This document shows positions 1-39,213 of a stretch of 39,213 bases of DNA, piece by piece. The DNA is from a virus: IMG/VR virus record IMGVR_UViG_3300036832_000659, positions 1 through 39,213 of that record; one strand, written 5' to 3'. Under the pieces are notes generated by a model. The model did not search any database, was not told where the DNA came from, and saw only the letters and a list, made by a program, of their open reading frames with translations. How positions within the stretch are numbered: the stretch's first letter is position 1; every line of letters starts with the position of its first letter. Position numbers and translations under genes: made by a program.

Positions 1-214
1 GACGTGCTGCTTGCGAGCGGTGGTAATGCGGGACTGACAGACCCGGACGAGGCGCCGCCGGTTCCGGCAAACCCCGTTTCGCAACCTGGCGACCTCTGGC
101 TTCTCGGTAATCACCGCCTGCTCTGCGCGCGACGCCACCGCGGCCGATGACGTGGCGCGCTCGCTGGGCGGCGTCGAGCCGCATCTGATGGTCACCGACC
201 CCCCCTATGGCGTT
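1..214 (+). pseudogene. 5' part of ParB-linked DNA methyltransferase, frameshifted
   Basis: Frame 1 from the window edge reads a linker and the segment DPDEAPPVPANPV...PGDLWLLGNHRLLC, typical of the stretch just before the catalytic domain of ParB-domain/DNA-methyltransferase fusions. About base 127-130 there is one extra base (TGC GCGC GAC where family members read Cys-Gly-Asp), and the coding sense moves to frame 2, reading DATAADDVARSLGG...VTDPPYGV with the catalytic DPPY motif at 197-208. A second extra base in the TTT run at 213-215 ends this frame with TGA and moves the sense to the frame of the downstream CDS. The gene start lies outside the window. Both lesions are single-base insertions near the contig end, one in a homopolymer, so assembly or sequencing error is as likely as real decay. 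Confidence 0.75.
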
Positions 215-881
215 TGAGTACGATCCCGAGTGGCGCAAACACGCTAAACGGTCGTCCGGGTCGCGTCTTTCGGTCGGTGCTCACGCGGTCGGACGGCCAA
301 CCAATGACGAGCGCGTGGATTGGCGGGAAGCGTGGGCATTGTTTCCCGGCGACGTCGCTTATGTTTGGCATGCCGACCGGCATGCCAGTGGCGTCCAGGC
401 GTCGCTTGAGCACGCCGGTTTCGTGATCCGCTGTCAGGTCATATGGGCGAAAAATAACATCGTAATCGGGCGCGGCGATTATCACTGGCAGCACGAGCCG
501 TGTTGGTACGCGGTCCGCGAGGGCAAAAGGGGGCACTGGGCCGGCGACCGTCAGCAGTCGACGCTCTGGCGGATCGATAAGCCGATGCGGTCCGAAACCG
601 GCCATAGCACCCAGAAACCCGTGGAGTGCATGCGCCGGCCGATCGAGAATAACTCGTCGCGCGGTCAGGCGGTCTACGACCCGTTCGTCGGCAGCGGCAC
701 GACGACCATTGCCGCGGAGATGACCGGCCGCGCCTGTCACGCGATCGAGATCGCGCCGGCCTATGTCGACGTCGCGGTCGAGCGCTGGCAGGCGTTCACC
801 GGCGAGGCGGCAACGCTGGACGGCGACGGCCGGACCTTTGATGCCATCGCGGCCGAGCGGCAACCGAAGGCGGCGGCATGA
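207..881 (+). CDS. DNA methyltransferase, beta class, C-terminal part
   Basis: This open frame carries the C-terminal three quarters of a site-specific DNA methyltransferase (N6-adenine or N4-cytosine). Visible features are EYDPEWR right after where DPPY should be, EAWALFPGDVAYVWHA, HYHWQHEPCWYAV-like text, GHSTQKPVECMRRPIENNS, and the S-adenosylmethionine-binding motif VYDPFVGSGTT. DPPY preceding FxGxG marks the beta arrangement. The ATG at 207 is only the first in-frame start. The true protein starts upstream, beyond the window, and catalytic DPPY lies on the other side of a frameshift, so this ORF alone should be inactive. Phages use such enzymes to protect their DNA from host restriction or to alter expression. 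It overlaps the terminase small subunit by ATGA. Confidence 0.85.
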   Translation: MAFEYDPEWRKHAKRSSGSRLSVGAHAVGRPTNDERVDWREAWALFPGDVAYVWHADRHASGVQASLEHAGFVIRCQVIWAKNNIVIGRGDYHWQHEPCWYAVREGKRGHWAGDRQQSTLWRIDKPMRSETGHSTQKPVECMRRPIENNSSRGQAVYDPFVGSGTTTIAAEMTGRACHAIEIAPAYVDVAVERWQAFTGEAATLDGDGRTFDAIAAERQPKAAA

Positions 882-1306
882 GGCAGCGCGGACGCAAATC
901 AGCGGCGGAACTCGCCGTCGTCGTGAGTGCCGAGTTCGGCAAGCGGCCCGAGCCGCCGGACTTCCTCACCGAGCGGCAGGTGGAAATCTGGCGGGAGACG
1001 ACGGCATCCGAGCCGGCCGAATTCTTTAACAGCGCCGCGGCCCGCGGTCTGCTCGCGGATTATTGCCGCCACCGGCAAGCCGCCGAGGATGTCTCGGCGA
1101 TCATCGACACGTTCAAGCCCGAGTGGCTGAAGAATGGCGAGGGCGTCAAGCGCTACCAAATTCTGCTCCGGATTCGCGAGACAGAGACGACGGCGGCGAT
1201 GCGGATGGCGCGCTCGCTGCGGTTGACCAACCAGAGTCGGTACGTGCCGCACAGTGCGGCCCGCATTGCGCTCAACCGAAGCGGTCCCAAGCCGTGGGAA
1301 GTGTAG
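878..1306 (+). CDS. terS: Terminase small subunit, P27 family
   Basis: A 142-residue protein with the P27-type small terminase layout: a basic N-terminus (RGRKSAAEL), a proline-rich stretch followed by LTERQVEIWRET, then helical segments including LADYCRHRQAAEDV and a C-terminal RIRETETTAAMRMARSLRLT segment. Small terminases recognise the packaging site and load the large subunit on viral DNA. The position directly upstream of the large terminase and after a methyltransferase is usual for HK97-like phages of Alphaproteobacteria. The ATG at 878 overlaps the methyltransferase stop (ATGA), indicating translational coupling. Confidence 0.85.
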   Translation: MRQRGRKSAAELAVVVSAEFGKRPEPPDFLTERQVEIWRETTASEPAEFFNSAAARGLLADYCRHRQAAEDVSAIIDTFKPEWLKNGEGVKRYQILLRIRETETTAAMRMARSLRLTNQSRYVPHSAARIALNRSGPKPWEV

Positions 1307-2827
1307 TTGCGGCCTAGCCGCGCTAACCGCGCCATTCACTGGATTGAGGGTTATTGCCGGGTTCCGGAGGGGAAGCTGGTCGGCCAGCCGGTGCGCTTGC
1401 GGGCCTGGCAGCGTCGCGAGCTTCGCCGGATTTACGACAACCCGGCCGGGACCCGCCGCGCGATCCTCAGCTTCGGCCGCAAGAACGGCAAAACGGCGCT
1501 CTCGGCGTTTCTGCTGCTGTTGCACCTCTGCGGGCCCGAGGCCAAGCCGAACAGCCAGCTATACAGCACCGCGCAATCGCGGGACCAGGCCGGCATCATC
1601 TTTGCGCTGGCGGCGAAGATCGTCCGCATGTCGCCGGACCTCAACAGCGTCGTCGCCATCCGCGACAATGCCAAGCAACTGTTTTGCCCGGAGCTCGGCA
1701 CGCTCTACCGGGCGCTGTCGGCCGAGGCGAAAACCGCCTTCGGCTTGTCGCCGGCGATGGTCATCCACGACGAGCTCGGCCAAGTCCGCGGGCCGCGCAG
1801 CCCCCTTTACGAGGCGATGGAAACCGCCACCGGCGCGCAGGCCGACGCGCTCTCGATCATCATCTCGACGCAGGCGCCGACTGACGCGGACCTCTTGTCG
1901 GTGCTGATCGACGATGGCCTCGCGGCGCACGATCCGCGCGTCGTGGTGGCGCTCTACACCGCGCCGACGACGATCGACGACCCGTTCAGCAAACAGGCGA
2001 TCAAGGCGGCTAACCCGGCGTTCGGCGACTTCCTCAACGCCTCCGAAGTGCTGGCGATGGCCGAGGACGCGCGGCGCATGCCGTCGCGCCAAGCCGAATT
2101 TGAAAACCTGATCCTGAATCGCCGAGTCGAGGCGGCCTCCGCGTTCTGTTCGCGCTCGCTCTGGCAGACCTGCAACGCGCCGCCGGTGGCGATCGACCGG
2201 GTGCCGGTTTGGGGCGGGCTCGACCTCTCGGCCGTCGGCGATCTCACGGCACTGGTGCTCGTTGGCCAGGTCGAGGGCGTTTGGCAGGTACACCCGACCT
2301 TCTGGCTCCCCGCGGATGGCCTAGCGCAGAAGGCGCGGCTCGACCGGGTTCCCTACGACCTGTGGGCCGACCAGGGTTATCTCGCCACCGCGCCGGGGAG
2401 CTCGATCGATTACGAATACGTCGCCGAGTTCCTCCGCGGTGTGTTCGACCGCTTCGACGTCCGCAAGATCGCCTTTGACCGCTGGGGTTTTCGCCACTTG
2501 AAACCGTGGCTGCTCAAGGCCGGCTTCACCGAAGGGATGATCGAGGAGCGCTTTTCCGAGTTCGGGCAGGGCTACCACGACATGAGCCCGGCACTTCGGG
2601 CGCTCGAGGGCGAGATCCTTAACGCGCGGCTGGCGCATGGCGGCCATCCGATCATGACGATGTGCGCCGCCAATGCCGCGGTGGCGATCGACCCGGCGGG
2701 CAATCGGAAGTTTGAAAAGCACCGCTCGTCTGGCCGCATCGACGGAATGGTCGCCCTCGCGATGGCGATCGGCGCCGCGACGAGCGACGCGACGGTCAAC
2801 CTCAATATTCGGGCGCTCATCGCATGA
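1307..2827 (+). CDS. terL: Terminase large subunit (HK97-type packaging ATPase/nuclease)
   Basis: A 506-residue packaging motor. The ATPase Walker A is the deviant SFGRKNGKTA (residues about 50-59). Walker B is MVIHDELGQ with the catalytic Glu, and the coupling motif region is SIIISTQAP. The nuclease domain shows metal-binding acidic residues in WGGLDLSAVGDLTALV, KIAFDRWG and the C-terminal GRIDGMVALAMAIG. The frame opens with TTG immediately after the small-subunit stop, the earliest available start. The N-terminus is slightly shorter than some relatives and begins just before HWIEGYCRVPEGKLVGQP, the usual conserved entry. It overlaps the next gene by ATGA at 2824. Confidence 0.93.
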   Translation: MRPSRANRAIHWIEGYCRVPEGKLVGQPVRLRAWQRRELRRIYDNPAGTRRAILSFGRKNGKTALSAFLLLLHLCGPEAKPNSQLYSTAQSRDQAGIIFALAAKIVRMSPDLNSVVAIRDNAKQLFCPELGTLYRALSAEAKTAFGLSPAMVIHDELGQVRGPRSPLYEAMETATGAQADALSIIISTQAPTDADLLSVLIDDGLAAHDPRVVVALYTAPTTIDDPFSKQAIKAANPAFGDFLNASEVLAMAEDARRMPSRQAEFENLILNRRVEAASAFCSRSLWQTCNAPPVAIDRVPVWGGLDLSAVGDLTALVLVGQVEGVWQVHPTFWLPADGLAQKARLDRVPYDLWADQGYLATAPGSSIDYEYVAEFLRGVFDRFDVRKIAFDRWGFRHLKPWLLKAGFTEGMIEERFSEFGQGYHDMSPALRALEGEILNARLAHGGHPIMTMCAANAAVAIDPAGNRKFEKHRSSGRIDGMVALAMAIGAATSDATVNLNIRALIA

Positions 2828-4800
2828 CCGACCTACGCATCAAGGCGCAAGCCGCGCCGCCGCCGGGCGACGACCCGTTCGAGTTCGTGATGTCGGACGA
2901 CAGCGTCGACCGCATGGGCGACGTGATCGAGCAGGACGGCTGGCAGCTTGACAATTTCCGCCGCAACCCGATCGCGCTGTTCGGCCATAGCTCCGGCTTC
3001 CCGATCGGCAAGTGGCATGACGTCGCCGTCAAGGACGGCCAACTGCGCGGCCGGCTCGAATTGATGCCGGCGGTCAGCGATCGCCTGCGCGAAATCCAAG
3101 CCGCGGTCGCCGCCGGCGTCCTGCGCGCCGTGTCGGTCGGCTTTCGCCCGATGGACATGGAGCCGCTCGAAGGCTCCAAGGACGGTGGTTACAGGTTCAC
3201 CAAATCGGAGCTGGTGGAATGCTCGCTCGTGAGCGTCCCGGCGAATCCGAATGCACTCTCGATCGCCAAGGCGATCGGGCTCTCCCGCGATACGCAACGG
3301 CTGATCTTTGGCGAGCTTGCCGATGACGGTCAGACGGTGCGCCGCGGGCTTTCCGGCGGGCTTGCCGTAGATTCTCCGACACGAAAGCCCAAGGCTATGA
3401 ACATCTCCGAACGCATCGAAGCCTCGCAGACGGCTGTCAACCAGCTGCGGGACCAGTTGACCCAACACCTCGGCCAAGCCGGGGATAATCTCGACGAGTC
3501 GTCACTGGCTCGCTCGGATGAACTCAACGCGGCGATCGACGGCGAGCTTCGCCGGCTCGAAACCCTCCAACGCGCAGAAACCGCGCTCGGCAGTACTGCC
3601 GTCGATACTGTGCCGTCATCCGCGGTAGCGGTGCGCGCGCCGCAAGCATCAATCTTGCCGCCGCTCCCGACCGCTCGACCGTTTGCGATTCCGAAGCGGC
3701 CCGAGAAACCCGGCGAATTGTTGATGAACGCCATCATCGCGCACGGCAAAAGCAACCGGATGAACATCCCGGCGGAAAAGGTGCTCGCCGAATACGGCTG
3801 GAGCGATAACGTCGCCGTTCGTGCTTGCCTCGACTGGGTACAGCGCGCGGCGACGGCACCGGCGACGACGACGACGACCGGCTGGGCCGCCGAACTGGTG
3901 CAAACCCAATATGCGGACCTGATCTCATTCCTGTTCGCTGCGTCGGTCTATCAGCCGCTCACGGCTCTCGGCGTGCGGTACACGCTCGGCCGATACGGAC
4001 AAATATCGATCCCCGTCGAGAGCGCGACGCCAACGGTCGCGGGGTCGTTCGTCGCCGAAGGCGCACCGATCCCCGTCCGGCAAGAGGCGTTCACGCCGAT
4101 CACCATCGGCTTGAAAAAGATGGCGGTGATCAGCTCGTTCACCAGGGAATTGTTCGAGCACAGCCAGCCGAACATCGACACTCAGCTGCGGGATCGCATG
4201 AGCCGCGATACCTCGGTCGCCGTCGATACGATCTTGCTGGACAACAATCCGGCGACATCGGTACGGCCGGCGGGGCTTCGGAACGGTGTTTCCGGGCTGA
4301 CACCGACAGCCGGCGGCGGCTTCACCGCGCTCGTTGCCGACATCAAACAGTTGCTGAACGTCCTGATCGCGGCGAACTCGCTGCGCTCGCCGGTCTGGAT
4401 CATGAACCCGCAACAGGCTCTGTCGATCTCGTTGACGTCGGCCGCGGCGGCCGTGGGTGTCTTCCCCTTCAAAGCCGAAATCGAAGCGGGCCGGCTGAAC
4501 GGCTATCCGGTCATTCAGTCGATGACCGTGCCGGTTGGGATGGTGATCATCGTCGACGCTGCGGATTATGCGAGCCTCACCGGCGACGATGCTCGGTTTG
4601 AACTGAGCGACCAAGCCACGCTGCACATGGAGGATACGACGCCGCTGGCGATCGGCACCCCCGGTGCGCCACCGACCGTCGCCGCGCCGGTGCGGTCCAT
4701 GTTCCAAACCGACAGCATCGCGCTCCGCATGATCCTGCCAATGAACTGGATCATGCGCCGCACCGGGCTCGTCGGCTGGCTGACCGGCGTCACTTGGTAA
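2824..4800 (+). CDS. Prohead protease fused to major capsid protein
   Basis: One uninterrupted 658-residue frame joins two genes that are normally separate. Residues about 15-180 are an HK97-type prohead protease (S78/U35 family): VDRMGDVIEQDGW, the catalytic His in LFGHSSGFPIGKW, the catalytic Ser in LRAVSVGFRP, then ELVECSLVSVPANPNA. A linker is followed from residue 192 by MNISERIEASQ and a coiled-coil delta/scaffold region. From about residue 300 comes the HK97-fold capsid protein (VLAEYGWSD..., FVAEGAPIPVRQEAF, SSFTRELFEHSQP, LLDNNPA, PVWIMNP). The capsid part could also start internally at ATG 3397, but the upstream AAGG is only 2 nt from it, so internal initiation would be weak. The protease is expected to cut itself and the delta domain off during maturation. 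Confidence 0.92.
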   Translation: MTDLRIKAQAAPPPGDDPFEFVMSDDSVDRMGDVIEQDGWQLDNFRRNPIALFGHSSGFPIGKWHDVAVKDGQLRGRLELMPAVSDRLREIQAAVAAGVLRAVSVGFRPMDMEPLEGSKDGGYRFTKSELVECSLVSVPANPNALSIAKAIGLSRDTQRLIFGELADDGQTVRRGLSGGLAVDSPTRKPKAMNISERIEASQTAVNQLRDQLTQHLGQAGDNLDESSLARSDELNAAIDGELRRLETLQRAETALGSTAVDTVPSSAVAVRAPQASILPPLPTARPFAIPKRPEKPGELLMNAIIAHGKSNRMNIPAEKVLAEYGWSDNVAVRACLDWVQRAATAPATTTTTGWAAELVQTQYADLISFLFAASVYQPLTALGVRYTLGRYGQISIPVESATPTVAGSFVAEGAPIPVRQEAFTPITIGLKKMAVISSFTRELFEHSQPNIDTQLRDRMSRDTSVAVDTILLDNNPATSVRPAGLRNGVSGLTPTAGGGFTALVADIKQLLNVLIAANSLRSPVWIMNPQQALSISLTSAAAAVGVFPFKAEIEAGRLNGYPVIQSMTVPVGMVIIVDAADYASLTGDDARFELSDQATLHMEDTTPLAIGTPGAPPTVAAPVRSMFQTDSIALRMILPMNWIMRRTGLVGWLTGVTW

Positions 4801-4872
4801 CCCCGCGGCGTTTTGATTGGCATAAGCCGGCTGACGAACTCGTTGGCCGGCTCGTCACCAAAGGAGGCAAAC

Positions 4873-5118
4873 ATGGCAGACGATCCGAAAAAGACCGATC
4901 ACGACCAGCGGGTAAAAGCGCTCAACGAAGCCAACGCCGTCAGCGCAAAGGGCCAGGCAATGCCGCCGACGCCGACCCAGGAAGAAAATGACCTGATGGC
5001 GCTCGGCCTCATGCATATCGACGACAAAGACGCGAGCCACCCAAAGGACGCTGAGCGGCCGGCTCGACCGGCGCCAGAACCACAGTCAACGTCATCGACG
5101 GCCCCACGGCGCCCCTAG
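4873..5118 (+). CDS. Small hypothetical protein after the capsid gene
   Basis: An 81-residue hydrophilic, proline-rich protein beginning MADDPKKTDHDQ and ending in a low-complexity Pro/Ser tail. The start is fixed by an excellent ribosome binding site, AAAGGAGG at 4860-4867, five bases before ATG 4873. This is one of the strongest Shine-Dalgarno sequences in the window, so high translation is expected. Position between capsid and portal would suit a head-associated or decoration protein. There is no recognisable domain, so function is unknown. Confidence 0.7.
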   Translation: MADDPKKTDHDQRVKALNEANAVSAKGQAMPPTPTQEENDLMALGLMHIDDKDASHPKDAERPARPAPEPQSTSSTAPRRP

Positions 5119-5120
5119 CA

Positions 5121-6524
5121 GTGGCATCGACTGCGCTCGTGACGAGAGCGCGCGATCTCGTTTCACGCGTCTTTCGTCCGAGCGCTCTTAAGCAATTTCC
5201 CGGCGGCGGCTACTGGCTGCCGATCAGCGGTGGCTACCTGCCGCCAGACTCGCCCTGGAATTATTTCCAGACCGGCTACCCGGCGAACGGCTTCTCGGTC
5301 GGTCAGCAATCCGCTGTTGTCGCTGCCTGCATCGCCGCTTATGCCCAGACCGTCGCGATGTGTCCCGGCACCCATTGGCGTGCACTCGACGACAACGGCC
5401 GCGAGCGTGTCACCAACTCCGCGCTGTCGCGGATACTGAAAAAGCCGAATAGCTATCAGTCGACCAGCGACTTTTTCCTGAACCTCACCCAGAACCTTTA
5501 CGCCGAAGGCAACGCCTACGCCCTCGGCCTGCGCAATAACCGGTTTGAAATCGGCGAACTGCACCTGATGAACCCGCGGTTCTCGCGGCCCTTCGTCGCG
5601 GTCAATGGGGAGATTTTCTATGGCCTCGGCGGCAACCTCGTCGTGGAGAAGACGATCGACAAGGAATTGCTGGCCGCGGTCCCGGCGCGCGACGTGCTGC
5701 ACATCAAGATGCACGTCCGGCCGGAATATCCGCTGATCGGCGAACCGCCGCTGACCTCCGCGCTGCTCGACGTCGCCGCCAGCGACCAGATGGTCAAGCA
5801 AGCGCTCGCCTACGCCAACAACCAGGGGCGGCCAAGCGGCGTCATCCAGACCGACATGCAGCTCGACGAGGCGCAGACCAAGGAGCTCCGCGCGCGGTGG
5901 GACGAGCAGACGCGCGGTCAGAACGCCGGCGGCACACCAATCCTGACCTGGGGCCTGAAGTGGCAACAGGTCAGCAGCAACAGCCGCGATGCGCAGCTGG
6001 CCGAGCTCCTCCAGATCAGCGACCAGCGGATTGCCACCGCCTATCGCGTGCCGCTCGCCTTGCTGTCGCTGATCACCGGCCAGATCCCGCAGGCCAGCAC
6101 CGAGGATTTGATCAACTTCTGGCTCGCCTCGGGGCTCGGGTTCGCGCTCAACCATATCGAGGACGCCATCGGCCGGTTTTGCGGCCTGGCGGGATATCCG
6201 GATGAATATCTGGAACTCGATACCCGCGCCCTCCAGCGCAGCAACCTGAAGGACCGCATCGACGCCCTCGCCCGCGGCGTCCAGGGCGGCATCTACAGCC
6301 CGAACGAAGCGCGCGCCCTCGAGGATCTCCCCGAAGCCGAGGACGGCGACGAGCCGCGGGTGCAGCAACAGCTTGTCCCGTTGTCCTTCGGCGCCGAGCC
6401 GCCCGCGCCGCCGGCTGCTCCCGCACTCCCGCCGCCGCCACAGACACCCGATAACCAAGATCAAGCCAATGCCGGACTCCGAGCAGTTCTCCGGTCCCAA
6501 TACCGCGTTGACCGCGCCGCTTGA
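5121..6524 (+). CDS. Portal protein, HK97 family
   Basis: A 467-residue phage portal protein forming the dodecameric DNA channel at one capsid vertex. Characteristic segments are [17 protein letters not shown] near the N-terminus, [10 protein letters not shown], the [21 protein letters not shown] stretch, [10 protein letters not shown]-like text ([12 protein letters not shown]), the [19 protein letters not shown] motif, [12 protein letters not shown], and [24 protein letters not shown]. The C-terminus is a Pro/Ala-rich tail that overlaps the next gene by 56 bases. The start is GTG 5121, two bases after the previous stop. Placement after, rather than before, the protease and capsid genes departs from the usual HK97 order. 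Confidence 0.92.
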
Positions 6525-7383
6525 CGCCCTTGCGGCGGAGCTTGGCTCGATTGCCGCAGCGATCGAACGTGACTTAAAGCTTGAGGTCTCGGCGGTGCTG
6601 TCGAGCGTGCGGGCCGAGGTCGCCGAATTGCGCGCAGCACGCGCCGAAAACGACCTGCGCATCGCCAGTCGCCTTGCCGAACTCAAAGACGGCGGACCCG
6701 GCCCGGCCGGACCACCGGGAGCGGTCGGCGAGCCAGGGCCACAGGGAGCCGCGGGGGAGCGCGGGGAGCAGGGGGAAGTCGGGCCGGCGGGTGCAGATGG
6801 TCCCGCCGGCCTTCAGGGCCTTCCTGGGCCTCCAGGCGCGCCCGGTGAGCGGGGCGAGCGTGGCACAGCCGGCCTGGAGGGGCCGCCGGGGAAGCTCGCG
6901 GCCGTCCGCGAATGGTCCGAGTGCGTCCATTACGAGGGCGCCGTGGTCAGCCGCCACGGCGCGACCTGGCAGGCGATCCGTGATACTGCCCGCGAGCCGC
7001 CACATGACGATTGGATATTGCTCGCCGCGGCCGGCACCAATGGCCGGGACGCGCCGGTCGGCCAGGTCTACGGGCGATACGATCCGGCCGGGCAATACAA
7101 GCGGTTCGACCTCGTCGCGCATGATGGCGGCGAGTGGCGGGCGCGCAAGGACGATCCGGGCCCGTTGCCGGGTGCGGGATGGGCGCTCTCGGCGGTACAG
7201 GGCAAGCAGGGCAAGCCCGGCGCGAAGGGGGATATCGGACCGCGCGGGCAAGCTGGGGCCAGCATCGTCGAGTGGTCGATCAACGGCTATCTGGCCGTGC
7301 CGATCATGAGCGATGGCACCGCGGGACCGGCGCTCGACTTCCGCGCCCTCTTTGAGCGCTACCACGACGAGGTCGGGCGGTGA
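6469..7383 (+). CDS. Collagen-like protein with carbohydrate-binding-like modules
   Basis: A 304-residue protein starting at ATG 6469, inside the 3' end of the portal gene in another frame. The N-terminal 75 residues are a helical coiled coil ([34 protein letters not shown]). Then come roughly 20 Gly-X-Y triplets ([16 protein letters not shown]...) likely to trimerise as a collagen-like helix. Two modules rich in Trp and Tyr follow: [21 protein letters not shown] and [19 protein letters not shown]...WRARKDDPG. They recall the small chitin-binding CBM5/12 fold (inference). A second short collagen-like stretch ([16 protein letters not shown]) precedes the C-terminus. Its place between portal and connector suggests a head-fibre or neck decoration rather than a tail fibre. 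Confidence 0.8.
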
Positions 7384-7994
7384 AGCCGTACATCACGACG
7401 ATCGTGACGCCGGCCGACGATCGCGATCTCGTCACGCTCGCCGACGTGCGCGAGCAATTGCAGTTCAAGTCGAACGATACGGCGCAAGACGCGTGGCTTG
7501 CCAAACAGATCACCCGGACATCGCAGCAGGCCGAGAAGTATTGCAACCGCATCTTTGCCCAGCAGTCCTATCAAGACACGTTTGGCATCAGCAATGGCGA
7601 CCCCGGCACGCCGCTGATGCTTGGTCAGGCGCCGATCAACGTCACGCTCGTTACCGTCGACGGCAGCGATCTGGACGCGACAGCATCGATTGCCGACGTC
7701 GAACCCGGCTTGCTCTACAGCACCATCGAGCCGCGCAGCTGGATCAGCATGAGCTCGATCATCGTGCAATACGGCGCCGGGTTTGCGGAAATCCCCGACG
7801 ACGTCCAGCAAGCGGTGATCCACCTCGTCGTGATGGCGTACCGCGGCCGCACCCGTGACCCGATGCTGCGGATGCGCGAGACGCCGGGCCTCGGGCGCGA
7901 GATGTATTGGATTGGCGCGGCGCCGGGCGAGCAAATCCTGCCGAGCGATATCGCCTCATTGCTGAACCCGTATCGGCGGGGATTGATCGCGTGA
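7380..7994 (+). CDS. Head-tail connector protein (gp6-like)
   Basis: A 204-residue member of the phage head-tail connector/DNA packaging family. Landmarks are [27 protein letters not shown], then a helix with [18 protein letters not shown], a beta region ending in [30 protein letters not shown], and a C-terminal LLNPYRRG typical of this family. It would form the ring below the portal. The start is GTG 7380, overlapping the preceding stop as GTGA. Its own stop overlaps the next GTG start. The location between portal and tail genes agrees. Confidence 0.85.
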
Positions 7995-8467
7995 TTGCGA
8001 TGACCGTCACCGTCAAGCCGGAAGACGAGCGCAAGCTTTATCTGCACCTGGACGAATTGCCGTCGAAGCTGAGGACCGCGCTGCGTCCCGCAATCACTCA
8101 CCTGACAAATGAACTGCTGCGCGCCATCCACGCGCGCGAGCCGATACGAACGGGGCGGCTGCGGGAGCAGACGCAAGCCTTTGTCGACGAGCACGAGGAT
8201 CGCATCATCGGCCGGGTGCGTGTCGTCGCCCCTCCCGGTAGACGAGGCGGCTCGCACGAAGCCGCCGCGGCGCTCGAATATGGCGCACATCGTTCGTTCA
8301 TGGTGCGCGGGCACACGGAGCGGCGCGACAGCTCGCTCGTGATGATCCGCGAATACCGGCGACGGGCAGACATTACGGCGCGGCGGTTTATGCGCGACCC
8401 GGCGGCGGCGATGCGGCCGCGCGCTTTGGCCGAACTCCAGCAAGTCATCAAAGAGACGCAGCTATGA
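7991..8467 (+). CDS. HK97 gp10-like head-tail joining / tail completion protein
   Basis: A 158-residue protein matching the HK97 gp10-like pattern: an N-terminal helix (LHLDELPSKLRTALRPAITHLTNELL), AREPIRTGRLREQ, an internal beta region, ALEYGAHRSF, and the terminal MRDPAAAMRPRALAELQQV that corresponds to the family's R.FMRPAL ending. Such proteins form the head-tail interface. GTG 7991 is chosen because it overlaps the previous stop (GTGA) like its neighbours; ATG 8000 is an alternative three codons later. It overlaps the next gene by ATGA at 8464. Confidence 0.8.
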   Translation: MIAMTVTVKPEDERKLYLHLDELPSKLRTALRPAITHLTNELLRAIHAREPIRTGRLREQTQAFVDEHEDRIIGRVRVVAPPGRRGGSHEAAAALEYGAHRSFMVRGHTERRDSSLVMIREYRRRADITARRFMRDPAAAMRPRALAELQQVIKETQL

Positions 8468-9120
8468 ACCGCGAAGTCGTGATGTCCGCGCTGTTCGACT
8501 TGCTCACGCAGCCCCCGATGCAATTCAACTTCACCGCCGACACGACGACCGGCGACCCGGTGCTGACGAGTGTCAGCGATACGACCGGCCTCATGCTCGG
8601 GATGCCGATCAGCGGACCGGGCGTCGAGGAACACGCGACCATCGTCTTACTGTCGCCCGTGACGCTCTCGACACCGGCAACCGGCGACAACACCGCGGCG
8701 CCGCTGACGCAGGGCTTTCAAACGGCATCGCGCCGGCTCGTCTTCCCCGACGAGGAAACGGACATGCCGGCGCTCTATCTGCTCGACATCTCCGAAGACC
8801 ATTTCCCGCGCCAGTCGAATGAGGCCGGCCGGATCGTCATCCATTGCGAAGCGTGGCTGTTCTCCGATGCCGGCGAAGAGCCGAACGCGATCCCGGCCGC
8901 GGAACTCAACACCCTGCTCGACGCGCTGCAAAACGCGATCGACCCGCCAGGCAATTCGCCGAGCGGGCGGCGGCAAAACCTCGGCCTGCACGGCGTCCAA
9001 TACTGCCGCATCGAGGGTGAAGTGCAGAAAGACCCCGGTCACAACGGGCGTATTGCCGGCGCCATCGTGCCGATCCGGATTATGGTCGGGCAAGGGATCG
9101 ATAATTACCCCTACGGTTAG
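8464..9120 (+). CDS. Tail terminator-like minor tail protein with a beta insert
   Basis: A 218-residue protein located where the tail terminator normally lies. The outer parts (MNREVVMSALFDLL at the start; ALYLLDISEDHFP, GRIVIHCEAWLF, LNTLLDALQNAID and CRIEGEVQKDPGHNGRIAGAIVPIRIMV) fit the alpha/beta fold of such proteins. Residues about 22-75 hold an extra beta-rich Thr/Gly segment (TTGDPVLTSVSDTTGLMLG...ISGPGVEEHATIVLL) resembling modules seen in tail-tip proteins, including the 950-residue protein at 12578. The assignment rests mainly on position and fold impression. Confidence 0.65.
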   Translation: MNREVVMSALFDLLTQPPMQFNFTADTTTGDPVLTSVSDTTGLMLGMPISGPGVEEHATIVLLSPVTLSTPATGDNTAAPLTQGFQTASRRLVFPDEETDMPALYLLDISEDHFPRQSNEAGRIVIHCEAWLFSDAGEEPNAIPAAELNTLLDALQNAIDPPGNSPSGRRQNLGLHGVQYCRIEGEVQKDPGHNGRIAGAIVPIRIMVGQGIDNYPYG

Positions 9121-9131
9121 GAGGCGAGCAA

Positions 9132-9644
9132 ATGGCGACAGCGACAATCAACATCGGCGCAAGTCCGGAAATCCGGGGTTCGCTCAAATTCGAGGGCGCA
9201 AACGATATCGGCCCGCAGATCATCATGACGCTGACGCTGGTGCAGTTCGCGCCGGCTGCGGCGATGCAGATGATCGGCGACGAATACGGCGTTATCGAGC
9301 TTGAGGGCGAAGTGCTGTTGCAGAGCGGCAGCTTCGGCACCGTCACGCATCCCGACGATACGTTAATCAGCCCCGATATCCACGCCTACTATGTCGGAAC
9401 CGGCGTGCTCAGCTACCAGCCGGAAGGCGGGACGGGTTTCACTGTTTTGGGCAACTGCAACCAGTTCGAGTTCGAGCCGCAAGTCACGCGCCTCGATCAC
9501 TGGGAGCATATGACCGGCATTCGCAGCAAGGACTTCTCGCCGATCGTCCAGCAAGCCGCGCGCTGCCGGCTCCGGCTCGACGAGTTCACCGCGTATAACC
9601 TCAAAATGTTCATGATGGACGGCGGCGGCGTCGGCGGGCCGTAG
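9132..9644 (+). CDS. Major tail tube protein
   Basis: A 170-residue protein with a good Shine-Dalgarno (AGGAGG at 9119-9124) overlapping the preceding stop and seven bases ahead of ATG 9132, consistent with high-level expression. It starts MATATINIGASPEIRGSLKFEG and is mostly beta-strand in character, with EYGVIELEGEVLLQSGSFGTVTH and a C-terminal RLRLDEFTAYNLKMFMMDGGGV. Position just before the tail chaperone pair and tape measure gene is diagnostic for the tube protein. The similarity is contextual more than by a clear motif. Confidence 0.8.
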   Translation: MATATINIGASPEIRGSLKFEGANDIGPQIIMTLTLVQFAPAAAMQMIGDEYGVIELEGEVLLQSGSFGTVTHPDDTLISPDIHAYYVGTGVLSYQPEGGTGFTVLGNCNQFEFEPQVTRLDHWEHMTGIRSKDFSPIVQQAARCRLRLDEFTAYNLKMFMMDGGGVGGP

Positions 9645-9648
9645 TCCA

Positions 9649-10065
9649 ATGGCTGTCAGCTTTCTTGACCTAGTACCGAAGCCGCCGACTGACGTCGTGA
9701 CGATCGACACGCTGACGCATGGCCGGCAGGAAATCGAGCTAACCGGCGTCTCGCTGCGCGAGCTTGCCGACATCTCGAAACGCTTTCCGGCTTTCGCAAA
9801 GGTGCTCGACGGTGGCGTCGGCGGTATCCTCGACAACCCCGATGCGGTTGCGGCAATCGTCGCCGCTTCACTTGGTCATGCCGGTCAGAAAGAATACGAG
9901 ACGCACGTCGCCGCGTTCCCTACGGCCGATATGTTGCGCATCGCAATGGTCGTCGTGCGACTGACGTTCCCGCAAAGCGACGCCGACCCTTTATCGCCGG
10001 CCGCTCTCAACGGCGCGGACGGCGACGCGCCGGCTCCGATCTCGCCATCACCATTGAACAGCTGA
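9649..10065 (+). CDS. Tail assembly chaperone (gpG-like)
   Basis: A 138-residue protein in the slot of lambda gpG. It contains TLTHGRQEIELTGVSLRELADISKRFPAF, a typical tail chaperone/pre-tape-measure sequence, then helices and a disordered Pro/Ala C-terminus. A slippery heptamer at 9987-9993 lies near the end of the frame. Some ribosomes should shift to -1 there and continue to 10253, making a gpGT-like extended form. The chaperone pair is thought to hold the tape measure protein during tube polymerisation. The start ATG 9649 follows the tube gene by four bases. Confidence 0.85.
   Translation: MAVSFLDLVPKPPTDVVTIDTLTHGRQEIELTGVSLRELADISKRFPAFAKVLDGGVGGILDNPDAVAAIVAASLGHAGQKEYETHVAAFPTADMLRIAMVVVRLTFPQSDADPLSPAALNGADGDAPAPISPSPLNS
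9987..9993 (+). promoter_or_regulatory. Programmed -1 frameshift slippery site
   Basis: The heptamer C CCT TTA is in the correct phase of the gpG-like frame for the X XXY YYZ rule (CCC TTT A after slipping). It lies 75 bases before the gpG-like stop, and the -1 frame is open from before this point to TAA 10251-10253. A GC-rich stretch follows that could form stimulatory structure. This is the expected location for the tail-chaperone frameshift in lambda-like tails. Confidence 0.7.
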
Positions 10066-10253
10066 TCGCATGGCAGCATCCGCCGGATGCCGTTTGGAGC
10101 TACACGCCCCGGCAGGCCGTTTCATGGCTCGTCCTCGGCCATGCGCGGCAGCGGGCCGAAGCGGCCGAGCGGTTGATGATCGCGGCTATGGGCGCGCAGA
10201 GCAAAAGCGACGCTATCGCAAAACAAATGCGGCAATGGACGGACGCGGAATAA
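9993..10253 (+). CDS. Frameshift extension of the tail chaperone (gpT-like domain)
   Basis: This is the -1 frame continuation of the gpG-like gene, about 86 residues from ATC 9993. It first reads an Arg-rich linker (IAGRSQRRGRRAGS), then a compact helical domain: DLAITIEQLIAWQHPPDAVW, YTPRQAVSWLVLGHARQRAEAA, LMIAAMGAQSKSDAIAKQMRQW. It has no good independent start ahead of the domain, which supports translation only through frameshifting. The full shifted product would be about 201 residues (9649-10253). The domain sits where gpT should be, and helical pattern and Trp spacing resemble short tail chaperone C-terminal domains. Confidence 0.72.
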   Translation: MAGRSQRRGRRRAGSDLAITIEQLIAWQHPPDAVWSYTPRQAVSWLVLGHARQRAEAAERLMIAAMGAQSKSDAIAKQMRQWTDAE

Positions 10254-10256
10254 TCA

Positions 10257-12110
10257 ATGCCCGATAATCTCAACGTCTCGATCGGTGTCGACACCGCGAA
10301 GCTGCGCGCCGACCTCGAGGTCTTGAAGGCGCAGTTCAAGAGCGCCACAGCCGACATGAAAAAGATGGCCGACGAGGCCGCGAAGACCGGCGACATGACG
10401 CGGGTCCAGAAGGCGGCTAAGGACGTCGATACGCTGAGCCGGGCGATCGCCGCCGATACCCGGCTGCTGCGCGAGCAGACGGCTGCCCTGCGCGGGGTCG
10501 GGGTGGCGGCAAGTGGGGCATCGCATGGATTGCAGGCGGCTGCCATCGCCAGTCATGAAATGGCCGAGGCCCATCGCGGCACCTCGCGCGAAGTGTTCAC
10601 GCTGAGCAAGGATCTTGGCAAGCTGGAGATCAGCGGGATCGGGGTCGCCAAGGCGTTTCGCGAAATCCCCAAGGTTGCCGGTCCACTCGCCGTTGCCGTT
10701 GGCACCACCGAAGCGCTTTTGAAATTCGCCAACGCCGGCTACAAAAACGTCACTGCGCTGGACGATTTGTCAAAGGCCACGGGCTTTACCGGCAGAGAAA
10801 TCGAAGCCTTCAAAAAGATCGCCCAGGGTGCCGATGTCACCGTCGAGGAGCTCAACAAGACCCTCCGCAGCGCCGGCAAATCGTTTGACGAGGCCAAGAT
10901 CAAGGGCGGCGATTTTGGCTCGATGCTGTCCGGCGTCCAGACCATGCGCGGCGGCGTGGGGACCGCTGGCACCGGCATCCCCGTCTACCGCGGCGGTGCG
11001 CCGCTCGGGCCCGATGGTCAGCCGCTCAGCACGATCGACCGCAGCGGGATCGCGGTCATGCGCGGCGGCGCGGGGTTCAATATCCGCCCGTCCGAAGGCT
11101 TTGCCGGCATCGTCGACCCGAGCCAGTTCAGGACCGCGACCGAGTTCTTTAAGACCGTCCAGACGACCCTGCTCGCGATCAACCGCACCTCGCCCACCCT
11201 GGCGCGCGGGATCATCCAAGGTCAGGGGCTCGATGTCGGGGCCACCCTACGGCTTGCGCAGGGCACGACCCCGGAGGCCTTTGCCAAAGCCATGGAGGAG
11301 GCCGGCGGCGAACCGACCCAGCGGCCGGGCGCGCTGGCAAAATCGAGGGCTTTTGGCGCAAAGCAGGAAGCGCTCGGCGCGGAAACCGAAAAGTCGCTGA
11401 CCGCGGCGGGCCTCTTGGATATGGACGCCATCGGGAAAGCCCTCGAATTCCTCCAAGGACAGTTCAAAAGCATCACCGACACGCTCAACGCCTTTAGCGT
11501 CAGCTGGGCAGACGGGCTAAAGCACATCGCAAGTGTTTTCACGACCGAAACGGCAACGGTTGGCGCCGACCTCGCCAATTCTTTTTCAAGCGCGATGAGC
11601 GGCGCATTTCAAGGCGTCGCGTCCGGGTACGATAAGTTGCGGAATTACATGCTCAGTAACCCGCTGCCGGTGCCCAGCACGGGTTCGCAGGAGGGCCAGG
11701 TGATTCCGATCCCGCAAGCAAGCGGGGGGCTCATACCCGGGCTGGGTCGCGGCGACACGGTGCCCGCCATGCTCACCCCCGGCGAGTTCGTCAATCGCCG
11801 CGCGAGCGTCGATTATTACGGGGCCGGCATTTTCAGCGCACTGAACAATCGCGCGATTCCCCGCGGTCTTTTCTCGCGGTTTGGCTTCGCAGTCGGCGGC
11901 TTAGTCGGCGATCGGCTCGGCTTTGCTGACGGCGGCATGGTCGGCACCACGAGCGGCGGAACGCCGGTTCACCTGCACCTCGACGGGCAGCAATTCGTGA
12001 TGTCGGCCGCCGATCACGTCGCCTCGGCGCTCGTCACGGTTTCGCAGCGCTATCAGATGCGGTCGGCTGGCGTTAAGCCGTCGTGGTATGGCGGGCGTCC
12101 TGGCGGATGA
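10257..12110 (+). CDS. Tail tape measure protein
   Basis: A 617-residue protein setting tail length. The N-terminus is coiled coil (VDTAKLRADLEVLKAQFKS; KAAKDVDTLSRAIAADTRLLREQTAAL). A hydrophobic helix region (VAGPLAVAVGTTEALLKFA) and DDLSKATGFTGREIEAFKKIA follow, as in many tape measures. The C-terminus has the signature GGLIPGLGRGDTVPAMLTPGEFVNRRASV...GAGIFSALNN, then Gly-rich FAVGGLV and FADGGMV repeats. It is short for the family, suggesting a short siphovirus tail. The ATG at 10257 is three bases after the gpT-like stop. The gene overlaps the next by ATGA. Confidence 0.92.
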   Translation: MPDNLNVSIGVDTAKLRADLEVLKAQFKSATADMKKMADEAAKTGDMTRVQKAAKDVDTLSRAIAADTRLLREQTAALRGVGVAASGASHGLQAAAIASHEMAEAHRGTSREVFTLSKDLGKLEISGIGVAKAFREIPKVAGPLAVAVGTTEALLKFANAGYKNVTALDDLSKATGFTGREIEAFKKIAQGADVTVEELNKTLRSAGKSFDEAKIKGGDFGSMLSGVQTMRGGVGTAGTGIPVYRGGAPLGPDGQPLSTIDRSGIAVMRGGAGFNIRPSEGFAGIVDPSQFRTATEFFKTVQTTLLAINRTSPTLARGIIQGQGLDVGATLRLAQGTTPEAFAKAMEEAGGEPTQRPGALAKSRAFGAKQEALGAETEKSLTAAGLLDMDAIGKALEFLQGQFKSITDTLNAFSVSWADGLKHIASVFTTETATVGADLANSFSSAMSGAFQGVASGYDKLRNYMLSNPLPVPSTGSQEGQVIPIPQASGGLIPGLGRGDTVPAMLTPGEFVNRRASVDYYGAGIFSALNNRAIPRGLFSRFGFAVGGLVGDRLGFADGGMVGTTSGGTPVHLHLDGQQFVMSAADHVASALVTVSQRYQMRSAGVKPSWYGGRPGG

Positions 12111-12577
12111 CCGTTCCCGCCAACTTTTCGACCGTGCTCGATATCGTTTACCCCGGCGGCGGTTCCGCGCCTGGCGTCAATCCGTGGTCGGCTCGGCAGC
12201 TGCGCGGCACGCTGCGGCCGATCGCCATGGCGAGCGGTGACGGCCTGCTCGGCCGCACGGTCAACGGAACGCTCGTCGACCTCTCGGCGCCGCAGATGCG
12301 CAAATACCGGCTGGAGATTGCCGGCGAAGATATGGCCGCGCCGGCGCTCGACGGAATGTGGGTCGGCATGCAAGTCGTCGTGAACTGCCACGTCGAGCTA
12401 GCTTATCTCACGGCTGGCGGAACACCCGGCCGAACGCCGGTTTCCGGCAGCCAGCGTATTGATGGCGATTACACCTACTATTGCCCGCAATTTCAGATGC
12501 TCGTCGTCGACCTCCAGCTAGAGCGGCAGGAGTGGGCCGCCGCTGTCAACTGGTCGCTGGTGCTTGAGGAAATATAA
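12107..12577 (+). CDS. Minor tail protein, unknown role
   Basis: A 156-residue protein directly after the tape measure gene, the position of the distal tail or lambda gpM/gpL-type proteins. It reads MTVPANFSTVLDIVYPGGG at the start and ends QFQMLVVDLQLERQEWAAAVNWSLVLEEI, a beta-rich pattern with no motif I can name. ATG 12107 overlaps the tape-measure stop (ATGA). The next gene starts at the base after its TAA, so the two are surely co-translated. A distal tail role is inference from position. Confidence 0.65.
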   Translation: MTVPANFSTVLDIVYPGGGSAPGVNPWSARQLRGTLRPIAMASGDGLLGRTVNGTLVDLSAPQMRKYRLEIAGEDMAAPALDGMWVGMQVVVNCHVELAYLTAGGTPGRTPVSGSQRIDGDYTYYCPQFQMLVVDLQLERQEWAAAVNWSLVLEEI

Positions 12578-15430
12578 GTGCCGTCTCCCTGGTACTTCGC
12601 TTGGGCCGGCGGCGCGATCCAAGACCAGCAAACCGTGATCACGAACGGCACGACGCACGGCGGCTTGCTGGCGACGTCGAGCACGGTCGGCGATACGCGC
12701 GGCTTACAGGTGCTGAACCTGGCGACGACGCGAAACCTCGAAGAGGGCGCTTTCTACAAGATCGAGGGCGGGTCGATCCCCGGCAACACGTACTTTATCT
12801 ACGACCCCGGCATTTTGAGCGGCGCGCCGGGGTCGCTGAATATCACGTCAGCGGCAAGCCTAGCAACGAATGTTCAGCTGAAGATCACCACGGCGCAGAT
12901 TGTCGGCGATGCGGTCGGCACGTTCAGTGCCGGAAGCGACGTCGTCGTTTTCGGCGGCGGCATCGATTTGCCAGCCGGCGCTTACGGCATCAGAGGCACA
13001 GGCATCGCGGCGGTCATTCAGACGACGAGGCATACCGGGCAGACGACCGGAACCACAACCGCGATCGTCAACACAAGCAGCGCGTTTTTTGAATACGACG
13101 GCGCAAGCGGCTCGGCGCATATGCGGTACATGGTCGCGAACCCGACGATCGATCAGCCGATCGGAACGGACGTCACGACGACAACATACAGCATCGCTAA
13201 GCAACCGGCGTTCGCGACCGCGAGCGGTCAGTTTCCGGTCCTCATCACCGGGATGCCGGATAGCGATTGGTACAGCATCACCGGCATTCCCGATGGCGTG
13301 CTGTCGAGTTTGACGACCGGGCTTGTCTACAACATCACCGGCAACGGCCTGCAAACCGGAACGACGTTTGTCGCGCCGAGCGGCGGTAACGCCGTCGAGA
13401 TCGACCAGCCGGCAACAGCCGCGCAGCTAAACGCCATCCTCACCATCACGGGACCGCGCACGCCGGACACGGCATTTGATCCGGCGGTTCACGACCGTTT
13501 CGACGCCGACATTCTGGATATCGACATCAGCCACGAGGAAGGCTCATTCGCGACGCTCAGCGTGCGGATGCGGCTGACGAACCCGAATATCGGCTTGCTG
13601 GCCCTTGGCCGGCAATTGTGGTGCTGGCTCTCATGGGATCAAGCCTATCCGTCCGGTACACCCGATCTGGTGCCGCTCTTCAATGGGCGCCTGGTGGGCG
13701 TGCCGAAACTGCAAGCCAGCGAAATTGTCCAGCTGGAATTTCTCGCGCGGCCGGATGACTTCGGCGCTCAAAAGCTCGCGCTGTCGCAATCGCTATCGGT
13801 CTTGCCGTACTACGATCCGGTATGGCTCGCGGCGAACGTTAACGCCGATACAGTGCTCGAAACCTATTCCGCGCTCTGGCATATCGACCGGACGACGCTC
13901 GGCCTCACTGTCAGCGATCTTTTGCAGGGCGAAGACGGCACCGTTCTCGTCGAAGAGCAAACGTCGCTGTATGAGAATTTCAGCCTGTCTTACGGATCAC
14001 CGCCGCTCGTCGCGGTGACAGTGACCGGCACCGTCACTTGGCAGCAACAAGCCGGCGGCTTTCTCGACGTGACGCAGAACATCGTCAGCGCGTTCCGCGC
14101 ACAGAACTCGCCCTGGAAAAACACGTTCCCCGCACCGCAAGGATCGACCGGCCCCGGCGGTGGTGGTCTTGTCGCTTTTTTGTCCGGCGACGAAATGGTG
14201 AACAGCTGGCCCAAGCCCGGAACGGCGATCGGCGGCGGCTGGACGTTATCGACACTGAACGACGGCAGCGGCTATCCGCTGTGCTACATCCTGAATGCCG
14301 TTTACCCCATCGGCTGGCTCAAAGCCAAAACCTACAATGTGACGGTATCGGCCCAGCTACCGGCGTCGCTGACCAATACCGATGGCACGCAAAACGACGC
14401 CAATATGGTGACCGCGCCTTACAGCACTTACATCTACGGCTTTCCGCTCAGCGTCTACAAAGTCCGCATGGTCTTGCGGTATGAAGCCGATCGGAAACGC
14501 ACCGAAACGATTAGCGCGGTGATGACGGCAGATGTTCAGCGTTTGCTCTCCGACAGCGCGGAGAATGATCGCGAGTCGGTCGAACTGACGTCGGAATATG
14601 TGGGGCAGGGCGTCGACCCCGGCGGCGAGTTGCCGATCGGCAATGTGGCTTATCGGTCGTATTTCCAGACCGATCGTGGCACGCATTCATTCGAATACAT
14701 GCTGCTGGCGGCTCGTGCGAAGCTCCGCGCACGCGCACGCGCCGTGGATATCACGTTCGCCATGCCGTGGAATGCCTCGCTCGGCGTCGGCTTACGGAAC
14801 TCGGTCACGCTGTTTGATCGTCGATTGCCGAGCGGTTCGGCGACCGGCAAGGTGAAGTCGTACAGGCTCAGCGTCAGTGAAGGCCGGATGCTCGGCGAAT
14901 TCACCATCGGATGCTGTATCGGCAACGGCGATCCGTCGACGGCTGCGATTGGCGTCAATGCTTACGTCGACGACGGCTATGTGGCCGCTGGATATCAAGT
15001 CATTGCCGGCGGGCAAGTTATGCTTCTGTCCGATGAGCTTGCATATCAGCCGCTCGACGAGTTTGCCGTTGATGACGACGGGCTCGACCTGACGCGACCG
15101 CTTACGACTCGCGGTGCGGTCAACGAGTGCGTCGTCATCAATGGCCTACTGACGCAACTGCAAGGGCTCGGTCCGTATCAACAGACCGTTGGCACGTCCG
15201 GACCCGGCGATCCGTCGAGCGTCATCCGGAACGCGTCCACGACAGTCACGCTCGACCTGAAGCCGCTGCAAGGGAGCGAGTTCCATACGAGTTTCTTTCC
15301 GGCGGTATCCGCGCTCGCATTGCCGAAGACGATCGACCTCGGCGCTTATGAGTGCGATGGCTGCGAATGGGACGTACGCGAAGGCTATTCGGAATGGGAC
15401 GCCGGCGATAGCGAGTGGGATATGCCATGA
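12578..15430 (+). CDS. Large tail-tip/hub protein
   Basis: A 950-residue protein from GTG 12578. Residues 1-300 contain repeated Thr/Gly-rich beta modules (for example [21 protein letters not shown] and [21 protein letters not shown]). From about 305, [27 protein letters not shown] with ...LWCWLSWD...[23 protein letters not shown] resembles the beta-barrel tail hub layout of gp27/gpD-like proteins: a strand-rich domain recording a measured surface and an OB-like module. The C-terminal half is also beta-rich and ends with the repeat-like tail [22 protein letters not shown]. It stands in for the several separate tip genes (L, K, I, J) of lambda, none of which are seen. The hub call is an inference. 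Confidence 0.65.
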
Positions 15431-16965
15431 CGAGTCAAATCGACGCCACGAAGCCGATTACCGGCAGCCCAACGACGGCCTCCGTTCGAGACAATTTTGC
15501 GGTTGCCAAGAGCGAGATTACGGCTCTTCAAAACAGCACAGCCTCCGGTCCTTGGCTGAGTCTCAACGGTGGCCAGATGACCGGCAGCCTCATGCTGAAC
15601 AGCGACCCCGGCGCGGCTCGCGAAGCTGCGACGAAGCAATATGTCGATCAGCATGCGGGCAGTGGCACCCCCGGCCCGATTGGTCCGGCTGGCCCGCCGG
15701 GTCAGCAAGGGCCGCAAGGACCGGCCGGGGCGCAGGGAATACCGGGGCAACCGGGCGCACAAGGCCCGCAGGGGTTGACCGGGCCAATTGGGCCGACCGG
15801 CGCGAGTGGTGCAACCGGATCACAGGGGCAGATGGGGCCGCAAGGTCAGCAGGGCTCAGCCGGGGCGACCGGGGCGACCGGGCCAGCCGGCACTTATCAG
15901 ACCGGACCGGGGCTCGCGATCAACAGCGGAACGACGCCACCGACGATCGATGTCACAACACCGTACCTCGCCCTTAGTGGCGGGACCGTTACCGGCAACC
16001 TGTCAGTCAACGGCGGCGCAGTCATCGGCCACACGGCGACACCGACCACCAACGCGCTTCTGATCAACGACACGGCGACACAGCCGCAACCAGGTGCAGC
16101 GCTTCAGGGCAGCCTGACGGTCGCGTCCGAAACGCAGGTGCGTCTAAACCTCGACGCCTACGGCAGCAATCCGGCGTTTGAGATTTTCCGGCGTGCGAGG
16201 GGAACCGCCGCCGCGCCGACAGCCTTGCAGAACGGCGATAGTCTGGGGGTCATAACCTGGCAGGGTTACACGGGCGCGGCCTATGCCGGGGGTCCGCAGG
16301 TTTCGCTTGCGGCGACCGAGAACTGGTCGTCAACCGCGACCGGCTGTGCAATGTCGTTGGACACAGTCGCGGCCGGGACAACTACGCTCGCTGCCAGTCT
16401 CGTCCTCAACGGCAACACCGCGACGTTTTCCGGTGCGGTCGTGGTGCCAAGCTCGCTCTATCTCGCTGTCGGCGGCGTGTCGCCTTACATCAGCACTTCC
16501 GGCGCTAACGGCGGGGTCAATGTGGTCTCCGGCAGCCTTAACCAACCATTTGTTTTTTATAACAGTATCGGCCAGGCTATCGCGCAATTTAACACCGCCA
16601 CTCCCTTTGCCACGCTAAACAACACCGGATCATGGGGGACCTTAAGTGATCCGCGCGTCAAGACCGACATCGCGCCCTACAACGCCGGCCTCACCGAAAT
16701 CGAGCTGCTGGAGCCGATCAGCTTTCGTTACAACGGCGAACTCGGCGCGGTGCTCGACGACGAGAGCACAACGCGCTACGGGCTCGATGCCTCGGCGGTC
16801 GAAGCGGTCATGCCGGAGATGGTTGGGCGGCACCGCAACACCGCGCCGGATGGGACGCTACACGACGAAATCCTGACGCTCGAAACCGGCCCGCTGATCT
16901 ACGCCCTCATCAACGCAGTTAAGGAATTGTCGGCGCGGCTCGCCACTCTAGAGGGAGCGCGGTAA
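15427..16965 (+). CDS. Tail fibre with collagen-like stem and S74 chaperone domain
   Basis: A 512-residue fibre. The N-terminus has the common fibre motif [17 protein letters not shown]. Residues about 80-155 are continuous Gly-X-Y triplets forming a collagen-like stem. The middle is beta-rich. From about residue 405 comes an intramolecular chaperone of the endosialidase S74 type: [17 protein letters not shown], then [25 protein letters not shown], and a terminal coiled coil. S407 and K412 fit the Ser/Lys self-cleavage dyad (S-x4-K), so the chaperone is probably released after trimer folding. ATG 15427 overlaps the previous stop (ATGA); an upstream in-frame GTG at 15415 is less likely. Confidence 0.88.
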
Positions 16966-17418
16966 ATGCTTGAATATGCCGTACGGCCTTACCAGACGCC
17001 CGGTAGTCAAGGAAAGATCATCATTCCGTCAACGCCGGGGTCATCGTCGCAGCGCGCCACGATTACGTGGAGCGCGCAAAGCTCGGTCACGCCACAAAAC
17101 AACGGTTTCAACGTCACCTGCTGCGGGGAGCATCTGGACGAGCTAACGCGGGAATACGAGGTCGTGCAGATCCCGGTCACGCAGGCACAGGTCGATGAAG
17201 GTCACCTCGACGTGGCCCGTAGCAACAAGCTGACACTGCACAAAAAGCTGCAATCCAATAAATGCGACAGCCCTCTCGATCAGTATCTCGGCGCGGAATT
17301 CGGCCTCGACGACACCGGCGACGTGTTTGTCGACCTCGGCTGGGCCGGCACGCCCGACGCCGATACCGACCAGTGCCGGGTGACCTGGGCGCTCAACAAC
17401 AACACCACGGGCGCGTGA
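16966..17418 (+). CDS. Hypothetical late protein
   Basis: A 150-residue protein whose ATG follows the fibre stop with no gap. It contains TITWSAQSSVTPQNNGFNVTCCGEHLDEL and ARSNKLTLHKKLQSNKCDSP, is acidic at its C-terminus (LGAEFGLDDTGDVFVDLGW) and has four cysteines. No known domain is recognised. Position between fibre genes suggests a minor virion or assembly factor. Its stop overlaps the next start as TGATG. Confidence 0.6.
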   Translation: MLEYAVRPYQTPGSQGKIIIPSTPGSSSQRATITWSAQSSVTPQNNGFNVTCCGEHLDELTREYEVVQIPVTQAQVDEGHLDVARSNKLTLHKKLQSNKCDSPLDQYLGAEFGLDDTGDVFVDLGWAGTPDADTDQCRVTWALNNNTTGA

Positions 17419-18065
17419 TGGTCGATTACTTCGAGTTCCCTTTTGATCAGCTTCGATCGATCCTTGTGCCGAAGAAACCACCGGACGGCGGCGGCGGCCC
17501 CGGCCCCGATGACACAAACCCCTGTGGCGCGTGGATCAGCCCTGACAGCTCCGGGGGGTATCCGGGCGGCATTTGGTCTGTTCAAGACATTGGCTTGTAT
17601 CAGTATCTTCCCGGCAAGCTATCGGGCGGCACCATCGTCATGTACGATCCCGCGCGGCATATCGTGGACGGTCATTTCTCATCAACGACCGATTATCTTT
17701 GGCGTGGGATTGAGGGGGTGACCGTCACCGCCACGAGCGCCCAGCCGTGCAAGATTAACGTCTGGCGCAACTACAACCCGCAGACTTTTAATCCCTGCAA
17801 TGACGGTGTTTCGGATAGCGGCAATCCGGTGTTTATCGCCCCTATGACGGCTCCCGAAGAATATCCGCCGTTTTTTATGGTCGTCGGTGATCCTGGGCTT
17901 TCTCAGTGCGATCAAGTTGGGGCGCACCTCGAGGTGCAAGGGCATTGCGATATTCAGACTGACGATGATCTGCCGCCGCAGCCGGAGCCGTACCCGATGC
18001 CCGCCGTTGTGACCATCATTGGCCCCGCATTGCCGGGTTGCATTTTTTATCGTTGGTACGGGTAG
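17418..18065 (+). CDS. Hypothetical late protein, possible tail appendage
   Basis: A 215-residue protein from ATG 17418, which overlaps the preceding TGA. It has a Pro/Gly-rich linker (PKKPPDGGGGPGPDDTNPCG) after a short N-terminal segment. A beta-rich domain follows, with WSVQDIGLYQYLPGKLSGGT, VTVTATSAQPCKINVWRNYN and six cysteines. A proline-rich stretch and the C-terminal TIIGPALPGCIFYRWYG close it. I do not recognise the family. The even cysteine count and context of fibres fit an extracellular virion domain, but this is inference. Confidence 0.55.
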   Translation: MVDYFEFPFDQLRSILVPKKPPDGGGGPGPDDTNPCGAWISPDSSGGYPGGIWSVQDIGLYQYLPGKLSGGTIVMYDPARHIVDGHFSSTTDYLWRGIEGVTVTATSAQPCKINVWRNYNPQTFNPCNDGVSDSGNPVFIAPMTAPEEYPPFFMVVGDPGLSQCDQVGAHLEVQGHCDIQTDDDLPPQPEPYPMPAVVTIIGPALPGCIFYRWYG

Positions 18066-18071
18066 TCGGCG

Positions 18072-20246
18072 ATGGTGGATATCACCTACCGCACGATTGG
18101 AGCCTGGGGCGCGGGCAAGGGGGCAAACCTCCAAGCGAGTGAAGTAGACAATAACTTTTGGTCGCTGGCCGAGGCGATCAACGACCTCATAAACGATCCG
18201 CCGCAGGCAAACGGCATCGGCGCGATCAATGTCAGCGGCACCCAGATGACCATCATTCTCAATGATGGCTCAGTGATGGGGCCGTTCACCTTGCCGGTGC
18301 TGACGTTCCGCTGGCGCGGCGAGTGGGTGCAGAGCACACCCTATGCCCAGCTTGACGTGTTCACCGTGGCGGACGTCGGCATCTTCCTCGTCAATATCGC
18401 CCATACGTCGCCGCCCGATTTCTTTGATCCGAACGCCACTGACGGCAGCGGCAATCCGCTGACGCAGCAACTCTTCGGCTCGACCGATGCCCGCCTCTCT
18501 CAATTGCCCGACGTTCTAGTGACGGACGTTCAGACCGGCGACGCGCTGATCTGGATCGCCCCCGCGGGCAAATGGATGAATCAAGCCCTCGGGGACATGG
18601 CCTATCAAAGTTCCCTTTTGGTGACCATCTCCGGCGGCACCATTACGGGGATGCGTTCGCCCACGCAGCCAACGGATGTAGCGACTAAGAGTTACGTCGA
18701 CACGATCGTCGCTGCCGGCGCTTCGTCGATCGCCCCGTTGACGATCATTTCCAACGCCCTGCTATCGAGCGCTCCTGCGGCTCCAAACACACTCAGCGAT
18801 TTCCTTGATGCGGCTCTCGGAACGACGATCGCTGGCACGTTGATTTATCGCAGCGGCGCGGCTTGGCAAGCGCTGCCGCCTGGAGTGGCCGGGAGCATTT
18901 TACAGTCTAACGGCAGCGGCGTTGATGTCTCTTGGACGACCTCGCCCGGTGCCGGCGTCGTGTCGATCACCGCCGGCCCCGGCATCTCGACCGGCGGCGC
19001 ACCGATCACCTCGACCGGCACCGTGTCGCTAGCGAATGTCTCTGATGGTCAGCTGCTCGCCGACATCAGCGGCAGCGCTGGCGCGCCGACCGGCGTCACG
19101 CTCAGTGCGTACCTCGATCATGTTCTGAGCGCGTCTCGCGGCACGCTGTTGACGCGGACGATCGCTGGCTGGGTTGCGCTCGCTCCCGGCACGACCGGGC
19201 TGTATTTGAAGACGCAGGGCAGCGGCAACGACCTGATGTGGGACGCGCCGCCGGGGGCCGGAACCGTGCTTTCGGTCGGTAGCGGAACCGGCTTGACCGG
19301 AGGGCCGATCACCTCGACCGGCACGTTGTCGCTAGCGGCAATTGCGAGCGGCAATGTCCTCGCGAACACCTCCGGGTCGTCGGCGGCACCGATCCCGACG
19401 ACCGTCAGCCTGTTGCTGGATACGGTCTTCGGCAGCGCTCGCGGCGACGTGCTCTATCGCGGCGTATCGGCATGGGTTGCGCTCGCGCCGGGGACGAGCG
19501 GCCAGTTCCTCGCGACCGGCGGCGCGGCGGGTGACCCGTCATGGCAGAACGCGCCGACGAGCGGGGGCAGCGTCCCGAACCTACGGATACTCGCCAACAT
19601 TAGCGGCAGCGCAGCCGTCCCGACCGGCAATACGTTGTCGGCGATCTTTGACGCAATCCTGTCAAGCGCTCGCGGCTCGGTGATCTATCGAACAAATTCC
19701 GGCTGGGTCGCGCTCGCGCCGGGGACCGCCGGAGCCGTGCTGACGACGAACGGCGGCTCGGCCGACCCGACATGGACGGCTAACGGCGGCGCATTGCTCA
19801 GCATCGCCTCGCCAGCCGCGCAGGACACACTTTCGTACAACCCGAGCAGTGGCAAGTTTGAGAATGTTCGGCCGCGCTATCACCTCGGCTCTTACGTGCC
19901 GGGTCTGATGTCGGCAAACCAGAATCTGCTTTTCCACCGCTTTTCCAAAGGCGTCACGATCCCCGCGAACTTCGGGGCGTATCTCGGCCATATCAGCGAA
20001 GCCGGTGCGGGCGGCGCCGCTACCGCGTCAACCGTCATCACCATCGCCCGCGCACCGAGCGGCACGCCAACGACGTTTACAAATGTCGCGTCGATCACCT
20101 ACGCGTCGGGCGCCGTGCTCGGCACGTTTTCGACGCAGGCCGCGATCACCTTCGCGCAGGGCGACTTGATCCGGATACGCGCGCCCGCCGTCACGGACCC
20201 GACACTTTCCGACTTCACCGTTACCATCATGGGATTCGAGACATGA
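18072..20246 (+). CDS. Repeat-containing tail fibre protein
   Basis: A 724-residue protein. The N-terminus has FRWRGEWVQSTPYAQLDVFTV, a short carbohydrate-binding-like module common in phage fibres, then the fibre motif MRSPTQPTDVATKSYVDTIV. Residues about 230-590 contain four related units of roughly 80-100 residues. Each unit reads LSAYLDHVLSASRGTLL / RTIAGWVALAPGTTGLYLKT or a variant, often followed by TGGPITSTGTLSLA. The C-terminal 130 residues form a different beta-rich domain likely to be the tip. Repeat number could vary between relatives by recombination. Confidence 0.8.
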   Translation: MVDITYRTIGAWGAGKGANLQASEVDNNFWSLAEAINDLINDPPQANGIGAINVSGTQMTIILNDGSVMGPFTLPVLTFRWRGEWVQSTPYAQLDVFTVADVGIFLVNIAHTSPPDFFDPNATDGSGNPLTQQLFGSTDARLSQLPDVLVTDVQTGDALIWIAPAGKWMNQALGDMAYQSSLLVTISGGTITGMRSPTQPTDVATKSYVDTIVAAGASSIAPLTIISNALLSSAPAAPNTLSDFLDAALGTTIAGTLIYRSGAAWQALPPGVAGSILQSNGSGVDVSWTTSPGAGVVSITAGPGISTGGAPITSTGTVSLANVSDGQLLADISGSAGAPTGVTLSAYLDHVLSASRGTLLTRTIAGWVALAPGTTGLYLKTQGSGNDLMWDAPPGAGTVLSVGSGTGLTGGPITSTGTLSLAAIASGNVLANTSGSSAAPIPTTVSLLLDTVFGSARGDVLYRGVSAWVALAPGTSGQFLATGGAAGDPSWQNAPTSGGSVPNLRILANISGSAAVPTGNTLSAIFDAILSSARGSVIYRTNSGWVALAPGTAGAVLTTNGGSADPTWTANGGALLSIASPAAQDTLSYNPSSGKFENVRPRYHLGSYVPGLMSANQNLLFHRFSKGVTIPANFGAYLGHISEAGAGGAATASTVITIARAPSGTPTTFTNVASITYASGAVLGTFSTQAAITFAQGDLIRIRAPAVTDPTLSDFTVTIMGFET

Positions 20247-20902
20247 CCGGATTTACCGATCGGGTCGCACAAGGGATATTGGCGCACATCACCGGCAAGG
20301 CCACGATCTTCACCATGCCAACGGCCTATGTCGGCTTGTTCACGGCTGTTGGCACCGACGCCGGGACAGGCTTTACCGAACCGGCTACCGGCGGGTATGC
20401 GCGGGTCGCGACCGCTGCGGGCGATTGGAACAGCGCAAGCGGTTCTGCGCCAAGCCTCATCACCAACGCGAACCCGATCAATTTCCCGACCGCCACCAGC
20501 AACTGGGGCAATATCATTGCCTTTGGTTTGTATGACGCCAGCACTGCCGGAAACTTGCTGGCGTGGGACTACTTCGGATCGTTCAACTGGCAACCGGCGA
20601 CGGTCAGCGCGGCTTCGCCGGGAGTGCTCACCGCCCATGCACACGGCTTCTCGGCGGCTGACTTAGTGGAATGGACTGTCGAGTACGGCGGCACAAATCC
20701 GACCTTCTCACAAAGCAACTTCACCGGGCCGCTCACCGTTGTTGGACCGACAACTGATACATTCACGGTCACCAACGGCGCGACGGCGGTGAACACCAGC
20801 GCCACCGGCAATGGCATGATCCGGAAGATGACGGCGCAGGCTATCAACAGCGGCACGCAGGCGAGTTTTCCAGCGTCGTCACTTACCATCACGGCCGCGT
20901 GA
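20243..20902 (+). CDS. Tail fibre/receptor-binding accessory protein
   Basis: A 219-residue protein with the widespread phage pattern TAYVGLFTAVGTDAGTGFTEPATGGYARV near the N-terminus, seen in small fibre-like proteins. WGNIIAFGLYDASTAGNLLAWDYF comes next, then an inserted module LTAHAHGFSAADLVEWTVEYGG...TVTNGATAVNTSATGNGMI. It likely trimerises as a fibre adaptor or tip component. ATG 20243 overlaps the fibre stop (ATGA), so it is translated with that fibre. Confidence 0.75.
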   Translation: MTGFTDRVAQGILAHITGKATIFTMPTAYVGLFTAVGTDAGTGFTEPATGGYARVATAAGDWNSASGSAPSLITNANPINFPTATSNWGNIIAFGLYDASTAGNLLAWDYFGSFNWQPATVSAASPGVLTAHAHGFSAADLVEWTVEYGGTNPTFSQSNFTGPLTVVGPTTDTFTVTNGATAVNTSATGNGMIRKMTAQAINSGTQASFPASSLTITAA

Positions 20903-20911
20903 GCTAGCCCG

Positions 20912-22405
20912 ATGTCTCTTCTCTTTATGGATGGGTTCGATAAGTATGGCCCCCTGAACACCAACGCGACCAGCGTCACCGCGCTGATGGCGGGCGAATG
21001 GACCACCATAACGATCATCACTATCGTCGCGCCGCTCAGCGCAACGGGGCAGGCTATTCTATTGGGGTCTGGTGGTTCGCTAGCAAAGACCTTACCAGCA
21101 AGCTACGGGAGGATTATCGGCGGGATTCGCTTTAATTCCACGCTCGGCGGTAATGTCGGTATTCAGTTTTTAGACGGGGCTTCAAATCAGTGTGGCATAC
21201 AAATACCGACAACCGGGCTGATCACGCTCAGAAATGGTGCTTACAATAGCGGTACGGTTATCGGCACCGCATCCTCGGCAATTTCCGCCAATATCACGCA
21301 TTATCTAGAGTGGGATATTACCTTTGGAAACTCGGCAGCGTATAACATTTACATGGATGGCGTCTCTATTATAGCGGGCACCAGCGACACCACGGCTACG
21401 ACTAATAATACCATCGGCGGACTATCCTTACAGACTGTCTCCGCCAATGTTGTTACATTTGACGACCTCTATCTCTTTGACACGACCGGCAGCATAAACA
21501 ATGCGGTCTTGCTGACCTCGCCGCGCATCGAGACGACGCTGCCGAGCAATGACAGTGCGGTGCAGTTCGCCATCGGGGCGTCGGTGTTGGGGTCGACGGT
21601 TTCTCGAACGACACCCAATTTCTCCACCGCAGCCAATCAGTTTTACCTTCGGCCATTTACGCCCGCGCGGGCCTGCACGCTGAACTCGATTTCGCTAAGT
21701 GTGAACGCGACGAGCGCAACGGTAAACCTGCGCCCGGTCGCCTATGCCGACAGTTCCGGCGCTCCGGGCACATTGCTTAGCGCTGGCTCCACGGCGACAG
21801 GGATCACTGCGGGGGCTATTGCAACGCTGCCATTAACTACGCCGCAGAGCTTGTCGGTCGGCACGCAATATTGGCTCGGCTATATGGCCGATATCGCCGT
21901 AACCAACGCCTTCGGCCAGGGCGACGCCCTAACGGCAGGGCGCACCGCGACGAGCACCTTTTCGAGCGGCGCTCCCGGAACCGCCCCGGCGACTACAGCC
22001 GGTCAAGCGAGCGTTCTGCTGTGGGGAAACGTGACGCTGGCGAGCTCGGCCAATTATTACTCAGTCAGCCAGCAACCGCCGCCGGCAGCCGGGACCAGCT
22101 ACGTGACCGATACGACGGTCGGCCACGAAGACCTCTACACCTTCCCCGCGTTGAGCGCGACGCCGGCCAGCATCTACACGGTCGCCGTCAAGGGCTACTG
22201 CTCGCGCAGTGACAGCGGTGCGCGAACGGTATCGCTGCGCATGTCGTCTGGCGGCACAGATGGCGGCGGTAGCCTGACCGGGCAGACGCCGGGAACGAGC
22301 TACCAGTGGATCGGCAGCAATTTCGAGCGCGACCCGAATGGGTCGATCGCGTGGACCGGAACGGCGCTCAACGCGGCCCTGACAGGCTTCAAGATCGATG
22401 CCTGA
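20912..22405 (+). CDS. Tail appendage protein with lectin-like N-terminal domain
   Basis: A 497-residue protein opening MSLLFMDGFDKYG. The first about 200 residues have the pattern of a concanavalin/LamG-like jelly roll found in phage appendages (GGIRFNS..., THYLEWDITFGNSAAYNIYMDGVSI, VVTFDDLYLFDTTG). The second half is another beta-sandwich region (FYLRPFTPARACTLNSISLSVNA ... TPQSLSVGTQYWLGYMADI). A glycan-binding role on the cell surface is plausible but inferred. Codon use between 21060 and 21480 is more AT-rich than the rest, suggesting a recombined domain. Confidence 0.7.
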   Translation: MSLLFMDGFDKYGPLNTNATSVTALMAGEWTTITIITIVAPLSATGQAILLGSGGSLAKTLPASYGRIIGGIRFNSTLGGNVGIQFLDGASNQCGIQIPTTGLITLRNGAYNSGTVIGTASSAISANITHYLEWDITFGNSAAYNIYMDGVSIIAGTSDTTATTNNTIGGLSLQTVSANVVTFDDLYLFDTTGSINNAVLLTSPRIETTLPSNDSAVQFAIGASVLGSTVSRTTPNFSTAANQFYLRPFTPARACTLNSISLSVNATSATVNLRPVAYADSSGAPGTLLSAGSTATGITAGAIATLPLTTPQSLSVGTQYWLGYMADIAVTNAFGQGDALTAGRTATSTFSSGAPGTAPATTAGQASVLLWGNVTLASSANYYSVSQQPPPAAGTSYVTDTTVGHEDLYTFPALSATPASIYTVAVKGYCSRSDSGARTVSLRMSSGGTDGGGSLTGQTPGTSYQWIGSNFERDPNGSIAWTGTALNAALTGFKIDA

Positions 22406-22901
22406 TGATCCCGAGCAGCAAGACGGTTCGCCGGGACTGCTGACGACCGCCGGCCAACTTGCCGGAATAGCGCGCGAAGCACTGGTTGCTAATACCGGGC
22501 AAGCGAATCTCGCGGGCATCGTCCGCGAAGCGCTGCTAGCCGGCGTCGGCCTTGCTGGTCGGATTGGCGCGCAGTCATCAGCTCAGGGCAGCGTCACCAC
22601 GACGTTCATGGGCGTCGTCTTCGGCGGCAGGATCGCCACGACGGCGCGGGCGCGTGCCTCCGCAATCCTCTCGCTCAATCTCGCCGGTCGCATCAGCGCG
22701 AAGTCGCGCGGCTCATGCTTTGTGCTCAACAGCGTGACGATCGGCGGGCGGATCACGACCAAGGCGAGCGCGGTCTTGCTGCGCGTCGGTCAGTTGCCGA
22801 TCCAAGGCCGCATCAAGGCGCAGAGCGCGGGGCGCGGGCTGGTCAATCTCAACGCGGTCGGACTGCAACGCCAGTGGGCGACGGTGATCAACACGGGGTG
22901 A
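22398..22901 (+). CDS. Short-repeat protein (five xGRI units)
   Basis: A 167-residue protein. After an N-terminal pair of LAGI(A/V)REAL(V/L)A units, residues about 50-150 contain five tandem units of roughly 20 residues, each starting with (A/G/Q)GRI: AGRIGAQSSA, GGRIATTARA, AGRISAKSRG, GGRITTKASA, QGRIKAQSAG. The hydrophobic/polar alternation would suit a small beta-solenoid. I do not recognise a named family. The start overlaps the end of the appendage gene by 8 bases. A fibre-tip or virion role is inferred from its position. Confidence 0.65.
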   Translation: MPDDPEQQDGSPGLLTTAGQLAGIAREALVANTGQANLAGIVREALLAGVGLAGRIGAQSSAQGSVTTTFMGVVFGGRIATTARARASAILSLNLAGRISAKSRGSCFVLNSVTIGGRITTKASAVLLRVGQLPIQGRIKAQSAGRGLVNLNAVGLQRQWATVINTG

Positions 22902-22905
22902 TGCG

Positions 22906-23097
22906 ATGGCGTGCGGCGGCTGTATGCGGATGCGACATGCTATGGTCCGGATCGCGCTCGGCCCGCGCATCGCCGACAAGTTCGTGCCGCAACAAGCCCG
23001 GATCGCGCCGCCAGTACGCCCCGGCGACGCGAAGGACGCGAGGCCGAAGGAAACGATCGTGCGCCGGAATATCATCATCAGGGCCAAGCGTGGGTGA
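22906..23097 (+). CDS. Small basic hypothetical protein
   Basis: A 63-residue basic protein starting MACGGCMRMRHAM, with a CxxC at the N-terminus and a basic end (IVRRNIIIRAKRG). It lies four bases after the repeat protein and its stop overlaps the next GTG start (GTGA), the same coupling pattern as other late genes. No family recognised. Confidence 0.5.
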   Translation: MACGGCMRMRHAMVRIALGPRIADKFVPQQARIAPPVRPGDAKDARPKETIVRRNIIIRAKRG

Positions 23098-23345
23098 CGC
23101 CAGCCCTCGCCGTCGCTGTCTGTATGCTGACATTCCACGGGCCGGACGGCAGCGAGCTTTTGATTGTCTCCGACACGATCCGAGCAATCAAATCAGCCGG
23201 CGCGCATCATGGGCATCTTTCTGCTGGGACGAACGCCGTCCTCTACCTCGGCATCCGGCCAACAGGCTTCGGCGTCCACGAAACGCCGGAGCAAGCGTTG
23301 CAGATCATTCGTGATTGTGAAGAGCTTGCCCGCAAGCATCCGTGA
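23094..23345 (+). CDS. Small hypothetical protein
   Basis: An 83-residue protein from GTG 23094. It reads MTPALAVAVCMLTFHGPDGSELL, VSDTIRAIKSAG, AVLYLGIRPTGFGVHETPEQALQIIRDCEELARKH, a compact alpha/beta pattern with a C-terminal helix. The codon use fits the phage, and it sits in an unbroken GTGA-overlapping chain. This frame is preferred over the two other open frames here because its protein is the only one with ordinary composition. Function unknown. Confidence 0.6.
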   Translation: MTPALAVAVCMLTFHGPDGSELLIVSDTIRAIKSAGAHHGHLSAGTNAVLYLGIRPTGFGVHETPEQALQIIRDCEELARKHP

Positions 23346-23447
23346 ATGCGCGAAGTGCTGTTGTATCTGATCGTTGCGCTGTTGCTGACGATCGGCGTCG
23401 TCGCGACGATCGCCGCTATCTATTCGATGGTCGAGCACGCCGCGTAA
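23346..23447 (+). CDS. 33-residue single-pass membrane protein
   Basis: The ATG follows the previous stop with no gap. The product is MREVLLYLIVALLLTIGVVATIAAIYSMVEHAA: one hydrophobic helix of about 22 residues and a short polar tail. Its TAA lies in the A-run of the terminator for the opposing genes. Small membrane proteins at the end of a late operon may be holins or lysis regulators, but no endolysin lies next to it, so this is only a possibility. Confidence 0.5.
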   Translation: MREVLLYLIVALLLTIGVVATIAAIYSMVEHAA

Positions 23448-23468
23448 AAAAGCCGCCCGCAGGCGGCT
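23446..23468 (-). terminator. Intrinsic terminator of the leftward island
   Basis: The perfect stem GCCGCC/GGCGGC (23452-23457 with 23462-23467, extended by A-T) has a CGCA loop. On the minus strand it is followed by a run of T (plus-strand A at 23446-23450). It therefore ends leftward transcripts from the 24 kb genes. Rightward transcripts lack a T-run after the stem (CAAGTTCC). Confidence 0.8.
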
Positions 23469-23508
23469 CAAGTTCCCGAAGGTCCAAAGGTCTTGACTTG
23501 ATAAACGC

Positions 23509-24024
23509 CTAGCGGCACGACGGCTCCCAATGATCTTTGACCCAGTGATCCGGGCCGCAGACCTCGGTCTTCTTCGGGCGTCGATTTTGCGCCTCTATCA
23601 TTTTCTGCTTAGCGGCGGCTTCTTCTGCGTCCAATTGTGCCTGACGAGCGCGTTCCTCTCGTTCCAGAGAATCATTTGGGACTTTGGCCGCTGCATCAAT
23701 GTATCGTTGGAATAGAGGTTCGCATTCGTCAAAATTAGCCTGGTCTTTGTCGAGGCAGTGAGCCTCAATAATTTTTAGAAACTTAGCCGACGTCGTGCGC
23801 ACGACCGACTCACGATCTGAAAATGGCAGGCTCCTGTCGTTTGCGTAGGCGTTTATCTTCTCCATTGCCCGCCGGAATTCCGTTAGTTTTTCCGTTTCTT
23901 GCTGGAGCTTTTCAGTCTCGATTTCCATCAAACTCTTAAAGTCGCCCGCGAGAACCGGCGTCGAGCCGATTGCCGCGATAAGCGCGACGGCGGCGCATAA
24001 GGTGCTTTTCAAGGTTTTCTCCAT
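23509..24024 (-). CDS. Secreted coiled-coil protein, possible moron
   Basis: A 171-residue protein with a clear Sec signal peptide: MEKTLKS, a hydrophobic core LCAAVALIAAIG and a likely cleavage after STPVLA. The mature part begins GDFKSLMEIETEKLQQETEKLTEF, a coiled coil. A central domain has two cysteines (HCLDKDQANFDEC), then a second charged helix (SLEREERARQAQLDAEEAAAKQKM) and a tail with VCGPDHWVKDHWEPSCR. It is periplasmic or outer-membrane associated by inference. The gene is leftward against the late genes, lower in GC, and has its own terminator, all typical of a prophage moron expressed in the lysogen. A spanin-like role cannot be excluded. Confidence 0.75.
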   Translation of the reverse strand: MEKTLKSTLCAAVALIAAIGSTPVLAGDFKSLMEIETEKLQQETEKLTEFRRAMEKINAYANDRSLPFSDRESVVRTTSAKFLKIIEAHCLDKDQANFDECEPLFQRYIDAAAKVPNDSLEREERARQAQLDAEEAAAKQKMIEAQNRRPKKTEVCGPDHWVKDHWEPSCR

Positions 24025-24206
24025 TCAGAAATGCCCTGCACGATATAGGCGGCGGGCGACGCCTCGAATTGATAAACTCGGCCAATTTGTTGATAGCTAT
24101 GACCTGACGGCTGCGGTGCCGACGGCGCTCGGACACTCGAACAGCCCGAGATGGCAATTGATCGACAGCGACGCGACCATGAAAATGCATAAAGTGCTGC
24201 TTTCAT
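24009..24206 (-). CDS. Possible small lipoprotein
   Basis: A 65-residue frame starting MKAALYAFSWSRRCRSIAISGCSS. An ISGC sequence could serve as a lipobox, but the preceding segment is poorly hydrophobic (it holds Arg-Arg-Cys-Arg), so lipidation is doubtful. GGAG lies nine bases before the ATG. The remainder (PSGHSYQQIGRVYQFEASPAAYIVQGISEW) looks like real protein. Its end overlaps the signal-peptide gene start, implying co-translation. A leader sequence upstream of it is partly shared with the neighbouring 54-residue gene. Confidence 0.4.
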   Translation of the reverse strand: MKAALYAFSWSRRCRSIAISGCSSVRAPSAPQPSGHSYQQIGRVYQFEASPAAYIVQGISEWRKP

Positions 24207-24232
24207 CGTAACCAACTCCAAACCCCTGAGAG

Positions 24233-24247
24233 CCCCGAGGCGCGGGC
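24233..24247 (-). repeat. Leader repeat copy 1 (15 bp)
   Basis: The 15-mer CCCCGAGGCGCGGGC occurs here and again at 24447-24461. On the minus strand both copies are followed within a few bases by CAGGGGT and then by a start codon, at 24206 and 24421. It looks like a duplicated gene leader rather than chance. Confidence 0.6.
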
Positions 24248-24256
24248 AAACCCGGC

Positions 24257-24421
24257 TCACTCGCCGGAATTAGCAATCTTCTCTTTGATCCGCTCTAGAA
24301 GCTGCGGGTTCCGCCCCAACCCCTTCATCCGCTCGATGGCGTTGTCGAGCACGCTGATAAGCGCTTTGCGCTCAAGCTCGCTCAGTCGAAAGGTGGTTTG
24401 CTTGCGGTTGGCGTGGGCCAT
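24257..24421 (-). CDS. Small charged protein (54 residues)
   Basis: Minus-strand frame from ATG 24421 to TGA 24257 encoding MAHANRKQTTFRLSELERKAL, ISVLDNAIERMKGLGRNPQL, LERIKEKIANSGE. It is helical and highly charged; FRLSELERKAL recalls the start of small regulatory or toxin-antitoxin-like proteins, but no domain can be named. It lies downstream of the winged-helix gene and the attP-like block and is below usual length cut-offs for gene callers. Confidence 0.55.
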   Translation of the reverse strand: MAHANRKQTTFRLSELERKALISVLDNAIERMKGLGRNPQLLERIKEKIANSGE

Positions 24422-24446
24422 AGTTTCTCACGATACCCCTGCAAAA

Positions 24447-24461
24447 CCCCGAGGCGCGGGC
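24447..24461 (-). repeat. Leader repeat copy 2 (15 bp)
   Basis: Second copy of CCCCGAGGCGCGGGC, 26 bases upstream (minus strand) of the ATG at 24421, followed by CAGGGGT as in copy 1. Confidence 0.6.
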
Positions 24462-24468
24462 GACGCAC

Positions 24469-24661
24469 TTGATAGGAACCGTCCGAAAAAGGCAAGATAA
24501 TGCGGAATATTATTTTCCTATCACCCGAGCTAAGTCGTTGCATTCAAAGGAATTGGCGACTTAAGCCCGGAGTAGGAGGTTCGGAAGATCGACATTGATA
24601 CATAACGTTTATTTCCGCTGTTCCTATCAGGCAACCCCACGGTGGGAAGAAAGTGATAGGA
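24469..24661. other. Candidate phage attachment site (attP) with arm-like repeats
   Basis: This stretch of about 190 bases has no gene and lies just beyond the winged-helix and integrase genes. Its centre is a nested inverted repeat at 24531-24563: TAAGTCG and CGACTTA flank ATTC-AAAG-GAAT. Around it are four copies of a TGATAGGA motif: 24470-24479 (TGATAGGAAC, plus), 24514-24523 (TTTCCTATCA, minus), 24620-24629 (GTTCCTATCA, minus) and 24654-24661 (TGATAGGA, plus). A symmetric core with short directional repeats on both sides is how tyrosine-integrase attP sites are built. The same repeats could instead be operators. No tRNA-like segment is seen. Confidence 0.45.
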
Positions 24662-24680
24662 TTTTTCGTTCTCATCTTGT

Positions 24681-25031
24681 TCACAACAGGGGCTCGATCA
24701 GCCCGCGCAGCTCGGGTGAGGGATCGTAAAAGGTCAGCGTGACCACGCTACCTGGTACGTCCTCGCTGCGTTTGATGAGATAGCCCTCGGCCACATACTG
24801 CCTGAGCACAAGGTAGAGCGACGGCACCGAGATCTTGAGATAGGCCGCGATCTGTTTGTGGGTGAGGTGCCCAGGCTGTTTGCTGGTAAACGGCACGCCA
24901 GGCTTGATCTGCACGATGAGCGCTAGCAGACGAAATACGGCGTACGGTGGTTTGCCGGTGGTGTGCAGCACGGCCTCTCCGCGCGCCTGCACCTCAGCGC
25001 TCCATTCTGGCGGCAGATCATCTTTGGTCAT
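24681..25031 (-). CDS. Winged-helix DNA-binding protein downstream of integrase
   Basis: A 116-residue protein from ATG 25031, overlapping the integrase stop (ATGA). The helix-turn-helix region is HLTHKQIAAYLKISVPSLYLVLRQYVAEGYLIKR, then a wing (VPGSVVTLTFYDPS). A longer frame continues upstream across the integrase gene but has the composition of an antisense-frame shadow, so the ATG is preferred. It could be a recombination directionality factor or a regulator of the integrase operon. Its gene ends beside the attP-like block. Confidence 0.75.
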   Translation of the reverse strand: MTKDDLPPEWSAEVQARGEAVLHTTGKPPYAVFRLLALIVQIKPGVPFTSKQPGHLTHKQIAAYLKISVPSLYLVLRQYVAEGYLIKRSEDVPGSVVTLTFYDPSPELRGLIEPLL

Positions 25032-26185
25032 GCCACCCTCGGCATCAACGCCGGTGCGCCGGCTTCCTCGAACAGTTCCTTTTCGGCCTGCTCGATGTAG
25101 TAAGCCGCCTGACGTTCCGTCCGCCAGCCAAAGACCGACATCATGGCCTTGAGCTTGGCGTCGTTGTGCGCGCAGCGGATCGCCGCGAGCTTCCGGCAAC
25201 CGTGCGCCGACAGGCCCGCCGGGACGCCGGCTTCCTTGCACCACGCCCGCAACGCCTCGGCGAGCGAGTGTTCGGTGTACGGGGCGCCGTCGCGGGTCAC
25301 AAGGAAGGTTGCCGACGTGACGTTGCCGCGAGCGGCCGCGTAAGCGTCGAGCGAGGCTTGCAGCGGCGGCAGGATCGGGAGCTTGTGTTCCTTGGGTGCG
25401 TGGCGGTTGCGCCCTTTCCACTCGACCCAGCAAAGCTTGCCGTTGACGATGTTCAGCGGGCCCATCCGCACAATGTCCGAAATCCGGGCACCGGTGTAGA
25501 ACAGCAGGTCTGAGGTCAGCCGCGCTTTCGTCCCGAGCAGGTGCTTTGCCTCGTACGCCTGCGCGTTGTGCTCTTTCCATGCCGTATGCCCGCCGTAGCG
25601 GGTCGGCTTCCGCAATTGGATCGCGGCCGGGTTCTGCGCGATCAGTTGCGGCGTCAGCGCCTCTTGCCGTTCTACCGCCGCCCATTTGAACATCGACTTA
25701 CACGCCTTGACCCGCTCGTTGCCGGTGCTGAAAGCGTCCGGGCTATCGCGCAGCGCGGCGATATGCCCGCTGTTCAGCATTGCCAGCGGGAGGTTGCCGT
25801 AGGGCTGGCCGCTCGTAACGTGTATCTCGCAGCAGATCGATTCGAGAGCGGTCCGGCGCTTTGGCTGGGTCTGCTCGGCGTCGAGTTCGCGCCATGCCCG
25901 CGAACCGAAATATTGCTCGATCAGCCACCGCAGCGTGTTCGACACGGCGCGCTCAATGACGACCTTCGGCCGCCCCATCTTCGGCGGCTCGATGTCCTCG
26001 CCCCGGAACGCACGCTTATATTCGAGGTCGAAAGCGTCCGTGCCGGGGAGTTCGCGCAAGCGGATGCGCGGCGTGCGGATCAGGGCGCGCGTCTCGCGCT
26101 GAAAGAAAACCCGGTTGCCGGGATTTTGCGTGAAGACGTAGCGGTAATCACGCGTACCGCTACCGTCTAACATTCTGACCTTCAT
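25028..26185 (-). CDS. int: Tyrosine-type integrase
   Basis: A 385-residue site-specific recombinase for integration into the host chromosome. N-terminal arm/core-binding parts include KMGRPKVVIERAVSNTLRWLI and a SAM-like helical domain. The catalytic domain shows the first Arg in LLFYTGARISDIVRM, the beta-hairpin Lys region (VEWKGRNRHAPKEHKLPI), the H-x-x-R box as SAHGCRKLAA, a Trp at the usual His/Trp site in VFGWRTERQ, and the nucleophile Tyr in AAYYIEQAEK. The start is ATG 26185, overlapping the preceding gene's stop. It is part of the leftward operon. Confidence 0.92.
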   Translation of the reverse strand: MKVRMLDGSGTRDYRYVFTQNPGNRVFFQRETRALIRTPRIRLRELPGTDAFDLEYKRAFRGEDIEPPKMGRPKVVIERAVSNTLRWLIEQYFGSRAWRELDAEQTQPKRRTALESICCEIHVTSGQPYGNLPLAMLNSGHIAALRDSPDAFSTGNERVKACKSMFKWAAVERQEALTPQLIAQNPAAIQLRKPTRYGGHTAWKEHNAQAYEAKHLLGTKARLTSDLLFYTGARISDIVRMGPLNIVNGKLCWVEWKGRNRHAPKEHKLPILPPLQASLDAYAAARGNVTSATFLVTRDGAPYTEHSLAEALRAWCKEAGVPAGLSAHGCRKLAAIRCAHNDAKLKAMMSVFGWRTERQAAYYIEQAEKELFEEAGAPALMPRVA

Positions 26186-26469
26186 TAGATTCTATCCGTC
26201 GCCGCAGGGAGATGTTTGCGAAGGAGCTCAAGTGCCATCTTTTCGCGCCCCTCGGCCTCATCGAGCGCGATCTTGGTAACGAGCAGCACGCCGACCCAGC
26301 GAGGGATTGGCGCGCCCATGCACCAGCGATTAACCGATTTCGCCGAGGCTCCGGTCATCGCCGCGAACGCGCGCTGCGTCAGCTTCATTTTCTTCAGTGC
26401 TCGGCGCAACTCGTCGGCGGTCAAATCCGCGACGTGCCGGCCCTGGGTTACGGTGATTTCAGCTACCAT
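26185..26469 (-). CDS. HTH protein upstream of integrase
   Basis: A 94-residue XRE/Cro-type DNA-binding protein. The core is LTADELRRALKKMKLTQRAFAAMTGASAKSVNRWCMGAPIPRW, a helix-turn-helix (LTQRAFAAMTGASAKSVNRW). The stop overlaps the integrase start, so it is made with the integrase and may control excision or integrase expression. It is preceded by a non-coding gap of 80 bases with an inverted pair of ATAGGG motifs. Confidence 0.8.
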   Translation of the reverse strand: MVAEITVTQGRHVADLTADELRRALKKMKLTQRAFAAMTGASAKSVNRWCMGAPIPRWVGVLLVTKIALDEAEGREKMALELLRKHLPAATDRI

Positions 26470-26533
26470 TCAAAACCCCTGTGTCGAGAAGTCAGAAATA
26501 GGCACAGAGATCATAGATTTGAAGGAAAAATTA

Positions 26534-26570
26534 TCATAGGGACTATTTTTTATCGCGGCTGTTCCCATAG
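26534..26570. promoter_or_regulatory. Candidate operator pair
   Basis: TCATAGGGAC at 26534-26543 and GTTCCCATAG at 26561-26570 (reverse complement CTATGGGAAC) form an inverted pair. They match 8 and 7 of 10 positions of the TGATAGGAAC motif found around 24.5 kb. They lie upstream of the HTH-integrase pair, where a promoter for these genes is expected, with AT-rich sequence (ACTATTTTTTATC) between them. Confidence 0.4.
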
Positions 26571-26804
26571 GCGGCGTTTCGCCTCGGCGCTTTCGTCGGC
26601 GGCTAGAGCGCTGAAGGCTTCGTCGAGTTGCACGCGATCCCAAATGGTCCGCGCGTCGACGTGCTTCGGCCGCGGCATCCGGCCATCCCGAACAAGGTCG
26701 TCGAACTTGGTTGGGGACACGCCGATATATTCCGCCGCCTGGACCCGCGACAGGCCGCGGGGCGCGAGACTGATCGGTAAGGCCGAGACGGTCCGATCAC
26801 GCAC
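26550..26804 (-). CDS. AlpA/excisionase-like MerR-type HTH protein
   Basis: An 84-residue protein with the helix-turn-helix of AlpA/Xis-like regulators: GLSRVQAAEYIGVSPTKFDDLVRDGRMPRPKHVDARTIWDRVQLDEAF. Such proteins act as excisionases or transcription activators near the integrase. GTG 26804 gives an 8-base overlap with the upstream gene; a longer form from 26846 is possible. It lies two genes upstream of the integrase in the leftward operon. Confidence 0.8.
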   Translation of the reverse strand: MRDRTVSALPISLAPRGLSRVQAAEYIGVSPTKFDDLVRDGRMPRPKHVDARTIWDRVQLDEAFSALAADESAEAKRRLWEQPR

Positions 26805-27069
26805 GGCCGGACCGCTCGCGCTCGGGGCCAAGCACCGCGTCGCCAAATTCGGCGGACACGCCCAAGGCTTCCTTGGTCACGACCGCAAAAGCTTGCTTCA
26901 TCGTTTCCATAAAAGAAGCCTTAACCGTGGGTGCCAGAGCGAGGCTCGCGCGCACCGATCCGAGATGGATCGCCCCGTCCATGCTGTCTTGCCCGGGCGC
27001 CCAATAGGCATTCCACCATTGGCCCTCGACGCGAAAGGCGATCCGCCCGACATCATGTCTTCGCCTCAT
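26797..27069 (-). CDS. Small hypothetical protein
   Basis: A 90-residue protein, MRRRHDVGRIAFRVEGQWWN... followed by a helical KASFMETMKQAFAVVTKEALGVSAEFGDAV. The start overlaps the mini-Rad50 stop (ATGA). No family is recognised. Its place directly after the ATPase suggests a part in the recombination module, without other evidence. Confidence 0.65.
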   Translation of the reverse strand: MRRRHDVGRIAFRVEGQWWNAYWAPGQDSMDGAIHLGSVRASLALAPTVKASFMETMKQAFAVVTKEALGVSAEFGDAVLGPERERSGRA

Positions 27070-28742
27070 GCCGCCATCCTTTCGCCGAGCGGCTCAGCAT
27101 TGCCGCCGGTGAGCCAATACGACCGCCCGATCCCGGCCGCGGCGAGGTCGGGCTGCATCTCGCGGCGAGGCAGCGTCATGCACATGAGCGCGGGGATTTT
27201 GACCGTATCGAGCAGCGTCAGGAGGCCCGAGCGCGACGGGGCGTCGAGGATATCGGCGCCGTCGAGGATGACGAGTTCGGAGCCGTCGAGCTTCGCCATC
27301 GCCACAGCCAGCGTGACCCGCACCCGGTATTGCTCCGACGACGACAAGAGCCCGTAAGGGCGCCCGCCGTATGCGATCCCGCCGGCATCGTCGAGGCGCA
27401 CAGCCGACCATCGCGCCGTCTCGCAGAGCGCGCCGAGCTCGGTGTTGAAGACCTCGAGGACTTGCGCCAGCTTCGCCGCCCGCAACCCGTCCGGGCTCAG
27501 CAGCGCGATCACGATCTCGTTGCCCTCGACCAAGCGGTGCAGCCGGTCGGCTTCCTTTTTGGTGCGGAATTCGGCGAGGCGGCTTTCCGCGGCTTTCAAC
27601 TGTGCCTCGGCGGTCGTGATGTCGGTGCCGGTCTCGACGGCGCGCGGCCAGGAGTCGAGACGCTGGCGGGCGTCGAGCGAGTCCCGCACCGCTTTCTCGC
27701 CCGCGGCAACATCGCGCCGAGCTTCGTTGAGGTCATCATAGGCACGCGCCGCGGCACCATCGGCCGAAGCGATGGCGTCCCTGCGCCGTTTCAGCTCGGC
27801 ATTGTCGATCTCGGTTTGCGGGGCTTTCTCGACCCGGGTTTCCACCAGCGACGCCTTGACGAAGATCAGCGGTCCCGAGCAATGCGGGCAAGGAAACGAG
27901 ACGGGCGACGAAGCGGGCGGCAGCGCAGCGCGGGCGCCCTGTGCGTCCCGAGACGCAACCCGGTATTCCTCGACACGCGCTGTAGCGCGCTCCAACGCGG
28001 CGGCACGGGCATCGTAGAGTTCGGCTTCCTCCTCGAGCCGGCGGCGCTCGGCGTCGGACACCGCGGACGCGCTGATCGCGTGGTCGCGCGCGGTTTGAGC
28101 TCTCGACACGGCTTGCGTCAGGTCGCGTTCGTCGAGGTCGGCGAGGTCCGGCCGCCATGTCGCAGCGATCCGGCTGCCGTAATTGGCGCCGGTCGTGTGC
28201 CGCCACATTCCCTTGAGCTCGGCACCCCGCTCTCGGCGGGCCGAGACGGTCGCATCCCATCCGTCGCGCTCGATCAGCGGCCAGATCGTTTTGAGCACCG
28301 CGCCGGCGTCCATTTCCGCCTCGTCGAGCGCTTGCCCGAATTCCTCGCGCGTCGGGTCGGCGTGCAGATACTCGGCGAGGACGCGCAGTCGTTCTTTCGC
28401 GGCCATCGTCACGATCGTTTCCAGCCCTACCGCATAGGCGCTCGCGGCCGGCGCCTTGCCGTCCGATGTCAGCCGGGCCGAGGGCCATTCGACGAGCGCA
28501 CGGCCGTCGTCGCCGATGACCTCGACGGTGCCGGTGGCCGCGCCGGTATGGACGAGGGCGCCGGCCGCGTTGGCTCGCAAGCCGGGGACCGGGAGCGCAT
28601 TCCCCGTGAGCGCGGCGCCGGCCGCCTGCGCGATCGAGGATTTGCCGGCGGCGTTCAAGCCTCCCAGGAGCGCGATCGGCGCGCATTCGATTTGCGCCTT
28701 TGCACAGCCGCGGAAATTGCTGACGATGATGGCGATCGGCAT
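27066..28742 (-). CDS. Mini-Rad50/SbcC-like ATPase
   Basis: A 558-residue SMC/Rad50-type ATPase. Walker A is GGLNAAGKS (residues 27-35) after VSNFRGCAKAQIE, as in AAA-type recombination ATPases. A central coiled coil carries one CPHC (285-288) like the Rad50 zinc hook. The signature motif is LLSSSEQYRVR (465-475), and Walker B reads LVILDGADIL (490-499), in which the usual Asp-Glu pair is Asp-Gly. It is about half the size of SbcC, and no SbcD/Mre11-type nuclease gene is present in the window. It may tether or load DNA for the operon's own nuclease and annealing protein. The stop is followed after three bases by the stop-proximal region of its upstream partner. Confidence 0.85.
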   Translation of the reverse strand: MPIAIIVSNFRGCAKAQIECAPIALLGGLNAAGKSSIAQAAGAALTGNALPVPGLRANAAGALVHTGAATGTVEVIGDDGRALVEWPSARLTSDGKAPAASAYAVGLETIVTMAAKERLRVLAEYLHADPTREEFGQALDEAEMDAGAVLKTIWPLIERDGWDATVSARRERGAELKGMWRHTTGANYGSRIAATWRPDLADLDERDLTQAVSRAQTARDHAISASAVSDAERRRLEEEAELYDARAAALERATARVEEYRVASRDAQGARAALPPASSPVSFPCPHCSGPLIFVKASLVETRVEKAPQTEIDNAELKRRRDAIASADGAAARAYDDLNEARRDVAAGEKAVRDSLDARQRLDSWPRAVETGTDITTAEAQLKAAESRLAEFRTKKEADRLHRLVEGNEIVIALLSPDGLRAAKLAQVLEVFNTELGALCETARWSAVRLDDAGGIAYGGRPYGLLSSSEQYRVRVTLAVAMAKLDGSELVILDGADILDAPSRSGLLTLLDTVKIPALMCMTLPRREMQPDLAAAGIGRSYWLTGGNAEPLGERMAA

Positions 28743-28745
28743 CGC

Positions 28746-29732
28746 CTAGACCTCGAATTCTACGCGGCCGGTGCGCGGCGGTTCGGCGGGCGTGTCGCTT
28801 TTTGGCTCCTCATTTGAGGGCGGCGGCTGTTCCGGTTGTGACGATGCCGGTGGCGCGGCGTCTCGGCGCGGACGGCCGCGCGGGCGTGACGCTGGCGAGG
28901 CTTCCGCGGGCTTGCTGTCCTCGACCGGCGCCGGCACGGCCTCGAACCAGTCGGCCGGGTCGCTCATGCCGTCGCGCAGGCTGTTGTAAATCTTTTCCAG
29001 CATGACGACCTGGGCGGGCCGGATCGCGTCGAGCCGGCGCTGAATGCGCGCCTCAATCTGCGGCTGGGTGACATTAAATTCCGCGAACGCCGCGAGCATC
29101 TGCTTGATGCCCTCCGGGCTCGTATCTGCCTTGGCCGTCATCGTGCGCTCGCAGGCTTGAACCGCGGCCTCGGTGACGTCGCCGGGAATCACCGTTAGCA
29201 GGACCGCCCGCTTGCGGCGCTGGCCGAAATTCGCGATCAATTCGTAAATGTCGCGCTCGTCCTTGAGCTGATAGCCGCCCTGCCGCGTGTCGCGCCAGTG
29301 CCGGACCTGAAATTGTCGCTCGTCATAAAACCCGGTTTCGAGGTCCCAGGCATAGGCGACGCATTCGCTATATTCGCCGTGCCGCGCGATTTCCTTGATG
29401 CCGCTCGCGATGTTGCCCCAGCGCTGCGCAATCGCCTCGGCCAGCCGGATCGAAGGCCCGCGAATATCCGTGCCGCCGCGGGCGTACTGGTAGATGGCGG
29501 ATTTCGCCAGCGTCGGCCGCGTGCAGTCGTTCAGGATGCGGTCCATACAGCGGACCGAGTCCCGCGGGTTCGCCCTGGCGATCAGCATCCGGGCTTGAAC
29601 CTCGGCAACGGCACGCTGGCTCTCGACCGACACGAGTCCGCCGCCGCCGCTCCCGGCGTTCGTCGATATTTCACCGGCGGTGAATGGGTTGGCGTCGCGC
29701 GGTTCCGCGAGGCGGGGCATGTTACTTGCCAT
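28746..29732 (-). CDS. Conserved phage recombination-module protein, putative annealing protein
   Basis: A 328-residue protein. The central block, CTRPTLAKSAIYQYARGGTDIRGPSIRLAEAIAQRWGNI, then YSECVAYAWDLETGF, DIYELIANFGQRRKRAVLLTVIPGDVTEAAVQACE, is a pattern I know from many phages, next to RecB-like or Cas4-like nucleases. By that context it is probably a single-strand annealing protein in the role of RecT/Erf. The C-terminal 90 residues are Pro/Ser/Ala-rich and disordered, ending in an acidic EFEV, as in SSB-like tails. GGAGA precedes ATG 29732. The assignment to annealing is inference. Confidence 0.7.
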   Translation of the reverse strand: MASNMPRLAEPRDANPFTAGEISTNAGSGGGGLVSVESQRAVAEVQARMLIARANPRDSVRCMDRILNDCTRPTLAKSAIYQYARGGTDIRGPSIRLAEAIAQRWGNIASGIKEIARHGEYSECVAYAWDLETGFYDERQFQVRHWRDTRQGGYQLKDERDIYELIANFGQRRKRAVLLTVIPGDVTEAAVQACERTMTAKADTSPEGIKQMLAAFAEFNVTQPQIEARIQRRLDAIRPAQVVMLEKIYNSLRDGMSDPADWFEAVPAPVEDSKPAEASPASRPRGRPRRDAAPPASSQPEQPPPSNEEPKSDTPAEPPRTGRVEFEV

Positions 29733-29755
29733 TCTTCAGTCTCCTTTCACAAATC

Positions 29756-29865
29756 GTGGCGTTGCGCCGTGGGGCGGGGCCGAGCGGCACCGTACGTAGC
29801 GATGCGAGGCGTGGTGGCGAGGTGAGATGCGATACGATGCGCAGTGCAGCGTGGCGGGGCGATGC
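29756..29865 (-). repeat. Pentanucleotide array 1 (CGCNN)n
   Basis: The gap between two leftward genes is filled by degenerate five-base units. On the coding (minus) strand they read CGCCC CGCCA CGCTG ..., then CGCAT CGTAT CGCAT, then CGCCT CGCAT CGCTA. Nearly all units begin CG or CT. There are no coding signs in register; in-frame TGA lies just before the next gene's start. The array stops about 25 bases before the ATG, leaving a normal Shine-Dalgarno. Confidence 0.75.
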
Positions 29866-29867
29866 CG

Positions 29868-30368
29868 TCATTTGATCTTCGCCAGTTCGTTCAAGGTTTG
29901 GTCGAGCGGCAGTACCGGCGAATCAGGGGCGCTGATGCTCAAAACGCGCGCCAAACTGCGCGATGACGATACCGCCGCGACAGCGCTGAGCAGCGCGAGG
30001 CGACCGAGGAATTGCTGTCGCTCGCTGTTGCTCAGTGCGGCTGTTTCGAGGCCGCGCATCTCTTTCAGCCCGAGCGTCGCTTGCCGGAACGATTTTCGGC
30101 GGCGCCGATCTGGTGCCACCGTCGCCCGTTCTGGTTCCGTTAGCCGGCGCAAGCCGACAGTGGGGACGGCCTCGAATACGATGGTTTCCTCGTCGCGCAG
30201 ATCGCTGCGAGCCGCCGCCAGCACATGGCGGTTCTTGCGCAGATCGCACCGGGCAACGGCTTCCATCATGCCGTAATTGACCGTCGCGCCCGGTTCGACG
30301 GTGCGCAAAAGCTCGACCAGCGCTTGGCGCTCGACCGCTCGACTGTTGGTGATTTGCTCTAGTGGCAT
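29868..30368 (-). CDS. Phage protein with N-terminal winged-helix-like domain
   Basis: A 166-residue protein from ATG 30368 with AAAGGAAAAC as ribosome binding site. Residues 13-75 (ALVELLRTVEPGATVNYGMMEAVARC... RKNRHVLAAARSDLRDEETIVFEAVPTVGLRRL) fit a winged helix seen in small phage regulators. The second half is helical and basic in part (DRRRRKSFRQATLGL). The frame is open upstream into array 2, but that part is pentamer-derived Arg/Pro-rich sequence, so the ATG with the good binding site is preferred. It sits between the unknown conserved protein and the putative annealing protein. Confidence 0.7.
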   Translation of the reverse strand: MPLEQITNSRAVERQALVELLRTVEPGATVNYGMMEAVARCDLRKNRHVLAAARSDLRDEETIVFEAVPTVGLRRLTEPERATVAPDRRRRKSFRQATLGLKEMRGLETAALSNSERQQFLGRLALLSAVAAVSSSRSLARVLSISAPDSPVLPLDQTLNELAKIK

Positions 30369-30377
30369 CGATGTTTT

Positions 30378-30507
30378 CCTTTGAAACTTCGTTGCGTTGC
30401 GGTGCGCCGTGATGCGTGGCGGCGCGGGGCGGCGTGGTGCGTCACGTCGCGAAGCGTGGTGACAAGGTGCGCTGTGTCGCGGGACGCCGCGGCGGGTGCG
30501 GACGAAT
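30378..30507 (-). repeat. Pentanucleotide array 2 (CGCNN)n
   Basis: Same structure as array 1: on the minus strand GCCAC GCATC ACGGC GCACC GCAAC GCAAC, i.e. a C-GC-N-N period of five across about 130 bases, from just after the upstream gene to about 10-15 bases before the ribosome binding site of the next. G-rich on the plus strand, C-rich in the transcript. Confidence 0.75.
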
Positions 30508-31098
30508 TCATTCAGCAGCCAACGCACCGGGTTGTGATATCTCGACAAGTTCGGCGAGCCGGAAGCGGCCATAGAACCCGCCATTAATCGGGCGGAAACG
30601 ACCGATGCCGGTAAAAGCACCCATCTGCTCGATGAAGTAGCGCAGCACGTCAGCCGTTACCGTTTCGTCTAGGATGTGGATTGTTAAATCGCCTTTCCAC
30701 TGGTCAATGCGGGGCATCTGGCGCCAGACCCGACCGCCGCGCCCGCTTCCCGGTTGAGCATCTAGTGACAACCATTCGCCGGGAACATCGTCGGCCTTAA
30801 TGGGCAGGATTATACCTTCCGAGATGAGCGTCCCGGCTCTTACATGCTTGGTGTAAGTAGCCTTGCCCTTGCCCGGAATTTTGATGCTGAGGTATTGAGC
30901 GCACTCAACAAGCGACTCTTTGAATTGAGTTGCTGGGATGAAGACGTGACCATCAGACGTGACGTGCAAACGATGCCGCCAGGTGCGCACTTCATAATCG
31001 TCGTGGCTTTCCTTTTCGTGGCGCGGAAACTCCCGTTCGTATTTGCGAGATTGCGAATACGGGGAAACAGAAGCCAGTGAGGCAATGTAGATTTTTAT
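30508..31098 (-). CDS. Conserved phage protein of the recombination operon, unknown function
   Basis: A 196-residue protein. The best start is the ATA codon at 31098-31096: GAGGGAG lies seven bases upstream, and the protein from there (IKIYIASLASVSPYSQSRKY) begins as relatives I know begin after Met. No ATG, GTG or TTG is suitably placed nearby. Landmarks are KESHDDYEVRTWRHRLHV, GHVFIPATQFKESLVECAQYL, IPGKGKATYTKHVRAGTLI, a C-terminal AFTGIGRFRPINGGFYGRF. A possible resemblance to RAMP/Cas7-like folds (an IPa..fk...l helix plus a Gly-rich loop near the C-terminus) is my impression only. A longer form from ATG 31344 would translate array 3. Confidence 0.7.
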   Translation of the reverse strand: MKIYIASLASVSPYSQSRKYEREFPRHEKESHDDYEVRTWRHRLHVTSDGHVFIPATQFKESLVECAQYLSIKIPGKGKATYTKHVRAGTLISEGIILPIKADDVPGEWLSLDAQPGSGRGGRVWRQMPRIDQWKGDLTIHILDETVTADVLRYFIEQMGAFTGIGRFRPINGGFYGRFRLAELVEISQPGALAAE

Positions 31099-31105
31099 CG
31101 TTTTA

Positions 31106-31336
31106 CTCCCTCGGTGTGAAAGCGTGGCGTGGCGACGAGCAGCGAAGTGTAACGTCGTGTCGCGTTGCGTTGCGGGGCGGCGAGCGGCGAAGCGACGCGT
31201 AGCGGCGAGTTGCGGAAACCGATAAACAAATCGGTGCGGGGCGATGCGGAACTGGACGGTGCGGAACGGTGCGCAGCGTAGCGGAGCGGGGCACCGCGAG
31301 GCGGGGCGCCGTGACACCTTAAGGAAGTGCGCCACT
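31106..31336 (-). repeat. Pentanucleotide array 3 (CGCNN)n
   Basis: The longest array, about 230 bases. On the minus strand: CGCTC CGCTA CGCTG CGCAC, then CGCAA CTCGC CGCTA CGCGT, then CGCCC CGCAA CGCAA CGCGA. It is interrupted at 31218-31235 by a perfect inverted repeat ACCGAT-aaacaa-ATCGGT. It runs from the nuclease stop to just before the GGGAG of the next gene. Confidence 0.8.
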
Positions 31337-32221
31337 CTATTCATGTTGCTTCCACTCGTGGCAAAACTCGGTCGAATGGGCTGGGCAATATTTGGCACTA
31401 CACAATCGGGAACTCGGGTTCGCCATAAAGGCCCAACTGTCACCGGGCTTCAGTCGCCGAGCGGGATCGCCATCGCGAAAGGTCGCGAGATCAAATGCCA
31501 TCCGGCGCAGGATATGCGATGCGGCGGTTTCAGCGTGGCTGAGGACCGCTTCCGTTGTCACTGGCAACGGCTGGGGTTTTCTTGGACTAATGCGGGCTAC
31601 AAAATCGATGACGCCGCGCTCGATCTTGTAGCCGTGGCTGCGGCTCAAGAGTGAATAACCGCCGATTTGAGCCGCCCATGAGGATGGCTGGCGCGCCCCG
31701 GTTTTAAGGTCGCGAATCGATCCCGGCTCCTGACAGATATTATCCGCCTGCCCGCTCAAGATTAGCCCCGTCTCGACTTCGGCTTCTAACCTTGTTTCCA
31801 CCAGAACCGGATTGATCGTCGGCGCGATGTTGTCGTGAAAAATCGCGGACATCCGAACGACTTGATCGGTGGCGTCGCGCATTGAATGGGTCGGGCCAGC
31901 CGGCGGATCAAACTGAAGTTCGATACCGTCAACCGCGTCGGAGAGTGCTTCGCGGGCGTTCTCGATCGCTACTGTTCTGAGCGGCAGGGAGCCGGTCCGC
32001 GCCTTTATGCCCAGAACTGTGGATGCCGCCTTGTGGACAGCAGTCCCTATTACTGCCGCAATCGAGGTTGGCGTGTATCGCAAGACATAGCCGGCGTTGG
32101 CAATGTGCCGCCAGAACAAGCGCGCCGCTGCGCGCCGCTGGCAATCACCATAGCTGCTCAACGAACTTACCCGGATGACGGTCGCTTGGTCCGCCCATTT
32201 GTTGAGATCGTCGGCGCTCAT
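31337..32221 (-). CDS. Cas4/AddB-like Fe-S exonuclease (PD-(D/E)xK)
   Basis: A 294-residue RecB-family nuclease. Visible motifs are the His of GTAVHKAAS, acidic residue in LSGQADNI, the DxK of IRDLKTG and QIGGYSLL (QxxxY). Four cysteines are placed as in Fe-S nucleases: C27 (SYGDCQRR) and a C-terminal set C274, C279, C287 (RLCSAKYCPAHSTEFC). This enzyme probably resects double-strand ends of phage DNA for the putative annealing protein of the same operon. The start overlaps the preceding gene's stop. Confidence 0.85.
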   Translation of the reverse strand: MSADDLNKWADQATVIRVSSLSSYGDCQRRAAARLFWRHIANAGYVLRYTPTSIAAVIGTAVHKAASTVLGIKARTGSLPLRTVAIENAREALSDAVDGIELQFDPPAGPTHSMRDATDQVVRMSAIFHDNIAPTINPVLVETRLEAEVETGLILSGQADNICQEPGSIRDLKTGARQPSSWAAQIGGYSLLSRSHGYKIERGVIDFVARISPRKPQPLPVTTEAVLSHAETAASHILRRMAFDLATFRDGDPARRLKPGDSWAFMANPSSRLCSAKYCPAHSTEFCHEWKQHE

Positions 32222-32454
32222 GGCTTCCCTACCAATCTCTCAAGCGTCGCGATGGCTTCCCACATTCGTCGCTCGCTGTTGCGGCGCTCATACCAGGCCG
32301 TCAGCACTTCTCGGCTCGCCGTGATGAGCTCGTCGCCGAGGCGCCGGCCGATCGTCTCGGTGGCGGCGCTTGCGGCTAGCGCTTCCCGGATTTCCCCGCG
32401 CTCGAGGCCGCGGCTGACCGCGCTCCGCATCCGGTCGCGCTCGGCGTCCGTCAT
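32218..32454 (-). CDS. Small helical hypothetical protein
   Basis: A 78-residue charged protein from ATG 32454 (MTDAERDRMRSAVSRGLERGEIREAL...; ASREVLTAWYERRNSERRMWEAIATLERLV). It overlaps both neighbours by ATGA. No family is recognised; it may be a small partner of the nuclease next to it. Confidence 0.65.
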   Translation of the reverse strand: MTDAERDRMRSAVSRGLERGEIREALAASAATETIGRRLGDELITASREVLTAWYERRNSERRMWEAIATLERLVGKP

Positions 32455-32597
32455 AGCGACATCAGCGCCAGCACGAGCAGCGCCCATAGCACGGCCGAGA
32501 TCAGGCCAGCGTTGATTAATCCGTGCAACGGTGACCGCCGTGGCGGATGGCCGCTGTCGGCGAGATTGTTCTTCACGTTGTTCCAGCCGGGGGTCAT
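32451..32597 (-). CDS. 48-residue membrane protein
   Basis: Minus-strand frame from ATG 32597 to TGA 32451: MTPGWNNVKNNLADSGHPPR, RSPLHGLINAGLISAVLWAL, LVLALMSL. The C-terminal half is one transmembrane helix. It overlaps both neighbouring genes by ATGA, which supports it as real despite its small size. Function unknown. Confidence 0.6.
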   Translation of the reverse strand: MTPGWNNVKNNLADSGHPPRRSPLHGLINAGLISAVLWALLVLALMSL

Positions 32598-32917
32598 CGC
32601 GGGCCGACCTCGATCCCCGTCCGCGCCTTGATTTGCGCGCGCGTCGAGGGATACGGGTACGAGAGGTTGTTAAACCAACTCCAGACCGTTATGCGGCTGA
32701 TGCCGAGCCATTCCTTGGCGTAGCGCGTCAACGACATTCCGCTTTCGACAAAATGTCGATAAAGCTCGCGCATCCCCGGAGATAGCGCGCCATGCGATCG
32801 GGTTGATATGCGGGACCGGCGGGACGGTTTTGGCTTGCGCTGCTGCGGCCGATGCTCTTTCGGCGGCGCCATCATCGCGAAAGGTTCGCCGGGGTCATGA
32901 CGTATGCTTTGCATCAT
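32594..32917 (-). CDS. HTH regulator, first gene of the leftward operon
   Basis: A 107-residue protein with a basic N-terminus (KEHRPQQRKPKPSRRSR) and a helix-turn-helix region (MRELYRHFVESGMSLTRYAKEWLGISRITVWSWFNNLSYPYP). GGGAGG lies seven bases before ATG 32917; a second ATG follows at once. It is the first gene after the divergent control region, the position of Cro- or CII-like regulators. Which it is cannot be told from sequence. Confidence 0.75.
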   Translation of the reverse strand: MMQSIRHDPGEPFAMMAPPKEHRPQQRKPKPSRRSRISTRSHGALSPGMRELYRHFVESGMSLTRYAKEWLGISRITVWSWFNNLSYPYPSTRAQIKARTGIEVGPR

Positions 32918-33044
32918 CAGTCGACCTCCCGTTCTTCTTAGGTTTTGTGTTTGGCGAAGGTGCTCCGGTAAGCTAATTGTTGGTACGCTTTGGCTCTTGT
33001 GTGAAACGATTTTATTCAGTTATGGCCGCTGCTCGTCATCGGTT
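32918..33044. promoter_or_regulatory. Divergent early control region
   Basis: About 130 bases between two genes transcribed apart: the HTH gene (leftward) and the XRE gene (rightward). It is AT-richer than the flanks. A weak rightward promoter may be TTGTGT near 32997 with TTATGG about 17 bases on; I do not see a convincing consensus promoter on either strand. Repressor-controlled promoters are expected here from the gene layout. Confidence 0.4.
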
Positions 33045-33058
33045 TGTGCATATGCACA
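33045..33058. promoter_or_regulatory. 14-bp perfect palindrome, candidate operator
   Basis: TGTGCATATGCACA is a perfect palindrome 24 bases before the preferred repressor start. Its placement suggests autoregulation by the XRE protein. It contains an in-frame ATG (33052) that could be misread as the start. Confidence 0.5.
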
Positions 33059-33081
33059 CGTCCGATTTAGATGCCGATCAG

Positions 33082-33324
33082 ATGATTACGGGTGCGCAAA
33101 CCCGCGCTGCGCGTGCGCTTCTCGGTTGGTCGCGAGCTGAACTGGCCGAGCGGTCCAGCCTGAGCCATTCGTCGATCCAGCGTGTGGAGGCGATCGACGG
33201 CATCAGCTCGATGCGCGCGGACAATCTCTTTCGCCTGCAACGTGCGTTCGAGCGGGCCGGGATCATCTTCCTCGGCCCCGGCGAGAACCGTTCGGGCGGC
33301 GCTGGAGTCCGGCTGCGTCGATAA
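33082..33324 (+). CDS. XRE-family repressor
   Basis: An 80-residue Cro/CI-type DNA-binding protein: MITGAQTRAARALLGWSRAELAERSSLSHSSIQRVEAIDG, then MRADNLFRLQRAFERAGIIFLGPGENRSGGAGVRLRR. This family of short regulators starts MITGxQxRAARALLGW, so ATG 33082 is preferred over 33022 or 33052. It is the only rightward HTH gene at the control region and the best candidate for the prophage repressor, although it lacks a C-terminal dimerisation/cleavage domain. A terminator follows at 33395. Confidence 0.82.
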   Translation: MITGAQTRAARALLGWSRAELAERSSLSHSSIQRVEAIDGISSMRADNLFRLQRAFERAGIIFLGPGENRSGGAGVRLRR

Positions 33325-33394
33325 CATTGCCGTTTCGCACGAGCCGCCTCCTGTCCGGTTGTTTTTTGGCCTATAAGAATAGCGTAACCAACAC

Positions 33395-33419
33395 AACCGC
33401 TTCTTGAAAGCGGTTTTTT
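33395..33419 (+). terminator. Intrinsic terminator after the repressor
   Basis: AACCGCTT (33395-33402), loop CTTGA, AAGCGGTT (33408-33415), then T-run to 33419. Eight perfect pairs plus T-tract; it isolates the repressor gene from the rightward replication genes. Confidence 0.85.
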
Positions 33420-33623
33420 CCAATGTTAATTTGTTGGAAAATGTTGAACCGGCTTATAGTCCTTGTTTTGTAATACGAAAATTTCGGACTGTTAAGTTGT
33501 TGTTGTTAAGTTGTTGCCGATAGCCTAGCGATCGTGTGCTTCTGCTGGCTTAACACTAAGCAAAAGGGGCTTGACCACCGCCAACAGCGGGCGAATTCTT
33601 ACCGCTTCCCAGCGAACGCGAGC
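33420..33623. promoter_or_regulatory. Non-coding region with tandem GTTAAGTTGTTG
   Basis: About 200 bases of AT-rich DNA between the repressor terminator and the early genes. GTTAAGTTGTTG occurs twice in tandem, at 33491-33502 and 33505-33516 (14-base spacing), and a related TGTTAATTTGTTGG lies near 33424. A TAATAC hexamer at about 33470 may be a -10 box with no good -35. The repeats could bind a regulator of the rightward operon or act as iterons. I see no gene here. Confidence 0.45.
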
Positions 33624-33758
33624 ATGGGGGGATCGGTGGCTCGCTTATCCAAAACTTACCGGGTGCGACGCGTTGCCGCAATAACGTCACACAAAGTTGA
33701 CAATTCCAAAACTCAAAAACGGGTTGCTTTTTACGCTTTCATGACGGGCGCGCCGTGA
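33624..33758 (+). CDS. Possible 44-residue basic protein
   Basis: A short frame from ATG 33624: MGGSVARLSKTYRVRRVAAI, TSHKVDNSKTQKRVAFYAFM. Its TGA overlaps the next GTG start (GTGA), the coupling seen elsewhere. The ribosome binding site is weak, and a longer GTG form from 33534 exists. A TTGACA at about 33693 within it could instead mark a promoter, in which case this is not a gene. Confidence 0.3.
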   Translation: MGGSVARLSKTYRVRRVAAITSHKVDNSKTQKRVAFYAFMTGAP

Positions 33759-34000
33759 CCGCGGCGGCCGAGCCCCGCGCGACCGACCTCCGGTTGCCCG
33801 TGTGCCGCAACTGCGGCTCGCGCCACGCGGCAAAGACCGTTTGCCCGCCGCACTTTGAAGCCCGCGTCGCCGGCCGCGTCGATGGCCTTATCGGCAAACC
33901 GCTCCGGGCCGAGCAGTGGCCGGCCGGCACCTACGGACACGCCGACTACTGGATTGGATACTACTATCCCGGCCAAGCCGGTGAAGCTGGCACAAAGTGA
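33755..34000 (+). CDS. Small cysteine-motif protein
   Basis: An 81-residue protein from GTG 33755 with LPVCRNCGSRHAAKTVCPPH, a CxxC plus a third Cys and His that could bind zinc, then EQWPAGTYGHADYWIGYYYPG. It overlaps the replication gene by GTGA. No family is recognised. Confidence 0.55.
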   Translation: MTAAAEPRATDLRLPVCRNCGSRHAAKTVCPPHFEARVAGRVDGLIGKPLRAEQWPAGTYGHADYWIGYYYPGQAGEAGTK

Positions 34001-34584
34001 CCGCGCCGTTGGTGCCCGAGGATGTCGTGTTCACCGCGCTTCATTATGTGCCGATTTACTCCCAGCGGCTTTTTGACAGCACATTATTTGCCGTCGCGAC
34101 CGCTGACGAATTTCGCGCCGCGTTCTGTCTCTGGCTCAAATCATGGAACCAGAAACCAGCCGGATCGCTGCCCAACGATGATCGCGAATTGTGCTATCTC
34201 GCCGGCCTCGCGGGCAACCTTGGGAAGTGGGGAAAGGTCAAGCGTATTGCCCTACGCCATTGGGAGGTCTGCGACGACGGACGGCTCTATCATCCGGTCG
34301 TCGCCGAACTCGTCATCCAAGCGTGGAACATCATTTGTACTAATCAGCGACGTACAAGGGCTGCGAGCCTAGCCCGTTGGAATTCCACAACAGAGGGTGT
34401 CCGTAACGGACACCGTGACGGAATGCAACCAAACCAAACCATAAATAAAGAGTCTTCTAAAAATGGTTTGAAGAATGGCGCGGCATTCTCAGCGCCCCGT
34501 AGCCCCAAACAGATGAGCCACTTCGCCGACTGCCAGTGCCCGAACTGTCAGCGCTGGCACGAACAGCAACAACGGAGCGTATGA
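33997..34584 (+). CDS. DUF1376 replication-associated protein
   Basis: A 195-residue protein from GTG 33997. Residues 20-115 match the DUF1376 pattern: VATADEFRAAFCLWLKSWNQKPAGSLPNDDRELCYLAGL, GKWGKVKRIALRHWEVCDDGRLYHPVVAELVIQAW. These proteins occur in phage replication modules and are thought to act as initiators or replisome organisers. The C-terminus carries ADCQCPNCQRWHEQQQ, a small zinc-knuckle-like CxCxxC. It is adjacent to the rightward HNH-type gene and overlaps it (ATGA). Confidence 0.8.
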   Translation: MTAPLVPEDVVFTALHYVPIYSQRLFDSTLFAVATADEFRAAFCLWLKSWNQKPAGSLPNDDRELCYLAGLAGNLGKWGKVKRIALRHWEVCDDGRLYHPVVAELVIQAWNIICTNQRRTRAASLARWNSTTEGVRNGHRDGMQPNQTINKESSKNGLKNGAAFSAPRSPKQMSHFADCQCPNCQRWHEQQQRSV

Positions 34585-35237
34585 TGTTTGCTGTCGGTCA
34601 ATTGAGCTTGCCGAGCTTCGATGGCTTGCCATTCCAACTGAAGGAATCATCACCCACGCCGCCGGGACAGCGTCCACGCGTGACTTGCATCGGATGCGCT
34701 GGTTCTTTCGACGCTGAATATGGTTTTGCAATCCGTGGGCGGGACTATACGCGTATAGTCCGCCACCGTGAATGTGTCGGATGCAAGCAAGAAAAACGCG
34801 ATGCGGTAAAACAGCAAAATCGATGGCTAATCAAGGCGCGCGACACTCTCGCTAGACATACTCGCCGTTATAATGAAGCGCACGACCTCAACTTGACTGC
34901 TAAACAGTTTTCTCAGCAATTTTTCTGGGTAACGGCTCGTATAGCTCACGACATGAAGCACGCTTCTGAAAACACGTGTAGTTATTGCTGGCGTCCCTAT
35001 GCTGAAATGCCTGCGGGACTAGCAGCGGTAACGGTCGATATCCGCGATCGCTCTGTCGATCCGTTTTATCACAGAAACGTTGGGATTTGTTGCAACACTT
35101 GCAATACAGAAAAGGGACAAATGACCCCGGAACAATGGCAAGGCCGGCTCCAATATTGGAAAGAAAAACAGGAACACGACGCTAGAACCGGACATCGCCG
35201 AATTAATTTGCCGCTTTGGCTTGATGCAAAGGACTGA
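34581..35237 (+). CDS. HNH-type zinc nuclease-like protein
   Basis: A 218-residue protein from ATG 34581. An N-terminal CxxC...CxxC ribbon (VTCIGCAGSF...RECVGCKQEKRD) precedes a helical part. The nuclease-like region follows: NTCSYCWRPY, VTVDIRDRSVDPFYH, NVGICCNTCNTEKG, the treble-clef layout of HNH proteins. The usual His of the DH pair is replaced by VDI, as in a phage subgroup with this text. The GC content is lower than in its neighbours, suggesting separate origin. The substrate is unknown. Confidence 0.75.
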   Translation: MMFAVGQLSLPSFDGLPFQLKESSPTPPGQRPRVTCIGCAGSFDAEYGFAIRGRDYTRIVRHRECVGCKQEKRDAVKQQNRWLIKARDTLARHTRRYNEAHDLNLTAKQFSQQFFWVTARIAHDMKHASENTCSYCWRPYAEMPAGLAAVTVDIRDRSVDPFYHRNVGICCNTCNTEKGQMTPEQWQGRLQYWKEKQEHDARTGHRRINLPLWLDAKD

Positions 35238-35239
35238 AC

Positions 35240-35656
35240 ATGGACGGTAGCAACCACATCGACACGGCGCTGCGCGGTTACGTCGACCGCATCGTCAATC
35301 TGCACCAAGACCGCGACGCGGTGAACGGTGACATCCGTGAGGTGTACGGCGAGCTAAAGGACGCCGGGTTCAACGTCACCATTGTGCGCGGCATGGTGAA
35401 AGAACAGCGCATGGAGCCAGAGGCGCGGGACTCGCTGTACCAGTTGCAGGAGGAATACCGGATCAAGCTCGGTCTGCTCGCCGACACTCCGCTCGGCCAG
35501 GCGTCGATCAAGCTGGCGGTTGTCGAGAAGCCGACGCCGTTCGCCGAGCAGCCGGTGCATAAGCCGCGGGGCCGGCCGCGCAAGAACCCCGCCGCCGACG
35601 CGCTCGACCAGGCACAGGCGCACTTCGCCGGATCAAAGCCGATGTTCGATGCCTAA
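35240..35656 (+). CDS. GapR/DUF2312-family DNA-binding protein with AT-hook tail
   Basis: A 138-residue protein. The N-terminal 75 residues match DUF2312: ALRGYVDRIVNLHQDRDAVNGDIREVYGELKDAGFNVTIVRGMVKEQRMEPEARDS. The Caulobacter member GapR binds overtwisted DNA ahead of replication and transcription. The C-terminal half adds PVHKPRGRPRKNP, an AT-hook-like stretch not found in the core family. The gene is next to the HNH-type and VRR-NUC genes, so a replication-fork role for phage DNA is likely. DUF2312 is essentially alphaproteobacterial. Confidence 0.8.
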   Translation: MDGSNHIDTALRGYVDRIVNLHQDRDAVNGDIREVYGELKDAGFNVTIVRGMVKEQRMEPEARDSLYQLQEEYRIKLGLLADTPLGQASIKLAVVEKPTPFAEQPVHKPRGRPRKNPAADALDQAQAHFAGSKPMFDA

Positions 35657-36095
35657 AGCCGCGGCGCCATTCCGCTTCACCGCCCCGGAACCGCTGGAGC
35701 GCGAGATTCACGAGGCGGTGGCGCGCGCCCTCGACGCGCTGGTGTTGCCGCCGGCATTCTGGTTTTGCTATCCGGCCGGCATCATCCAACTGTCAGCGCA
35801 GCAAGCGGCGCGACTGGTGAAGTGCGGGCTGCGGACGGGATTACCGGACTTCATGGTGTTTTATCGCGGCGTGTATCTGATCGAATTGAAGCGACACGGC
35901 GGGCGATTGTCACAAACGCGCATCATGAAAACCAAGCACGGCTTGCGCGAGATCGTCGGCCAACGGGAGCGGTTCAAGGAACTGCGCGACACTGGCGCGG
36001 TCGTCGACGGCGCGATCTGCTACAGCGTCACCGGCGTGCTCGACGCCTTGACCCGGTGGCAGATCCCCATGAGGCGCATTGCGGGGGCCGCGTGA
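35649..36095 (+). CDS. VRR-NUC nuclease (phage Holliday-junction resolvase type)
   Basis: A 148-residue protein from ATG 35649, overlapping the previous gene by 8 bases. The VRR-NUC core is GLRTGLPDFMVFYRGVYLIELKRHGGRLSQ, with the PD...ELK residues of the PD-(D/E)xK fold, followed by QRERFKELRDTGAVVDGAICYSV. Phage enzymes of this size are thought to resolve branched DNA before packaging. N-terminal residues EREIHEAVARALDAL are as in relatives. Confidence 0.85.
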   Translation: MPKAAAPFRFTAPEPLEREIHEAVARALDALVLPPAFWFCYPAGIIQLSAQQAARLVKCGLRTGLPDFMVFYRGVYLIELKRHGGRLSQTRIMKTKHGLREIVGQRERFKELRDTGAVVDGAICYSVTGVLDALTRWQIPMRRIAGAA

Positions 36096-36388
36096 GCGAC
36101 ACCCTCGGCCTTTGGCACACGGCGGATCCAGTGAGAAACTATTGGGAGTTTTTGCGGTGCCCAAAATGCCACGGCGATCTGATGAGGTTCCATAAATCCG
36201 AAGTCTTCGAGCCGCCGCCGTGGAGCTTTCGATTTCGCGAGACAGTGACGAAAAAGCCGGACAGCTGCACCATAATGTATTTCAGCTGTGCCAAATGTCA
36301 TGGAGACGAGTCAAAGCTACGATTATTCGAAATTCGGATGTTCGGGTTCTGTGAAAAGACCGTGATGGCTTGGGCAATGCCAACATGA
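36092..36388 (+). CDS. Zinc-ribbon-like hypothetical protein
   Basis: A 98-residue protein from GTG 36092 with two CxxC pairs (LRCPKCHGDLMRF and YFSCAKCHGDESKL) that would bind one zinc. Ends are coupled by GTGA upstream and ATGA downstream. No known family. Confidence 0.65.
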   Translation: MSDTLGLWHTADPVRNYWEFLRCPKCHGDLMRFHKSEVFEPPPWSFRFRETVTKKPDSCTIMYFSCAKCHGDESKLRLFEIRMFGFCEKTVMAWAMPT

Positions 36389-36858
36389 CCGAGCCCTCGA
36401 AATTCTTCACCCAGCACCATGCCGTCGAGGCGCCAACGATCGACGAGCGCTCGTTCCGCCCGTTCTGGCGGGTGCGGACGCACCTCGACGCGCTGCTGAT
36501 CGATGGCGCGATCGGCTGGCCCGTCTGGCGCGCCGGTGTCGAATATCGAACCCTCGCTGAAGTCGTGCTCGCTGGGCAATGGCCGGCCAAATGGGTGGGC
36601 GGCGACCAGGCCGACAACAGCCGCGGCGGCTTCGATGTCTCGATCGCCTTCCGCATCGACGCGATCGATCGGCTCGTAACAATCGGCCGGCCGCTCGGCG
36701 GCTTCGCGACCGGGCTCCTCGAAGCGCACCTCGTTGACGACCTCAAATGGGTCGAGCTCGGCAAGCGCTATTCGGTCCACGCAAAAACCGCCCGCAGCTG
36801 GACAGTGGTGACGCTCAAGGCATTGGCCGAAGTCATCTGGAATGGGGGATCGCGATGA
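36385..36858 (+). CDS. Putative late transcription regulator
   Basis: A 157-residue protein. The first 100 residues contain FRPFWRVRTHLDALLIDGAI and SIAFRIDAIDRLVTIGRPLGG. The C-terminal 45 (VDDLKWVELGKRYSVHAKTARSWTVVTLKALAEVI) resemble a region 4-like helix-turn-helix of Q/ArpU/RinA-type regulators. It lies 1.1 kb before a promoter-terminator pair leading into the late genes, where such a regulator usually sits. The assignment is inference. Confidence 0.5.
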   Translation: MTEPSKFFTQHHAVEAPTIDERSFRPFWRVRTHLDALLIDGAIGWPVWRAGVEYRTLAEVVLAGQWPAKWVGGDQADNSRGGFDVSIAFRIDAIDRLVTIGRPLGGFATGLLEAHLVDDLKWVELGKRYSVHAKTARSWTVVTLKALAEVIWNGGSR

Positions 36859-37076
36859 AGATCGGGAAAACGTATGGCGAAGCCGACCGCCAATATTTCG
36901 CCGGCTTCATCGAGCACCGCGCCCAGTTCCGGCCGTTCGAGTGCCACGGCGGATTGGATTGTTGGGTCGAGTTCGGACCGCCGGCACTGACGAGCGCTCG
37001 CAAATGCGTTGGGTGCGGTAGCCCGCCCGCTGTTGCCTACGCGCCAAACGATCGAGGCGGGCGATACGGGCGATGA
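36855..37076 (+). CDS. Small cysteine-containing protein
   Basis: A 73-residue protein from ATG 36855 with FECHGGLDCWVEF and KCVGCGSPP motifs, four cysteines that could bind zinc. It overlaps its neighbours by ATGA on both sides. Not recognised. Confidence 0.55.
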   Translation: MKIGKTYGEADRQYFAGFIEHRAQFRPFECHGGLDCWVEFGPPALTSARKCVGCGSPPAVAYAPNDRGGRYGR

Positions 37077-37753
37077 ACGGCGTTCCTCCCGATCACAACG
37101 CCGCGCGGTGGCTCACGGTCAAATATCTGGCGGGGCTCAGCGGCGGCGGTGATGAGCGGCGCGACGGCTGGCATGTGGTCCGTGTTTGCCCGTGTCATTG
37201 GGGCGAGAGCGTGACCCTCGCCCTGCCGTCGAAGGAATGGGCCGAGGATGTCCGCGACGTGATGCTCTCGGTGACTCGGATGAGCCCGCTTCGCGGGACA
37301 TGCGTGATGGCTAGATGTGCCGAGCGGGAGGCGGATGCCATCGTCGCCGCGTGTGAAGCCTGGCCGAGCGTGAGCGGCTACGTGCCGTGTCACTACAAGC
37401 AGGGTTGCAGCTGCGAAATGGTCCCCGCCCGGGTCCGCGCCGCCATCGCTGCTATGGGGCGGGTAACAGTCCCGACCCCGCCAGCGAGTGATCTGGAACG
37501 GGCGAATGCGTTAGTTAATCGCATCGGGAAGAGTATTGGTCCCCGAAATGTCATTTGGCCCGAGCATTGGCGACAGGCGGTTGCAGCCGAACTTGTCGCC
37601 GTCCGCGCCGAGGCCAAGGCCGAGCAGCACGCAGCGGATGTGGTTGCGCTGCGGAACAATATGCACCTGTTCCTTCCCATCCACGAGGGCATGGACGTAG
37701 TGCGGCGCGTCGCCGACTTCCTCGAAAAGAGAGGGCTGTCGGTCAGCTCGTGA
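37073..37753 (+). CDS. Hypothetical protein with CPC motif
   Basis: A 226-residue protein. The N-terminal half reads WHVVRVCPCHWGESVTLALPSKEW and has several cysteines (CVMARC; CHYKQGCSCEM). The second half starts SDLERANALVNRIG, a motif common in small phage early proteins, and ends in helices (GMDVVRRVADFLEKRG). No single known domain. Last large gene of the early operon. Confidence 0.55.
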   Translation: MNGVPPDHNAARWLTVKYLAGLSGGGDERRDGWHVVRVCPCHWGESVTLALPSKEWAEDVRDVMLSVTRMSPLRGTCVMARCAEREADAIVAACEAWPSVSGYVPCHYKQGCSCEMVPARVRAAIAAMGRVTVPTPPASDLERANALVNRIGKSIGPRNVIWPEHWRQAVAAELVAVRAEAKAEQHAADVVALRNNMHLFLPIHEGMDVVRRVADFLEKRGLSVSS

Positions 37754-37854
37754 ACCCGCTCCGCGAAATGCTCGGCTATGCCGGCGCCGGCGCTCTCGTG
37801 GTCGCCGCGATCGTTGTGGTTCTCATCATCTTCGTGTTGTGGGTGACCCCGTAA
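37750..37854 (+). CDS. 34-residue single-pass membrane protein
   Basis: GTG 37750 overlaps the stop of the previous gene (GTGA). The product has a polar start (MNPLREMLGYAGAG) and one long hydrophobic helix (ALVVAAIVVVLIIFVLWVTP). It is the last gene before a hairpin. It could be a small holin or a membrane regulator; nothing decides. Confidence 0.5.
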   Translation: MNPLREMLGYAGAGALVVAAIVVVLIIFVLWVTP

Positions 37855-37860
37855 AAGTCG

Positions 37861-37900
37861 AACGCCGCGCCCGCCAGTTAGGGGAGGGAAGCGCGGCGTT
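37861..37900 (+). terminator. Long hairpin after the early operon
   Basis: AACGCCGCGC at 37861-37870 pairs perfectly over ten bases with GCGCGGCGTT at 37891-37900, with a 20-base loop, followed by CTTTCC rather than a real T-run. It is probably an imperfect or antitermination-sensitive terminator, or a processing site, at the end of the early genes. Confidence 0.6.
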
Positions 37901-37968
37901 CTTTCCTGATCTGGGGGACAGATCGCGCATAAGGTACCGGATCGGCGCCTCGACCACAACATTTGCGA

Positions 37969-37998
37969 TTGACAACCCGTGCGCGTTGCCTGTATGGC
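37969..37998 (+). promoter_or_regulatory. Candidate late promoter (pR'-like)
   Basis: A perfect -35 TTGACA (37969-37974) and a -10 TATGGC (37993-37998) separated by 18 bases. It is the best sigma-70-type promoter I see in the window. The start would be near 38005. Confidence 0.55.
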
Positions 37999-38004
37999 CG
38001 AAAC

Positions 38005-38075
38005 CAGAGTTGCGGATTGTGTCCGCAGGTTTTGCCATTGGGGACTCAAGGCGTCGTATTAACGGCGCCTTTTTT
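38005..38075 (+). ncRNA. Candidate short leader RNA
   Basis: Between the promoter and a strong terminator is a segment of about 71 bases without a gene. It has a first hairpin TGCGGA-TTGTG-TCCGCA (38011-38027) and ends in the terminator at 38048-38075. A promoter that runs straight into a terminator produces a short stable RNA, as lambda pR' does at tR' in the absence of Q. It may be such a late leader or an independent small RNA. Confidence 0.45.
38048..38075 (+). terminator. Strong intrinsic terminator before late genes
   Basis: Left arm AAGGCGTCG (38048-38056), loop TATTAA, right arm CGGCGCCTT (38063-38071), nine pairs with one G-T, then TTTTTT (38070-38075). It lies 43 bases after the predicted transcription start and 20 bases before the next gene. 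Confidence 0.85.
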
Positions 38076-38094
38076 CGTGCCAACAGGAGCAGCG

Positions 38095-38214
38095 ATGATC
38101 CACGGACCCGATCCGCAGCCGGCCGATCAACCGGGCGACGACCAACACGAAGACGACGAGCCCGAGCACGAAAACGGCGAACACGAGGGCGAAGGCGAGG
38201 GCGAAGCCGCCTAA
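38095..38214 (+). CDS. 39-residue acidic His-rich protein
   Basis: ATG 38095 with AGGAG five bases upstream. The product is MIHGPDPQPADQPGDDQHED, DEPEHENGEHEGEGEGEAA: about one third Asp/Glu, with five His. It is disordered by composition. The opposite strand is open and hydrophobic, a known effect of Asp/Glu codons, but only this strand has a ribosome binding site and agrees with gene order. A small acidic protein could mimic DNA or bind metal; unknown. Confidence 0.5.
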   Translation: MIHGPDPQPADQPGDDQHEDDEPEHENGEHEGEGEGEAA

Positions 38215-38229
38215 AGCGAGGAGGGCCGC

Positions 38230-38610
38230 ATGGCGTTTCAACATACGATTCGCCGCATCTACTCGACGAACTCCGGCGTCATCGTCGATATGAGCGAAAC
38301 CGTCAGCGGAACTCAGCAAGGCGTCGATATCGACACGACGATCGCACCCGGCGTGCAAACCGAATTCGACGTAAATGCCGTTACCGCGAACATTCAATCA
38401 ATCCTGATCTTTTGCGATCAGCCGGCCGAAATTCTCACCAACGACACGGCGGCTCCGTCGAGCACAATTCCGGTAAAAGGTAATATTCCGATTATTTGGA
38501 CGCTCAATTCCTTTTGGCCGCTGCCATTTTCCGGCGTCATCAACAAAATATTCGTCACGAATAATGGCGCGGTCGACGCTACGCTCAAAATCCGGATGTT
38601 GTCGAACTAG
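38230..38610 (+). CDS. Probable small virion or late protein
   Basis: A 126-residue protein from ATG 38230 with AGGAGG upstream. It is beta-rich (SGVIVDMSETVSGTQQGVDI; SILIFCDQPAEILTND; PIIWTLNSFWPLPFSGVINKIFVTNNGAVDATLKIRM), a jelly-roll-like alternation without named family. The position in the late block before HNH and the absence of charge clusters favour a structural protein. Function is inferred only. Confidence 0.65.
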   Translation: MAFQHTIRRIYSTNSGVIVDMSETVSGTQQGVDIDTTIAPGVQTEFDVNAVTANIQSILIFCDQPAEILTNDTAAPSSTIPVKGNIPIIWTLNSFWPLPFSGVINKIFVTNNGAVDATLKIRMLSN

Positions 38611-38622
38611 GAGGATTGGCCG

Positions 38623-38790
38623 GTGGTACTCCAAATCCTCATCATCGTCAATATCTTCTTGTGGTTCTTATCGCTGCTGCCCGTGCCGCAGATTACGCCC
38701 TTTACGTGGGCGTCGGGATGGTTGGCCTGGATTGCCGTGCTGTTGATTAGTTTGTTCCTGTTCGTGCCCGGCTTGCGGGGGATTGCTTGA
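38623..38790 (+). CDS. 55-residue two-helix membrane protein, holin-like
   Basis: GTG 38623 with AGGAGG eight bases upstream, overlapping the preceding stop. MVLQILIIVNIFLWFLSLLP forms the first transmembrane helix, VPQITPFTWASG the turn, WLAWIAVLLISLFLFVPGL the second helix. Two helices and a short loop are as in class II holins. There is no endolysin next to it in the window, so the role is open. Confidence 0.55.
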   Translation: MVLQILIIVNIFLWFLSLLPVPQITPFTWASGWLAWIAVLLISLFLFVPGLRGIA

Positions 38791-38869
38791 CCCCTCGTCG
38801 TTCCGTTACTCGGCTGGGACTGCCTTTGCCCCCGGTCGGTAGTCCCTTGGGTTTCGGTAGTACCTATTG
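38791..38869. other. Non-coding segment with hairpin and CGGTAGT repeats before HNH
   Basis: GGGACTGCC (38816-38824) pairs with GGTAGTCCC (38838-38846), nine pairs with one G-T. TCGGTAGT occurs at 38836-38843 and 38854-38861. No T-run follows. In HNH-terminase phages the packaging site is often close by, so this may be a cos-proximal element, or simply the leader of HNH. Confidence 0.35.
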
Positions 38870-39213
38870 ATGGGCCGCTTCTACGATCTCAAAGCATGGC
38901 GCGTGCTGCGTCAGCAGATCCTTCGTCGGGATGGTTATCGCTGCGTGCGGTGTAGTGCCTATGTGGGCGGCAAAGGAATGTTCCGTATCGACCATATAGA
39001 ACCCCTCACCACGGCACCCCACCGCGCCCTCGACCCATCCAACCTGCGCACCTTATGCCCAACATGCGATAACCGCAGGCATTGGGATAAGGCTTGCAAA
39101 GTCGTTTATGGAAATGACGAAGCAGGATTTCCGCGAGACGCGGGCCATCTTTGGAACCGGGCGCCCGTTCCCTCCGGGGGGGGCAAGAAATACTTCGGAG
39201 GGGGCCGAGCTAC
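38870..39213 (+). CDS. HNH endonuclease, cut by the window end
   Basis: From ATG 38870 the frame stays open to the end. Text: MGRFYDLKAWRVLRQQILRR, DGYRCVRCSAYV, FRIDHIEPLTTA, DPSNLRTLCPTCDNRRHWD: a complete HNH motif with zinc CxxC pairs (CVRC, CPTC) and the DH of the catalytic site. The end (NDEAGFPRDAGHLWNRA) is as in HNH proteins next to terminases, which help cut the packaging site. After a run of eight G at 39174-39181 the frame is uncertain. The stop is outside the window. Confidence 0.82.
   Translation, partial: MGRFYDLKAWRVLRQQILRRDGYRCVRCSAYVGGKGMFRIDHIEPLTTAPHRALDPSNLRTLCPTCDNRRHWDKACKVVYGNDEAGFPRDAGHLWNRAPVPSGGGKKYFGGGRA

What the first reader, a model, noticed from the sequence alone, without database searches (positions are those of the whole stretch)
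29756..31336. Three pentanucleotide (CGCNN)n arrays fill successive gene junctions of the recombination operon
Gaps of 110, 130 and 230 bases between four leftward genes consist of degenerate five-base units, on the coding strand CGCNN (CGCAA CGCAA CGCGA, CGCTC CGCTA CGCTG, etc.). No unit is conserved beyond C-G-C/T, yet phase is held for tens of units. Other junctions in the same operon are ATGA overlaps or gaps of a few bases. Each array stops just before a ribosome binding site. The period of five is half a helical turn, which could give a regularly spaced protein contact. The C-rich transcript could also stay unstructured. Three unrelated junctions with the same pattern argue for selection or an inserted element family rather than drift.
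Basis: seen in the sequence. Interest (0 to 1): 0.8.

Follow-up and report, generated by a model that had tools for sequence, protein, structure and literature searches.

The report
Phage RNA-guided weapon with five-base guides
The odd five-base repeats between these phage genes are guide sequences of a newly described CRISPR-like system (VIPR): a small Cas7-like protein is encoded between them, and one guide decodes to the capsid gene of rival phages while fitting the phage's own capsid gene less well.

Summary
The repeats are real: three minus-strand (CGCNN)n tracts, lag-5 z = 4.2-6.9. They are not junction filler. They flank vipr (30508-31098), a RAMP/Cas7-fold protein that hits the solved SUSP1 Vipr chain, and a winged-helix accessory gene, vap (29868-30368). 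The window thus carries a VIPR system, an RNA-guided DNA-recognition system from a 2026 preprint (PMC13142463). The preprint's usual code is GGY/NN; here it is CGC/NN. Of 50 selected virus records with such tracts, 47 carry exactly one Vipr, and 200 of 208 arrays share its strand. I tested the published 1-nt skip rule on this clade. A Paracoccus guide matches phage terminase genes (20 matches against 3 for the reversed control; 4 perfect). Across 311 guides only this rule in the right orientation shows a clear excess. The window's guide A2 matches major capsid genes of other phages (22 of 24 bases over 12 units, skipped base on the wobble position) and its own capsid gene at 17 of 24. Three relatives that keep the nuclease lack the cassette. 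Not shown: transcription, processing, binding. No target was found for the other three guides, and vipr begins at ATA. Whether CGC/NN is one of the preprint's seven types could not be checked.

The parts
29755..29865 (-). Guide tract A1: about 21 CGCNN units, just upstream of the phrog_3657 gene
   Evidence: lag-5 z 6.9; HMM; no exact target found
29868..30368 (-). vap, accessory gene: 166-aa predicted winged-helix DNA-binding protein (phrog_5926)
   Evidence: beside vipr in 56 of 65 loci; AlphaFold pLDDT 94.9; weak MGMT winged-helix profile hits; profile matches the neighbour of vipr in four GGY-type phages
30390..30500 (-). Guide tract A2: about 18 guide units followed by the 3' motif CGCAACGCAACG; decodes to a capsid-gene site of rival phages
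   Evidence: lag-5 z 4.2; target
30508..31098 (-). vipr: 196-aa RAMP/Cas7-fold protein (phrog_4652); start position reads ATA
   Evidence: profile hits PDB 36pp SUSP1 Vipr, E 1e-7; AlphaFold pLDDT 93.6; Foldseek best matches type VII Cas7 and Csm3
31120..31216 (-). Guide tract A3b: about 19 units, just upstream of vipr
   Evidence: HMM; no exact target found
31232..31317 (-). Guide tract A3a: about 16 units, followed by an AT-rich break (CGATTTGTTTATCGG)
   Evidence: HMM; no exact target found
4606..4659 (+). Site in the phage's own major capsid gene (2824-4800) that corresponds to the A2 target; self, poorly matched
   Evidence: 17 of 24 bases over the 12 core units, against 22 of 24 in rival capsid genes; gene identity phrog_617

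Best explanation
The window carries a VIPR system. The CGCNN tracts would be transcribed with the operon and give guide RNAs of the vrRNA kind. The Cas7-like Vipr protein coats each guide with one subunit per five bases, holding the fixed CGC and presenting the two variable bases. Successive NN pairs read double-stranded DNA with one skipped base between them (target NNxNNx...), the skipped base usually on the codon wobble position. The complex blocks genes of competing phages; guide A2 is aimed at their major capsid gene. The winged-helix Vap probably assists on DNA. Shown here: arrays, protein family and fold, linkage, fit to the skip rule, and a non-self target site. Inferred from the preprint: transcription, RNP formation, DNA binding and silencing.
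For: Vipr profile hits the solved SUSP1 Vipr chain 36pp; RAMP fold; same PHROG family as the Vipr-like protein of LESphi2, a phage with GGYNN arrays. 47 of 50 selected array-bearing records carry exactly one Vipr; 200 of 208 arrays are on its strand. CGC fixed, NN free over 5694 units; constant 3' end, CGCAA in 54-57% of the last two units, and a structured 3' tail with 4 pairs changed on both sides in one clade. Skip rule: Paracoccus guide 20 matches against 3 for the reversed control, 4 perfect, 12 at one site of the terminase gene; 311 guides, score 17 or more: 7 for skip 1 forward, 0 for skip 1 reversed, 5 in total for the six other controls. Window guide A2 on rival capsid genes.
Against: No RNA or protein data. 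Guide A2 is not a perfect match to any known target (22 of 24), and the search pattern left out the one unit that mismatched in the first hit. Exact 9-unit patterns of all four window guides gave nothing. A Roseomonas guide gave no excess (5 against 4). vipr has ATA at its start position, so the window copy may be decaying. The triplet is CGC, not GGY.
Confidence: 0.9

Rival explanations
1. The tracts are DNA sites: a phage protein binds CGC every half helical turn, for regulation or recombination.
For: Regular period of five and location in a recombination operon.
Against: Tracts follow the coding strand (200 of 208) and end in a polar 3' motif. Variable bases decode to phage genes. Relatives with the same recombination genes lack the tracts.
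Confidence: 0.03
2. Ordinary simple-sequence repeats that have decayed by mutation.
For: Pure CGCAA repeats exist in many genomes.
Against: In Vipr loci the NN are diverse while CGC stays fixed in phase for tens of units. The pure repeats lack Vipr, and every Vipr found lies with degenerate tracts.
Confidence: 0.02
3. The tracts are translated linkers: (CGCNN)n has no stop codon in any forward frame, so ribosomes could read through into vipr and vap.
For: Open frames do cross the tracts, and in L044 and L099 a tract lies in frame inside a helicase gene.
Against: Freedom from stops follows from the motif itself in all frames; relatives of vipr have their own ribosome-binding site and start after the tract. 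It does not explain the decoded targets.
Confidence: 0.03

Closest known systems
VIPR systems, type II (phage SUSP1, Pseudomonas fulva prophage; PMC13142463)
   Same: Small RAMP protein, pentamer guide tracts with fixed triplet and free NN, 3' tail, DNA-binding-type vap gene, 1-nt skip rule with the skip on the wobble base, targets in rival phages including other vipr genes.
   Different: Fixed triplet CGC/CGY instead of GGY; the proteins form a clade apart from four GGY-type Viprs; median block 15 units; guides can sit inside a coding gene.
Class 1 CRISPR-Cas (Cas7/Csm3 backbone)
   Same: RAMP fold of the guide-binding subunit.
   Different: No CRISPR repeats or cas operon; period 5 with two informative bases per unit.
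TRAP attenuation protein sites (KAGNN)n
   Same: Triplet plus two-base spacer read by repeated protein subunits on RNA (general knowledge, not tested).
   Different: In TRAP sites the NN carry no target information; no sequence relation was tested.

Membership tests
VIPR | vipr gene: small RAMP-fold protein related to SUSP1 Vipr | tested here: met
   36pp hit E 1e-7; fold
VIPR | Tandem pentamers with a fixed triplet and hypervariable NN beside vipr | tested here: met
   the triplet is CGC
VIPR | Triplet GGY, as in type II | tested here: not met
   CGC/CGY. The preprint allows 'a related consensus' for some types, so this rules out type II as described, not VIPR
VIPR | Constant, structured 3' tail | tested here: met
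   constant CGCAACGCAACG end; covarying two-hairpin tail in one clade. In the window only the 3' motif of A2 is clear, so there it is weaker
VIPR | vap gene next to vipr | tested here: met
   56 of 65 loci; homology to the neighbours of GGY-type vipr
VIPR | Targets follow the 1-nt skip rule | tested here: met
   In the window one of four guides has a candidate target
VIPR | vrRNA expressed and bound by Vipr; DNA binding and silencing | not testable with these tools
   needs experiments
CRISPR-Cas | CRISPR repeats and a cas operon | tested here: not met
   no such repeats or cas genes seen around the cassette; the Cas4-like nuclease belongs to the phage operon and is kept without arrays in relatives

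The most novel reading that the evidence does not exclude
CGC/NN VIPR is an undescribed type with its own triplet code, widespread in uncultivated phages. Its guides can be embedded in frame within a phage gene (helicase in L044 and L099), because (CGCNN)n has no stop codon in any forward frame, and guides are chosen so that they fit a rival's allele better than the phage's own allele of the same gene.
Probability: 0.35. Interest if true: 0.88.

Novelty: new member of a known kind. Interest (0 to 1): 0.76.

Why it matters
It supports, from independent sequence data, a months-old claim of a non-contiguous RNA code older than CRISPR, and indicates that the code also works with another fixed triplet. 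It names testable targets (capsid, terminase, helicase, vipr) and suggests how such phages tell self from rival. Hundreds of decodable guides in uncultivated viruses become readable.

Tried and rejected
Operon DNA against isolated phages: no match. Nuclease relatives in viral contigs by pattern: none confirmed. Rfam on the window and on 12 loci: nothing, so no known ribozyme family in the spacers. Exact 9-unit scans of the four window guides: none. Decoded peptides against phages by tblastn: none. Roseomonas guide in 398 genomes: 5 against 4 for control. Array-free relatives of the window's capsid gene: no better target for A2. A vap search without masking drifted into translated arrays and was redone with arrays masked. 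Half-turn DNA contact, unstructured leader, simple repeats, translated linker and assembly artefact (many independent contigs carry the tracts) were considered and rejected.

Full report
Observation. The window is a virus record of 39,213 bases. Three gaps on the minus strand hold degenerate CGCNN units. Lag-5 identity is 0.55, 0.47 and 0.49 against 0.29-0.30 in shuffles; none of 2000 shuffles reaches it, and no other 130-base window of the contig exceeds 0.384. An HMM puts the tracts at 29755-29865, 30390-30500 and 31120-31317, the last one broken in two.

Spread. Most carry several tracts on one strand, with scores up to 440 bits against a maximum of 26 in a Markov null. Over 5694 units the frequencies are C 0.94, G 0.83, C 0.93 and two nearly free bases. 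In bacterial genomes the same motif mostly finds pure CGCAA repeats without the protein described below; six genome loci have degenerate tracts together with it.

The partner gene. The gene between the second and third gaps has relatives in 53 array loci, the window included, and in none of the nine array-free relatives. Fifty array-bearing virus records were searched whole; 47 have exactly one. These were picked largely because their loci already showed arrays and, in most cases, the gene, so the figure shows single copy and linkage rather than an unbiased rate. Its profile hits the solved chain 36pp, SUSP1 Vipr protein. The predicted structure (pLDDT 93.6) best matches type VII Cas7 and Csm3. 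The gene between the first two gaps is a predicted winged-helix protein (the structural matches are weak). It is present with vipr in 56 of 65 loci, and its profile matches the neighbour of vipr in four GGY-type phages.

Known system. The VIPR preprint describes this plan with GGY/NN guides, a 1-nt skip rule and targets in rival phages. It mentions seven types with GGY/NN 'or a related consensus'. The proteins here form one clade apart from four GGY-type Viprs, whose loci do hold GGYNN tracts.

Test of the code. A guide of a Paracoccus locus (L206), decoded as GANCCNCTNATNGANCGNGTNACNCTNGT, has 20 matches with at most two mismatches in 397 genomes of the family, against 3 for the reversed pattern. 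Four are perfect, and 12 fall at one site (DPLIERVTLV and close variants) of the phage terminase large subunit gene, with the skipped base on the wobble position. Among 311 guides against 6.7 Mb of DNA (both strands counted, arrays masked), skip 1 in the forward order gives 7 guides at score 17 or more; skip 1 reversed gives 0 and the other six controls 5 in total. Hits include three guides of L099 on its close relative L044 (one with 26 of 28 bases, against 21 of 28 in L099 itself), guides of L044 and L099 on a terminase gene, and a guide of L159 on the glycine loop RPRNNGYYGRF of other vipr genes. That last match is 20 of 22 there and 19 of 22 in its own gene, so the distinction is slight. 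A Roseomonas guide showed no excess.

The window's own guide. A2 matches, over 12 units, 22 of 24 bases of a major capsid gene in another VIPR-bearing phage. A gapped 18-base pattern from it has five matches in the viral collection, all at the same site of major capsid genes. The pattern left out the one unit that mismatched in the first hit, one of the five is that first hit, and the genes are homologues; they count as one site, not five proofs. The phage's own capsid gene has the same site with 17 of 24 bases, yet it matches the last three guide units, which the rivals do not all match. The simplest reading is an unseen rival close to both. The other three guides have no exact target in the collection.

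Origin and state. Relatives L003, L004 and L009 have the nuclease followed by the phrog_3657 gene without the cassette, so the cassette was gained or lost as a unit. At the start of vipr the window has ATA where relatives have ATG or GTG. It may be a rare start or a sign of decay.

What is shown and what is not. Shown: arrays, linkage, family, fold and fit to the targeting rule. Inferred: transcription, processing, binding and silencing. Membership in VIPR is well supported, with a triplet that differs from type II. Whether this clade is already one of the published types is open.

Noticed in passing
L044:3583-3643 and L099:2222-2307: A guide tract lies in frame inside a DNA helicase gene (phrog_62), so a guide can be carried within a coding sequence; the L099 one matches the L044 helicase gene close to the L044 tract.
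   Followed up: partly
window 31096-31098: vipr has ATA at the start position where relatives have ATG or GTG.
   Followed up: partly
L240 (Pseudomonas phage LESphi2, OQ594955) 2191-3680: A Vipr-like gene annotated as hypothetical, its neighbour and three GGYNN tracts; LESphi2 looks like a VIPR carrier. 134 phage records match this Vipr, mostly Escherichia and Salmonella phages.
   Followed up: partly
L113, L029, L035, L045, L018: Guide blocks are separated by a conserved two-hairpin spacer of about 60 bases with paired changes; no Rfam family matches L113.
   Followed up: partly
L132-L205 (bacterial genomes): Pure CGCAA repeats in many bacteria, unrelated to Vipr; probably ordinary simple-sequence repeats.
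   Followed up: partly
L043 (G016), L112 (G039), L040 (G047): Records with degenerate tracts in which the profile finds no Vipr; L112 has matches on both strands and may be something else.
   Followed up: no
L159:5400-5513: A guide that decodes to the glycine loop of vipr itself (RPRNNGYYGRF), as if aimed at rival VIPR systems.
   Followed up: partly
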